In this document: positions 1 to 64,000 of the stretch, piece after piece | Numbering within the stretch: the stretch's first letter is position 1 | How the letters are laid out: each line of letters starts with the position of its first letter | NCBI RefSeq assembly: GCF_001645765.1 | Contig: NZ_LWUJ01000011.1 | Location: forward strand, 1 to 64,000 | Source: Candidatus Mycoplasma haematobovis | GTDB taxonomy: Bacteria; Bacillota_I; Bacilli_A; Mycoplasmatales; Mycoplasmoidaceae | DNA: 64,000 bases | Reading direction: 5' to 3' | Position numbers and translations under genes: made by a program | Notes under the pieces: model-generated | The model's input: only the letters and a program-made list of their open reading frames with translations | The model's database searches: none | What the model was told of the DNA's origin: nothing

Positions 1-495
1 TATTAGATTGGCATTGGCATTGGCATATCCATAATTTTTAGGATCTGAAGCATCGCCTATAGGTATGGTCAATAAGCTTTTTGGTATTTTTTCAAGTTTT
101 GATGAGGATGAGGATGAGGATGAGGATTGTGTATTACCTTCTTGTTGTTTATCTAATATTGCCTTATTACCCTTCTTTACTCAGGGCTCTTCCTTATTAG
201 TATCAAATGATCATCGATATCCAATTCTTGGTGTGTATTTAATTTGACTAAATTCTATGTTGTAACTAGGATCAATATCTAGATCCTGAGATTGCTTAAA
301 GGATTTATTAACTAGTATTAAATCATGAGGGTTCGAGTCATAATTAATATCCTCGAACCCTTTGGTTAAATTATCTGAAAGATTATTTACTGATGAAAAT
401 ACTGTAACTCCTAACGAAATAAAGAAAGATAAAGCAGATATTATTACTATATTTTTACGTATATGTACTAGGGAAGTCTTGAGTAGCAAGCTCAT
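1..495 (-). CDS. FtsX/MacB-like ABC transporter permease, N-terminal part (runs off left edge)
   Basis: The first 165 residues are present and the gene continues beyond base 1. Two TGA codons (211-213 and 181-183) are read as Trp. The N-terminus is a short basic segment followed by one strong transmembrane helix (about residues 16-34), then a hydrophilic domain with a run of about eight serines coded by a GATGAG hexamer repeat. Basic start, one helix and then a large extracellular domain is the layout of FtsX/MacB-type ABC permeases of mycoplasmas, but no conserved permease motif lies inside the visible part, so this is an inference. It is the last gene seen of the minus-strand run that starts at infC. 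Confidence 0.45.
101..124. repeat. GATGAG hexanucleotide tandem repeat (4 copies)
   Basis: Four perfect copies of GATGAG lie in the permease-like gene and encode a serine run on the minus strand. A second imperfect 6-base repeat (GGCATT, about three copies, bases 10-26) encodes Asn-Ala pairs in the same gene. Since the unit is 6 bases, copy-number change would alter length without shifting frame. Confidence 0.8.
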
Positions 496-515
496 TGATT
501 GCTAAAATCAATGAG
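491..515. other. 10-bp perfect inverted repeat at the start of the permease-like gene
   Basis: Arms at 491-500 and 506-515 are perfect reverse complements with a 5-base loop. On the minus strand the hairpin lies between the stop of the upstream membrane gene (519-521) and the downstream gene, and it includes that gene's ATG (493-495). It could mask the start codon, separate the two transcripts or stabilise the mRNA. On the plus strand the repeat is followed by a short T-rich stretch, but no plus-strand gene ends here. Confidence 0.5.
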
Positions 516-518
516 ATT

Positions 519-1349
519 TTATTGAAGGCGAGAAGTAGAACGACCGTTTACAAGAGTTGCTACTATTCTTGCGATATATCAAGCTAATTGAAGTAATTGA
601 AAAGAGATTTCGAAAGCAAAGTAATGTTCTCATCTCTTTCTTTCTATTGGATCATTGTGATTAATGTAAGGAACAATGCTTCTCATTCTGTAAAGAGTGA
701 TAATTGGAGAAACAAAAAGCATTATTGCAGATAATAAAAAGAGTATTCAGGAACCAGCACCAGTCACAAAACCACCAGCAAAAGAAAGAAGTAATAGGAT
801 TACGAAAAAAGCAATATATGAGAAGCCACAGAAATTTAAAAATTTATTCAAATTAAGAATTGTGGATTTCTTTTGAATTTGGAAAGCTATTCCAAGAGGA
901 ATTGCATAAATAACTAGGGTAATGCCAAATACAAAAGCGATCATTTTTCCAAGTCAACCAATAGTTGTACTTGATGGTCCTGAAACAATATTTCCTAACA
1001 CACCAATAACACCCATAAACAAGAAGAAGAAAGTACAAGCTAATATAGTGAAAGCGGTAGTTACTAATTTAGAATCAGCAGCAACTGGATCATTCTTATA
1101 TTTCATTGCATAGAAATTAAGTGGGAAGTAGAGCAAGAAACCTATCAAACTGCAAAGAACAGTTCCTACTCATCCAAAACCACTACCACTAATTTGAATA
1201 ACCACACTACCAGCTAAGAAAGTAAGGAAACCAAAGCCAAAAAAGAACATGCAAGCATATTGGAAAGTCTTAATAAGGAACTGTACTTCTGCCTTACCAA
1301 GCGGTTGCGCAAGCTGTTCTTTAAGTCCTCTTACTGTAGTTGGAAACAT
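519..1349 (-). CDS. Polytopic membrane protein of unknown function
   Basis: The protein is 276 residues with about seven hydrophobic helices, made by joining segments across TGA(Trp) codons at 1170-1172, 954-956, 747-749, 630-632 and 579-581. The start ATG at 1347-1349 is the first after an in-frame TAA at 1362-1364. The N-terminus is hydrophilic (about 25 residues) and the C-terminus is basic, with a His-Asn-Asp and Arg-Lys-Arg-Trp stretch after the last long helix. The layout recalls conserved mollicute membrane proteins of the MSC_0882 type, but I cannot confirm a family. It follows the tRNA block by 23 bases and is probably in the same transcription unit. Confidence 0.75.
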
Positions 1350-1372
1350 ACGTTCTTTAAATTATAAAAAAT

Positions 1373-1446
1373 TGGAGCGGACAATGGGAATCAAACCCAC
1401 ATCAGCAGCTTGGAAGGCTGCGGTTCTATCATTAAACTATGCCCGC
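1373..1446 (-). tRNA. tRNA-Gly (anticodon UCC)
   Basis: A full cloverleaf is present with a 7-bp acceptor stem (one G-U), a GCAGC/GCTGC anticodon stem around TCC, a T arm with TTTGATT loop, discriminator T, and a genome-encoded CCA. It is the last of five tRNAs on the minus strand. Confidence 0.95.
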
Positions 1447-1449
1447 AAC

Positions 1450-1538
1450 TGGTGCTGGAAGAGAGACTCGAACTCTCACGAAGTTACCTTCACAGGATCT
1501 TAAGTCCTGGGCGTCTACCAATTCCGCCACTCCAGCAC
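1450..1538 (-). tRNA. tRNA-Leu (anticodon UAA)
   Basis: A class II tRNA of 89 bases with a long variable arm, anticodon stem CAGGA/TCCTG around TAA, and an encoded CCA. It lies 3 bases from tRNA-Gly. It reads UUA, by far the commonest Leu codon here. Confidence 0.96.
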
Positions 1539-1548
1539 TTATTTATAG

Positions 1549-1623
1549 TGGTGACTCGCCTGGGATTCGAACCCAGGACCCTTCGCTTAAAAGGCGAATG
1601 CTCTACCGCTGAGCTAGCAAGTC
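1549..1623 (-). tRNA. tRNA-Lys (anticodon UUU)
   Basis: A standard cloverleaf with acceptor GACTTGC/GCGAGTC, anticodon stem TTCGC/GCGAA around TTT, T loop TTCGAAT, and encoded CCA. Confidence 0.96.
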
Positions 1624-1624
1624 T

Positions 1625-1699
1625 TGGCTGGGCTGGAGGGATTCGAACCATCGCATCATAGAGTCAAAGTCTAGTGCCTTACCGCTTGGCTACAGCCCA
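1625..1699 (-). tRNA. tRNA-Gln (anticodon UUG), with two stem mismatches
   Basis: Acceptor TGGGCTG/CAGCCCA is perfect, discriminator G is followed by an encoded CCA, and the anticodon is TTG in a CTTTGAC loop. Two stem positions do not pair: C27-T43 at the top of the anticodon stem and T51-C63 in the middle of the T stem. The other tRNAs nearby are nearly clean. It is only one base from tRNA-Lys. Identity as Gln is clear; the mismatches are noted as a finding. Confidence 0.9.
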
Positions 1700-1705
1700 A
1701 AAATA

Positions 1706-1791
1706 TGGTGGGCAGGGAGGGATTCGAACCCCCGAAACCATAAGGTGTCTGATCTACAGTCAGAAGCGTTTAGCCACTTCGCTACCTACCC
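1706..1791 (-). tRNA. tRNA-Tyr (anticodon GUA)
   Basis: A class II tRNA with acceptor GGGTAGG/CCTGCCC, anticodon stem TCTGA/TCAGA around GTA, a long variable arm, and encoded ACCA. Its first 10 bases overlap the 3' end of the PlsC-like gene, whose TAG stop is at 1782-1784. Confidence 0.95.
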
Positions 1792-2507
1792 ATTTTAAAG
1801 AATTGTACAGAACTTTTTCTCTTGGCTATCTTATTTTTATTTATTCATAGCCACAATTCTTTCTTTAATTGCTCAAAAAAAAGAGATACTCTCTCTTCCA
1901 TGGCCTTTTTAGTTAAATAAAAAAGCTCTTGAGATTTGATAGCCTCTCCTGCCTTATAAAAAAACTCTCTTCTTTTCTTCTGAAAATAAATAGGGATTAT
2001 AGAGAGTTTGCTATTTTTAAGCGGCTCAAAAGCTTCTGAGAATAAAAAATCTTTTGAAATAAGTAAAGAACGTTTACTCTGAAAAAATAATTGTAAATCT
2101 TGTTCTTCATATATTGCATCTACTAAATCCAATACTAAAGAGGAATTCCCTCTTAATAAGTCCCTATTTAGAAAAGGAATTATGTAAGGATTATCTTTAG
2201 CTAAGAATCGGAGGAGAATCAATGTATCTCAAGATATATCTTCATTAACAAGAAATATAGTTTGATTTTTTGAAATTTTGTGCTGACTCAAGAAGATAAA
2301 GGTTTTGTTTTGGATAAAGTGTAATCTCTTAAGAAAAGTCAAAAATCTTCCATATCTATCTTCTAGAGTAAAGATTCTTCTATTAAATAAATAATCTTGT
2401 GCATCCTTCTTTCCTCTTCAATACTTTATTAAAAAAAGAGGAAGTGAAAAAGGTAATACAAGAAGTCTTAAATAGCAATATTGGTTAACGCGATTTATAT
2501 TTTCCAT
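1782..2507 (-). CDS. PlsC-like 1-acylglycerol-3-phosphate acyltransferase (divergent)
   Basis: The protein is 241 residues, with TGA(Trp) at 2418-2420, 2229-2231 and 1845-1847. Around residue 90 the segment FLVNEDISWD sits where PlsC proteins carry NHxSxxD, and about 55 residues later SLLISKDFLF...FEPLKNSKLSIIPIYF fits the glycerophosphate-binding block and the following Pro-Ile strand. The catalytic His appears replaced by Glu, so activity is doubtful. The start ATG at 2505-2507 overlaps the end of efp by 23 bases. The stop lies inside tRNA-Tyr, so RNase P processing would cut close to the end of this mRNA. The family assignment is an inference from spacing and motifs. Confidence 0.5.
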
Positions 2508-3033
2508 CAGAAGTAGAAACAAAAATCTTATCTCCTACAACACAAAATTTAGGTACAGCTACTACTAAACCATTAACAGTAATAGCTTTCTTTTGTTCTG
2601 TTGCTGGCAAATCATCATCAAATTTCTCTATCGTTAAAGAAACTATTTCAGGCAAATTAATAGCCAATATCTCTCCTTCATAAGTACTTAAACTAAGCTC
2701 TATCCCTTCTTCCACAAACTTTAATTCTTCTTTAAATTTCTCATTTGAAACTTCAATATCTTCAAATGTTTCTGCATCCATAAAATGAGTAAATTCCGAA
2801 TCTGTGTAAGAATAAGTAACATTTAATTTATTAATTAAAGCTCTTTCAAATTTCATTCCTGAAAAATCTTCAATAGTTATTGATCCGTTTTTTAAATTCT
2901 TAACTTTACACTTTACTATACCTCCCCTCATAGCTGTCTTATTAAAGGAATGATCTAATACTAAATAAATATCTCCCTTTCAAAGAATAGTTTGGCCTTT
3001 TCTAAGGTCAATAGCCTGAATAAACTCTGCCAT
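2485..3033 (-). CDS. efp: Elongation factor P
   Basis: The protein is 182 residues, the usual EF-P length. It helps ribosomes stalled at proline stretches. It shows the three-barrel EF-P layout: an N-terminal KOW-like domain with the loop FNKTAMRGG that holds the candidate modified residue, then two OB-like domains ending in GDKIFVSTSDGKY. A TGA(Trp) lies at 2980-2982. The start ATG at 3031-3033 overlaps the dut stop as TAATG, so the two are translationally coupled. Identification is firm from the middle and C-terminal domains. Confidence 0.93.
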
Positions 3034-3521
3034 TAATAACTATTATTTTGTCTTTCAAAATTTATTTTTCACTTATGCCAATAAGCTTCTTCAATTTCTT
3101 TAAAATTAAAGCCTAACATAGCTCCTAATAAAAGAAAATTCTCTACTCATGTTCTAAATTCAATTTCTGATTCAAAAAAAGCTAAAGCATTAAGTTTAAG
3201 AAATAAATTAATTAATTTTTCTTTTGAAGCTAATTTTTCAATAGGAAAAGAAATATTCTCCAAACTATATTTTTTTTCTAAAGAGAATGTTAATAAGAAG
3301 TGTAAGACATCTGCATATTCAGCTAATGCATCTTCTTTACTCCCTTCTTTTTCTGATCAAAATTTAAATACTTTAGTAGCATTGGCTAACTCATTTAATT
3401 CCACAATTAAAGCTAATAATCTAGCTTGAGAAGTTTCTTGATAATTTAGTCCTTTTCTTTCGAAAATATATTGATCTAATTTTGTCTGTCCTTCCAAAAA
3501 TTTAACTCAATCTATTGACAT
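3033..3521 (-). CDS. dut: Dimeric all-alpha dUTPase (dUTP diphosphatase, MazG-like superfamily)
   Basis: The protein is 162 residues. It hydrolyses dUTP to dUMP and diphosphate. The pattern [14 protein letters not shown], then [14 protein letters not shown] about 25 residues later, matches the metal-binding helices of the dimeric dUTPase family, with Glu, Glu and Asp ligands. Several TGA codons (for example in FKFWS) are read as Trp. The start ATG at 3519-3521 overlaps the rplT stop by 10 bases. It is in a run with translation genes, so its expression is tied to growth. Confidence 0.85.
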
Positions 3522-3844
3522 AATTTTCTGAATGAATCAGGATCATGAATAGCCATTTCGGAAAGCATTTTTCTATTAAGAATAATATTTTGTTTTTTAA
3601 GTTTAGCTATAAATTGGGAATAAGTAAGACCATTAGATCTAGTTGCAACATTAATACGCTGAATTCATAAACGTCTGAAATTCCTCTTATTATTCTTTCG
3701 ATCTCTATAGGCATATTGAGCTGCCTTTATTAAAGACTGCTTAGCAGTTCTGTAAGATCTATGTCTATGACCCCAGAATCCCTCTGCTCTGTTTAATACT
3801 CTTTTTCTTCTTTGCTTAGTGCTATATCCGCCCGGAACTCGCAT
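3512..3844 (-). CDS. rplT: 50S ribosomal protein L20
   Basis: The protein is 110 residues and very basic, beginning [20 protein letters not shown] with the typical [15 protein letters not shown] block. L20 nucleates large-subunit assembly and represses its own operon in many bacteria. TGA(Trp) occurs in the FRRLWIQRIN segment. The start overlaps the rpmI stop as TAATG. The order infC-rpmI-rplT is the standard bacterial one. Confidence 0.97.
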
Positions 3845-4041
3845 TAGCCTTGAAGTAATTGATAAGCTCTTTTTATCTGGGACTTATTAAGCATTACACT
3901 TGATCTAGCTTGTCTCTTTTGTTTAGTAGATTTATTTGAAGCTAAATGAGATCTATGAGAATGTTTTCTCTTCAATTTACCATTCCCTAATACACGAATA
4001 CGCTTTGAAAAAGCTTTTTTAGTTTTAATCTTAATTTTCAT
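3844..4041 (-). CDS. rpmI: 50S ribosomal protein L35
   Basis: The protein is 65 residues, the family length. It is strongly basic and starts MKIKIKTKKAFSKRIRV, followed by a KRKHSHRSHLASNKSTKQKRQ block diagnostic of L35. Its ATG overlaps the infC TAA, and its own TAA overlaps the rplT ATG. Confidence 0.97.
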   Translation of the reverse strand: MKIKIKTKKAFSKRIRVLGNGKLKRKHSHRSHLASNKSTKQKRQARSSVMLNKSQIKRAYQLLQG

Positions 4042-4565
4042 TATTTCTTAATAGGCATAAAATAAGTAGCATATTGAATTTTACTTATTTTCTTCAAACC
4101 TTCTCTAGATTTACCGTAATTATCAACTAAAGCTACAAATTGATTAAATACATCTTCTATTAGATCTACTCTAGTTGACATACGCCCTGGCGCCTTTACT
4201 ACAAATTGTACTTTATCCCCCGCTTTAAACCAATCTATTGCTTGCTTAGCTTTTCACTCAATATCATGAGCGCTAATACTTGGTTTAACAGTAATTGATT
4301 TTACTTTACTTACATTCTTCTTACCACTTTGATTTTTCTTTAATTCATACAAATACTTACCATAATCAAGAATTTTGACTACAGGTGGATTACTTTTGTC
4401 GCTTATTAACACTAAATCTAATTCTTGCTTTTGGGCTAAAGAAAGTGCTTCAGAAATATCCATAGTAATGTTAACTCCATCAGGATTTACTAATAGAACT
4501 GGTGAAAAAGTTATCTCTTCATTAATTAAATGCTGTTTTTTTTTCTTTAAATCATTAGAATTCAT
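4041..4565 (-). CDS. infC: Translation initiation factor IF-3
   Basis: The protein is 174 residues, the family length. The N-terminal domain (LINEEITFSPVLLVNPDG...) is joined by a lysine-rich linker to the C-terminal domain with VKPSISAHDIEWKAKQA and the closing GRMSTR segment. A TGA(Trp) at 4254-4256 splits it under the standard code. The ATG at 4563-4565 lies 9 bases from a divergently oriented tRNA-Leu gene, so the promoter of the infC operon must overlap that tRNA. No leader typical of L20 autoregulation fits upstream. Confidence 0.96.
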
Positions 4566-4574
4566 ATTTGTTAA

Positions 4575-4661
4575 GCCCGAGTGGCGGAATTGGCAGACGC
4601 AACAGATTCAAAACCTGTCGACAGCAATGTTGTGGGGGTTCGACTCCCCCCTTGGGCACCA
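4575..4661 (+). tRNA. tRNA-Leu (anticodon CAA)
   Basis: A class II tRNA of 87 bases with acceptor GCCCGAG/CTTGGGC, anticodon stem ACAGA/CCTGT around CAA, a long variable arm, and encoded CCA. It is on the plus strand alone. Its 3' end abuts the stop codon of rpoE (4662) without a gap. It is the second Leu tRNA in the window, reading UUG. Confidence 0.95.
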
Positions 4662-5126
4662 CTAAACTTCAGGATCAAAAGGAGGTTCGTCATCTTCATT
4701 GATCTCTTCTGTTTCTAGCAATCCTTCTTCAATAGAAGAATCTTCTCCAGGTACAATTTCAACATCATCCTTTTTCTTCTTATCTTTTTCAACTGCCATA
4801 TATTTTTCGTAGTCTTCTTCAAATAGTGAATCTTCTGAGAATACAGTAGTTCTTAATTTATGTACTTCATCTGAAGGCATATATTCTTTAAGCTTTCACT
4901 TGGCAAAATTGAAAGAAACAAATCTTGGATCTAGAAGAATTTCTGCATAAAAGTAGCCTATCCAATCCTCCACTTTTTCTTTAGAGAAAGCTGTAGCACT
5001 TTTTCAAGTCTTAGATCAAAGAGCATGAAAACTAAAAAAATCCCCTTTGAAATGTTCTTTTGCTACTTCGTATGCTAATTCAGTTAATAAAGAAACATGT
5101 AAATTAGTATTCTTAGCTTTTGACAT
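4662..5126 (-). CDS. rpoE: DNA-directed RNA polymerase delta subunit
   Basis: The protein is 154 residues. The N-terminal HARE-HTH domain (about residues 10-85) shows the pattern HFKGDFFSFHALW, then IGYFYAEILLDPRFVSF and WKLKEYMPSDE, typical of Gram-positive delta. The C-terminal 70 residues are highly acidic, rich in Glu and Asp, as in that family. TGA(Trp) codons occur in the HTH domain. An AGGAG sits 5 bases before the ATG at 5124-5126. It forms a run with the HD hydrolase, gltX and glyA. The stop TAG at 4662-4664 touches the opposite-strand tRNA-Leu. Confidence 0.88.
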
Positions 5127-5134
5127 TCTTGCTC

Positions 5135-6319
5135 CTAATTATAAAAATCTGAGATATTTATGGTGCTTTCTACAATACTCTCTTGTTTAGTATCTCAAAA
5201 AGAAATAGTTATTTTTTCCCCTCCTAAGGATGTATCTTTTTCTAAGGGATTTTTACTCAAATAAGTTGAAATATCTTCTTTGTTTGAGAAGCCTAAAAAA
5301 AGAGCTCTAAAGAATTTTAACATTTTAAAATCCATATTTGTTAATTCATTAAACAAAGATAAGAAAAGCTCATCAGTAAGACTTAAAAAAGACATAATAT
5401 TTCAGTTATCTAATTCAGAAAATAAGAAAGATATTTTTTTAAAGGGCTCTAAATTTTTGAAATATTCTTGGTTTTCTTTTATGTAAGAGAAAGTCTTACA
5501 TAATAAGTCTTCATATACTAAAGAAGCTCTATTCCTATAAAGCTCTTCATACATATGATATCTAGTAAGTAAGAAATTACCAATCATATATTTAGCTTTA
5601 AGTTGAAAAAAGAAGCGTAAATCACCATTTGCATCTTTTCTTAACAGCGATCACTTAATTAATAAACTAACATCTACAGTACTTCCATACTGTACTCCTG
5701 AATAATAAGAGTCTCTAATTAAGAAATCTAATCTATCAATATCTATATCCGAAGAAATCAAATCTATTATTCATTTATGTTCAGAAGTCTTATTAAAGAC
5801 TTTCTCTATTTCTTGAATATAGAAAAATTCATCTAAATTATCTTCTTTAGCTTTTTTTCTTAATAAAAGATTTATCTTAGTTTCAGGAGAATTAAGAAGC
5901 AATACTGCCATTTTTTCATGATGAAAATGAGGTAATGCTCTCTCTAAAGCATGTGATAATGGACCATGTCCTATATCATGCAATAAAGAAGTAGCAAGAG
6001 CTATATTTATGGCTATTTGATCTTTATTCTTGTCTAAATCGCCTGAAGCAATAAAGTGTTGTGTAAATCTATTACACAACTCATAAACGCCTAAAGAATG
6101 AGTTAATCTAGTATGTGTACAAGAAGGAAAATTATTAATAGTTAGAGATAATTGCTTTATTTTTGCTAATCTTTGAAATTCAAAAGTATTAACTATTTCA
6201 TAAAGTCAAAATTGTTCTTTAGAGAAATTAATAGTTTTTAGAATCGGATCCTTTATGAAAGCTTCTGTAGGTTCTGATTCTTGGAGATGTATTTTTGAAA
6301 AATTTAATAAGTTATTCAT
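5135..6319 (-). CDS. HD-domain phosphohydrolase (dGTPase/SAMHD1-like)
   Basis: The protein is 394 residues. It has the HD-superfamily metal-binding set in order: HTRLTHSLGV (about residue 69), LLHDIGHGPLSHALE (about residue 113) and DIDRLDFLIRDS (about residue 190). This is the layout of dGTPase and SAMHD1-related enzymes that hydrolyse nucleotides. TGA(Trp) codons include 5771-5773 and 5402-5404. The ATG at 6317-6319 overlaps the gltX stop by 8 bases. A role in nucleotide pool control is plausible; the substrate cannot be told from sequence. Confidence 0.85.
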
Positions 6320-7763
6320 TCAGCAAAGCCATTACTTTATTTAAATTATTTAACAAAACATCTCTGCCTAAACATTCCATCACATTAGCTAATTCAAAAC
6401 CTTCTTCTCTAAATGAAAATGCTAATCTAAGTGGTTTGTAGAATGACTTACCTTCAAGCTCGCTAATATGTATTAATTGCTTTAAATAGTTTCTGATCGT
6501 AGTCAAATCTCATTTATCAGATGATAAAGGGAAGTGATCAAGTGCTAAATTTAATATATTTTTGTGTTTTTTTAAGAAACCTATTTGAGTAACATCTAAT
6601 TCTTTACTTTCATAAAATTCTTTAGCCATTTCATTTAATTGAGAAGCGCAATAAATAATTTTTTTATTAGCTAAAGCAAACATCTCTTTCTTATCATTAA
6701 AGTCTCCTAAATCTACTGTAAAGTAATTATTTACAAAGTTTAAGTAATAAGGAGCGGACATGCTTTGAAAATATTTATGACTCATTCAGTTTAATTTATC
6801 TATATCGTAATAAGCAGGTGCAAGGCTTAAAGATTCTAATTTAAAGTCTTTAATTATTTCATCAGAAGAAAAGATTTCTTCTTCTCCATTTGATCATCCT
6901 AACAAAGCTAAAAAATTAAATATAGCTTCCGGCGGATATCCCTTCTTGGAAAGGCCTGAAATAAAATGCAATTCATTGCCTGAACGCTTAGATAATTTTT
7001 TTCTATCAATATCCACAATAATAGAAAGATGTCCAAATTCAGGCAAATGCTCTTCTCATCCTAGAGCATGATAAGTAGCTAATTGATAAGGTGTATTAGA
7101 TATATGCTCTTCGCCCCTTAAAACATGGCTAATACCCATATCATAATCATCTATTACTACAGCAAAATTGTAAGTAGGATTACCATTAGAGCGCATAATA
7201 ATGTAATCACTCATAGAATGTTCAGGTACTGTTATCTCTCCTCTAACTAGATCTTTTCATTGATATTGTTTAAGAATATTTACTTTAAGTCTTATGGTAT
7301 GGGGGATATTGGCTTTAAGTTTTTCCTCTATTTCTTTTTCAGAAAGATTTCTGCATTTCTTTGAGTAAATAGGGGTAGAGTTATTACTAATAGCTCTTTC
7401 TCTTGCTTCTGTTAATTCTTTTTCAGTACAAAAACATCTATAGGCTTTTCCTTCTTTCAATAAAGCATTAGCTATCTTTCGATATCTATCTAATTTCTGA
7501 GATTGTAAATAAGGTCCTCTTGGGCCTGGTATAGAAAAAGATTCGTCAGGAAAAATATTAAGAAACTTTAAATCCTCTTCAAGTCCAATATGTCCATCTC
7601 CTATATTTCTCTCTTGATCAGTATCTTCAATTCTCATAATGAATTTACCTTTATGTTTTTTGGCATAAACATAATTAAATAAAGCGGTTCTTGCTCCTCC
7701 TATATGTAAAGCTCCTGTGGGTGAAGGAGCATATCTAGTACATACTTGTGTTTTCTTTTCCAT
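6312..7763 (-). CDS. gltX: Glutamyl-tRNA synthetase
   Basis: The protein is 483 residues, the normal length. The class I HIGH motif is seen as LHIGG (about residue 20) and the KMSKS-type motif as KKLSKRSG (about residue 245). [11 protein letters not shown] and [10 protein letters not shown] are diagnostic of GluRS. TGA(Trp) codons join three segments. tRNA-Gln is present in the window and no glutaminyl synthetase is seen, so this enzyme may also mischarge tRNA-Gln as in other mollicutes (known for the group, not shown here). The ATG at 7761-7763 follows the glyA stop (7765-7767) by one base. Confidence 0.97.
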
Positions 7764-7764
7764 C

Positions 7765-8964
7765 TTACTTTCCAGATAATATCTTTAGCAACTCTGTTTT
7801 TGTTTTTTTCACTTCTTCTTTATTATTATTTGCAAGTAGTCTATATATACGAGTAGCTAATCAATCTAATTCTTCTTTAGTAAAGTTAAGCGCTGCTAAA
7901 GTAAGAGAACCTATTCTTATTCCAGAAGCAACTGAAGGAGCTTCTGTATCAAAAGGTAATAAATTTTGATTAGTTATTAGTCCTGCTTGCTCTAATATAT
8001 TTGTTGCTTCTTTTCCTGTTAGTCCAAAGCTTTTTTTAGTATTAATTAATAGCATATGTGTTTCAGTGCCAATTACTTCAACTCCTAATTGTTTAAATTT
8101 CTTTACTAAGTAAGAAGCGATTTCCAAAATTTTATGTGCATATTCTTTAAACTCTGGAGTAGTGGCCTTCTCTAAAGCTACAGTATTCATTATTAAACTC
8201 ATTACATTTAAACCGCCCTGAATACCTGGAAATACTGCTTTATTTATAGGAAAAGAGGGGTCATTTCATAAAATGACCGCCCCCTTTCCCCCTCTTAATT
8301 GTTTATGTGTAGTAAACATAGCAACATGTGCATGGGGAAAACAATGTTGATGTAGTCCTGTAATTACGAAAGCAGAATAATGACAAATATCTGCTAAGAG
8401 GTAAGCTCCTACCTCATCAGCTATCTTTCTAAATCTCTCAAAATCGAGACTGAAAGGATAACTTGAAGCTCCTGCGATTATTAATTTTGGTCTTAATTTT
8501 AAAGCTTTATTACGAAGATTTTCATAGTCAATTATGAGATTCTTTTCATCTAAAGAATAAGTATGTACTTCATAAAATTCTGAGACAAAAGAAAGCTTAG
8601 AGGAGTGAGTTAAGTGGCCCCCGCCACTCATCTCTAAACTAAGAATAATATCTCTAGGTTTAAGTAAAGCTTTATATATAGCGAAATTGGCGGTAGAGCC
8701 TGAATAAGGCTGTACATTAGCAAAAGAACAATTAAATAATTTCTTTGCTAATTCGATAGCATAATTCTCAACTTCATCTATATTTTGACAACCAGCATAG
8801 AATCTTTTGTTAGCATAACCTTCAACATATTTATTAATTAAAGACTTAGAAGCTAACTTTAATGCTTCTGGATATATAAGATTCTCAGAAGCTATCAGAG
8901 ATAGCGTGCTTTTTTGCCTTTTTTGTTCTTTTCTGATGTAGCGTAATAAAAAGCCACTACTCAT
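7765..8964 (-). CDS. glyA: Serine hydroxymethyltransferase
   Basis: The protein is 399 residues. It is PLP-dependent and interconverts serine and glycine with transfer of a one-carbon unit to folate. LSLIASENLIYPEAL, then NKYVEGYANKRFYAGC, are SHMT signatures. The PLP lysine region TTHKQLRGGKGAVIL has the THK catalytic Lys. I chose ATG 8962-8964 over an in-frame TTG three codons earlier. The start is only 27 bases from divergent ptsI. Confidence 0.95.
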
Positions 8965-8991
8965 AGAATACAATTAAAATTATCTTAATTT
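8965..8991. promoter_or_regulatory. Compact divergent promoter between glyA and ptsI
   Basis: There are only 27 bases between the two start codons, made almost entirely of A and T. TAAAAT at 8975-8980 is a possible -10 for ptsI, 11 bases from its ATG, and a TATTCT or GATAAT on the other strand could serve glyA. No ribosome-binding site fits, so leaderless or near-leaderless mRNAs are suggested. Confidence 0.4.
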
Positions 8992-10692
8992 ATGGCAAAA
9001 ATACAAAAAGGAATAGGGGTTGGGGGCGGTATAGCTATTGCTAAAGCTTTTGTACTTAAAGAACCAGAGTTTAATTTTTCTGAAAGAAGTATCATCTCAA
9101 TAGATCAAGAATTAGCCAATTATGCAAATACTATTAATGAAGCTACTACTCAAATGAAAAAACTTATTGAAGTAGCTACTAAGAATATTTCAGCAGAAAA
9201 AGGAGAGATATTCGAAGCACATTTGTCAATAGTTCAAGATGAACAAATGCAATCTGAAATTAAAGAACTTATTGAACAAGGAAAAAGTGAAGCATTTGCT
9301 ATTGCTTCAATTTTTGATAAGTATCAAGCTATGTTTGAAAGCATGAATGATGCTTATTTTAAAGAGAGAGCAAGTGATGTTAAAGATCTTAAAAAAAGAT
9401 TTCTTTCTATTGCTTGCAAAGTAAATTTACCAGATCTATTGTTGATTGAAGAAGAGTGCATAATAATAGCGCATGATTTGAGTCCTAGTGAAACAGCTAT
9501 TTTAAATAAGAAATATATTAAAGGATTTGCTACCGATATAGGAGGAGCTACTTCTCACTCTGCTATTATGGCAAGAACGTTAGAGATTCCTGCGATAGTA
9601 TCACTTAAAGAAATTACTTCTCTAGTTAAGACAGGAGACAAAATAGCTCTTAATGCTAAAGATGGTGTAGTAGCTTATGAATTAAGTACAGAAGATGAAA
9701 GAAAGTGGGAAAGGGATAAAGAACAATTTGAAATTGAAAAAGTAGAGTTAGAGAAATACAAAACTATTGAGTGTAAGACTAAAGATGGTATTTCAATTTC
9801 TGTTAAGGGGAATATAGGACAACCTAAAGATCTAAAGAAAGTATTGGAATACGGCGGGAAAGGGGTTGGTTTATTTAGGAGTGAATTCCTATATATGGAA
9901 AGTCAAGATTGACCTACAGAAGAAGAGCAATTTGAAGCTTACAAGACCGTTTTAGAGGAAACTAAAGAATATGATGTTACTATCAGAACTTTGGACATTG
10001 GTGGAGATAAGCATCTTAATTACTTTACTTTCCCTAAAGAAATGAATCCTTTCTTGGGATATAGGGCACTTAGATTAAGTTTAAATAAGAAAGAGATATT
10101 TGTAACTCAATTAAGAGCCTTACTTAGAGCAAGTAGTTATGGAAATTTGAAAATTATGTTTCCAATGGTTACTTGTTATGAAGAATTCCTTAAAGCTAAA
10201 GAAATAACTAAAGAAGTAGAGCAAATGTTAATTAAAGAAGGTCATATTATTGGTAAATACAAATTAGGCATGATGATTGAGATACCTTCGGCTGCTGTGT
10301 TATCTAAAGTATTTGCACAAGAATCAGAATTCTTTTCAATTGGTTCGAATGATTTAATTCAATATACACATGCTGTAGACAGAATGTCAGAAGAAGTTAA
10401 TTATCTATATCAACCAAATAATCCAAGTATTCTTCATTTAATAAAGATGTCTGTAATAGGAGCATCTACAAAAGGTAGAGAGGTTAGTGTATGTGGTGAA
10501 ATGGCAAGTAATGTTAAATCAGCTATATTATTAATAGGACTTGGCGTAACTAGTCTTTCTATGAGTGCTGTAGCTATTCCTCAAATTAAGAGAGAAATTA
10601 GTAAATGAACACTTAAAGAATGTCAAGAATTAGCAAATAAAGCTTTGGAAATGAATACTGAAGAAGAAGTACTGGATCTTTTTTCTAATTAG
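8992..10692 (+). CDS. ptsI: Phosphoenolpyruvate-protein phosphotransferase, PTS enzyme I
   Basis: The protein is 566 residues, the normal length. It transfers phosphate from PEP to HPr. The active-site His lies in GGATSHSAIMARTLEIPAIVS (about residue 190). The PEP-binding barrel shows GVGLFRSEFLYM, GYRALRLSL, MFPMVTCYEE and SIGSNDLIQYT, and the catalytic Cys sits in VCGEMAS. TGA(Trp) occurs at 9910-9912 and 10606-10608. The gene stands alone, with no ptsH or crr beside it. Stop TAG is at 10690-10692. Confidence 0.97.
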
Positions 10693-10727
10693 TTTTTAAG
10701 TTAACTTTAGGATCTTTTTTCTAATTA
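10674..10727. repeat. 18-bp perfect direct repeat spanning the ptsI stop
   Basis: The same 18 bases, starting GGATC and followed by a T run, occur at 10674-10691 (last codons of ptsI) and again at 10710-10727, 36 bases on. The second copy lies between ptsI and the PurB-like pseudogene. It looks like a small duplication of the gene end; its T run could also help termination. Confidence 0.75.
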
Positions 10728-10732
10728 CTGAA

Positions 10733-11466
10733 TTAACTTTTTTTTGAAACTTTCTTTCTTTCTTTAACCACTGCATCATTAATTTTCACATTCTTAATAA
10801 CTTTATTCATATCTGAAACTACATTATTCATTTGAATAAACATGCTTACATAATGATCAAAGCCAACTTCAAAAATAGGTGTAGGAGCAAAACTAAAAGC
10901 TTGTTGCATCACACAAATCATTTGTATATAATCAACAACGCCTTTTGGCTAAGCCACCTAATTCCTTCATAGCTAATGCAAACTAGTTGGCATTTGAAGA
11001 AGCAAAAGTAGTTGAATTAAACGATTCAATGTGCTTAGTAAGGGTGTCAAGTCTTTGAATTTTAAAGTATCATTAATTATCTTAACGAATCTTTTTGCAA
11101 TAGTAATTTTTTCAAGAATTTCTTTAAAGTTATTGTAGAAAAGAGCAAGTTAACAACCTACTGTAATTGGTTTAGAATCAACCAATTGATAAAGATTTTT
11201 CTTAGAAAGAGCTAGATCTCTTGAATTATTTTTATATTCATAGTATTTTTTAAACATAACTTTATTATTTTCTTTCATAAAACAAATACATGCACAGCGA
11301 AAAGTAAATTTTTCAGGCATTTCCATCATAATTTTTGTAGCAGACTCAGAAAGAACCTTAATAGCCTTTTGTTTAAAATTGGCTAAGAAGGTTCAGAAAT
11401 ATTTGAAGAAAGTTAATTTAGTGCTTCTTTAACAGTTTTGAACGTGTTTTCATCCACAAGACTCAT
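10733..11466 (-). pseudogene. Decayed paralogue of the PurB-like domain
   Basis: Minus-strand reading from an ATG at 11464-11466 gives a short open stretch that ends in TAA, then recognisable protein segments in shifting frames with further TAA/TAG stops. Segments such as DLALSKKNLYQLV...PITVGC, LALFYNNFKEILEKI and KELGGLAK align in order with LALDNKSIYRMVICPITGA, FALFFNSFREQLERL and MEVLGSFAK of the gene at 14067-15590. The last open piece (10733-10921, 62 residues) could still be translated. I read it as a third, inactivated copy of the PurB-like module. No Hpt-like sequence follows. Confidence 0.7.
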
Positions 11467-11547
11467 ACAACAATCAGAATGAATTTCAATTAAGAGAAGA
11501 ATTCAAAACAATTAAATGAAAAAAGATAAATTTTTTTTCGAAACTTA

Positions 11548-11898
11548 ATGCATTCAAAAATTAAGAAAATAGCAGATGAAATGCTTCTTAAAGCTTTCAA
11601 AGCCACTACAGGAAGTAGTGATTTTGCCCCCGTTTCAGAGATTTTTTTAAAGCATTGATTTGAGTCGGAAGTATGAATAACTTATGACGAAGAAATCTTA
11701 AATATGGAACTGAAATCAATAAATTCACTTGAGAATAGTCATATTGAAAATACTATTCCTGAAAGTAAATTTAGATTATTTCAAAAAGAAGAAGGGGATA
11801 CTTGAAAATCTTTAATTACTGGTATTGGAGGTTATAAAATCGATGGAAAGAAGCATCTATTAATTTGTCTTTCTTTCAAAGATTATCAAATTTTTTAA
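11548..11898 (+). CDS. Hypothetical protein, first of two tandem paralogues
   Basis: The protein is 116 residues, soluble and mixed-charge, with several TGA codons read as Trp. It ends shortly after a conserved block that includes TWKSLITGIGGYKID. I do not recognise the family. Together with the next gene it forms a tandem pair: 33 bases apart, same strand, similar layout (helical N-terminal half, then EVW-(I/L)-TY, then a conserved C-terminal block). It sits in the accessory segment next to the PurB-like pseudogene. Confidence 0.7.
11798..11844 (+). repeat. 47-bp perfect repeat, copy 1
   Basis: Identical base for base to 12194-12240, 396 bases away. It encodes TWKSLITGIGGYKID in both paralogues, although the rest of the two genes has diverged widely at DNA and protein level. 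Confidence 0.9.
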
Positions 11899-11931
11899 GC
11901 CATTTATGAAATTTTGGAATAATAAAGAGAT

Positions 11932-12300
11932 ATGAAAAATAAGTTAAGGCTAACAGCAAAAGACAAAGAAGAAATTAAGAAGTTTTTGATTGAAAATATT
12001 ACTTTAGGAAATCGTGAATTTTCATTAATAATTGATTCTTTTCTTGACCATTCAACGTGCTATGAAGTATGACTTACTTACAGTAAAGATTTATTAAATA
12101 TGGAGCTTGAATCTCTTAAAGCAAGAAATATATCTTTAAGTAAGGCTATTCCTACTACTAGATTTAGAATGTACATTAGAGAAGTAGAGAGTAATACTTG
12201 AAAATCTTTAATTACTGGTATTGGAGGTTATAAAATCGATACTAAAAAATACTCTTTAGTTAAAGTTGATTTATTTGGTTTAAAGGGCAAAAAAAATTAA
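11932..12300 (+). CDS. Hypothetical protein, second of two tandem paralogues
   Basis: The protein is 122 residues and related to the gene just before it. Shared parts are (Y/S)EVW(L/I)TY...LNMEL(E/K)S, IP(T/E)(T/S)(R/K)FR and the identical block TWKSLITGIGGYKID. TGA codons are Trp. The TAA stop at 12298-12300 overlaps the TAA of the convergent purB-hpt gene in a TTAA palindrome. Function unknown; a lineage-specific paralogous family is likely. Confidence 0.7.
12194..12240 (+). repeat. 47-bp perfect repeat, copy 2
   Basis: Second copy of the 47-base block found at 11798-11844. It lies at the same position relative to the reading frame of the second paralogue. Confidence 0.9.
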
Positions 12301-14066
12301 TTAGGTTCTCCTACAAATTCCATATTCCTATAACTATTTTCTATATCCATGCCATAACCAGCCCAATTCCCACTAGGCAATTCAAGTCCATAAAAATCCA
12401 CTGACACTTTCTGCTTAGTAAAGAGTGTGCATACTTTAATATCTATTGGCCTCATTGGTTCTAAAGTTTGTTTAAAGAAACCAATAGTGGTTCCTGTATC
12501 TACTAACTCATCCACTATCAATATTCTTGCACTACCCACATTCCCCACTTTGCGTCTAATATCCCCGTTAGCATCTCTCATACTAAGTAATTTCAAATTG
12601 ATCTTAAATTTAAGCATACCTAAGAGCTTTTCTAAGAATAAATAAGCCCCTTCCATAATACCCACCAATATTACTTCTTCCCCTGATCTATATTCCCCAT
12701 TCAATAAAGAAGCTAATCTTGCTATTGCTAACTCCACTTCTTCTTTTTCAAAATAAATCTTTTTGAAATTATCTTTCATTCCTTCCTCTTCAAAAATTCT
12801 AGAATACAAAATATCTACATATTTAACTCTAGACTCTAAATCAAATATATTTCTTAAATCTTCAGCATTAATATATTTAGGCAATTCAGAAGTCCTAAAC
12901 ATATCTTCAAAAGAAGCATTATGTTCTTTACAAACTACTAATATTTCCTCTAATCAATGTTCAATTTGAACTCTACTAAAATTTGTCTTTTCTAAGAGTA
13001 CTTGTTGTGCTGTTTCTACAAATACTAACTCTTTTGCTTTCTCTAAATTCCTTCTTATATTTTCTTCATTAAAGACTATATTTCTCAAAGTAGAAGTACT
13101 TTTCTTAAGTATTAAAGCCATAATAGTAATAGCATCAAGAAATACTACTCTATCTACAGAAGAATGTGAAATATCTCTCTCTAGTCAAATAGAGGTATTT
13201 AAAGAAGCGCTATATGCATAACCTTTAAGTAATCTAGCTAAACCACATATATTCTCTAATGTTATTGGATTTCTCTTGTGCGGCATACATGAAGAACCAA
13301 TTTGTCGAGTACCAAAAGTCTCAGAAAGCTCGCCTATCTCTGTTCTTGTTAATTGTCTTAAATCTAAAGCTAAATCACTAATTAAAGTACCTATTGAAGC
13401 AAGAATAGAGAAATAAGAACTATATCTTTCTCTTGAAAGAACTTGAGTTGAAGCTTTAGAACTAAATAAATTTAATTTCTGTGAAATATATTCTTGACAA
13501 TCTGGAGTTACATGTGCACAAGTGCCAACAGCCCCACTAATAGAAGCACATTCTATATAGGGACGTATATCACTAAAGCTTTCAAGTAATTCATTTAAGT
13601 GTGCATAGCAAGTGGCAAATTTGTATCCTAAAGAAATAATTTGTTTTCCATCATAGGAAATAAGTGCTTTATGTTTAAGTGCTAAATGCTTTAATACTTT
13701 TCTTAATTCAAAAATTAATGAGAATAAATAATCATTAGCTTCTTTAAGTAATAAAGAATTAGCAGTATCTACAATATCAGAAGAAGTAATTCCATAATGT
13801 ATTCACTTTTTCTCTATCAATAATGTTTTCTTACATACAGCATTAACAAACGCTACTACATCATGTTTAGTTTTTTGTTCTTCTTCATATACCTCATCCT
13901 TATTAATAGATAATGAATTGCAGAGTATCTCTGCATTCTTCTTAGAAAACTTATCTTTTTCAGCTAAGAATTTAAGTAAGTACTTCTCTATCTCTAATCA
14001 TTTTTTAAATTTATTGTCATCCGAAAATATTTGACTTATTCTCTCGGACGAATATCTAGGAATCAA
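12297..14066 (-). CDS. PurB-Hpt fusion: adenylosuccinate lyase joined to hypoxanthine phosphoribosyltransferase
   Basis: One open frame of 589 residues, checked codon by codon across the junction near 12902 (only TGA, read as Trp, interrupts). Residues 1 to about 400 are adenylosuccinate lyase: start IPRYSSERIS, KHDVVAFV, HYGITSSDIVDTA, and the lyase signature IGSSCMPHKRNP. Residues about 400-589 are an Hpt-type phosphoribosyltransferase: LVGIMEGAYLFLEKLL, the PRPP loop ILIVDELVDTGTT and the closing AGYGMDIENSYRN. The fusion would couple IMP formation with its conversion to AMP. The start is TTG (14064-14066), directly after the TAG of the upstream gene and in the same frame. The stop shares TTAA with the convergent gene. 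Confidence 0.88.
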
Positions 14067-15590
14067 CTAAACAGGTTTGTATTTTTCTTTAATAGCACCT
14101 ACACCATCAATATTTCTATATTTGTAAGCTGTATCAAGTCCATAACCAATAACTCATTTAGGAGGAAGTGCAAATCCTAAGAAATCTGCTTCAAGATCTG
14201 TTCTCTCTGGATGAGGTTTAGAGAACAATATACATGTTTTGCAATCTTTGATATTAACTTTTTTAGACATTTGTGATTTGTAAACTTTAATAGTCATACC
14301 TTTGTCTAAGATATCATCAAAAATAATTACTCTTCTGTTATCAAATTTATCTTTATCAAACTCAATATCTATAGGACAAGAATCATCACCAACTAAGTTA
14401 ACGCCATATAGAGATACTTTAGCAGTAACTACTATTAATGGAAAGTGTAAATGAGTAAGCATTTGGCCTAATAAAGGCAAAACACCTTCAGTAAAACCTA
14501 CACAAACTACTGGTTCTTTTTCATTTCTGTATTCATTATTAAGTTGTTGAGCTAATCTTAAAATTCCATTTCTTATCTCTGCGCCCTCATAGTAAATTTC
14601 TTCCATAAATTCTTTCTTCTCTTCAGCTTCAAAAATTCTTACAAAAGCTTCATCGTTTTCGCTTTGGTATTTAGCATCAACATTATCAAGGGATTTAGCT
14701 TTAATTTCCATTCCTAATAATAAGTAATCTAAGTTGTAAAAAAGAGTATGAAAATCACCAGCTAATACCCTATATGAATCTAAATCAATATCAAAAGCAA
14801 TTACTTTGCAACCAGCACATCTAAGTCTTGATACAGCAGAAAAAATATCTCTCAAATGTGAATCTCCCATTTCATCAAATTCAACTTCGCCAGAAACTTT
14901 CAGATCTTTAATAAATGTAGCAATTGTCTCTCCCAATTTTGCAAAACTACCTAATACTTCCATAAATCAATTATTTTCTGAAGAATAAGGAGAGAAACAG
15001 AATAAATCTAACTCTTTAGCCATAAAATCTTGTAATTTAATCGGATAAGAGATAAGACCCGAAAGTGAATTAGTTGGATTAATATATTCAATATATTTCC
15101 TACTTACCTGTAGACGTTCCAGTTGTTCTCTAAAGCTATTAAAGAAAAGAGCAAATTGATAACCTAAAGAAGTAATACTTTTTGCTCCTGTTATTGGACA
15201 AATAACCATTCTGTAAATTGATTTATTATCTAAAGCTAACTTCTTAAGAGTATCTGCATAAAGATAGAAATCAGAAAGCATACTATCATTAACACACTTA
15301 ATAATTAATTTACTTGCAGTATCAGTAATACTTGCTTCAGGCAATTTATTAATAATTTCTTTTTCTTCTGGAGTAAGAGTAGACTCTAATGCCTCCGTAA
15401 AATCAATAAAATCCATGTACTCACATGGACAACCTTCTGCATTTCCTTCATTAATTTTCCTGATTAATTCTTTTCCTACCTCTTCTTTAATAGAATTTGT
15501 ATTAACTAAATACTTGATATGGGTAACTACAACAGTAGCTCACTCTTCGTAAGTAGTATGGTTATTGAAAGCACAAACTGTTTCACACAT
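14067..15590 (-). CDS. Second PurB-Hpt fusion paralogue with degenerate PurB domain
   Basis: The protein is 507 residues from ATG 15588-15590. The C-terminal 190 residues are an Hpt-type domain (VGFTEGVLPLLGQML, RRVIIFDDILDKGMT, VIGYGLDTAYKYRN). The N-terminal 310 residues align in order with the PurB domain of the next gene: ITDTASKLIIK with IVDTANSLLLK, ITSLGYQFALFFNSFREQLERL with IISLGYKFATCYAHLNELLESF, and LQDFMAKELDLF with CQEYISQKLNLF. The lyase signature SSxMPxKxNP is missing. The PRPP loop reads DKGMT instead of DTGxT, so even Hpt activity is uncertain. It looks like a tandem duplicate whose lyase part became non-catalytic, perhaps structural or regulatory. Confidence 0.8.
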
Positions 15591-15622
15591 AAAAAAATAA
15601 AATTTTAATAATATTTTTCTAA
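15591..15622. promoter_or_regulatory. 32-bp divergent start region
   Basis: The only DNA between the PurB-Hpt paralogue (-) and the unknown gene at 15623 (+). It is nearly pure A and T and has overlapping TAAAAT/TATTAT-like -10 candidates on both strands. No Shine-Dalgarno sequence is seen on either side. Confidence 0.35.
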
Positions 15623-16330
15623 ATGAAGAACAATGTTTTAAATTTAAGTCAAAAAGATGAAATAAGAAACAATGCTAAATATGCTTACGAAGAAATAAAT
15701 GAGATTCTTGAAAAAATAATTTTTGTAGGTAGAGTTGAGATACTTCAAAAAATAGAGTTATTTAATAATTTATTTAATGAATTTGGGGAGAAGCCTTTTG
15801 AAGTAAAGATATCTCAAACAGAATTTAAAGCAATTAAGAAAGCTTCAAAAGGGAGATTATTTTGAAGAAATAGGGCTCTTAAAAGAGCTATTAGTAATAC
15901 AGAAGATGCTATTCAAAGACAATTCTTCAGAAATTATCAAATATTTATTGTATTTAATGAAAAATTAACTGAATATATGAAAGTCATAAATAATAATAAA
16001 TATGTTCACGAATTAATGAAATTTAAAGGTGCTATAGGAAAAATAGCTAATGATTACAGAAATAGAAGAGTAATTAATACTGAATTTTTCCAAAGTGAAA
16101 TTGAAAATATTATAGATGGCATTAAGAAAGGAGTAGTGGTAGATGATATTTCTGGTTATTGTAAGTTATTCAATGATTTTTTTGAGCAAGAAATGGATTA
16201 TTTAACTTTATTTTTAAAAAGTGTTAAAGGTGCTGTAGATGATTATGAAGAAGCAGAAAGAAAAGTAAAAGAAAGAACCAAAGTGCCTGAATTAAAGATT
16301 GAAATGCCTTTGACTAATGATTACCTATAA
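15623..16330 (+). CDS. Hypothetical soluble helical protein
   Basis: The protein is 235 residues, joined across a TGA(Trp) at 15863-15865 (GRLFWRNRALKRA). It is rich in Lys, Glu, Ile and Asn, is predicted mostly helical by residue pattern, and has no membrane segment or signal. No motif is recognised. The stop TAA at 16328-16330 lies 17 bases inside the 3' end of convergent alaS. It belongs to the accessory block beside the PurB-Hpt genes but shows no similarity to them. Confidence 0.75.
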
Positions 16331-18788
16331 GTTCTTCATAATAATTCATTAGCTCTATTTCAAAAGTATCACTTATCTCTTTAGCTAATCCGGTTCCATA
16401 ACCTACATTCCCCCCCCCTTTTCAACCATATTTAATCTTTAAAAAATCTAATAACTTAAGTACATCTATGGCATCACTAATTACAAAATATTTCATACCA
16501 CTAAATAAGAAAATAGTATTATTCTTTAATTCATTTCTTAATTCTTTAAAGGCTCTCATTATTACTTGAGCATCTATCTCTTTCTCTCTAAGAATAATTA
16601 AACCTTCTTTATTAATATGTTCAGCTATATAGGACTTAAAACTCTTCTGTTCACTCTTTAAATCTAATTTCTTAGTACTCTTAGTTTGTGCGCTTACTTT
16701 CTTTAAATAAGCTTCAACTAGCGCTTTACCAGCTATTACTTTAAATTTATAAATATTGGCATATTTCTTCTTTAATCCCGCTATTTGAGCTACTTCAATT
16801 TCAGAAGTACTACTTACATGAGTACCTGCACATAACTCTTTACTATACTCCCCAATTTGGACATACCTAAGCTTATTTTCACTCTTTTTGTAAACTTCTT
16901 CAAATTGCTGTGGCAAATTCAAATCTTTAGCTTCTTTAAGAGTTAAATAACTTATCTTTACCTCTAAATCTTCTTTAATTAATTCATTCAATTTCTCATT
17001 TAAGAAATCAATATTAAGGTCATTGCGATCAAGCTCTTTAGGAAGAGTTATTTCTAAATTGAAATAATTACTATATTTTTGACCAGAAGATCTCTCTATA
17101 TTATTAGAGATTTCTTTCTTGAGAAGGGCTAATAATAAGTGTTCTAGAGTATGATGTCTCTCTAGTCCTTTACGCTTATTGCTATCTCTCTTTATTACTA
17201 CTTTTTCTCCTAATTTAAAATTGCCTCTAATACCATAAATAGCTTGTCCATTAGGAGCTTTAAGTGCCTCTTCTACCTCTATATCATTAATAAAACCTTT
17301 ATCTGCATCTTGTCCTCCAGAAAAAGGAAAAATACAAGTATTTTTGAATACTAAATAACCTTTTCCATTTAATTCATTAATAGGTTCAAAAGATTCATCG
17401 AATATAGCTATTATTTCACTATTTAATGAAATAACTTCATAATCCATTACTGAATCTAAAGTTAAATTCAATAAGTTCTTATTTTGCTTAATGAAAGCAG
17501 AAGAGATATTAGTGTTGAAAGAAACTACTTTATGTTTTTGTTGTAATTCTTCATATTCTTCTATATTGAAATGCCTCCCTTCTTTATTAAGTGTATTCTT
17601 TATTAATCAAAGCTCTAAGCCATGTGTAGCAACTAAATCAAATATTTCTTGGGCAGGTATTTCTTCACTATATTTCTTAATTAAAGTACTTAATAAATTA
17701 GAGGCTTGTTCATAAGATTTAAGACTTAATAAATATTCTTTTTCTAGATCTTCTGTAATATAGGAATGTTCTTTAAGAATAGTAGGATGGAAAGCTTCCA
17801 AACTCTTTCCTACTTCCAGTACTAACTGCTCAAAAAACTCTTTCTTTAGCTCTTTGTGCTCAATGTTTCTTAATAGTCAAAGAGCTTTTCTGAATAGTTT
17901 TCGCAATACATATTCTCTTCCTTTACTACCGAAAAATACTCCTTGGCTGAGTAGGACACAAGTAGTTCTTAAATAATCTACTGGAGCTCAAAGAGCTTGA
18001 GAAGCGCTAGAAAAATAAGTATTTAAAAAAGCTATTAAGGGAGCAAAAAGAGAGTTCTCAAAATTACTATCTTTATTTTCAAGAACACTTAATAATCTCT
18101 CTAACCCCGCTCCAGTATCTATATTTTTTCTAGGAGAAGGAGTTATTTTGCCATCTATATTTAAGAATTCACTGAAAACAATATTTCAAACCTCTAAGTA
18201 ACGCTCATTATCTATATTTTCTTTAAGTAATTTAAGTCCTCACTTACTTGGATCATATTTCTCGCCCTTATCAAAATATATTTCAGTACAGGGGCCACAA
18301 GGCCCCACTCCCATGTCTCAAAAATTAGTATCTTTACCTCCCTTTATTATTTGTTCTTTAGGAATTAATTTAAGTCACTCTTCATAGGCCTCTTTATCTT
18401 CTTCATAAATAGTTACATAAAGCAATTCAGGCTTGAGGCCTAATTCTTTAGTAAGAAATTCTCAGGCCCAAGCAATGGCTTCTGCTTTAAAGTAATCCTC
18501 TAAAGAGAAATTGCCAAGCATCTCAAAATAAGTGTGGTGTCTTAAGCTCTCCCCAATACTCTCTATATCTCCTGTTCTTATTACTGCTTGGCAACTTACT
18601 AATCTTGAAGAAGGGGGGGGTAAGTCTCCAGAAAAGTAAGCTTTAATAGCTGCTACTCCAGAATTTATGAAAAGTAAAGACTTATCGCTAGCAGGAGGTA
18701 TTATGGACTTACCTGAGATATCAAAATGTTCTTTAGAACTAAAAAAAGAAAGTCACTTCTTTCTTAATCAAGAAGCTTTATTTTCCAT
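16314..18788 (-). CDS. alaS: Alanyl-tRNA synthetase
   Basis: The protein is 824 residues. The catalytic core begins with ENKASWLRKKWLSFF and includes HHTYFEMLGNFS and GVGPCGPCTEI. The editing domain shows HHTLEHLL and ELCAGTHV, the two zinc and editing motifs. The short C-Ala domain ends with KGGGNVGYGTGLA. TGA(Trp) at 16422-16424 and several other places join the pieces. The ATG at 18786-18788 overlaps the mnmA stop by 11 bases. The 3' end overlaps the plus-strand gene ending at 16330 by 17 bases. Confidence 0.96.
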
Positions 18789-19878
18789 ATTTGTACATAG
18801 CACTACCTAAACACTTATTCTTATTTTCATCATAGAATACAAAATATTGCCCAGGCGAAGTAGTGAAAATAGCTTCGTGTTCTAAAGAACAAGAAATGTT
18901 ATCTAAAGTAAGTAATTTCATTTTTAAAAACTCGCCACCATGTCTAGTCTTTACAAAAAAAATGGAGTTTAAAGCAGGAATATCATTAATTCAATGAGGA
19001 TCTTCACAAAAACTAATAGTAGTGTAAAGATATTTAGCTATTCGAGATTCTCTACATAAATAAACTATATTTCTCTCTACATCTTTAGAGCATACATAAT
19101 ATCTTTCTTGATATCCTTTAAGAGCAAAACCGCCTCTTTGATGTAATACATATAAATGGGCTCCTTTATGCTTTCCTAGTATTTCTTTACTATCTATATC
19201 AATTAAATCACCTTCTTGGACAGGTAAATAATTAGTAATAAAGGAAGAGTATTCACGCTTACCGATAAAGCATATTCCCATAGAATCTTTACGTTTTCAT
19301 ACTGAAAGATCATTAGCTTTTGCTAATGCTCTTATTTCTTCTTTATTTTGAATATCCTGTAGAGGAAATATTATGTATTTAAGTTGTTCTTCTGTAAGTC
19401 TACTTAAGAAATAAGTTTGATCTTTAGAACTATTACTACATCTAGCTAAATAATATTTATTCTCTTCTTTAAGAATCCTAGCCCAATGTCCAGTAGCTAT
19501 CTTAATATCATCTCCATAATTTTCCCTTAATTTATTAAGTAAAATTCCAAATTTAATTCTAGAATTACAAAGAATATCGGGATTGGAAATTAAGCTATTT
19601 TCCAATAAATCTAAATAAGGTTCAAAAACATTTTCTCAATACTCTGGAACAAAATTATAGACTTGTAGGGGTATATTTAATTTATTACATATTTCTTTAA
19701 CATACTTTAGATCTTCTTGTTTAGAACAAAAAGAATTAGGAGCATTTTCTTCATTCAATTGAACATCTCAATTTTGCATATATACTCCAAAAAGCTGATA
19801 GCCTTGTTTTTTGAGCAAAAATGCAGCTATTGCTGAATCTACTCCGCCCGAAAGAGCAATTACTACTTTAAGAGACAT
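18778..19878 (-). CDS. mnmA: tRNA-specific 2-thiouridylase
   Basis: The protein is 366 residues. It thiolates U34 of the tRNAs for Lys, Glu and Gln. The PP-loop is [11 protein letters not shown] at residue 10. The two catalytic cysteines lie in [13 protein letters not shown] and [12 protein letters not shown](Trp) joins segments at 18991-19605. The start ATG (19876-19878) sits directly against the PP-loop strand, so it cannot be moved far. It shares base 19878 with the TTG start of divergent ligA. Confidence 0.95.
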
Positions 19879-21863
19879 TGAGCATAAAAGAAACTATAAA
19901 GGCTCTAAGTAAAGAGCTTAAGCAATTAGAGAAAGAATATTATTCAGGAAATTCAAAAACTGATGATGAAATATATGACTTTAAATTACGTACTTTATTA
20001 CATTTAGAAAATCAATATCCTGAATATGCTAGTAGTGATTCTCCTACTAAGAAAATAGGTTTTTTCTTAGATCCTCAAAACATAAAGCTTCAACATGAAT
20101 TACCTATGCTTTCACTTAATAATGCCTTTAATGAAGAAGAATTAAATACTTTTTTTGCCCAATGTGAAAAAGAAGAAGTAGATTTAGAATATTTTTTAGA
20201 ACCCAAAATAGATGGAGCTAGTATTAGCTTAATATATGAAAATGGTTATTTATCTAAAGCAATAAGTAGAGGAGATGGAGAAATAGGGGAGGATTTAACT
20301 CAGCGAATTATTTACATTTCTTCTATTCCCATACATTTAAGAATTAAAGAGAGAATAGTGGTTAGGGGAGAGATTTATATTAATAAGAGTTCTTTTGAAA
20401 GACTTAAATATGATGAAAGTACTAATAAGACTTTCTCTAATCATAGAAATTTTGTCTCTGGAACTTTAAGACTTAAAGATTATGAAAGTATTAGTAAGAA
20501 AGAATTAAATATTAAGGTTTACAGCTTATTACATGCCACTGAAAGACACAGTATATATAACCAATCAGAAGTTATTGAATATATTAGATCTTTAGGCTTT
20601 AATACACATAACCCTAAAGACTTATTAAAGAGTTCTAATAAAGAAGAAATCTTTAAATTTATTAAAGATTTCTGTGAAATTAAGAAAACTTCAGACATTC
20701 CTTATGATGGTTTAGTTATTAAAGTTAATGATTTAAATAAATTAGAGAATATTGGACATACTAGTAAATTTCCTAAATGAGCTATAGCTTACAAATATCC
20801 TTCTTTAATTAAAGAGAGTAAATTATTACAAATAATACCTACAGTAGGAAGAACAGGAAAGATTACTTATTCTGCAAGAATAGAGCCTGTCGAATTAGAG
20901 GGCAGTATAGTTCAATATGCTACTTTGCATAATGCCAATTACATTCAAGAATTAGATTTACGAATAGGGGATTATGTTTCTGTTTACAAGTCTGGAGAAA
21001 TAGTGCCTAAAATAGTAGGCTTTTCTAGAGAAAGAAGAGAAGCGAATTTAGAGAAATGAATACCTATTAATGAATGTCCTAGTTGTGGAAACAAATTAAT
21101 AACAAGAGAGAATTTATCTACACAATTTTGTATTAATAAAGAATGTTTAGAGAAGAAATATGCTCAATTAATTCACTTTACTTCTAGATCTGCAGCAGAT
21201 ATTGAAGGACTGTCAAAAAGTATGATAATTAAATTTCATAAATTAGGAATAGTAAAGAAATTGAGTGATATATATAAGTTACATCAATATAGAGAGCAAG
21301 TATTAGGGGCTGATTTAAGAATTAAAGAAAAGTTATTTGATAAATTAATATTAGCTATTAATAAATCAAAAAATAGTGAGAATTACAGATTACTATTTGG
21401 ATTAGGAATAGAATTTATTGGAGAAGAAGTGGCTTATTTATTATTTCAAAGCTTTAATAATATTGATACTCTCTTAAGCTCTACAAAAGAAGAATTAATG
21501 AAAGTAGATGGGGTGGGAGAGAAATGTGCTGAATCTTTAGTATCTTGGGCTAAAGATGAAAGTAATATGGCTTTAATAGAAGAACTTAAAGGATTTGGGC
21601 TCTTTAAAGCAACTACAAAAGTAATAGAGGAAAACTTTATTAAAGATAAGAGAGTAGTAGTTACTGGTAAATTATCTATTCCTAGAGAAGAATTCCAAGC
21701 TTTACTAAGAAATAAATATGGTGCAATAATTGCCAAAGATGTGAGTGCTAAAGTTAATTATTTAGTTGTGGGAGAGGGAGCAGGATCTAAATTAAAGAAA
21801 GCAAAAGAATTAAATATAGAGGTATTTACAGAAGAAGAATTAATGAAGAAATTATGCAATTAA
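19878..21863 (+). CDS. ligA: NAD-dependent DNA ligase
   Basis: The protein is 661 residues, the family length. It seals nicks in replication and repair. The N-terminal Ia region [20 protein letters not shown] binds NMN, and the adenylated Lys is in [13 protein letters not shown] (about residue 113). A Cys4 zinc finger (CPSCG...CINKEC), HhH repeats ([12 protein letters not shown]) and a C-terminal BRCT domain ([15 protein letters not shown]) follow. TGA(Trp) occurs at 20778-20780 and 21057-21059. The start TTG is inferred from the usual N-terminal length. The stop overlaps asnS by 10 bases. Confidence 0.95.
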
Positions 21864-23176
21864 GAGAATTATTTAAAGCTCCTCCCTTAAATACCAAAAT
21901 AAAGCTACAGGGCTGAATCAAGAGTGCTCAAGTACATGGAGAAAGCTTAGTATTTATTAAATTAAATGATGGTTCAATATATAGGAATATTCAAATTCTT
22001 TTTAAGAATAAATTAGATGTTTCTCAATTATCTACAGGTTCTGCTATTGAAGTAGAGGGATTATTAGTGAAAGCTAAAAAAGGACAAGAGGAAATAGAGT
22101 TATTAGCAGATAGAGTTGAAGTATTAGCTAAAGCAGATGAGAAATTTCCTATTCAAAAGAAAGAACATACTGTAGAGTTTTTAAGAGAGAATGCGCATCA
22201 AAGAGTAAGAACTAGTTTATTTAGTGCTATTAACTCTATTAAGAATGAGATATCCTTTTCTGTCCATGAATTTTTCTACAAAAAAGGCTTTATTTGAGTT
22301 CAATCTCCGATCTTAACTACTAATAATTGTGAAGGAGGTTCAGAAGTGTTTGAAATTAAAGATGCTATTAATATATTCAAAAAGCCTGCTTTATTAAGTG
22401 TTAGTGGGCAGTTCCATGCAGAAGGTATGGCACTAGGACTTAAAAATGTTTACACTTTTGGTCCTACTTTCAGAGCAGAAAAATCTAATACTTCTCAACA
22501 CTTAGCAGAATTCTGAATGATAGAGCCTGAGTGTTCTTTTCTTAATTTAGAGGGTAATATGGAATTAATTGAAGAATTTGTGAAATATGTAACTAATAGA
22601 GTACTTATTAATAAGAGAGAAGAGTTAGAGTTTTTAGCTCAACAAATACCAGATAATGAGAATTTAATAGTTAGATTAGAGAATATAGTTAATTCTTCAT
22701 TTAAGAGAATGAGGTACAAAGAAGCTATTGAGATGCTTCAAAAAAGTGGAGTTAAATTTGAGAATAGTGAAATAAGTTATGGAATTGATTTAGCTTCTGA
22801 ACATGAGAAATATATTACTAGTCAATTACAAATGCCTGTATTTATTACGCACTACCCAAGAAATATTAAGGCGTTCTATATGAAAGATACTGATGATAAA
22901 GAAGTATTAGCTATTGATTTATTAGTGCCGGAAGTAGGAGAATTAATAGGAGGTTCAGAAAGAGAGTCCGATTTAGAAAAATTAAGAAATAAAGCTATAG
23001 AGTTTTCTATTCCTACAGAGCAATTAGAGTGGTATTTAGATTTAAGAAAGTATGGTTATTATGCTAGTTCTGGCTATGGATGTGGTTATGAAAGATTGGT
23101 TATGTATTTAACAGGAGTAAAGAATATTAAAGATATTATTAATTATCCAAGAAGTTATGGTCAATTAGCTTTTTAA
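21854..23176 (+). CDS. asnS: Asparaginyl-tRNA synthetase
   Basis: The protein is 440 residues. The N-terminal OB-fold (KIKLQGWIKSAQ...IEVEGLLVKA) precedes a class II core with [20 protein letters not shown] (motif 2) and GYGCGYERLVMYL (motif 3). The order and the GGSEVFEI segment separate it from AspRS. The ATG at 21854-21856 overlaps the end of ligA. The TAA at 23174-23176 overlaps the convergent nrdE stop in a TTAA. Confidence 0.95.
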
Positions 23177-25275
23177 GCGTGACAACTTAAACATTCTTCT
23201 ATTTCTAAATTCTTAGTTCTTGTATAGTAAAGAGATTTAAGGCCTTTATGTCAAGCATATAAGTAAAGGCGTACTAAGTCTCTTGTTGAAGTATTACTTG
23301 TTACATAAAGTACTGTAGATATTCCTTGATCTACATGTTCTTGGATAGCCGCTACCATATCTATTATTTTCTTTTGATCTAGAGAGTAGGCTGTTTTGTA
23401 ATACATTCAATTATCTTGATTTAAGAAAGGCATAGGGTAATAAGTTAAAGAGTTACCATAAAGTCTTGTCTCTAATAAATCAATAACAGGAGAAATAGAA
23501 GAAGTAGAGTTATTTAAATAACTAATAGTTTGAGTTGGAGCTACTGCTAATCTGTAAGCATTGTATAGCCCATTTTCTTTAACTTCTTGTGCCAACGCTT
23601 TTCAATCTTCTTTAGTAGGTAATTTCATACCTGCAAATAACTCTTTAACTTTATCAAGAGTTGGTAAATATTCATTCTCTAAGTACTTGTAGAAATACAC
23701 TCCTGAATAATAATCTGATTTCTCAAAGCCTTTAAAGCTCTCTTTTTTCTCTCTAGCTATTAAACAGCTGGCCTTTAAAGAATAGAAATTAATAGCGGCA
23801 AAGAGTACTGAAGCAAATTCAATGGCTTCATCTGAATCATAAAATATCTTATTCTTAGCTAAGAAGCCTGCTAAATTCATAGTGCCTAAGCCTACAGAAT
23901 GCAATTCAGCATTAGCTTTTCTTACTCCCGGAGCATTAGCAATACTAGACATATCTGAAACCATACTTAAAGCTCTCATAGCAGTCTCTACTACTTCCTC
24001 TAAATTCCTTTCTCCTTCAAAAATAGAATTAATATTTAAAGAACCTAAATTGCAAGAAACATCGTATCTAATCTCATCTAAATTACCATAATCATTAATA
24101 GTTGAGGTTTCTTGTATTTGAAAGATCTCAGTACATAAATTACTCATCTTAATTCTTCCTAATTTATGTAAAGGATTCTTATTATTAGCTGTATCTATAT
24201 AAATAATGTAAGGGTAGCCTGATTCAAATTGAGTCTTAGCTATATTATTAAGTACATCTCTTGCTGAAATAGTTTTCTTAACTATTTCATTATCTCTGGC
24301 TAAAACTTCATACCACTTGTTCATATCCATATCAGAGAGATGCATTCCATGCTTCTTAAATACTGTGTAAGGTTCAAATAAATAATAATCTGCATTATTA
24401 ATACATAAATCAATAAATTTATTAGGCACTAAGAGACCTAAAGAAAGTGTTTGAATTCTTGACTTTTCATCGGCATTAATTTTCTTACAGTCTAAGAACT
24501 CTATTAAATCTCAGTGGAAAATATTTAAATAAGCTGCGCCAGCGCCTCTTCTTTGACCCAATTGATCTGCATAATCAAAAACATTTTCAAGAATCTTAAT
24601 AACTGGAATAACTCCTGAAGCGGCGGCCGCAATGTTTTTAATTTTGGCCCCCCTAGCTCTTAATTTACTTAAATTAATTGCTACTCCTCCCCCTATTTTG
24701 GAAAGTTGCATAGCTGTAGAGATAATGTAATTTATTGAATTTAAAGAATCATCTACCTCTAGTAAAAAACAAGAAATTAATTCTCCTGAACGTTTTTTCC
24801 CCGCATTACTAAAGGTAGGAGTAGCTGGTTGATATTTTTGCTCTATCATCATTTTTGCTAATTTCTTGGCAAAAGTAAAGTCTCTACGACCTAGGAATAG
24901 AGCACAAGCAATAATCCTATCTTCATATCTTTCCAAGAACTTTTTCTTATCATCTGTCTTAAGTGCATAACTGTCATAGAATTTCTTTATGGACATGTAG
25001 CTTTTGAACTTAAATTTATGACTCTTTACTATTTCAATAATTTCCTCTACTTCTTCATTAGTAAAGGGCTTTATTAAGTCTGTAACATAGTAATTATTAT
25101 TAATTAATCAATTAATTTTGGCTAATCCCTCTAAACCTGTAGCAAAATTATCATTAACATACTTCTCATACTCTTCAATAGCTTCTTGATCTTTCTCTAA
25201 ATCAAAAAAGCCGCTCTCCGTCCGATGAGCGACCATATTATTGAGCTCTAAAGAGCGACGTAAACTATCCTCCAC
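23173..25275 (-). CDS. nrdE: Class Ib ribonucleotide reductase, alpha subunit
   Basis: The protein is 700 residues. It reduces ribonucleoside diphosphates. Active-site cysteines lie in GELISCFLLEVDDS and MSNLCTEI, and the C-terminal shuttle pair is CLSCHA at the very end. The N-terminal motif LNNMV...FFDLEKD is class Ib. The start is taken as GTG 25273-25275, overlapping the nrdI TAG, since an internal ATG 13 codons later would cut this motif. TGA(Trp) occurs at 24511, 23602 and 23407. The stop shares TTAA with asnS. Confidence 0.95.
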
Positions 25276-25640
25276 TAATGAGTAATTAAGAATTCTTTAA
25301 AATTCCTAATACTTTCATCATCGCCCGAAAGCTCAAATAAAGCCACTATCGGAACATGATACAACTCTTGTATTTTCTTGGCTGCTCCGCAAAAATTTCT
25401 TCCAAAATTTCTATTCCCACTACCTGCTACTGCTTTCAATTTTAAAGAATTTTTCGACAAAAAAGAAAGAACAATGTCAGGTATTTGTCCTAAAAAATCT
25501 GTATACGTGAGGAGACAGAAATCTTGCTCCAAAATAAGATCTGGATTATCTGAAATATTTATTATAGATTTAGCATCTAAGGATAACTTATTAACTATAT
25601 TCTGAATATTATTAGTTCTAGAAATATAGGCTAATAACAC
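25275..25640 (-). CDS. nrdI: NrdI flavodoxin-like protein
   Basis: The protein is 121 residues. NrdI is the flavoprotein that helps assemble the manganese-tyrosyl cofactor of NrdF. The start is GTG (25638-25640), giving LLAYISRTNNIQ, the usual first strand and FMN loop. VAGSGNRNFGRNFCGAAKKI is the typical second motif. It is co-directional with nrdE by TAGTG overlap and divergent from nrdF by 19 bases, so the two halves of the nrd system are transcribed away from each other. Confidence 0.93.
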   Translation of the reverse strand: MLLAYISRTNNIQNIVNKLSLDAKSIINISDNPDLILEQDFCLLTYTDFLGQIPDIVLSFLSKNSLKLKAVAGSGNRNFGRNFCGAAKKIQELYHVPIVALFELSGDDESIRNFKEFLITH

Positions 25641-25659
25641 GATTTTTAAAATTTAATAA

Positions 25660-26643
25660 ATGTTTAAAAAAAAATCTAAAGTATTTTCAGCTGTTAATTG
25701 AAATAACGTTTCAGATAAATACTCTAAAGTATTTTGAAATCAGAATGTAAGGCAATTCTGAGTGGATGAAGAGATACCCTTGAGTGGGGATAAATTAATT
25801 TGGGCCACAGAACTTAGTGAATCCGAAAAAGAAGTATACAAAAAAGTATTAATGGGTCTTACTTTATTAGATACTCACCAAGGTATTTCTGGTATGTCTA
25901 ATATTTCTATGGCTATTGATAATCCTCATGCTACTGCTGTATTGCAATTTATGGGGATGATGGAGCAAATGCATGCAAAGAGTTACTCTACTATTTTCTC
26001 AACATTAGCTACTACTAAAGAAATTGAAGAGTTATTTAAGTGAGCTGAAGATACAGAAGTATTGCAAACAAAATTAAGAATTATTTCTACTTATTATGAG
26101 AATATTACTGATGATGAAAGTTTGTATATGGCTATGGTTGCTTCTGTCTTTCTAGAGTCCTTCTTATTCTATTCTGGCTTCTATTACATGCTTTATTTAT
26201 CAGGTAAAGGTATGATGGTTAATAGTGGAGAGATTATTAATTTAATAATAAGAGATGAAGCTATACATGGCCTTTACATTGGACTACTTTCTATTGAAAT
26301 ATTTAAGACTTTTGATGAAGCAAAAAAGGCAGAATTAGGAATTAAAGTTAAGGAATTATTAAGGGTACTTATGGAGAATGAATTGAAATATACTGAGTTA
26401 ATTTATAGTTCCATTGGTATAGTAGATGATGTAAAAAAATTCTTAGAGTACAATGCTAATAAAGCTCTTCAGAATTTAGGTTTTGAAAATGAATATAGTA
26501 CTACTGCTAAAGATATTAATCCTATAGTATTTAATGGTTTAAAGACTACTACAAAAAGTCATGACTTCTTTAGCTCTAAGGGAAATGGATATATTAAGAC
26601 TACAAAAGTTGAAGAAATAAAGGATGAAGACTTTATTTTTTAA
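25660..26643 (+). CDS. nrdF: Class Ib ribonucleotide reductase, beta subunit
   Basis: The protein is 327 residues. All metal and radical residues look present: Asp in LTLLDTHQG, Glu and His in [10 protein letters not shown] followed by the radical Tyr in the same segment, Glu in [11 protein letters not shown], and Glu and His in [11 protein letters not shown]. It is therefore not the metal-free DOPA variant known from some mollicutes. TGA(Trp) codons occur near the N-terminus and at 26041-26043. The start ATG has no leader beyond 19 bases. The stop overlaps the convergent membrane gene in TTAA. Confidence 0.95.
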
Positions 26644-27422
26644 AGAAAGTTAGTGCCTTTAGTAATTTTCACAATTCCAGTACTTCTGTAGTGATTAATA
26701 ATAAAGAATTTGTAAGAAATTCTAGAGAAGAAAGTAATTAATAAACAAGAAAGAAAAACACAAGCTATATTGCAACCTAATAAGGATTTAAGACTATAAA
26801 GATTTTTGCCCTCTACATGTTGAGAATAAGGATTGAAATTAGTTAAGATTCCATAAGTAGGGAAAGTCCTATCTACAGCACTAATTAAGATATTTCATAG
26901 TACTCAAGAAATTAAATACAAGTAAATTGCTATTCCTAAGTCTTTTGCAGAAACTGGAGTTAAGAATTCAGAAGAAGTTTTCTTAGTACAATAAAGAAAA
27001 GTAATTAAGAAGAGTAAAGGATTAACTGCATGATTTCAAACAGTGAAAAATAAAGTAAAGGGGTGTCATCTAGTTGTCTGTTGAGAGATTAAATAATTAC
27101 CTAAATCTATATAGAAAATGGGGAATAGAATACATCAAAAGCCTAAAGCTGCAAATCAAAGAAGAATAGCTGTAAAGCACATTAAAAAGTTATTTTTAAA
27201 TACGCTGTGCTTAGGATCATAAAGGTAAAGGCCAGAAACAATAAAGGCTAATAAATTACTATTGAAAGTTATTTTGGAAATATTTTCAAATAATTTAGCT
27301 CAAGAGGGTTCGAGAATAAAGTAAACTAAATTACCAAAAAAGAAGAGTGCTCCTCCTAAAAAGGAGCAAATAGCAACTAACTTATCCTTTTCATATATCC
27401 TTCCTTGAAAAACTAGGAACAT
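26640..27422 (-). CDS. Polytopic membrane protein (possible TIGR02206/YwaF-like)
   Basis: The protein is 260 residues with about six transmembrane helices and many TGA(Trp) codons. The segment [25 protein letters not shown] recalls the conserved His-Pro and Trp-His-x-x-x-Asn-Pro region of TIGR02206-type integral membrane proteins; this is tentative. The start ATG at 27420-27422 follows an in-frame TAA. It is the last gene of the long minus-strand run from dnaK. The stop at 26640-26642 shares TTAA with nrdF. Confidence 0.75.
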
Positions 27423-27629
27423 TTATCTGGGAAGGAAGTAGTGACAACAAAGTATGGCGCTAATTATTGAAATGAAGGCTACTAGGAAAATATAAATCAG
27501 CCTCTTTAAGCGGGGGGTATCTCTATAGCTTCTTCAAAAATATTGATCTATATTATACTTTTCAAATATCTCAGAAACGTTATTAAATTCGTTATCTTTT
27601 GATGATTTGTTTTTTATTGTAGTATCCAC
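27423..27629 (-). CDS. Small single-helix membrane protein (possible)
   Basis: An open frame of 68 residues from GTG 27627-27629 to TAA 27423-27425, directly before the ATG of the next gene and in the same frame. It has an acidic-to-basic N-terminal half with YNIDQYFWRSYRDTPRLKR, then one transmembrane helix. It overlaps the 3' part of rpmF by 38 bases in another frame. Placement and codon use with TGA(Trp) make translation plausible, but the start is uncertain. Confidence 0.4.
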
Positions 27630-27762
27630 AAGAGCAAACTGAATGAGATTTTATATATTTAGCACAATTACTACAAATTGTAAGAGTAGTTAATTTAAGA
27701 GCTGTGTGGGAATTACGCATTCCTTTCCTAGATTTTGAAACTCTTCTGGGTGAAACAGCCAT
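27592..27762 (-). CDS. rpmF: 50S ribosomal protein L32
   Basis: The protein is 56 residues. It starts MAVSPRRVSKSRKGMRNSH, the usual L32 beginning, and has a Cys4 zinc ribbon: CSNC, then CSCG after 13 residues. It lies in the minus-strand run between the large membrane-anchored protein and the small membrane genes. Confidence 0.95.
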   Translation of the reverse strand: MAVSPRRVSKSRKGMRNSHTALKLTTLTICSNCAKYIKSHSVCSCGYYNKKQIIKR

Positions 27763-27771
27763 TTCTTAGAA

Positions 27772-29994
27772 TTATAAAATTTTTCTTCTGTTTAGAATTT
27801 TTAATACTTCTAATATTCCTAAAGAAGAAACCGAAGTAGCTAGCACTCCACCTATTGCCATCATAGCATATTTAAATATTCCTTGCTCTTTTTCATCTAT
27901 AGGAAGAGTAGGTTCAGGAATGCTATTAAATTGCACTAAATCTAAATTTATTTTGGTCTTTCCTTTAAATAAATAAACTTTCTCTCCCTTATGCTCTTGA
28001 CCATTCTGATCATAATTTAATAGTACTCTTACTTCTGTTTCATTATTGCTTTTTCTATTCACAACAAATTTGTAATCATTCATAGAGAGGCCTAAATTAT
28101 GAGCAGTATCACTTAATTTAAATAAAGCAGTAATAGTAGAAGAATCATAATAAGCGGTTGGGTTGTATCTAGAATATAGAGGAATTAAAGATAGATCTAC
28201 TTTATTAGAAAAAGAAGGTGTTTTTTCTTTAAAAAAAGTCTCTCATTGTTCTTTAACTTCTGGATTTTTATGGTTAACTACAATATCATAGTCATTTCCA
28301 TTAGGCACAAAATCTATAGAGTTTCATAAATAATCTGTAGTATCTTCCTTATATCTACTCTTTAACATCTCTTTGGCATTAGCTAAAGAGCTAATGTTGT
28401 AGTCTTTAGGGTGTGGAATAATTTTCATATTATTAACATAGCCTTCAGAATTTAGATCTCTTAAGAAATCGTAATACTTAACACTTAGAATTCCTCTAAC
28501 ATCATCAAAATCCAGTCTTACATCTAATTTATCAAGTATTTCATCTGGAATATTAGATTTCTTATTTTTTCCATTAGTAATAAAAAAGAACTTTTTTAAT
28601 TTGTCTTTATCCAACATTTCTGAAGGATAATATGCATCTAATTTGGAAGTTGAAAATTCAATATGACTAACTATTTGTTCATTCTTAATTAACTCAGAAA
28701 TATCAACACTGTATCTAAAATCTCCTTTTCCCTTATTAAATAATTGAACATACTTATCATTGGCATGTGCTCTCTTTGAAACAATTAAAGATATATCTGA
28801 AAATAGAGATGTTTGATATTTACTCTTTAATTTAAGATCAATAACATTCTTATTTTGCATTAATTCATCAAAATTAAATTTAAATACTTTAGGCACTCCA
28901 TTAACTGAAATATTTAGAGTGAAATCTAGTAAGTGGGAAACTTTAAGAAAATTAGTGTAATTCTTAATTTTTTTGAAATTTAGTCCTAATTGAAGTTTAG
29001 AGTAGCCATCTATTGTATCTTTAGGATTAGCAAGTACAAAGATATCATCATAATTTACTTGCCATAGAGTTTTGTTATTGTAGCTTTGATTTAAATTACT
29101 TCCAAAACCTTTATTATTTTCAAATCCTCCTAAAGAGTAATAATAATATTCATCCTCTCAATATCTAGGTTTGGCTCTTCTGTAAGCAACATAAGGAGTG
29201 GTTCATTTTCTACTATAGGCATGAGTAAAATCTAAATTCCAAGTACCTCAAAAATTAATACCATTACATATACCGTCATAACCATCATTATCTATAGTAC
29301 TTATTCTTAAATTCCTACTAGATTCAGCGCTGTAGTCATTACAATTTGAAGCACTTATTCAAGGATTAAAGAGTGATTTAGCTGTTCTTGGATCATATTT
29401 ATGTTTTCCATAATTAATGCTATGGTAATGATTCTTTAAATCATTTTTTAAGAAATAAGAGGAATATAAATTAATTCTTCCGTCTGCATATCAATTATGT
29501 TCAAAAGATATTTTTTTAATTTTAGGTTCAAAAGCTTCTGAAATATTACTTAAATCTAATTTAAGAATATTTCGTAATTTAGAGCTTAAATCTGAATTGC
29601 CATCTATTCAATTAATATGTTGGTGCTCTTTAATATTATGTTTAGAGGCATAATTTTTGTAATCAAAATATCTTAAATTATTAGTTCTTTTTAAATTAGG
29701 CAATCAAGCTTCAGAAGCTTGATAAAAATGGTTTTTGTTGTCAACTAAAGTCTTAGCATCAAAAATAAATATTTTGTCTTCAAAGGTGTATTCATCTAAG
29801 TACTTGTAAAAATCAAAATTTTTGTAATAAGCTTCAAATACTGTTAGAGCTACTGGGACAGCTAATTTTGCAGGAGTTTTAAATATTTCAAATAACTCTT
29901 TTTCATATTGAAGTGCTTTGTGCGTTGCATTAAATTGCTCCAATTCTTCTCTTGTTCCAAATGCTGATGCAAGTAATAGCGGGAGTGCTTTCAC
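27772..29994 (-). CDS. Large membrane-anchored, probably surface-exposed protein
   Basis: The protein is 740 residues in one frame across many TGA(Trp) codons. The start is GTG 29992-29994, giving KALPLLLASAFG, a short signal-like hydrophobic segment. A long hydrophilic body rich in Lys, Asp, Asn, Tyr and Ser follows, and near the C-terminus one transmembrane helix (FKYAMMAIGGVLATSVSSLG) with the basic tail LNRRKIL. This is type I topology with a large outside domain, a common form of mollicute surface proteins. There is no lipobox Cys and no recognised domain. It lies within a housekeeping run between pth and rpmF. Confidence 0.7.
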
Positions 29995-30035
29995 ACTTCA
30001 TTAATGTAAATTTTTCTTAAAAAAGAAAGAATTTA

Positions 30036-30623
30036 CTAGGCTTTTCCGTGATAAAGAGGAGACAAGCTAGACAAGGTTACTAATTGTTCATAACTCAAGT
30101 TATCCATAAAAGCCTCCACTATTTTCTTAATTTCTAGAAAAAGGCTATTATTCTTTTGTGTTTCTTCTGAAGTAAATTTAGATAATACATAATCTTTAAT
30201 TAAGTTAGGCACTTTAGAACGAGGTCCTATACCCATTCTTAATTTAAAAAAAATATTAGATCCTAATTCTTTTTCAATGCTTTGAAGGCCCTTATGACCC
30301 CCATTTCCTCTACTTAAAGAAAGCTTAAAAAAACCAGTATCTATATACAAATCATCATAAATTACTAGGAAGTCACTATTACTTAATTTATAAAAATTTT
30401 TAATTTCAACTAAAGCTTCTCCAGATGAATTCATAAAGGTCTGTGGTTTGCAGAATAAAACTGTTTCATTTTTTCAGATGTACCTATAAGTTAAAGATCT
30501 AAATTCTTTTCTTTCTGAGAGATTTAATTCATTAATAAATTGATCTATTGCTAAGAAACCTAGATTATGTTTAGTATTTGTATATTCAAATCCTGGATTT
30601 CCTAGTCCCACTATTACTTTCAC
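30036..30623 (-). CDS. pth: Peptidyl-tRNA hydrolase
   Basis: The protein is 195 residues. It recycles peptidyl-tRNA. Key residues are in place: [10 protein letters not shown], catalytic His in [19 protein letters not shown], the Asp in [10 protein letters not shown], and [14 protein letters not shown](Trp) lies in YRYIWKNET. The start is GTG 30621-30623, whose first base is the last base of the preceding gene's TAG. Stop TAG is at 30036-30038. Confidence 0.95.
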
Positions 30624-31435
30624 TACCTACGTTTGTACTTATTAATATCTTTAGAAATATCAACATTTGATACTGTAGTAGCTAATTCTAGAAATAAGAA
30701 TAATAATTCTTTATGAGTAGCAAATTTCTCTCTTAATTTAGGATTAAGTGAATCTAAGTTTTCATAAATATTTTCAATACTACTATATTTAGATAATAAA
30801 TCTCTAGCTGTTTTGTCTCCCACTCCTGGCAAGCCGCTATAGTTATCAGAAGCATCTCCGGCTATAGCTTTAAGTTGTGGTATTTGATAGGGCATTAAAC
30901 CCTTTGTTAAATTAAAGAAGTCTTCATAATTGTATTGTTTTGGATCTTCTCCTTTAGCTCTAAATAAAGTTACTGTAGTATTAGGAGAAACTAATTGTAA
31001 TAAATCTTTATCAGTAGAAAAGACTTCTGCTTGTATACCGTTATCATTAAAGATCTTAGCTAATGTACATATAACATCATCACCTTCATAACACTTAGGA
31101 GCATTAACTACTACAAAACCTAAATTTCATAATACTTCTTTAATTGGGGGTAATACATTAAGTAGTGGTGTAGGCATAGGAGATCTATTTGCTTTGTATT
31201 CACTAAATTTCTCTTGTCTAAAGGTCTTTCTAGAGCTATCAAAAACCACTGTAGCATACTGATACTCTTTCTTAGTTAATAAAGAATTACAAATATTAGA
31301 GACAAATCTAATAGTCTTGTTTATTTCTTTAGTAATTTCATCATCGCTCTTATTTTGCTTAATAGCATTAGCTTGAGAAGCAAAATATGCTTTGTATATG
31401 ACAGCATTCCCATCAATTATTAGAGCTTTATCCAT
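30623..31435 (-). CDS. 5'-3' exonuclease (stand-alone PolA N-terminal-type flap nuclease)
   Basis: The protein is 270 residues, corresponding to only the exonuclease domain of DNA polymerase I; no polymerase domain follows, as is usual in mollicutes. It begins [15 protein letters not shown] and has the acidic metal-binding residues in [23 protein letters not shown] and [21 protein letters not shown] (the last is the H3TH region). It removes RNA primers and flaps. The ATG at 31433-31435 overlaps the dnaE end by 8 bases. Confidence 0.92.
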
Positions 31436-34190
31436 TTCTCTTTAATACTTGTATTTTTGTAACTTTGAAGAACTCTTTATGTTTCTCTATAGTAACTAGT
31501 ACAGCATGCCTATTAACTAATGCCTCTTTTAATTCCTCAACATTTTCGCCATAATATACAACAACCGAAGACATATAGAATCGTTCTGAAAAGCGCATTT
31601 TTAAATATGGTATTTCATTATGGGTTTTTTGGCTACGTAAATAAGAAATAAAGGATAAATATCTACAGGTCCCTGATTCTTGCTCATTTAACCTCAAAAT
31701 TGAATATATTTTTTTATTCTTTTCAAAAAACTTAGGATTTATGTAATACTTATCTAAATCAACTCCTATGTAATCTACTAAATACTTTTTGTATTGTTCT
31801 TGTATTTCTTTAGTAATCTTTACATCCTTTAGATTTAGTTCAAATAAAGCTTTATTAGTATTTACATCAACATAAAGCAGAGAAGAATAAATATCTTCTA
31901 AATTGCATTCTCAATAGTGAGGGTGTTCATCATTTTCAAAAAAATTTGACCTTATTAAGACTAGTAAATCATCTTTGGAGATCTTTAAAGAGACTAAATA
32001 TTTAAGAGCTTCAAGCGTGCTAGAGAAAGAGTTTTTTTTATATCTTTCTCTAAAGGCAAGAGAGAGTCTAGTAATTTTAGAAATGGGGAAAAAGAAAGAA
32101 TTATTGTGGCATACAAAAGAATCCATTTCTGAATAGCGCATTTTGGGGTAAGAAAAAGAGAAGCCTGCTTCTTCTATTTCTGAAAAGTGTTCTGGAGAGT
32201 CTGAAAAAGAGAGTAATTCAGTATAGAAAAAAGAAGGATAATAAGTCTTTAATCAGAGCAATCTATAAGAAATAATGGCATAAGCCAAAGCATGAGACTT
32301 ATTAAAACCATATTTAGCAAATCTAGAAATATACTCCCAAGTCTTCTTTAAATCCTCTTTTGAATATTTAGCATTAGGAGACAAAAATATCTCTCTACAT
32401 TTCTGTATCGACTCAGCTGAAGTTAGTTCTCTTCTGAATGAATCTGCATAACCAAAAGAAGAATTAGTGACTAAACTAATAATTTTCATAACTTGTTCTT
32501 GATAAACAATTAGGCCATAAGTTTCATTTAAAAAAGAGTCAAATACTGGGGGTAGTAAAGATGGATTATTAATAGAGAATTTTCTTGCTAATAGAGGTGC
32601 TATTTGATCAGAAGCTCCTGGTCTATTTAAAGCCGAAAGTAAAGCTAAATCTAATAAAGAATTGGGCTTAAATTTTCTAATTAAACCTTTAATTTTGTAA
32701 CTATCAAATTGGAAAATAAAGGCATTTCGGCCTTTAATTAATGTCTCATAAACTTTTGCATCATTTTCATCTATATTCTCTCAATCTATTTTGATATTTA
32801 AAGAGTTTTCAACATTTTTTTTAACTGTATCTAATACACTTAAGTAATGAAGAGCAAGAAAGTCAAATTTAATTAAATTAAAGTACTTTAAATTTTGAGC
32901 TTCTCATTGAGTTAAATTAAATTCTTTAGGAATTAAAGGTATTATGGAACATAAAGGTTTGGAAGAAATAATAACTCCTGCTGCATGTATGGAAGTGTTC
33001 TTAGGAAAGTCTATTATTCTTTGCAAAAAGCCTCTGGCTTTTGTAGGTAGTTTATTTTCTGTTAAATAGTCTGCTTCTTCTCCAACAATTCCAAAAGCTT
33101 TACCTATTTCTCTTAGAGAATTTTTGCCCTTGAAAGTAGAGAAAGTTATTATTAAAGAAAGGTGATCAGGACCATATTTATCTCTTAAATATTCAAGCAA
33201 TAGCTCTCTCTTATTATTAGATACATCAATATCTATATCAGGATCGGCTTCTCTTTCTGGATTTAAAAAACGTTCAAAATAAAGGCCATACTTTAAAGGA
33301 TCTACTTCTGTAATACCTAATAAGAAGGCTAATAAAGAGCCGCATACTGAGCCCCTACCAGGTCCCACACATATATCATTATTTTTAGCTCAATTAACTG
33401 CATCTTGAACTATTAAGAAATAGGCATCAAATCCTTTCTGAATAACTATCTTAAGTTCATTTTCAAGCCTCTCTAAATACTCTTTATTCTTATCTTTTCC
33501 GTAAGCTTTAAGTCCTTGCCTCGAAAGCTTCTCTAAATCTTTAGCTGAATCACTAAAGAAATCAAGCTTATTACTAGTATCAAAAATATCATAGCTTTTA
33601 CAAAGACTTAATATTTTGTAGATATTCTTAATTTGAATAGAGTCTTGTGATAATTCACAAGACTTATTTAAATAATCTTCTTTAAAGTGTTGATTAAGCT
33701 CTATCTCTTCTGATAATAATGTTTGGTTATCTATAGCTCGTAATAAACAAAAGAATTCATAGTCTTCTGCATTCAAGAACTTATTCTCTCTTAAATAAAC
33801 TCCATTCTCTTCTTCGCTATTAGCAATAAAGAAGTTCTCATGATCAGAAAAGTATTTCTCTCCATCTATATGCACAATTATTAAATTCTCTAGCTTACTA
33901 GGATCAAAATCATAAGTAGCTATATGAAGTAAATTCTGATATCCTTGCTTATTGCGAGCTATTAATAGTAGTAAAGAATTTTGATAATTGAGTTCAAGTG
34001 CAAAAATAGGTGTTAATCTGGCTTCTTTACACTTTTTGTAGAAAGAAATTCAGACATGTGTATTTCTGAAATCAGAAATAACTGCATATTTATGCTTATT
34101 ATTAAGTGCATAATCTATTATGTCTTCTACTCTTAAAGTTGATTTAAGAAAAGTGAAATGAGAACGCGCAAAGAGATGAGGATAAAGCAA
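31428..34190 (-). CDS. dnaE: DNA polymerase III alpha subunit, DnaE type (short)
   Basis: The protein is 920 residues, shorter than E. coli DnaE but like the mollicute DnaE. The N-terminal PHP region (HLFARSHFTFLKSTLRVEDII) has lost most metal ligands. The palm has GPGRGSVCGSLLAFLLGIT and the catalytic Asp motif EADPDIDIDVSN. FAKYGFNKSHALAYAIISY and the HhH/OB regions follow. TGA(Trp) codons break it into five segments. The start TTG (34188-34190) is the only usable one before the upstream stop and lies one base past the lysS TAA. Confidence 0.93.
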
Positions 34191-34191
34191 T

Positions 34192-35622
34192 TTATTTTTT
34201 TAAGTGTGGAAAGAATATTACATCTTTAATGGAATTTTTTTGAGTAAATAACATTACTAATCTATCTATTCCTATACCTATTCCACCTGTAGGGGGCAAG
34301 CCATATTTCATAGCATTTATATAATCGTAATCTACCTCTTCTCGTTGCTGTTTAAATCTCTCTAATTGGTCATCAGGATCATTTAATTCTGCAAAACCAT
34401 TAGCAAATTCTTTACCTCCAATATAGAGCTCATATCTAAGAGTAAATTCTTGATTATTTGGGTCAGATTTAGCTAAAGGAGAAACATCTTTATGAAAATA
34501 AGTAACAAATGTTGGTTGAATTAAGTCTTTCTCTATATATTTTTCGAATAATTTATGAATAATATTTCCAACACTCTTTTCATCTTCTTTAAGTTCTAGC
34601 AAGTGTTCTTGTTCTAGCTTTAGTGCTTTTTCAAGAGAACAAGAACTTTTATAAAAGTCCTCATCCAATTTTTCACTCAAAAGTTCACTAATTCTTACTC
34701 TCTTAAAGGGCTTAGTAAGATCAATGTCTTCATATCCATTTCAATTTAAATTAGTACACTTTAATTCTTTAGCTACTTCTTGAAATATTTGTTCTGTTAA
34801 ATTCATTACCTCTTCTAGTCCATGATTAACTGTGTAAATTTCTAAAGAAGTAAATTCTGGATTATGTGTACTATCTATGCCTTCATTTCTGAATACTTTA
34901 CCTATTTCAAATACTTTTGGAAAACCAGCAATTATTAATTTTTTAAGAGGTAATTCAGGAGCTATTCTTAAGAAAAAATCAGACTTCAATGATTCATAAT
35001 AAGTCTTAAAGGGTTCTGCTGTAGCTCCTCCATATATGCTTTGAAGTATAGGGGTTTCAACTTCCATATAGGAATTTTGATGCAAAAAAGATCTAATATG
35101 TCAAATAATGCGAGATCTAAGTTGAAAAGTATTAAATACTTCTTTATCTACTAAACAATGCGTAACTCTATTTCTTAACTGTAATTCTTTATCCTTAATT
35201 CCATAATATTGATCAGGAAAAGGATTTAAAGATTTAGTAATTAGCTTTACTTTTTCTGCTCTCAGAGTAAGTACTTGTAGTTTGGTTTTAAATAATCTTC
35301 CTCGTGCAAAAATAAAATCCCCAACATCTACATATTTTTCAAAATAAGCATAGCTATTAGAGTCTTTTGGAAAATACATTTGAAAATCATTTCACTCTTC
35401 TCTAATAGTGCAAAATGGTAAACGTATAGATATTACTCTTCCTACTACTTTAGTATCTTCTGTATTCTTCTCTAATCACTCTCTACTCTCTTTTCCATAA
35501 GACTTAATTAATAGTCCTAAATGTTCAGTATTCGATACTTTCTCTAAACTATATGGGCTTTCTTGCTCTTCTTTTCTTAATTTCTCTAACTTCTTTCTCC
35601 TCTCTCTTTCTTGCTCTTCCAT
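34192..35622 (-). CDS. lysS: Lysyl-tRNA synthetase, class II
   Basis: The protein is 476 residues. It has an N-terminal charged extension, an OB-fold (VVGRVISIRLPF...), motif 1, motif 2 with GKVFRNEGIDSTHNPEFTSLE and motif 3 with GIGIGIDRLVMLF. TGA(Trp) joins segments. It sits between ybaB (stop 35624-35626) and dnaE. tRNA-Lys(UUU) is elsewhere in the window. Confidence 0.96.
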
Positions 35623-35623
35623 T

Positions 35624-35926
35624 CTAGAAAGCAGCTTTTTTAGGTACTAATTCAGTTTCAATTTGTTTAACTTTTGCATTAATTTTTTGAATTAAATCAT
35701 TAGTAGCTGTAATTATTAAATCTTCAAGAGTTTCTTTATCTGCTAATGCATTTTCATTTAAAGTGCAAGAAGTAATTTCATATCTTCCATTAGCCGCCAT
35801 CTCTATTAATCCTCCACCTATTGATACAGAAAATGTTTCTTTTTCCAATTCTGACATTTTCTTATCAAATAATTCTTTACTCTTCCTAGCATCAGCCAGA
35901 AGCTTCTGCAACATCCTTTGATCCAT
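35624..35926 (-). CDS. YbaB/EbfC family nucleoid-associated protein
   Basis: The protein is 100 residues, the family length. The central motif SIGGGLIEMAANGRYEITSC matches the YbaB core (v.v.s.gGlv.v..nG...v..), flanked by two helices. It is directly downstream of dnaX, the order seen in very many bacteria, which strongly supports the call. Confidence 0.92.
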   Translation of the reverse strand: MDQRMLQKLLADARKSKELFDKKMSELEKETFSVSIGGGLIEMAANGRYEITSCTLNENALADKETLEDLIITATNDLIQKINAKVKQIETELVPKKAAF

Positions 35927-35927
35927 A

Positions 35928-37520
35928 TTAATTGCTTTCCAAAATCTCCATTAATTCCCTAAATATTTTACTTTTTCTACTAGAATCAAATACTACATCC
36001 TCAGCCAACTCGGCATTTGTTTTTGTTCTAGCCAACTCAAGATATTTATTGAAATCTGACTCATTTAAAGCTATTCATAAATATTCTTTAAAAAAAGAAG
36101 TATCTAAAAATTGTTTTATTTCGGGCTCTTCTGCTAATTCATTGAATTTAATAACGTCAAGGTCCTCACTAAACACTACTATTATAGTTCTTTGGGAACT
36201 TAATAACTTTCACCTCTGACTTATTTTTTTAAATAAATCTAAAAGTCGTTCATCAATCTTATCTGATTCTAATAATTTTTGATAGATCATATAGTTTTCT
36301 TGACTTATTGATTTACTTGAAGATTTAAAGCCAAAAAGTATCTTTTTTTCTAAATCTGTAACTAGCTTAACTTTAGATGGGGCAGTAAATTCAATTTGAA
36401 ATGTTTTCTCTTTAGGAAATTCTTTCTTTACTTCAATAGTAGCCTCAACTTTATTATGTTCCATGAGCTTAAATAAAGTAAATTGAGCTCACTCATATTT
36501 GTTATGAGATAATAAATATCTAGATAGTCTCTCTTCCATAACTCCTAAATACTCTAAAAAAGGACCATTTAATAATCCTTCAATTTCAGAAATATCTAAA
36601 CGTTTCATAAGCTGTTCATTATTAGTTTTTTTGTAAGTAAAGAGATCAATAAATACTGTAAATAAGTCAGAATAATAGTTAAAAAAATTCTTATTAGCTT
36701 GATTAAATTCCTCTAAAAATTTGAGAGCTTCTTCAACTTTATTAGTAATTACTAACTCTACAAATCTAAGTAATTCTTTTTTACTTGCTAAAGAGAATAC
36801 TTTTTCAATATCAGCTAAAGTAATATTCTGAGAAAAACTAAGGAGCGCTTGTTCTAAGAGAGTTAAACACTCTCTTGCAGAACCTCCTGCTAATTGACTT
36901 AATCTCTCTTTAGCATCTTGAGCAAGTTCGCATCCCTCTCCTTCGCATACTCTCTCCATCAAAGTACATAACTCTTCTTGAGATAACCTAGAAAAATTAT
37001 ATTTTTGACATCTAGAAATTATTGTTTCTGGTATCTTATGAATATTAGTGGTAAGAAATAAGAATATTACATTCTCGGGAGGCTCTTCAATTACTTTAAG
37101 TAGTACATCTCAAGAAGCTTTACTTAAATTATGAGCTTCATCAATTATGTAAATTTTTTTTAATAAGTGAAGGGAAGGATATTGGGAATTAAGTACTAGC
37201 TCGCGCATATTGTCCACGCCACTCTTAGAAGCTGCATCAATTTCATAAATATCTGTGGTCTTATTTTCCTCTATTAATTTACAGTTATCACAACCATCAC
37301 ACACATCTCCTTCTTTATTAAAGTTAATACAATTCCAAGCTTTTGCAAATATTCTTGCTGTTGTTGTTTTTCCAGTACCAGCAAATCCATAGAAAATAAA
37401 AGACTGTAATAGCTTATTCTTACTAAAGGTCTGAGTTATTAATTTCTTTATGGTTTCTTGACCTATAATTTCTGATAATTTTTTGGGTCTGTATTTATTG
37501 TATAAATTTATCTCACTCAC
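35928..37520 (-). CDS. dnaX: DNA polymerase III tau subunit
   Basis: The protein is 530 residues. It is the clamp-loader ATPase. The Walker A is FYGFAGTGKTTTAR (about residue 45), followed by the zinc cysteines CDGCDNC, Walker B YIIDEAHNLSK and the SRC-type GGSARECL box. The start is GTG 37518-37520. TGA(Trp) occurs at 37110, 36489 and 36210. The C-terminal tau part is short. I see no frameshift signal for a gamma form. Confidence 0.95.
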
Positions 37521-37521
37521 C

Positions 37522-38316
37522 TTATTCTTCCAAAATTAAAGGGGTTATTGAAATCATTTTTTTATTTATTTCATCATAATTGAGAATTACAGATGAGAGC
37601 TTTGCTGGTCCTTGTTGTACTTCCAATACAAATTTAGTTTCAGGATTGAAAAATTTTTTTATTATTCTTGTTCTTTCTCCCCCTATAACGCCTTGAGAAG
37701 GTCCTGTCATTCCTACATCACAAATAAAAGCTGTATTTAAAGTAGTTACAAAAGCATCATTTGTAGGAACATGGGTATGTGTTCCTAGAATAGCATCTAC
37801 TTTACCATTAAATGCCCACAAGAATGCATACTTTTCACTAGTAGTTTCAGCATGAAAATCTACTATATGTATATCAGGCTTATTAATAGCATAAAGTAAG
37901 CTTTCCATAGCTCTAAAAGGATTAGTTTGAAAGTTCTTAAAATTCACACTACTTCCTAGTAAATTAGTTACTCTTATTCTTAAATTTTTAAACTCAAACT
38001 CTTTAGTACCTTTTCCTAAGTAATAATGTGGAAAGTTACTATTTAAATTAAGAGGCCTAATAATATTTTCATACTTTTCAAAAACTTCTTCTACTTCTTT
38101 TCTAAATCAAGTATGATTTCCCATAGTTATGAAATCAACACCGTTTCTTATGAGATTATTAAAGATTTTAGGAGTTAATCCCTTGCCATGTGCGGCATTC
38201 TCAGCATTAGCAATTACATAGTCTATTGAATGTTCTTGTTTAACTTTATTAAGTAAAGACTCTATTATCCTCCTGCCTGGAGAGCCAAAAACATCCCCTA
38301 TAAATAATATGCGCAC
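37522..38316 (-). CDS. YmdB-family metallophosphoesterase
   Basis: The protein is 264 residues. The start is GTG 38314-38316. Metal-binding residues are visible in LFIGDVFGSPGRRI, ANAENAAHGKGLT, TMGNHTW, VDFHAETTSEK and GTHTHVPTNDA. These match the YmdB group (2',3'-cyclic-nucleotide phosphodiesterase and RNA-turnover factor in Firmicutes). It sits between an RNase R-like fragment gene and dnaX, so a role in RNA metabolism fits. Confidence 0.9.
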
Positions 38317-38320
38317 TCAC

Positions 38321-38836
38321 TTATTTGATTATAGGTTTAGGAAGCACTTCTTTTACTCTTGCATCAATGGTGGAGAATTTATCAAAATGCTTCTTAGTTA
38401 CAGCCAATTCTACAAATCTAACATAATCTCCATGTTTAGCATTATTTAAATTCTTTTTATGAACAAAATGTGAAGATTTTTTACGTTCATTAAAGCTCTT
38501 CTTAACAGTAATGTAGCCATTACCTGTTAAAGGATCTACTTCTAAAAACCCCTCTCCCTCAACATCTTTCTCTTCGTAATCTAAATAATCTATGAAATAT
38601 TTATTAAAGTTGTTTTTTCCTACTAAATAAGCTTTCTTTAAGTCATCTAAAGCAGCCATAAAGTATTTTTGATCTATATAAAACGAGGGATATTTAGGTT
38701 TAATATCTTGAAATACTTTATGCATCAAAATATTTAGGGGCATTGCCCTGCTATCATTCAAGAGAACTTTGAGTATAGAATTCTTAATATCCTTCTTCAA
38801 ATTAGCCGCTTTTTCGGGAGATAATCCTAAATTCAA
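38321..38836 (-). CDS. RNase R N-terminal-type RNA-binding protein without catalytic domain
   Basis: The protein is 171 residues. The first 70 residues look like the winged-helix start of RNase R; then two OB/cold-shock-like stretches follow (EGFLEVDPLTGNGYITV, FVHKKNLNNAKHGDYVRF) and the protein ends at ARVKEVLPKP, where RNase R would continue into the RNB catalytic domain. A TAA at 38321-38323 closes it, and 4 bases later ymdB starts. The start appears to be TTG 38834-38836. It is either a truncated gene that kept a use, or an orphan RNA-binding adaptor. The RNase R link is inferred from layout. Confidence 0.5.
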   Translation of the reverse strand: MNLGLSPEKAANLKKDIKNSILKVLLNDSRAMPLNILMHKVFQDIKPKYPSFYIDQKYFMAALDDLKKAYLVGKNNFNKYFIDYLDYEEKDVEGEGFLEVDPLTGNGYITVKKSFNERKKSSHFVHKKNLNNAKHGDYVRFVELAVTKKHFDKFSTIDARVKEVLPKPIIK

Positions 38837-38914
38837 ACGTTTAAATTTCTCAACTTATTTTTATATAGCAACAACTTAGATTTCAATTAATAACTTCTCC
38901 TATTGATTATATAC

Positions 38915-40748
<1,834 letters not shown>

Positions 40749-40757
40749 ATTTTTTTT

Positions 40758-41687
40758 ATGAAAAGTCCTTCAAAACTGGTCAAAATAAAGAAAAAAGTAT
40801 CTTCAGACTTTAATAATTACTGCTTAATAAAGTACTTAAAATTACTTCAACCAAGCTGAACTAAAGTCTTTGCATACAAAATGATCAGAACTAAGAATGT
40901 AAAGATTAATTCAAAGAGTACTACTATTAATTACAGACTTCAAGAAGGAGATTTAGTAGAGATATTTGGTAGTGAAAAAGTAAAGATTAAAGACCTTAAT
41001 TTAAGTAAGCTTAAAACTCTTAAAGTAATTTACGAAGATGAAAACGCTTTAATTGCTAATAAAGAAGTAAAGATATCAGTACAAAGTGATGAAAAAAGTG
41101 CCTTTAATAATATGAATAATAGATTATTGCAGCACTTAAATTGAGATGCTGGTAGCAATAAATGAAAACCGGTATTCATACATAGATTAGATTACAATAC
41201 TACAGGTTTGTTAATAGCAGCTAAAAATTATCAAAGTTGACAGAACCTTAATAAAGCTCAAAAAGAACAGCAAATAATTAAGAAGTACAAAGCATTAGTA
41301 AATGGAATAGTTAGCTTTAAAGAACGAATTATTAAGCTTTGATTATTAAAACGAGATAAAAAAGTTGAAGTAGTAGCTCCTAATACTAAGGGAGCTAAAG
41401 AAGCAATAACTAAAGTTAAATTAATAAAGCACTATTTTGCACATAACTCAAGTCTATTAGAGTTGGAATTAGTAACTGGTAAGACACATCAAATTAGAGC
41501 GCACTTAGCAAGCCTTAATTATCCAATAAGAGGAGATCAAAAATATGGAGTAGAAAAGAATAAGAAAGACTTTCCTTATCCAGCTCTCTGCGCTTACAAA
41601 TTGAAATTTCTAGAAAGTATAGAGATAGAAACTCTAAAGAATAAAGAGTTTGAAATAAGGGATATTTGATTTGAAAAGCTACTTTAA
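40758..41687 (+). CDS. RluC/RluD-family pseudouridine synthase
   Basis: The protein is 309 residues from ATG 40758-40760 (41 codons before the first ATG seen under the standard code; the TGA at 40857 is Trp). The N-terminal S4 RNA-binding domain includes IRTKNVKINSKSTTINYRLQEGD. The catalytic Asp is in FIHRLDYNTTGLLIAAKN, and LVTGKTHQIRAHLASLNYPI is the closing family motif. The ATG is 9 bases beyond the CIRCE-like element. The stop overlaps the convergent membrane gene by 9 bases. Confidence 0.92.
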
Positions 41688-42350
41688 TTTGCTATCTAAT
41701 CATTCATAAATAACTGAAACTAAATCTTTTTTTTCAGCCACATAAAGCTTTTCATAATGGGCTATAGTAAATTGAGAAGTAATAGGTCTTTTGGCCGCTC
41801 TTTCTTCATTTAAATTAGCTATTTCTGGATCTTCAAATACTTCTGGATCAAAATCTTTTTGATATCTAGAAACACCTCTAAATTTAAGATCAAATTGATG
41901 TATTCATAATTTAACTACAAAATAAGTAATTAAGAATATACCTATTACTGGAAAAATACCAAAACAAGCTATATATTGAAAGTATTTAACACTAGTATGA
42001 TAGGAAATTATGAAAAGAATAAAGCAAGAAATAAAAATAATTGCAAAAGTAATTATTGATATTAAGTAAAAAACAATAAATAATAAGGACTCTTCTGTAA
42101 CTGCCCCAAATCATCAATTAACTAAATTACCACCTAGTATATATTTCTTAAAGATATTTGGATTAATGAAATAGAAAAATTTAGAGTAACTAGTAGTATT
42201 TGAAATAATTATGTACTCTCTAGAACTAGCTATTACTCAAGAAGTAAAGAAAAATATTCAAGTTATAAAAATAATAGTACAAAGTTTTGCACCCCTTTTA
42301 AAAAGTCTGGGAAAGGGATCTTTTTCGGTTCTTGTTCTAAGAAGTCTCAT
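41679..42350 (-). CDS. Membrane protein of unknown function
   Basis: The protein is 223 residues with about three transmembrane helices (one near residue 25, two between 85 and 145). It has many TGA(Trp) codons, a basic N-terminus (MRLLRTRTEKDPFPRLFKRG) and a hydrophilic C-terminal 75 residues. Family not recognised. The ATG at 42348-42350 lies 4 bases past tRNA-His on the same strand, so the two are probably one transcript. The TAG at 41679-41681 is inside the end of the convergent pseudouridine synthase gene. Confidence 0.7.
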
Positions 42351-42354
42351 ATAA

Positions 42355-42431
42355 TGGGGCGATTAGTGGGAGTCGAACCCACGCATACCTGGACCACAAT
42401 CAGGCGTGTTAACCACTTCACCATAATCGCC
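42355..42431 (-). tRNA. tRNA-His (anticodon GUG)
   Basis: A cloverleaf with the His-specific extra G(-1) pairing with C73, acceptor GCGATTA/TAATCGC, anticodon loop with GTG, T arm GTGGG/CCCAC, and encoded CCA. The base pair closing the anticodon loop is A-C. Confidence 0.93.
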
Positions 42432-42468
42432 AGAACGAAAAGCTTTCGCTCAACTATTTATTTTTTAA

Positions 42469-42474
42469 TATAAT
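42469..42474 (+). promoter_or_regulatory. Perfect -10 box (TATAAT) of ldh
   Basis: TATAAT lies 9 bases before the ldh ATG. Initiation 6-9 bases downstream would give a leaderless or nearly leaderless mRNA; no Shine-Dalgarno is present. No clear -35 is seen. A small CGAAA-AGC-TTTCG hairpin (42436-42448) lies just upstream. Confidence 0.6.
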
Positions 42475-42483
42475 ATTTAAATA

Positions 42484-43416
42484 ATGTCAAAAGTTGTACT
42501 AATTGGTGCAGGTGCTGTAGGTACCTCATTTCTATATGCGGCTATTAACCAAGGTTTAGCTAATGAATATGGAATTATTGATGTTTCTGAAAATGGAAGA
42601 GATGGTAATGTATTAGATCTTGAAGACGCAATAGCATCTGTTCCTAGAGAGTATAAGATTTATGCTACTGACTATTCTGAATTAGGTGATGTTGATTACA
42701 TCATGATTGCTGCTGGTAGGCCACAAAAACCAGGGGAAACAAGACTACAAATGGTTCAAGATAATGTTGAAATTATTAAAGGTATTGCTGAAAAAATCAA
42801 ATCTTCAGGTTTCAAAGGAATTACATTTATTTGCGCTAATCCAGTAGATATTCTTACTTATGCTTATTTGAAGGCCACTGGTTTTCCTAAAGCTAAGGTA
42901 ATTGGTTCTGGTACAGTTCTTGATACAGCTAGACTTAAAATTGAAATTGCTAAAGACTTAAATGTGTCTCCTTCAAATGTAAATAATGCTTATGTTATTG
43001 GTGAACATGGTGATTCCTCAGTAACTACATTCTCAACCATTACCATTGGTAATTCTCCTCTATCTGAATGAAAATCTAAATTTACTGCTGAAAATTACGA
43101 AGATAAATTAGAGAAATATGTTGCTAAAAAAGCTTATGAAATAATTAATAAAAAAAGAGCTACTTTCTATGGTATTGGGGCTGGTATGGCGAAAATATTA
43201 AGTACTGTTATGCAAGATAAAAATGAAATTGTAGTATGTGGTGCTTACCTAGAAGGGGAATATGGTTTTAATGATATTGTTATGGGTGTTCCTTGTATTT
43301 TAGGTAAGGAAGGCATTAAGAAAGTAGTAGAAGTTAATATTAATTCTAAAGAAAGAGAAAAATTAGAAAAATCGTACAAAATAATTGCTGATATTAATAA
43401 AGATGCTGTTTCTTAG
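42484..43416 (+). CDS. ldh: L-lactate dehydrogenase
   Basis: The protein is 310 residues. It reduces pyruvate to lactate and regenerates NAD+ for glycolysis. The Rossmann start VVLIGAGAVGTSFLYA, IAAGRPQKPGETR, the Asp/Arg pair around VLDTARLK and the catalytic His in IGEHGDSS are all present. The Gln/Arg-type substrate loop residue (AGRPQKPGETRLQ) favours lactate over malate. A TGA(Trp) lies at 43069-43071. It is single and convergent with nothing. Confidence 0.96.
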
Positions 43417-43587
43417 TTTTCTATTTTAGAAAAAACTTTAGGATTAGCGATTTATTAGGATAAAATTTAAGTAAACGACGTAAATGGGTTTTGGGGCTTG
43501 TTTTGTCAATAAGGTGATGAGTAACAATATAGTTGTTTTTAAGATCGTGTTGGATGTTAGTGTTATTCCATTGTCGTTTATACAATA
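43417..43587. other. Non-coding gap after ldh
   Basis: 171 bases with no convincing open frame. It begins with short T and A runs after the ldh stop that might act in termination, and ends with an AT-rich TATACAAT stretch 2-9 bases before the next ATG that may be that gene's -10. No strong hairpin is seen. Confidence 0.4.
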
Positions 43588-43926
43588 ATGGAAGATATAC
43601 CGGCTTTACCTTCTCTCAGATTTCCTTGAAAGAAGGTCTTTGCCACTATCATTTCAATAGTTTTAGGAGTAACAAGTATAGTAGGAACCACAATAACATT
43701 AACTAAAAATAATGAAATATCTAACATCTCTAGAGACAAAAGAAAACAAAGACTTAATAAAGATATTGCTACATTAAGAAGACAAACACAAATATATACT
43801 CGTACTGCGGAAGGTCAAAGAGCACAATTGAGAGAAGTAGAAGACGTTTTGTTAAGGAACAGAAATAATTTGCAAGCACAGGTAGCAAGAGCACTTAAAG
43901 AAGCAGAAGAAAGAGAAAAAAATTAA
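43588..43926 (+). CDS. Small membrane-anchored coiled-coil protein
   Basis: The protein is 112 residues. One transmembrane helix (about residues 15-37, FATIISIVLGVTSIVGTTIT) is followed by a long, highly charged helix rich in Arg, Gln, Glu and Lys with heptad-like spacing. A TGA(Trp) precedes the helix. Function unknown; it could be a tether or scaffold. The stop is 11 bases from the convergent SecDF-like gene. Confidence 0.65.
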
Positions 43927-43937
43927 ATTTATTTAAC

Positions 43938-45398
43938 TTAATTGTTTATTTCTGAAATAAGCTCTTCATCATAGGGATCATAACTATTAACTTCACTCTC
44001 TTCTCCTTCCAAAATAGTTTCTTTTTTCCATAAGAATTTATCTCTTAAGAAATCCAATTTGTTATTAACCATTAAGAAAAATACTTTAGAGAAGTAATGA
44101 ATAGTAAAGAAAGCTAAAATAAAGTAGAAACTAGTAATAACTAACTCTTCTTTTGAAGAAGCTAAAAAACATACAAAAAAGAGACAAGCAACAACTTTCA
44201 TACAATAGTCAATGCCATATGCAAAAGAATATTTATCTCCCCTATTAAATCACTCTAATTTAAATAAAGTCTCGGAATTAAATCAATAAATATGATAAAT
44301 AATAGCTAAAGCGAAGAAAGAACATAATGCTACAAAAATACTAGAGTAAACAGTAATTCTTAATAGTATTATTAAAGAAGAAATGGTAAATAATGAAATG
44401 AAAGTATTACTTCAAAGAAGTATAGTATTCTTAAATCCAAATCTAATAAAGGTATAGACAGAAGCTAGAGATAAAGAAAAAAGAGCTATTGTAAGTATTT
44501 TTCCTAAACTAATAGCATCATTAAAGCTATTAGTTTCTTGAATAATGTTATCTTTACCATTAAGATTTAGTTTTTGTTTTAAAATTTCAATATTTTCAGA
44601 ACTCTCTATTAAATAACTTTTTGAACCAACTCCACTCCTAAAAAGATCCATAACTTGATGTGCATTCTCTTTTGATAAAGCATTATTTAAATTATGTTTA
44701 CTATCAAGAACAACTAATAAATAGTTCTTCTTAAATAAAGAAAAAGAATTAACTCCTGTAAGGGAGAATATTAGAATGGCTAGTAATATTAAAATTCCTA
44801 AGCCTGAAAAACCATAAATTAAAGCCCTATCACTTAAATAATTCTTAGTCTTATTAAAAATAAAGTCTTCTTTGGGATCAAATTTACGATAAAGACTAGA
44901 GATATATAGGAAATTATCTTTAGTGTACTTTATTGCACAACTTGAAGCACATATAGGAATAAAGATAAAGTAAATTAAGATAGAAATTGAAAGTACTATT
45001 CCATATTCTCTTATGTGTAATGGTGCAAAAAAGGCTACTAAAACAGAAAAAATAAAAAGAGGTAAAGTTACATCAGCAGCAAAAGTTAAATTCTTTTTGA
45101 AAGATAAGAAAATATTATCTTTACTAATAAATTCAACATCAAAGAGCTTCTTTAATAAGTTCAAAAAGTAGAACGACATTATGAGAGCATAGAATACCCC
45201 CGTAATAGTTGCTCCTGCCCCTACTAAAGAAAGTTTAGATCCTAAAGTAAAGAATAAAGCAAATATATTTAATAATCCTAGGGCTATTGCTCCTGAAAAT
45301 ATAAGTCCAGGTACTGAAAAGTACTTATTTAAGAAATAGGAGCTAAGTCCTAAAAAGATTATTACGCATAAAACTGGAAACAGTTTATGCGAATCCAT
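43938..45398 (-). CDS. SecDF-like membrane part (SecD C-terminal helices joined to SecF)
   Basis: The protein is 486 residues in one frame with TGA(Trp) at 44412-44414 and others. The first half follows SecD transmembrane helices 2-6: LSLVGAGATITGVFYALIM at the GIAG helix, then a loop and FKKNLTFAADVTLPLFIFSVLVAFF. The second half starts like SecF (SDRALIYGFSGLGILILL), has a small outside domain, then SLASVYTFIRFGFKNTILLW like the SecF RF helix, and ends with an acidic tail. It overlaps the upstream SecD-like gene by 14 bases. Role inferred: proton-driven completion of SecA/SecYEG export. Confidence 0.6.
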
Positions 45399-46839
45399 AT
45401 TCGTTATTGTTTTCGATATCTAATACATAAATATTCTGAGTTTTTTTGGCATCTGAACTCTGAGAATAAATAGCAGAAGGTCATAGTAGATTTTTGTCCT
45501 TAGTTAAAGTTCTAAAATCGAAATATCTAACACTATATTCAGTAATTAATTGATAAAGTTCTTTAGCACTTAACTCTTCATTAATTCTTCTGTCTACATA
45601 TATTTTTATTTTGTCATTTGAAGCTTCTTGTTCATAATCTCTTATAGCTTTAATACCACTAATATCTCAGCCTTCTTTTTGCTCTTTCTCGCTTTCTTCC
45701 TTTTCATCTTTTTTAGGAGTTAATTTCTTTAAATTAAAGTACTTACTTCAATCTTCACTACCAGCTTGAATCTTAGTTATTAAATGGCCTGAGAATACAG
45801 AAATATCTTTTTTGGCCTTATCAAATTTCTCAAAAATATCATTTAATTTATCGCTGGTAATAAAAGAGCTTTCATTAGTTATTGATTGAACTACTTCAGT
45901 TCAATTATTCATGCTTGAAATAGGATTAGAGTTGTTATGGTAAATACTTAAATATTCTTCTGCAAATTTTTTCTCTTTTTCACTCATCGCTTCTTTATTT
46001 CTTTGAATTTGCTCTTTAGCTGTTTTTTGATCTGTGCTACTACTTCCTGAGCTTCCTATAATTGCTTGTATTTTTTCATTACTTTGTGTGTGCTCGTGTG
46101 AAAATACATATGTCTGCAATCAATAATTAAATTTAATAGCTAATAAATCTTTATCTCTTCAAACATATCAATCATTACTTCCTGAACCTCCATTCTTAAA
46201 CTTCTCGGGGTCAGTATTTGCAAGTGCCGCTAATTCTACTTTAGGAATATCTTGGTTAAAGATATTAAATTCAAAGTGCGCTACTCCTAAGCCTTGAGGA
46301 ACATTTAATTTAGCTTTAGATAATCCAATATCTTCTCATTTAACTAATTTATGTACTTTATCCTGAGTTTCTTTAGGCAATCCATCCTCATTAAAAGTGT
46401 AACCATATCTATCTATTGAAATTTGATTTAAATGTACATTATCCATTCATAATTTATTTAAACTATCACTTTTTTTTGCTGTTCTGAAATGAATAAAAAA
46501 GTCTAAGAAGTCATCAGAATTCTTAGCAACATTTACATTAACTGTTTCAGAACCATAAGCTTTTGCATAAGCCTCTAATCTTTCTGCTGTTTCTTTGGTT
46601 AATCTATTCAATGTGTCTTTATCACTAAATAAATAATTCTTGTTCTCAATTCGTTTAACCTTTAAAGGACTATCCCCAGTTCCATTTTCCTCTTTAAGAG
46701 AAAACTGTATTCTTGCTAAATAATTATGTTCTGTATTAGATGCAAATTTAAGATTATTTCAAATACCATATACAGAAAAAAGTGAAGTAAATCCTATTGG
46801 TATACCTAATAAATATGGATTAGCAAAATTAAAGACCAT
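45385..46839 (-). CDS. SecD-like N-terminal half (one helix plus large external domain)
   Basis: The protein is 484 residues. There is one transmembrane helix near the N-terminus (NPYLLGIPIGFTSLFSVYG), then about 450 hydrophilic residues with a serine-rich insert and no second helix. This matches SecD helix 1 plus its first external domain, enlarged. On its own the similarity is weak; the call rests on the gene overlapping the SecDF-like membrane gene and standing divergent to secA with 5 bases between start codons. If right, SecD is split in two polypeptides. TGA(Trp) codons occur throughout. Confidence 0.45.
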
Positions 46840-46844
46840 TTAGT

Positions 46845-49235
46845 ATGAAAATTCTTAATGCTTTTAAGCCTTCTAGCTTAATCTTACAGAAAATAAAGTC
46901 CCTAGTAAACAAGGTAGATGCGCTCAAAGATGAATTTAGAGAATATTCTGATCAAGAATTAAGAAATAAAACTCAATCTTTCTTAAGAAGAATTAAGTTT
47001 GGAGAAAGTATAGATGATTTATTACCAGAAGCATTAGCTACTGTAAGAGAAACAGCTTATAGAGTTCATGGTATGTTTGCATACCGAACTCAATTAATGA
47101 GTGCTCTTGTTATTTATGGGGGTAACTTTGCAGAAATGAAAACTGGAGAAGGAAAAACATTGACTATAGCTCTTTCTGCTTACATAGCCTCCTTAGAAAG
47201 AAAAGGAGTACATGTAGTAACTGTTAATGAATATTTAGTAAAGAGAGATGCTGAGTTCTGCAGAAAAATACTTAATTTCTTAGGAATTACAGTTGGCTTT
47301 ATTACTTCAAATATGGATAAGAAAATTAAGAAAGAGATGTATGCTTGTGATGTTACTTACACTACTAATTCTGAATTAGCTTTTGATTATTTAAGAGATA
47401 ATATGGTATTTACTCCTGAAGATATAGTAATACCTAGATTGCATTTTGCAATTATTGATGAAGGTGATTCAGTATTAATAGATGAAGCAAGAACTCCTTT
47501 AATTATTTCTGGTCCTGATGAATCAGATGTAGCTAGATATATTGATGTAGATTTAGCAGTTAAAAAATTAAGCGAAGATGACTATAGGGTGGATGATGAA
47601 ATTAAAGCCATTAGTTTATTAAGTACAGGAATACTTAAGCTTGAAAAAGAATTCAAACTTAAGAAACTATACACTTTTGAAAACTCAGACTTAATACACA
47701 AAATACAGAATGCTTTAATGGCTAACTTTATTTTTAAGAATGGTAGAGAATATATTGTTAATAATGACAGAATAATATTAGTAGACCACTATACAGGTAG
47801 ATTGCTATATGGACAAACCTATAATGCTGGGTTGCATCAAGCTATTCAAGCCAAAGAATGATTAAGAATTGATCCTGAAAATAAGATAGTAGCTAATATT
47901 ACTTATCAATCTTTCTTTAGACTTTACAAAAAAATAGCCGCTTTATCAGGTACAGCTCTTTCTGAAGCTCAAGAATTCTCGGAAACATACAATATGATTG
48001 TTGTACCTGTTCCTACTAATAAGCCAATAAAGAGAAAGGACTTGCCAGATGTTATTTTTGGAACTAAAGAAGCAAAAATTAAAGGTATTATTGAAGAAGT
48101 AAAAAGACATTATTTAACAGGCCAACCAGTATTAGTAGGAACAGCTTCTGTTTATGATTCTGAAATAATTTATGCTTCTTTAAGGGCTCAAAATATTCCT
48201 TGCGAAATACTTAATGCTAAGAATCATGATAAAGAAGGAAAGATAATTTCGCAAGCAGGCAGAAAACATTCAATAACCATAGCTACAAATATTGCAGGTA
48301 GGGGGGTAGATATCAAAATTAATGAAGAAGTAATGAAATTAGGTGGGCTTTATGTATTAGGTACAGAAAGAAATGAATCTAGAAGAATTGATAATCAATT
48401 AAGGGGTAGATCTGGAAGACAAGGAGATCCAGGTAAGTCTATATTCTTTATTTCTCTAGAGGATGATATATTTAAGAGGTTTGGGGGAGATAGATTTGAG
48501 AAATTAGCTAAGAAAATTAAAGATGAGTTCTTTGATAGTAAATTTATTTCAAGAACTCTAACTAATATTCAAAAGAAAATACAATCAGTTAATTTTGATT
48601 CAAGAAAGAATTTAATTGAATATAGTGAAATTCTTTCTAAGCAACAACAATTAATTTACAAACAAAGGCACCATATACTAACTAATAAAGATAATCAAAA
48701 TATATTAGATAGAGTAATAGAGAGAGTTACTAAACATATTATTGCTGAATACGTTGAAAAAGGAGAATTACAGAGGCTTAATACTAAACAATTAACAGAA
48801 TCATTGAATGGAGATTATTTCTTTCATCCAATATTTGAAGAATTAGATTTTAGGAATAAGAAGACTTCTGAAATAGAGTGGCTTATTAAAGAAACATTTA
48901 AGAGAGCCACTTATTTAAAGAGACAAAAATTAAATGAAGATAAGTTTTGTAAGTTTTTGCAAAGAATCTTTATTAAATCTCTAGATCATGTATGACAAGA
49001 TCATTTAGATTTTGTTACTAAATTAAAGAATAATGCTGGATTTCACTCTTTAGAACAAAAATCACCATTAAATATATTTATTGAAAAAATTGGGGAGTCT
49101 TTTGAAGAGATATTGCTGGAGTGTGGTAAGTTAGTATTAAAGAATATATTGAATTTACCTGATTCTCCTATTGGATCTGACTGCTATGAGTATTTAGAAG
49201 AATTAAGAAAAGCTCAATCTCTTCAGTTAAGTTAA
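46845..49235 (+). CDS. secA: Preprotein translocase ATPase SecA
   Basis: The protein is 796 residues. Walker A is MKTGEGKTLTIAL (about residue 100), Walker B region IIDEGDSVLIDEARTPLIISG (usually DEVDS, here DEGDS), and the second ATPase fold has TNIAGRGVDIKI with RIDNQLRGRSGRQGDPG. The C-terminal zinc/SecB-binding tail is absent, as in other mollicutes. TGA(Trp) lies at 47859-47861 and 48993-48995. It begins 5 bases from the divergent SecD-like start codon. Confidence 0.96.
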
Positions 49236-49261
49236 TCTTAGATTATTTTTTTTAAGATTAA
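49232..49261. terminator. Possible terminator hairpin at the end of secA
   Basis: A 9-bp perfect inverted repeat (arms 49232-49240 and 49253-49261) overlaps the secA stop codon. The loop contains a run of eight T. All pairs but two are A-T, so the stem is weak, and the T run is in the loop rather than after the stem; a role as terminator is uncertain. Confidence 0.35.
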
Positions 49262-49672
49262 AAACGCCTATTTTCCAACAACTTTTTTATTTACTGTTTC
49301 AACATTTTCATTCTTTCTGCAGTCCAATAATATCGTGTTTGCTCAAGATTTTTTTCTCGATGTTTACTAATTACTTTATTCTTGGCTTTTCGTTTTTTGA
49401 AAAAACAGTAATCCTATAAATAGCAAATCCTAAAGTATTGGAAGATACAGTAAATAAAAATAAGAAATCCAGAAACAATGACGCCTCAGCGAATCCCACG
49501 ACTAGGGATCTTAATTATCTCGCCAGTACAATCTTTCGCCATATTTTTTAACAAAACAGCTTAGGAAACCAGCTTTCTATGGGGGGCTTAATCTAAGTTC
49601 TATTTTACTAATTACATAATTTTGAAAACTTTCCTTGAATGGCAGAAATAATACTTCCAAATTAAAAAATTT
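49236..49672. other. 437-base stretch without a confirmed gene
   Basis: The longest gene-poor interval in the window. It contains the secA-end hairpin, a possible 42-residue minus-strand ORF (49414-49542), and an AT-rich lead-in to the sigma-like gene. GC is locally higher at 49490-49545. I looked for tmRNA, SRP RNA and RNase P RNA core motifs and did not find them. A structured RNA cannot be excluded by eye. Confidence 0.4.
49414..49542 (-). CDS. Very small putative membrane peptide
   Basis: 42 residues from ATG 49540-49542 to TAG 49414-49416, with one TGA read as Trp. A polar N-terminus (MAKDCTGEIIKIPSRGIRW) is followed by a single hydrophobic helix. The local rise in GC over the N-terminal codons and the helix suggest it could be real, but length alone does not support it. 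Confidence 0.25.
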
Positions 49673-50305
49673 TTGAAAAATATATTCAATTTCATTAAAA
49701 GTCCTTGTCCATTGTCTGGATTAGAAAAACTAATAGCTTTAGCTCAGGCGGGTGACAAAGAAGCAACTCAAAAGCTTCTTGAAATGTACTATTTTGAAGC
49801 GTGCAGATGAGCATGTAAATTCATTACCAAACTTAAACATAGTAATTTAATTCAATTTGAACATTCTGAAATTGATAGTTTTGTTTACATAGCTTTCGTA
49901 AAAACTGTTAAACAATATTCACTAAATAGAGAAAAAATACAATCATTCAAGAACTTTTTCTATCAAATGATTAAGTACCAAAGCTATGAAGAGCTAAGAA
50001 CTACATTTAATTGACAAGTAATCCCTAATTATGAAAAATTCACAAAACAATACATGCAAGAACAAGAAAACAAACCAAGCGAAGAGGAAATGTTTGAAAA
50101 TAAGTTTAAGTGCAAAAAGATAATTGCTTTCTTAAGTAAGAAATGTAAGTTATACGCTGATATTTTTGAATGTAAATTATTAGGTTACAAAAATAATGAA
50201 ATTTGTGACAAATTAAAAATAAGTAAAAGTACACTTAAATCCACTAGCCAGTACATTAAAAAATTAATTCGTGAGGAGTTTGGACAATTTGGGGAACTTT
50301 TGTAA
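49673..50305 (+). CDS. Divergent sigma-70-like RNA polymerase sigma factor
   Basis: The protein is 210 residues from TTG 49673 (the frame is open back to a TAA at 49649, so the start is uncertain). The first half looks like sigma region 2: LAQAGDKEATQKLLEMYY, then IDSFVYIAFVKTVKQYSL and FKNFFYQMIKY. The last 60 residues look like region 4 with a helix-turn-helix: LLGYKNNEICDKLKISKSTL followed by KKLIREEF. The two-domain, short form recalls ECF sigma factors and the MG428-type recombination regulator of M. genitalium (named from general knowledge). TGA(Trp) at 49808 and 50012. The 3' end overlaps the convergent flippase-like gene by 50 bases. Confidence 0.6.
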
Positions 50306-51557
50306 ATTTCTTTAATTTAATAGAGCTACTATTAATGCCATATAGAGATAAGAAAATAACACTAATTATTAAGCCTAAATATTTGCTAAAAAATCTTCAT
50401 AATAAGATTGCGCTCTTATGTGCTTCTTCTGCTTGTTTATTATTGACGTTATCTAAATACAAGTTCTCATAACCACTATTTTCCAAACTAGATAATAAGT
50501 TCTTTATTACTACGTGTAAAGAACCTTCTGCTGATGGTAAAGGAATAAAGTTATTAGCTGTAGTAGAGACATTAATGATGTTGTAAGTTGCTATTGCTTT
50601 TGAAGAACTTCAATCATAACTACTAAATAATCTAAGAATAAATACAAATAATAAATAAAGATAAAGGTTGGCTAATAAATAATATGCTACTACCTTTAAA
50701 GTTACTTTGCGTTTGATTTGATCAACATATATCTTCTGAAAAGTATTCTTCTCTAAATACTTAATAGCTATTTCTTCTTCTGTGGAGTGAGGTAAATCCA
50801 TATATTTCTTAACAGTATTAACTCACATAGATAGTCAATAGTGCATCTTTTTGAAATAAGAAACACTAAAGATAACTATGGCTACTGCCATATCTATAAA
50901 TAAACCTCCTAATACCGCTCAATAAGTCTGTAAAGAAGTAATTTTGCTACCGCTCTGAATAGTTAAATAAATAAAGGAAGGTCAAGTAATTAAAAATTGA
51001 CCTACAAATCAACAGAAAGAAGTAACAGCTACTATAGCACTAGCTCTCTTTAAAGAAACTCCCTTCTTATTAAGTCATCAAATAGTATATGGTTCTGATC
51101 CTATTGAGAAAGGAGTAATAGATTGAATAAAGAAAGAAGTAATAGAGAAACTAAATCATTCAAATTTAGTAACTTCTTTAAGCTCTTCTTTTGCTTGATC
51201 TCTTAATATGACTATTTTGACTAAGAGATCACATAATAAGAAAGTAAATAAACCCATTAATAAGGTAATTAAGAAATAAGAAGTAGAAGAGGCTTGAGAT
51301 AACTTAGCAAAAAAGGAATTTAGACTTAAGTCAAGACAAAAAGCAATGGCAACAACAATTATTACTGCAAAAGCTACGCCTCAAGCGGCAATGACTCTCT
51401 TTTTTTTGTAATTAAAAAAATTCTCATTACCTACTCTTACTTTCTTTGCCTTAGCTCCTGCTTGAAATAATCTGGCTAAAAAGTTAGGTTCTTCATCCGA
51501 ATACTTAATATGTGAACAAGAAAAATTAATATTTGGATCGTTATCTAATCAAGACAT
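50256..51557 (-). CDS. UPF0104/MprF-type flippase-like membrane protein
   Basis: The protein is 433 residues with about eight transmembrane helices. Two family motifs of the lysylphosphatidylglycerol synthase/flippase transmembrane region are seen: PFSIGSEPYTIWWLNKKGVSLKRASAIV and, later, IPLPSAEGSLHVVIKNLL (the Gly-Glu of the second motif is Ala-Glu-Gly here). There is a hydrophilic N-terminal 40 residues and no C-terminal synthase domain. It probably moves a lipid or lipid-linked substrate across the membrane. It overlaps the sigma-like gene at its 3' end and is divergent from guaB by 36 bases. Confidence 0.65.
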
Positions 51558-51593
51558 TAATAAAAATTAATTAAAATTTTAAATTCTTATTAG
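51558..51593. promoter_or_regulatory. 36-bp divergent region before guaB
   Basis: Nearly pure A and T between the start codons of the flippase-like gene (-) and guaB (+). Palindromic AATTAATT/AAAATTTT stretches offer -10 candidates on both strands. No Shine-Dalgarno before guaB, which suggests a leaderless start. Confidence 0.35.
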
Positions 51594-52682
51594 ATGTCTT
51601 TTTTTAAAGATAAGTTAACTAAAGCTGAAGTTTCATTCTCTTATGATGACATACTGATAAAGCCTGCTCATTCTGCTGTTTTACCTGCTAACATAGATTT
51701 AACTCTTAAATTAAACGATAAATTAAATCTTGCACTTCCTATCTTTTCTGCAGCGATGGATACTATTACTGATTATGGGATGGCGAGAGCTATGACAATG
51801 TATGGTTGTTGTGGTCCTTTACACAAGAATGTAGTAACTGATGGGAATATTGAAAATATTAAGAAACTAAAGGAAGAATTTGGAGATAATAAACCAATAT
51901 GTGTTTCTGTTGGCGTTAATAATTCTGAAGAAGAAATGACTAAGATGGTTAAAGCGGGAGCTAATATGATTGTAGTTGACTGTGCACATGCCCATTCTGA
52001 GAATGTAGGGAATATAGTTAAATGAATCTCTACTACTTTTCCAGAAGTTTATTTAATTGCTGGTAATGTAGTTACTGCAGAAGCGGCTAAATTCTTAGTA
52101 GAGAGGGGGGCTAATGCAATTAAAGTAGGGATAGGATGCGGTTCTATTTGCACTACTAGAAAAGTAACTGGTATTGGTAGAGGACAAATAAGTGCTATTG
52201 CAGAAGTAGCTGATTATTGTAAAGAACGTAATGTATTAGTTATTGCCGATGGAGGAATTAGAACTACTGATGAAATTGTTAAAGCTATAGCATGTGGAGC
52301 AGATGCAGTTATGTTAGGTAATATGCTTGCCGGTAGTGATGAATGTCCGGGAGATATAGTGGAGATTGATGGGGAGAAGTACAAGTACTATAGAGGGATG
52401 GGAAGTTATGGTGTTATGAAAGAAAATAAGAATGAGGGGAGATACAATAGACACTTATTAGCTACTTGTAAGTGAGTTGCAGAAGGAGTAGAAAGTTATG
52501 TTAAAGCTAAAGGGCCAGTTAAAGACATTTTGCACTCTATTGAATGAGGAGTTAAAGCTGCCTTTGGTTATTTAGGCGCCTCTAACTTAAAAGAAGCAAA
52601 AGAAAGATCATTCTTTACAAAAACTACAGCTTCTGTATTAAGTAGAAATAATTATCATAGTATTGATAAATTAATAGGTTAA
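51594..52682 (+). CDS. guaB: IMP dehydrogenase lacking CBS domains
   Basis: The protein is 362 residues versus about 480-500 usual. It oxidises IMP to XMP. The barrel is complete: [29 protein letters not shown], the catalytic Cys loop [32 protein letters not shown] and [10 protein letters not shown]. Between GCCGPLHKN and IKKLKEE, where the CBS pair is normally inserted, there is only a short link, so the regulatory CBS (Bateman) module is missing. TGA(Trp) at 52022-52024 and others. Stop TAA 52680-52682 overlaps convergent gene by 12 bases. Confidence 0.93.
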
Positions 52683-53462
52683 TAGTGCTCTATATTTATT
52701 TAATTGTTCAATAAGTTTTTTTCTGTAGGCTTTAATAGCTTCAGAAAGATTTAAAACATAAGTTAATTGTAAAGAATATATAGTGGCCAAATAACAATAC
52801 TGTAATAGCTTAATTAAATTTAAATCAGCTATTTTTGACAAATATTTAATTTGCTTAAGAGGTAAATCGCTCTCCTTTATGAAATTACCATAATCTCAAT
52901 ATCTAGAATTAATTCTTCCTCATTCATAATCAATTAAATGTAATTTTTTATTCTCAGAGTCATAAATTAAATTACCCAAAGAAACATCATTATGACAAAG
53001 TACCCTAGCATCATTCTTATATTTCTCAACCAATCTCTTGTAAAGATTTAAATCTTCTTCATTAAAGTACTTTTTTGATATTTCATAAAATTCCATATCA
53101 TCATGATGTAAGACTTTGGAACTAACAGGAGTATTATGAATATTGTTAACTAAGTCTACAAGACTATTTAAATATTGCTTATTAATATCACTCTTAGAAG
53201 TGGTAGTTCCCTCAATTCATTTCCAAATACTATTCCCATTTTCTTCTTCATAAAATAAGCAATCCTTATTATTTATTAATTTAAGTATTGCTAATTCATT
53301 CTTTCTAGAAATTAAAGCGTTATTATCTCCTATTCTTATTTTGTACTTCCCTCCACTCTTAGTAATTAATTTCCAAACTTTATTTGAATAACCTTTATGT
53401 ACTCTCTCTATATCTTCAATATCATTAGTAGAAATAGCTTTATTTATCAGGCTCAATAACAT
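52671..53462 (-). CDS. Choline/ethanolamine kinase-like (LicA/APH fold) phosphotransferase
   Basis: The protein is 263 residues. The N-lobe glycine-rich region (HKGYSNKVWKLI) is followed by catalytic VLCHNDVSLGNLIYD and metal-binding LHLIDYEWGRINSRYWDYGNFI, the pattern of choline kinases. The substrate (choline, ethanolamine or a sugar) cannot be settled. TGA(Trp) codons occur at 53217 and within the C-lobe. The ATG at 53460-53462 overlaps the epsilon-subunit-like gene by 23 bases. The stop overlaps guaB by 12 bases. Confidence 0.8.
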
Positions 53463-53700
53463 TACCGTATATATTACATCTATTTCTAGTTACAGTAAGT
53501 CAACCTCCTTCTAATTCTAAAGAAACTTTTTTATCGTCAGATTCATAAATAACTATTTCGCCATCTGCTAATTGCTCTAATACAGAAGAATAATTTTTAT
53601 TAATGATCATGAGACCATCCGGTCTTCTTATCTTTACTTTCCGCACTTCATTTTCATAAACTACACCTTTAATAGTAATAACTCTTAACTTTAGTGCCAT
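53440..53700 (-). CDS. ATP synthase epsilon-subunit-like protein, N-terminal domain only
   Basis: The protein is 86 residues. LKLRVITIKGVVYENEVRKVKI, then VLEQLADGEIVIYE, and a terminal LELEGGWLTVTRN follow the beta-sandwich of F1 epsilon. The C-terminal helical hairpin of normal epsilon (total about 130-140) is absent. No other F1Fo gene is in the window, so it is away from any atp operon. It overlaps tatD by 10 bases and the kinase gene by 23, so it is translated with neighbours. The call is by pattern only. Confidence 0.55.
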
Positions 53701-54431
53701 TTGAAAAAACTATAAAAATTATTTAATAAAGTACTTCTGCACTCTTCAAAACTAATTCCTTTCTCTTCTGCAATGAGGGAAATTATATCTTTAATAGTTT
53801 CATTATTTTTGCATAAATAAGGAGCATCAGTTTCTACTAATAATTTAGAAATATCTACTGACTTTACTACTTCTCTTAAATTAGAGCCTTCTCTGAAAGC
53901 TAAAGGAGAAATAGAAAGCATTCAATTATTTTTTAACGCTAAATATTTATTAGCTAATTCTAGAGTACCTTCAAAACAATGTATTATTCCATAATTATCT
54001 AAAGTATTTAAGATCTCTAAAGCTTCTTCATGAGCATTTCTTATATGAAGAATTACAGGTAGATTTAATTCCTTAGCTAATTTACACTGCAATAAGAATC
54101 ACTCTTTCTGTTTCTCAAATACTTCCTCTTTTGAATATCTATAAAAATCTAAACCTATTTCTCCTATTGCTATACACTTCTTGTAATTTTCAATCTCTCT
54201 CTTAAATTCCTCTATTACTTCAGTAGCATCTAAATCATTTATTTCTAAAGGATGTATACCTGCCGTTAAATAAACATTACTATATTTCTTAGTTTGTTCT
54301 AGAGCTATTCTAAAGTCCTCTATATTAGTAGAGATATTATTAAATATCCATTCTGAAAATTCATTAGTTTCAAGCAATTCTTGAAGTTTAGGTGAATTTA
54401 AATGAATATGAGCATCAAAATATTTAATCAT
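53691..54431 (-). CDS. TatD-family metal-dependent DNase/hydrolase
   Basis: The protein is 246 residues. Metal-binding residues appear in FDAHIHLNSP (HxH), IGEIGLDFYR, LPVILHIRNA, IIHCFEG and LVETDAPYL. All are in the TatD order. TGA(Trp) at 54099-54101 joins two segments. It starts just after the mnmE stop. Members act as 3'-5' DNases or D-aminoacyl-tRNA deacylase-like enzymes; the exact role is open. Confidence 0.92.
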
Positions 54432-55724
54432 TTACTTACCTACACAGAAATTATCAAATAAGTGGTTGATTTTTTCAAAGTTATCATGTTTTAATTTAAG
54501 TATTTTTGCTAACTCTTCATGCGCAGAAGATAAATGTTCTGCTATTAAATCTAGAGGTAATTCAGGTACTAAAGATTTTTCTAATTCTAAAGTAGCATTA
54601 CTTAAATGATTTATGCCTTCTTGAGACTTTATTCCTACTAGTGTGTAGTGTTCTTTTAAGTGCTCTATTAAAGCATTTTCCAATGCTTTAATATCATTAT
54701 TCTTAACTGAAATATATTTAGCTCCCTCTTTAGAAACTAAGTCTGCTTTGGAGAAAAAAGTAAGACAAGCTTTATCTCCTATTTCTTCCTTTAAAAAAGT
54801 ACTTTCTTCTTGATCTGAAGCTATTAAATGTATTAATAAGTCTGCTGCTTTAAATTCTTGTTTACTCTTTTGAGCTGATAAATACTTCTTGTAATCCTCT
54901 TTTGAATCTATGCCAGCAGTATCTACTAAAGTAATTAAATAATTTTCAAAAAAATAATCAACTTCTATTGAGTCTTGTGTAGTTCCTGCTTTATCAGAAA
55001 CTATTACTCTATCTTTACCTATTAAATAATTAATAAGTGAGGACTTTCCTGCATTAGGCTTGCCAATTAACGCTACTCTATAGCCTGAAAGTTTTTGTTT
55101 CTTAGAATTATCTAAGAGTGTTTTGCACTTATTAAATAAGGACTTTACTTTATTTCTTATATTAAGCAAAAAAGTAGGATCATCTTTCTCTATTTCTGCT
55201 GGATAATCTATATTAATTTCACATTCTGCAATAATATTAAGTAATTCACTAATATAGCTATTAATAAGAGCAGAAGAAGCCCCTCTTATTTCATTAATAG
55301 AAGAATAAATGTCTACTTCTGTTTTTGCTTGAAATAAATTACCTATATTTATGGCTTGATTTAAATCAATCTTATTATTTAAGAAAGCTCTCTTAGTAAA
55401 CTCTCCTCTTTCAGCATAAACAGCACCACACTTTAATAATTCATCTATTATTAATTTAGAAATTAAATTATTACCATGACAACTAATCTCTATGCAATCT
55501 TCTCCTGTGTAAGAGTGAGGGGCATAGAATTTAGATAAGACTACTTGATCTATTAATTGATTATTTCTAGATTTAAGAAAAGTTACTTGTATTCTGTCTT
55601 CGGTTCTATTTACTGGAGTTAAAGAGAGAGCATTAATAATTTCAAAAGCTCTCTCCCCAGACATCCTTATAACATGCAGAGCGCCAATGCCCGGAGGAGT
55701 GGCTAAAGCCACAATAGTGGACAT
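54432..55724 (-). CDS. mnmE: tRNA modification GTPase MnmE (TrmE)
   Basis: The protein is 430 residues. With MnmG it makes the U34 cmnm5 modification. The N-terminal tetrahydrofolate domain (IVALATPPGIGALHVIRMSG) precedes a G domain with GKPNAGKSSLIN (G1), VDTAGIDSKED (G3) and FFSKADL (G4-like; usually NKxD). The C-terminal motif is FCVGK (usually CIGK), which holds the essential Cys. It overlaps the upstream gene as TAATG. Confidence 0.95.
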   Translation of the reverse strand: MSTIVALATPPGIGALHVIRMSGERAFEIINALSLTPVNRTEDRIQVTFLKSRNNQLIDQVVLSKFYAPHSYTGEDCIEISCHGNNLISKLIIDELLKCGAVYAERGEFTKRAFLNNKIDLNQAINIGNLFQAKTEVDIYSSINEIRGASSALINSYISELLNIIAECEINIDYPAEIEKDDPTFLLNIRNKVKSLFNKCKTLLDNSKKQKLSGYRVALIGKPNAGKSSLINYLIGKDRVIVSDKAGTTQDSIEVDYFFENYLITLVDTAGIDSKEDYKKYLSAQKSKQEFKAADLLIHLIASDQEESTFLKEEIGDKACLTFFSKADLVSKEGAKYISVKNNDIKALENALIEHLKEHYTLVGIKSQEGINHLSNATLELEKSLVPELPLDLIAEHLSSAHEELAKILKLKHDNFEKINHLFDNFCVGK

Positions 55725-56359
55725 TATTTATCTAAATTTACAAAGAATGCATAGTTTACATATTCAGCCTTATTTCCAAATAATTTAAAGGCTCTTTTTT
55801 TTCATTCTGAAGAATAACTTACTAATCTCATTACTCTAGAGCTATCTTTAGGTATTTCATTCTTATGTACGCCATTTATTTTAAGCGCTATATCTAAAAG
55901 AGCTATATAGCTATCAAAATCTACATTTTCATCTAATTCTTTAGCTTTTCTGTAAACTAGAGAGTAAATATACTGCTCTCTAAAGTTAGATTTAATATCT
56001 CGAAAATTTGATCTTATTAAAGGTTCTTTATCTTTAGATATCTTTCCATTATCTAGTAAATATCTTATGGCACATATAATGAAGGAGTCTAGATGCTTAA
56101 AAGAAAAGGATCTAAAGTAGGGTTTTCAGTCAAAGTCCATATATTCTTCTTTGCCTTTTCTGCACATTAAAGAGCAAGAAACAAAAATAAAAGAAGAGAG
56201 AATGACGATGTCATTTTCGTTTTCAGATAAGAAAGAAATTTGACCTAAGAATTTCTTTTTGCAGTAGGATCGTAAGGTTCTTCCTATAGACCTGCGCATA
56301 GCTCAAGTATAGAAATTTCTTTCTAATCAACTAAGGAATTTCTTTGCTATTGATCTCAA
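55724..56359 (-). CDS. Hypothetical protein
   Basis: The protein is 211 residues. The start is taken as TTG 56357-56359, since no ATG occurs before residue 21; a GGAGG lies 12 bases upstream within rbgA. It is basic near the N-terminus (MRRSIGRTLRSYCKKKF), then mostly helical, with a short hydrophobic stretch (IVILSSFIFVSCSLM) that may be buried rather than spanning. No family recognised. It is translationally linked to both neighbours (13-base overlap with rbgA, TAATG with mnmE), which suggests a house-keeping role. Confidence 0.65.
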
Positions 56360-57138
56360 GAGATATTCTTTATTCCTCCATTACGTAATAAAAATAAGAA
56401 CTTTTCTTCGGCTTTTGTAATATCTCAAATATCATTTTTACTTTTAAAGTTATACCTCCTAGCTAAAGACTCAATAAAGTCTATATAATTTTCATTATTT
56501 AAACCTTTTAGGGATTCAGGGTAGTGTTTTTTTAAGTACAAAAAAGAGCTTTCAAGTATATTAGAGTATTCTTTAATTTGAGCAGGTACAGCATTAATTA
56601 CTATTAGTTTTTGGAGTAATTCTTCTGAAATGTTTTTGTAGAAAAAGATTCCTGGAGAGTCGTAAAGTCATAAGTTATCACCTAAGTAATATTTAGTTAT
56701 TTTTTTAGTAACTCCTGGTGTATTTTCGCAAGGAGAGATCTTCTTATTCTTTAAGAGATTTATTAAAGTGGATTTACCTGTATTAGGAAGTCCTACTACT
56801 AATATTTGGAAATGGGGCTGCAAATAGCCCTCCGCTCTAAACTTAGCTCTTTCAGGGGCTAATATGTCCTTTATTAATTTAAGTATCTTATTCCTATTGC
56901 TCTGAAATCTAAAATCAAAAGCATTTTTAGAAGGCTTAACATCAGCTAAATCTACTTTACTAAAAAGGCTTAGAATTTTAGTATTAAAAAATATCTTAGA
57001 AATCTCATCATTTAAATTACTTACTTTTGTAGATCTAGCATCAATAACATTAATAATTAAATCTACTTCTTTTTTGAAAACATTTAAGTTAAGTAAGGCG
57101 TTTTTTATATGAGAAGGAAGCTCTAACTTAATTCCCAT
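56347..57138 (-). CDS. RbgA/YlqF-type circularly permuted ribosome-assembly GTPase
   Basis: The protein is 263 residues. The GTPase motifs run in permuted order: FSKVDLAD (G4, about residue 68), then VVGLPNTGKSTLIN (G1), TPGVTKKI (G2) and YDSPG (G3). VIDARS precedes G4 as usual. The WFPGHM start of RbgA is not evident, so the exact subfamily (RbgA or YqeH/RsgA-like) is not certain. The ATG overlaps the purA stop by 11 bases. Confidence 0.87.
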
Positions 57139-58354
57139 CTATACGAATAAATGTTTCGTCTCTTTCTTTGCCATAAGAAATAATGGTAATTTTTACTCCT
57201 ATGAAAAATTCAATAAATTCTAAGTAATCTCTCAATTCTTTAGAAAAATCCAAATAAGACTTAATTTTAGAATAATCATCTTTTCAACCCTTGAATGCTT
57301 TGTATTCAGGATTAGAATCTTTATCATAATTAATACATACTTTAACTTCATCTAAGCCATTAAGTACATCTACTAGAGTTAAAGCTAATTCTGTTATTCC
57401 TGAAATATTTACTGAATATTTAAGTGCTACTAAATCTAATCAACCTATTCTTCTAGGTCTTCCAGTTACAGAACCAAATTCATTAGCTGTTTGTCTTATG
57501 TAATTAGTTAATCTTTCATCGGTAAGTTCTGTGATAAAGCTACCATTACCTACTCTACTACTATAGGCTTTAACTACTCCTATTAATCGTTTAAAGTATG
57601 AAAAAGGCATAGAGGTACCTGAAGATGCAGAAGCAATAATATTTGAAGAAGTAACAAAGGGATAAGTACCTAAGTCTAAATCTAGCATTATTCCTTGACT
57701 ACCCTCTAGAAGAAATTTCTTACCGTTCTTGAATTCTGAATGGAAGAAAGAATAAGAGTCTATTAAATAAGATTTAAGTCTTTGACCATATTCATAGTAC
57801 TTATTAGTTTCAAATTCTAAATCAAAAGTAGGTTCTCCATAATGTTCAAAAAGCACATTGTAAATATCTAAATTAAGTTTTATTTTCTCTCTTAAAGAGT
57901 CTAAATCTAATAAATCTTTTGCTCTTAATCCTAATCTTAAAGCTTTATTAGAATAAGTAGGTCCAATGCCTTTTAGGGTGGTGCCTACTGCACTAGCTCC
58001 CTTTATTTTTTCAAGTAATCTATCAAAAGCTATATTTCAAGAACAAATAATATGAATATTCTTAGAGATGTAAAGATTGTCATTAACTAAATCTCCTAAT
58101 TCATCTATTTCAGAGAATAGTTGTTCTGGATTTATTACTACTCCGTGTGATATTACTGCTTTAGTTCTTAGTATTCCGCAGGGTACTATTTGGAAAGTAT
58201 ATTTCTTACCATTTATGTATACTGAATGGCCTGCATTATCGCCTCCCTGATATCTTACTACGTAGTCGTAATTATGAGTTATAAAGTCTACTATTTTAGC
58301 CTTACCTTCGTCGCCAAAAAAGGTACCAACTACAACAGCTACCTCTCCTCTCAT
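57128..58354 (-). CDS. purA: Adenylosuccinate synthetase
   Basis: The protein is 408 residues, slightly short. It uses IMP, aspartate and GTP to form adenylosuccinate. The P-loop reads FFGDEGKAKIVDF (usually WGDEGKGK), the catalytic His is in GGDNAGHSVYI, and LLEGSQGIMLDLDLGTYPFVTSSN and GSVTGRPRRIGW are diagnostic. ATG 58352-58354 is preferred to a TTG one codon before. TGA(Trp) codons occur at 58037 and 57440. It supplies the substrate of the PurB domain at 12297-14066. Confidence 0.94.
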
Positions 58355-58369
58355 CAAAGATATGTTGAA

Positions 58370-59554
58370 CTATTCAACAATATCTACTACAGTTCCAGCG
58401 CCAATTGTTTTACCTCCCTCTCTAATAGAAAACTTAGAACCTTTTTCAATAGCAACTACATTAATTAATTCAACAAGAATAGTTGCATTATCACCTGGCA
58501 TTATCATTTCAACTCCTTCTGGAAGATCTATAGTACCGGTAACATCTGTAGTTCTGAAATAAAATTGAGGTTTGTATCCTTTAGTAAAAGCAGTATGCCT
58601 TCCACCCTCTTCTTTTTTAAGAGCATAAATTTGAGCACTAAATTTACTATGAGGAGTAATAGATTTAGGTTTAGCTAATACTTGACCTCTTGATACTTCA
58701 TCCTTATTAACACCTCTTAAAAGAATACCAGCATTATCGCCAGCTAAAACTTCGTCTAAAGGTTTTCTGAACATTTCAATACCAGTAACAACAGCTTTTG
58801 AAGTTTCTTTAAGGCCTACAATTTCAACTTCCTCATTAACTTTAAGTGTACCTCTTTCACAACGACCAGTAACAACAGTACCTCTACCAGTAATAGTTAA
58901 CACATCCTCAATAGAAAGTAGGAAAGGTTTATCGACTTCTCTAACAGGTAAAGGAACATATTCATCCAAGTTTTTCAATAATTCTTTAATAGACTCAACA
59001 TACTTATCATCACCTTCGAGAGCTCTTAAAGCAGAACCTCTAATTACAGGAGTACTAGAACCATCATAACCATAAGAAGTTAATAAATCTCTAACCTCCA
59101 TTTCAACCAAGTCTTGCATTTCCGGATCTTCAACCATATCACATTTATTTAGGAATACTACCATCCTTTCAACACCAACTTGTCTAGCTAATAGAATGTG
59201 TTCTCTAGTTTGAGGCATGGTACCATCAGTAGCTGATACAACAAGAATGGCAGCATCTATTTGAGCTGCACCAGTAATCATGTTCTTAATGTAGTCAGAG
59301 TGACCAGGACAATCAACGTGTGCATAGTGTCTTGTCTCAGTTTCGTATTCAACGTGAGAAGTATTAATAGTAATACCTCTTGCTCTTTCCTCAGGAGCTT
59401 TATCAATAGAAGCGTAATCTCTTGCTTCTGCTAAACCCAACTTTGAAGATACTGTACAAATAGCAGCTGTTAAAGTTGTTTTACCGTGGTCAATGTGGCC
59501 AATAGTACCAACATTTATGTGATCTTTGGATCTATCAAACTTAACCTTGGACAT
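58370..59554 (-). CDS. tuf: Elongation factor Tu
   Basis: The protein is 394 residues. The G domain has GHIDHGKTT (usually GHVDHGKTT), [12 protein letters not shown] and NKCDMV, with domains 2 and 3 complete to [20 protein letters not shown]. There is no TGA in the gene, and codon use is biased as expected for high expression. I use ATG 59552-59554, in agreement with the conserved start; the longer open frame upstream is the end of glpK. Its own promoter lies at 59571-59599. Confidence 0.98.
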
Positions 59555-59561
59555 AATGTGA

Positions 59562-60932
59562 CTAACACTTATTATAAAATATTTCTCTTCACTTCTCAAA
59601 TATTTTTACCTTCAATTCTTTAGGTTCAAAAACAGCATTTGCTTCTTTATTTCACTCCCCTTCTTTTCATCATCCCATATATACGCCCGCTAAATAAGCT
59701 ACACCCATAGCACTCTGATTACTAATAACACTTTTAAAAGTTTTCAATTTAGATAAAGAAGCTTGAATACTATTTAAATAATTTAATTCTGAAATCTTTC
59801 CATTAACTCATAGCTCTTTAATCTCTATTTCTTTCATAAAGCTTTGAAGTAATTCATTTATAGAAAGAGCTATTCCATTACATAAAGCCTTTAATAAAGG
59901 TTCTCCCTCTTTAGGAACATTGTATGACAATTCATTTTTCACTTCCCCACCAAAAATGAAAAGTCTCTTATTTTGAGTTGGTAAATAGAAAGCATCTAAG
60001 TATTCCTCATTATTTATTAGATATTCAAAAGCTTTTTCTGAGTGTAGTTTGCTTAAGACATTTCCGCAATTAAAGGAAGCGGCTTCCAAAATATAAGTTA
60101 CTTTATTAGCGTGCTTTCAAGCAACAGAAGTAATAGTATTTGGAAGCTTTATTATTCTATTACTAGTATTAAGTAATAAGAAAGCTCCTGTTCCATAAGT
60201 ACAATTAACTACTCCTTCTTTATTGCCCAAAGCATAAAGAGCCGCTTGTTGATCTCCTAGGACTGCACATACTGGTATCTTTTTTCCCTCATATTCCCAA
60301 TAACCATAAGCATCTGCAGAAGCTTTAACTTCAGGAAGAATATGTTTAGGTATTTCGAATAATGCTAATAATTCATCAGATCACTCTAACTTTGCAATAT
60401 CAAAAAGCATAGTTCTGGAAGCATTACTAACATCTGTATAGTAATTTCCAGTTAATTTGTAAATTAATCAACTATCTACAGTACCAATTCTTAAATTAGT
60501 ACTATTTAAGCAATCTAATAATCATTTAATTTTTGATACTGAAAAGTAAGGATTAAATACTAGTCCTGTCTTTTCTCTTACTAAATCCTCATGTTCTTTG
60601 TATTGTTCAAAAAAAGCATTAGTTCTTTGGTCTTGTCAAGAAATGGCATTAAATAAAGATCTTCCATTTTCATCTCAGGCCATTACAGTTTCTCTTTGAT
60701 TTGAAATAGCAATAGCAGCTATTTCATCTATAGAGCATTCTTTAATAAGAACTTTAATAGACCTTAAAGCTTGTTCTCAAATTTCATCTGCATCATGCTC
60801 TACTAAACCAATATCTGGAGAAATAGTAGTAATAGGAAAAGAAGTAGATTTAAATACTTCTTTATTCTTATCTACTAAATAAGCTTTACAGGCAGAAGAA
60901 CTAACATCTATGGCTAGTATGTACTTAGACAT
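59562..60932 (-). CDS. glpK: Glycerol kinase
   Basis: The protein is 456 residues, a little under the usual 500. It phosphorylates glycerol. FGGY-family signatures typical of Glp[86 protein letters not shown]. Reading TGA as Trp extends the C-terminus through 59562 and into the tuf promoter. The start ATG overlaps the DHH gene stop as TAATG. glpF and glpO are not adjacent. Confidence 0.9.
59571..59599 (-). promoter_or_regulatory. Near-consensus promoter for tuf inside the 3' end of glpK
   Basis: On the minus strand TTGAGA (59594-59599), 17 bases, then TATAAT (59571-59576). Transcription would start about 10 bases before the tuf ATG. It is one of the few consensus -35/-10 pairs in the window, in keeping with strong expression of tuf. 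Confidence 0.75.
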
Positions 60933-62527
60933 TAAGATGCCTCTGCTTTAATTTTTTCCACTAAGGTGTTTACAATACCAGTAGCTATTTCACCTCCTAC
61001 CTTTTCTTGTTTTAAATAATTATCAAAATCTATACCATCTGAAGAATATTTAGGATTTGAAGTAATTAGATCAATTAAGCTCTCTTTAATAACTGCTTCA
61101 TACTTATCAAAATCTAATCTTTTTCTAGTTTTGTTCATATAGATCTCTTCAAGAGTTAATCGGTTCTCTAAATAAATTTGTTGTTCTCTCTGACGTTTCA
61201 AAGCATCAAGAGCATTTTCACCTGAAGGAGGAGGAGCTAATTTGGCAACTTCTTCCTCTTCCAACTTTCTTTTTTCCTCCTCTTCGACTCTCTTTTTCTC
61301 CCATTCTTCATTAACTCATTGGGCAGTCTCTTTATTAAGTTCATCTAACTCTCTTCAAGCTTCTTTAGGAGTGGCAGCAATAAATTTCTCTACATCGCTT
61401 AATAACTCTAAATTATCTTTAAGTAAAGTCTCCTCTATTTCTTTAGTTTTCTTAATTTTCAATAAATTATCTTCTTCTTTTTTACGTTGAATCTCTAATG
61501 CTTTTTTAGCTTTTGCAACTATCTCTTCTGCATCTGCTACTATATCTTTAATTATTTCGGCATTAGCTATTAAAGCTCCAGAGGCATTTGGATGACCTCC
61601 CCCGCCATATTTAATAGCTAACTCTCTGACAGTAACATTAATAGATCTAAAATCACATTTAACTTTTCCTTCAGGAGTATCAGAAAAGAGCATTCATATT
61701 CAATATTCCTCTAAATTTTGAAAAGTATTTATTAATCCTTTAGCTTCCTCTAGTCCTAATTTATTTAAATCTTTTTGGGTTAAATGTATTCAAATAATAT
61801 TTTTACTTTTGGTGCAGTGATTTAATACGTAAGAACTAGTACAAATGCTTTGCCAAGTTCTATGAGTTAATTTATTGTGTATTAAATTCTTTTCTGCCCC
61901 TGCCCTTCATGCTTTAGCTGCCAATATCAGTGATCTTGGTAACACTGAATCAAATAAGAATCTTTGACTATCAGTACACATGCCTAAATAAAGGTAAGTG
62001 GCCGCAACAGGAGTTACTTTTCAACCATAATAATCAGCTATTTGCATTATTTGTTCACAAGTAGCTGCATAGGTGGGGTCATCTCAAGAAATTTCTGTAG
62101 CAAAATCTGAGACTACTCCGTGATGATCTACTTTAGCAATAGCATTAAATTTAGTCTTAGAATATTCAAAATATTTAACATATCCCTGTACTCTATCTTT
62201 ATTACCTACATCTACTATTACTGCTAAAGCATCAGTAAAATCAGTACAAATATTAATATTTAAATCAGGTTTCATATCTAGTCAATCAAATTGATCGCCG
62301 GTATCTCCAACCACATAAGCCTTTTTTCCGGGAAAATTAGTAAGTATTAATTCCTTAAGGCCAAAAGCAGCCCCTAAACAATCACCATCAGGATTTACAT
62401 GGAAAAAAATAAAAACACTGGAGTGATTTTCAATTAATTGAACAAAATACTTTAAGAAATTAGCTCTTTCTTTATCTCTCTTCTCTACTATCCTTTTTAC
62501 TTCTTCATCTATATTATCGGGAATCAT
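60932..62527 (-). CDS. DHH/DHHA1 phosphoesterase (NrnA/MgpA-like) with long charged C-terminal extension
   Basis: The protein is 531 residues, against about 320 for typical NrnA. Motifs run in order: HVNPDGDCLGAAFGL, VIVDVGNKDR, KVDHHGVV, CTDSQRF, and the DHHA1 box IKYGGGGHPNASGA (about residue 300). After that comes an extra region of about 210 residues that is highly charged, rich in Glu and Lys, and coiled-coil-like in its first part. The core degrades short oligonucleotides (nanoRNA) or cyclic dinucleotide products. TGA(Trp) codons are frequent. It overlaps the HAD gene and glpK as TAATG. Confidence 0.87.
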
Positions 62528-63339
62528 TACTTCTTATCCCTAAGAAATAATTCTATTTCTCTAATAACAGCATTCTCATCATTACTATATTTAGATACTA
62601 AAGTAGCATTTTGTTTTATTAAATCAATAGCATTACTTACAGCACAAAATCTTGATTTACCCATAGCAGGACTTAAATCATTAACTTGATCTCCAAAAGT
62701 AAGAATATTTTCTGGAGCTACCCCATAATAATTACCTAAGAAATCCACTACTAATTCTTTATTAACATAAGAAGCTTGAATTTCCATATTAAGGAAATTA
62801 TCATAATTAAAAACAGTTACATTAGGGGGAAAATCAAAAGATCTTAAAGCATTAATTCTATTAACCATTAATCTATTAAAGTCCTCTATAGGTTGTGTGT
62901 AATCATAATAATTTTTGATTCCATATACATTAGCTTCAAGTTCTCTTATCTTATTTAATACTTCAGTAGCATTATCTTTAGTTAAAGGAAGATGCATCTT
63001 ATCAGTTAAAACATCTCCTTTCATTAAGCCACTAATAAAGTCTTTATTGTGTAAGAAGTAATTTAGAAATTTTTCTGAAATGAAAGAATATCTTATTAAT
63101 TCTTGATGAGGATCATATATGTAAGCTCCATTACAACAAGATGCAAAGCCCTTTAGTTCAAGCTTTGCATATATCTCTTTAGCATCTCTTCAACAGCGAC
63201 CAGTAGAAAAACAAAAGAGAATATCGTTTCTCCTATTTAATTCTTTAACATAAGCAATAGTTTCTTCTGATAGCTCTCCATGGCTATTAAGAAGGGTGCC
63301 ATCTAAATCAGAAAGAACTAAATATCTATATTTTTGCAT
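62527..63339 (-). CDS. Cof-type HAD hydrolase
   Basis: The protein is 270 residues. It has the four HAD motifs: LVLSDLDGTLLNS (I), FSTGRCW (II), the Lys in the cap-to-core return, and LTFGDQVNDLSPAM (IV), with an alpha/beta C2 cap in between, as in the Cof/YidA group of sugar-phosphate and nucleotide phosphatases. A TGA(Trp) is in GRCWRDAKE. The substrate is unknown. The ATG at 63337-63339 is inside the 3' end of the next upstream gene. Confidence 0.9.
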
Positions 63340-63704
63340 TCCTTGTAGAGCGGTCTAAGGTCGTTTATATTTTTTAATATCTTAAATTCTAAGCAATTGA
63401 AAGCCTCCAATTCTTTATCTATGTCTTCCACATCTTCATCTAATTCTTTTAGATGTATAGTGGCTTTACTAAAGTAATAGCAACATTTTATAAAAAGTAC
63501 TATTAAACGAGAAGCATTTCAAGCTGAATAAGAATTCCTGAAATATATTTCTTTAATACTACTAAAATCAAAAATACTCTTTAAAGTTTCAATAAATTGC
63601 TCTCCTAATTTAATTTTCTCTATTTCAATATATTTTTGAAACTTTTGTTCTAAATAAAGAGCACATATTACATTCTTTTGAGAATGAAATATGTAAAGTT
63701 GCAT
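63318..63704 (-). CDS. Unknown protein, possibly degenerate TsaB-like
   Basis: The protein is 128 residues. A beta-strand-like start (MQLYIFHSQKNVICALYL) is followed by a helix and IKEIYFRNSYSAWNASRLI, which sits where TsaB has its GPGSFTGLR loop, but the glycines are not kept. The likeness is in layout only. The remaining C-terminal part is acidic. It overlaps both neighbours (TAATG with the pseudouridine synthase gene; 22 bases with the HAD gene), so it is very likely translated. Confidence 0.4.
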
Positions 63705-64000
63705 TAATCCACAAAATCTACATTTAGTTCTTGTAATTTGAATTTAAATTCATCTGGTAAAGGAGCATAAACAGAAATCAATTCTCTAGTGAAAGGGCAA
63801 AGAAATTTTAATTTGTATGCATGTAAATATTGGCCAAAAGTAGGATCAAAACAATTATTTCCATATATTGGATCATTAAGTATGGGGCAATTAATTGAAA
63901 ATAAATGTGCTCTAATTTGATGAGTTCGTCCAGTTTTCAATAAAATTTTTAAAAAGAATCTATCTATTACTTCCACTTCTGTGCAAGCTGGTTTGTAATT
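63704..64000 (-). CDS. RluA/RluD-family pseudouridine synthase, C-terminal part (runs off right edge)
   Basis: The last 98 residues are present; the frame is open to base 64000. LLKTGRTHQIRAHLFSINCPI and LHAYKLKFLCPFT are the C-terminal signatures of the RluA family. It is distinct from the synthase at 40758-41687, so the genome has at least two members. It is the first visible gene of the minus-strand run down to the choline-kinase-like gene. Confidence 0.85.
   Translation of the reverse strand, partial: NYKPACTEVEVIDRFFLKILLKTGRTHQIRAHLFSINCPILNDPIYGNNCFDPTFGQYLHAYKLKFLCPFTRELISVYAPLPDEFKFKLQELNVDFVD

Follow-up and report, generated by a model that had tools for sequence, protein, structure and literature searches.

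Fused PurB-HPRT paralogs of Group 1 hemoplasmas and the possible division of one adenylosuccinate lyase between two of them

The window analyzed here, a stretch of 64,000 nucleotides from 'Candidatus Mycoplasma haematobovis' (haemobos in the following), carries two adjacent genes, here named B and C, that each join a domain related to adenylosuccinate lyase (ADSL, PurB) to one related to hypoxanthine phosphoribosyltransferase (HPRT), and raises the question of which protein can perform the lyase step. The features referred to below are as follows, with PurB residue labels given in Bacillus subtilis PurB numbering.

12297..14066, minus strand: gene B, a PurB-HPRT fusion of 589 aa, with a TTG start directly 3' of the TAG of C
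12795..14066, minus strand: PurB (adenylosuccinate lyase) domain of B, aa 1-424, matching TIGR00928, with all catalytic motifs but the H141 hairpin
13863..13865, minus strand: H68 equivalent of B in a TKHD motif, retained
13797..13799, minus strand: H89 equivalent of B in an HYG motif, retained
13632..13661, minus strand: remnant of the H141 hairpin of B, where ISYDGKQIIS replaces the canonical GRTHGxHAEPT and the general-acid histidine is lost
13266..13295, minus strand: mobile signature loop of B, SSCMPHKRNP, with the S262/S263/K268 equivalents retained
12309..12752, minus strand: HPRT-like domain of B, aa 439-586, with the PRPP loop DELVDTGTT present and the flexible loop II and base-stacking residue gone
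14067..15590, minus strand: gene C, a fusion of a degenerate PurB part and HPRT, 507 aa, with an ATG start
14637..15554, minus strand: degenerate PurB-like part of C, without H68, H89, H141 or the signature loop
14082..14612, minus strand: HPRT domain of C, aa 327-503, with loop II (SLYG), DDILDKGMT and the Trp/Asp/Arg of the base and PPi site present
57128..58357, minus strand: PurA (adenylosuccinate synthetase; PF00709, E 1.3e-134), which makes the substrate of ADSL
Contig C11, about 192822-194388, outside the window and 179 kb from B on the same contig: gene D, a further fused PurB-HPRT paralog

Tandem fusions in the window and in related genomes

Read with genetic code 4 (TGA as Trp), the frames of B and C contain no internal TAA or TAG and abut in one shared reading frame, with one TAG as the sole separator. 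At 14064-14069 this TAG is followed at once by the TTG of B, and a read-through product would be a four-domain chain of about 1097 aa; such read-through is possible but not needed, and the gene order differs in M. haemofelis (A-B-C). The TTG start of B is kept in all three Group 1 species (haemobos, M. haemocanis and M. haemofelis). Close by on the plus strand, 11548-11898 and 11932-12300 hold adjacent short paralogous frames with a near-identical stretch of about 40 bases (gaaaatctttaattactggtattggaggttataaaatcgat), which by sequence look like a family of hemoplasma paralogs between which exchange took place recently.

Profile searches matched both domains in both genes, in agreement with a sequence-only reading of the window that had described two adjacent same-strand fusion frames and had proposed such a search. 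The PurB part of B scored 330.2 bits against TIGR00928 (aa 2-424) in the protein profile search and thus passes the curated cut-off of 326.2, and in the genome search it scored 318 bits in haemobos and 297-299 bits in M. haemocanis and M. haemofelis, slightly below that cut-off. Its HPRT part matched TIGR01203 with 75.6 bits (aa 439-586) and PF00156 above the cut-off. The PurB part of C gave only weak matches (TIGR00928 17.8 bits, aa 64-168; ADSL structure 2x75, E 1.2e-7) and is therefore regarded as decayed, while its HPRT part reached 95.9 bits with TIGR01203 (aa 336-500), below the cut-off of 150, and 44.3 bits with PF00156. The sequence-only reading had likewise recognized a tandem duplication with decay of one PurB domain; its assumption that the other copy was intact does not hold, as B lacks the catalytic H141 hairpin. 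It had also placed the domain junction of B near 12902 with no TAA or TAG across it. The frame is indeed open there, and the junction itself, also open, maps to about aa 425-438 (window about 12794-12753).

The same fusions were found when other hemoplasma genomes were searched under code 4, and their presence in independent genomes excludes the sequencing artefact that the earlier reading wished to see checked. M. haemocanis Illinois and M. haemofelis Langford 1 each encode a run of three PurB-HPRT fusions, A-B-C, and both domains lie within one open frame conserved across species. Gene A of these two species (L032 4032-5474 and L033 4297-5730, respectively) lacks the active site of PurB as well as that of HPRT, and yet has a dN/dS of 0.10, a value of purifying selection. 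Group 2 hemoplasmas (M. parvum, M. suis, M. wenyonii, M. ovis and others) encode one fusion, X, in an open frame of 633-735 aa, and some of them also have a separate C gene. X has the same domain order as B and D and is homologous to them, but differs in holding a complete PurB active site in a single PurB-HPRT chain, and a D gene is absent from these genomes. The same likeness and difference apply to a non-hemoplasma genome of another genus (G027), where purA is directly followed by a purB-hpt fusion (L046 6188-8047) with complete PurB motifs.

In several relatives (e.g. genomes G011 and G109) purA, purB and hpt are separate neighbors in that order. Because these genes stand in a row in relatives, the natural explanation from gene order is that the fusion arose by joining of neighbors, and this ancestral arrangement is a simpler reason for the fusion than channelling of IMP. 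Within the deep tree, the points at which A, C and D join are long-branch and unsure.

Partition of lyase residues between B and D

The PurB domain of B keeps H68, H89, S262/S263, K268, E275, N276, R4, Y5, S306 and R310, and lacks the general-acid H141 together with its GRTHGxHAEPT hairpin. The loss is shared by all three Group 1 genomes, with YDGKQIIS in haemobos and YDRKEKYITS in M. haemocanis and M. haemofelis, and in the AlphaFold model of B the hairpin strands are shortened to residues 136-138 and 143-145. H68, H89, H141, Q212, S262, S263, K268 and E275 are by comparison all kept in 27 of 27 other PurB frames of the family, a control set found with the hairpin-less B as query so that H141 was not preselected; H141 is therefore not commonly dispensable. 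The PurB set from a wider search was picked by an RTHG pattern, and H141 is conserved there by construction. Judged by its sequence, B alone is unlikely to be a complete ADSL. In the region of the shortened hairpin, B and C look alike (GYxFALFFNS...; window 14067-15590 compared with 12297-14066), which hints at gene conversion between the tandem copies as the route by which B may have lost H141.

Gene D presents the reverse picture. It has lost R4/Y5, H68, H89, Q212 and the entire mobile loop SSxMPHKxNP, and keeps QxGRTHGxHAEPTSFGH, including the H141 hairpin. The D frames of M. haemocanis and M. haemofelis are 547 aa long, and D lies in a syntenic context that the three Group 1 genomes share. 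D is the least conserved gene among its neighbors between haemobos and M. haemofelis (33% identity compared with 54-81%); the orthologs are 34% identical overall and identical at 15 of 17 hairpin positions, a higher share than in any other window along the protein. The AlphaFold model of D (mean pLDDT 76.9, PurB part mostly 85-95) places hairpin strands at residues 130-136 and 139-144, and PurB was among its best matches in the PDB (2x75, Z 32.1, rmsd 4.2, 393 residues aligned). The model has the ADSL fold, and its beta hairpin is in place; the alignments supplied to AlphaFold included PurB homologs and partly imposed this fold.

The D-type gene appears confined to Group 1: it was missing from all 92 remaining family genomes, in which matches were only ordinary PurB, HPRT or X, and outside the group none was seen among the best 80 contig loci, which, apart from M. 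haemocanis itself, were all ordinary PurBs. B and D are the sole Lyase_1 matches in the three Group 1 genomes, two of which are complete, and no further Lyase_1 or purB gene was detected in them with PF00206 and TIGR00928 at E up to 10, the weak match of C aside. Comparison of M. haemocanis with M. haemofelis gave dN/dS values of 0.10 for A, 0.04 for B, 0.14 for C and 0.08 for D, with dS near 1. By these values (0.04 to 0.14), all four coding sequences are under purifying selection and none looks like a pseudogene. Among the paralogs B shows the highest conservation, with 93% identity between the two species.

The residues were then considered by the subunit that donates them. H68 was placed with the residues of the first subunit, and K268 and E275 of the mobile loop with those of the third, in line with mutant work on B. 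subtilis PurB. The other roles come from S. aureus PurB, where three of the four subunits build each active site: D69, S94, Q212, S306 and R310 come from one subunit, H141, described as the catalytic acid, is donated by the subunit that faces it over the largest interface, and a third subunit contributes R4, Y5 and N276 (PMC2917274). Sorted in this manner, B lacks the H141 set, which D has, and B has both other donor sets, which D lacks, so that the catalytic residues are complete in B and D taken together. Of the sites conserved across 93% or more of 37 references, D retained 12 that B had lost, and only 3 were missing from both chains (Fisher p=0.0004). A circular-shift control reached the observed complementarity in 1 of 68 shifts, and other conservation thresholds gave p values of 0.0003 to 0.0014 with 2-3 shifts reaching the observed count; with 1 to 3 of 47 to 74 shifts attaining that count, the control is of modest strength. 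D furthermore keeps G350, S354, Q355 and R368 at the start of domain III, all four of which B has lost, and from the topology this segment may pack against the hairpin of its own chain. As two of the three species are close relatives, the pattern counts as no more than two independent cases of maintenance and a single case of origin.

HPRT halves and the purine route

The HPRT domain of C in haemobos contains the acidic pair of the PRPP site and the catalytic Asp, loop II, the base-site aromatic residue and the equivalents of Asp193 and Arg199, these two and Thr138 being given in human numbering. It deviates from the expected residues at the Thr138 position, which is Lys in haemobos, and the catalytic Asp is replaced by Glu in M. 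haemocanis and M. haemofelis. C thereby shares the loop II, PRPP-loop and base-site residues of known HPRTs (TIGR01203, PF00156), and differs from them in its fusion to a PurB half that is dead. In haemobos, the HPRT half of B retains the PRPP loop and lacks loop II; in M. haemocanis and M. haemofelis it lacks the PRPP acidic pair and is degenerate. The HPRT halves of D and A are degenerate throughout. No stand-alone hpt was recognized in Group 1 with PF00156 at E up to 10. The other Pribosyltran matches comprise two genes per Group 1 genome, one of them sized like PRPP synthetase, and a search with the HPRT half of B recovers neither of the two. Since the other copies are degenerate or, as in haemobos B, lack loop II, and a stand-alone HPRT was not recognized, C is the most likely source of HPRT activity. 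The accessible text of the M. haemofelis genome report describes two HPRT copies and purines made from hypoxanthine, and the fusion is not remarked on there (PMC3196708).

Group 2 differs in how the HPRT function is carried. M. parvum and M. suis (L036 6135-8189 and L037 5470-7533) have a sole fusion with a degenerate PRPP loop (EGVVESKTT/EGVVESKST), and a second copy was not found in them with B as query. X of M. wenyonii and M. ovis (L040-L045) has lost its HPRT end, and a separate C keeps HPRT. Labor is thus divided there as it is in Group 1, except that the PurB of these species is complete.

PurA was found in every hemoplasma genome searched, including the three Group 1 species; adenylosuccinate therefore has to be cleaved and the ADSL step should be in use. 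Adenosine kinase is listed as another route to AMP in the published account of M. haemofelis metabolism (PMC3196708), and by this route ADSL may not be strictly essential.

A candidate two-gene lyase and its alternatives

As B lacks the catalytic acid and D lacks nearly everything else, and the two are complete together, we propose an obligate hetero-oligomer of B and D as the Group 1 ADSL, with C as HPRT supplier, and consider this reading probable. Of the Group 1 duplicates, B would donate the substrate-binding face (H68, H89, S94, Q212, S306, R310) as well as the third-subunit residues R4, Y5, S262/S263, K268, E275 and N276, and D would donate the hairpin with the general-acid histidine H141 and nothing else. 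In a tetramer of two B and two D chains, B and D would pair across the large dimer interface and B with B through the contact from which the mobile loop is supplied; by this geometry, two of the four sites of B2D2 would be complete and two empty. C would convert hypoxanthine to IMP, PurA would form adenylosuccinate, and B with D would release AMP.

The main rival is that B alone is an active ADSL with a substitute general acid, e.g. Tyr-Asp or Lys in what remains of the hairpin, and that D is a scaffold or regulator. B passes the TIGR00928 cut-off and is the best conserved paralog (93%, dN/dS 0.04), and Y-D-x-K is common to both versions of the shortened hairpin. However, the H141 position itself holds no common acid (Gln or a gap in haemobos, Glu or a gap in M. 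haemocanis and M. haemofelis), H141 is the catalytic acid according to PMC2917274, and the selective retention of the H141 hairpin by D amid near-total loss would be left unexplained, so we regard this possibility as unlikely. A loss of ADSL activity in Group 1, with A, B, C and D decaying or otherwise employed, would fit the long branches and the heavy divergence of A, C and D, and adenosine kinase offers an alternative AMP source (PMC3196708). Yet all four genes are open with dN/dS of 0.04 to 0.14, purA is kept in three of three species although PurA without ADSL would accumulate adenylosuccinate, and B retains its remaining catalytic residues without exception; we consider such a loss very unlikely.

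The sequence-only reading had instead suggested that B and the adjacent C form a working hetero-oligomer and that the fusion could channel IMP toward AMP. Its idea of a hetero-oligomer is probably right in kind. The pairing it named is favored by the abutting of the two genes in the same frame, their likely co-translation, and the better HPRT in C combined with the better PurB in B. But C has neither H141 nor any PurB catalytic motif and cannot complete B, and the gene upstream of B in M. haemofelis and M. haemocanis is A, which is dead in both halves. C was therefore rejected as the complementing partner, for which D is the candidate, and may join the assembly as HPRT carrier. Channelling found no specific support, since HPRT makes IMP and PurA, a separate protein outside the fusion, must act ahead of PurB, and since B of M. 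haemofelis and M. haemocanis has a degenerate HPRT half. Taken as a whole, the B-C reading appears most improbable. The 'Ca. Mycoplasma haemobos' INIFAP01 genome is a draft of about 48x coverage (PMC4939789), and an assembly error or misalignment behind the hairpin loss in B and the loop loss in D could be suspected, but the same losses occur with the frame kept in the two independent finished genomes of M. haemocanis and M. haemofelis, which refutes this explanation and leaves it a negligible probability.

The proposed B-D enzyme would share fold, motifs and a three-subunit active site with homotetrameric PurB (TIGR00928; B. subtilis, S. aureus 2x75, T. maritima 1c3c), and would differ in having the motifs of one site split over two genes and in chains with an HPRT-derived C-terminal domain. 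The nearest precedent in principle is Trypanosoma brucei deoxyhypusine synthase DHSc/DHSp, a heterotetramer of two paralogs (PMC3663545), where a homotetramer likewise became a 2:2 paralog heterotetramer with each subunit poor or dead alone. There, one subunit has impaired activity and its partner, catalytically dead, acts as activator (PMC3663545), whereas in the bacterial B-D pair, a different enzyme, the catalytic residues themselves are predicted to be split and both chains to be dead alone. Intragenic complementation in argininosuccinate lyase, delta-crystallin and ADSL is similar in that differently broken subunits restore some sites in a mixed tetramer, but involves clinical alleles or engineered mutants of one gene, while B and D would be two fixed and non-adjacent genes. 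No published report of the fusion or the split was found in the literature searched, which held few subscription journals.

We lean, with less assurance than for the B-D pairing itself, toward a universal homotetrameric metabolic enzyme that duplication and the complementary loss of catalytic loops would have permanently divided into two individually dead paralogs, active only as a mixed tetramer, within a purine-salvage complex of three or four lyase-HPRT chains. For annotation, B would pass as an ordinary PurB and D as a lyase-like protein, and neither should work alone. If true, the proposal predicts that each chain is dead alone, that a tetramer has two sites and that one histidine of D is essential. 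It would constitute a natural, fixed case of the intersubunit complementation elsewhere studied through mutant alleles of this superfamily, a rare bacterial enzyme with a single active site spread over two degenerate genes, and an instance of constructive neutral evolution or of subfunctionalization at the level of residues.
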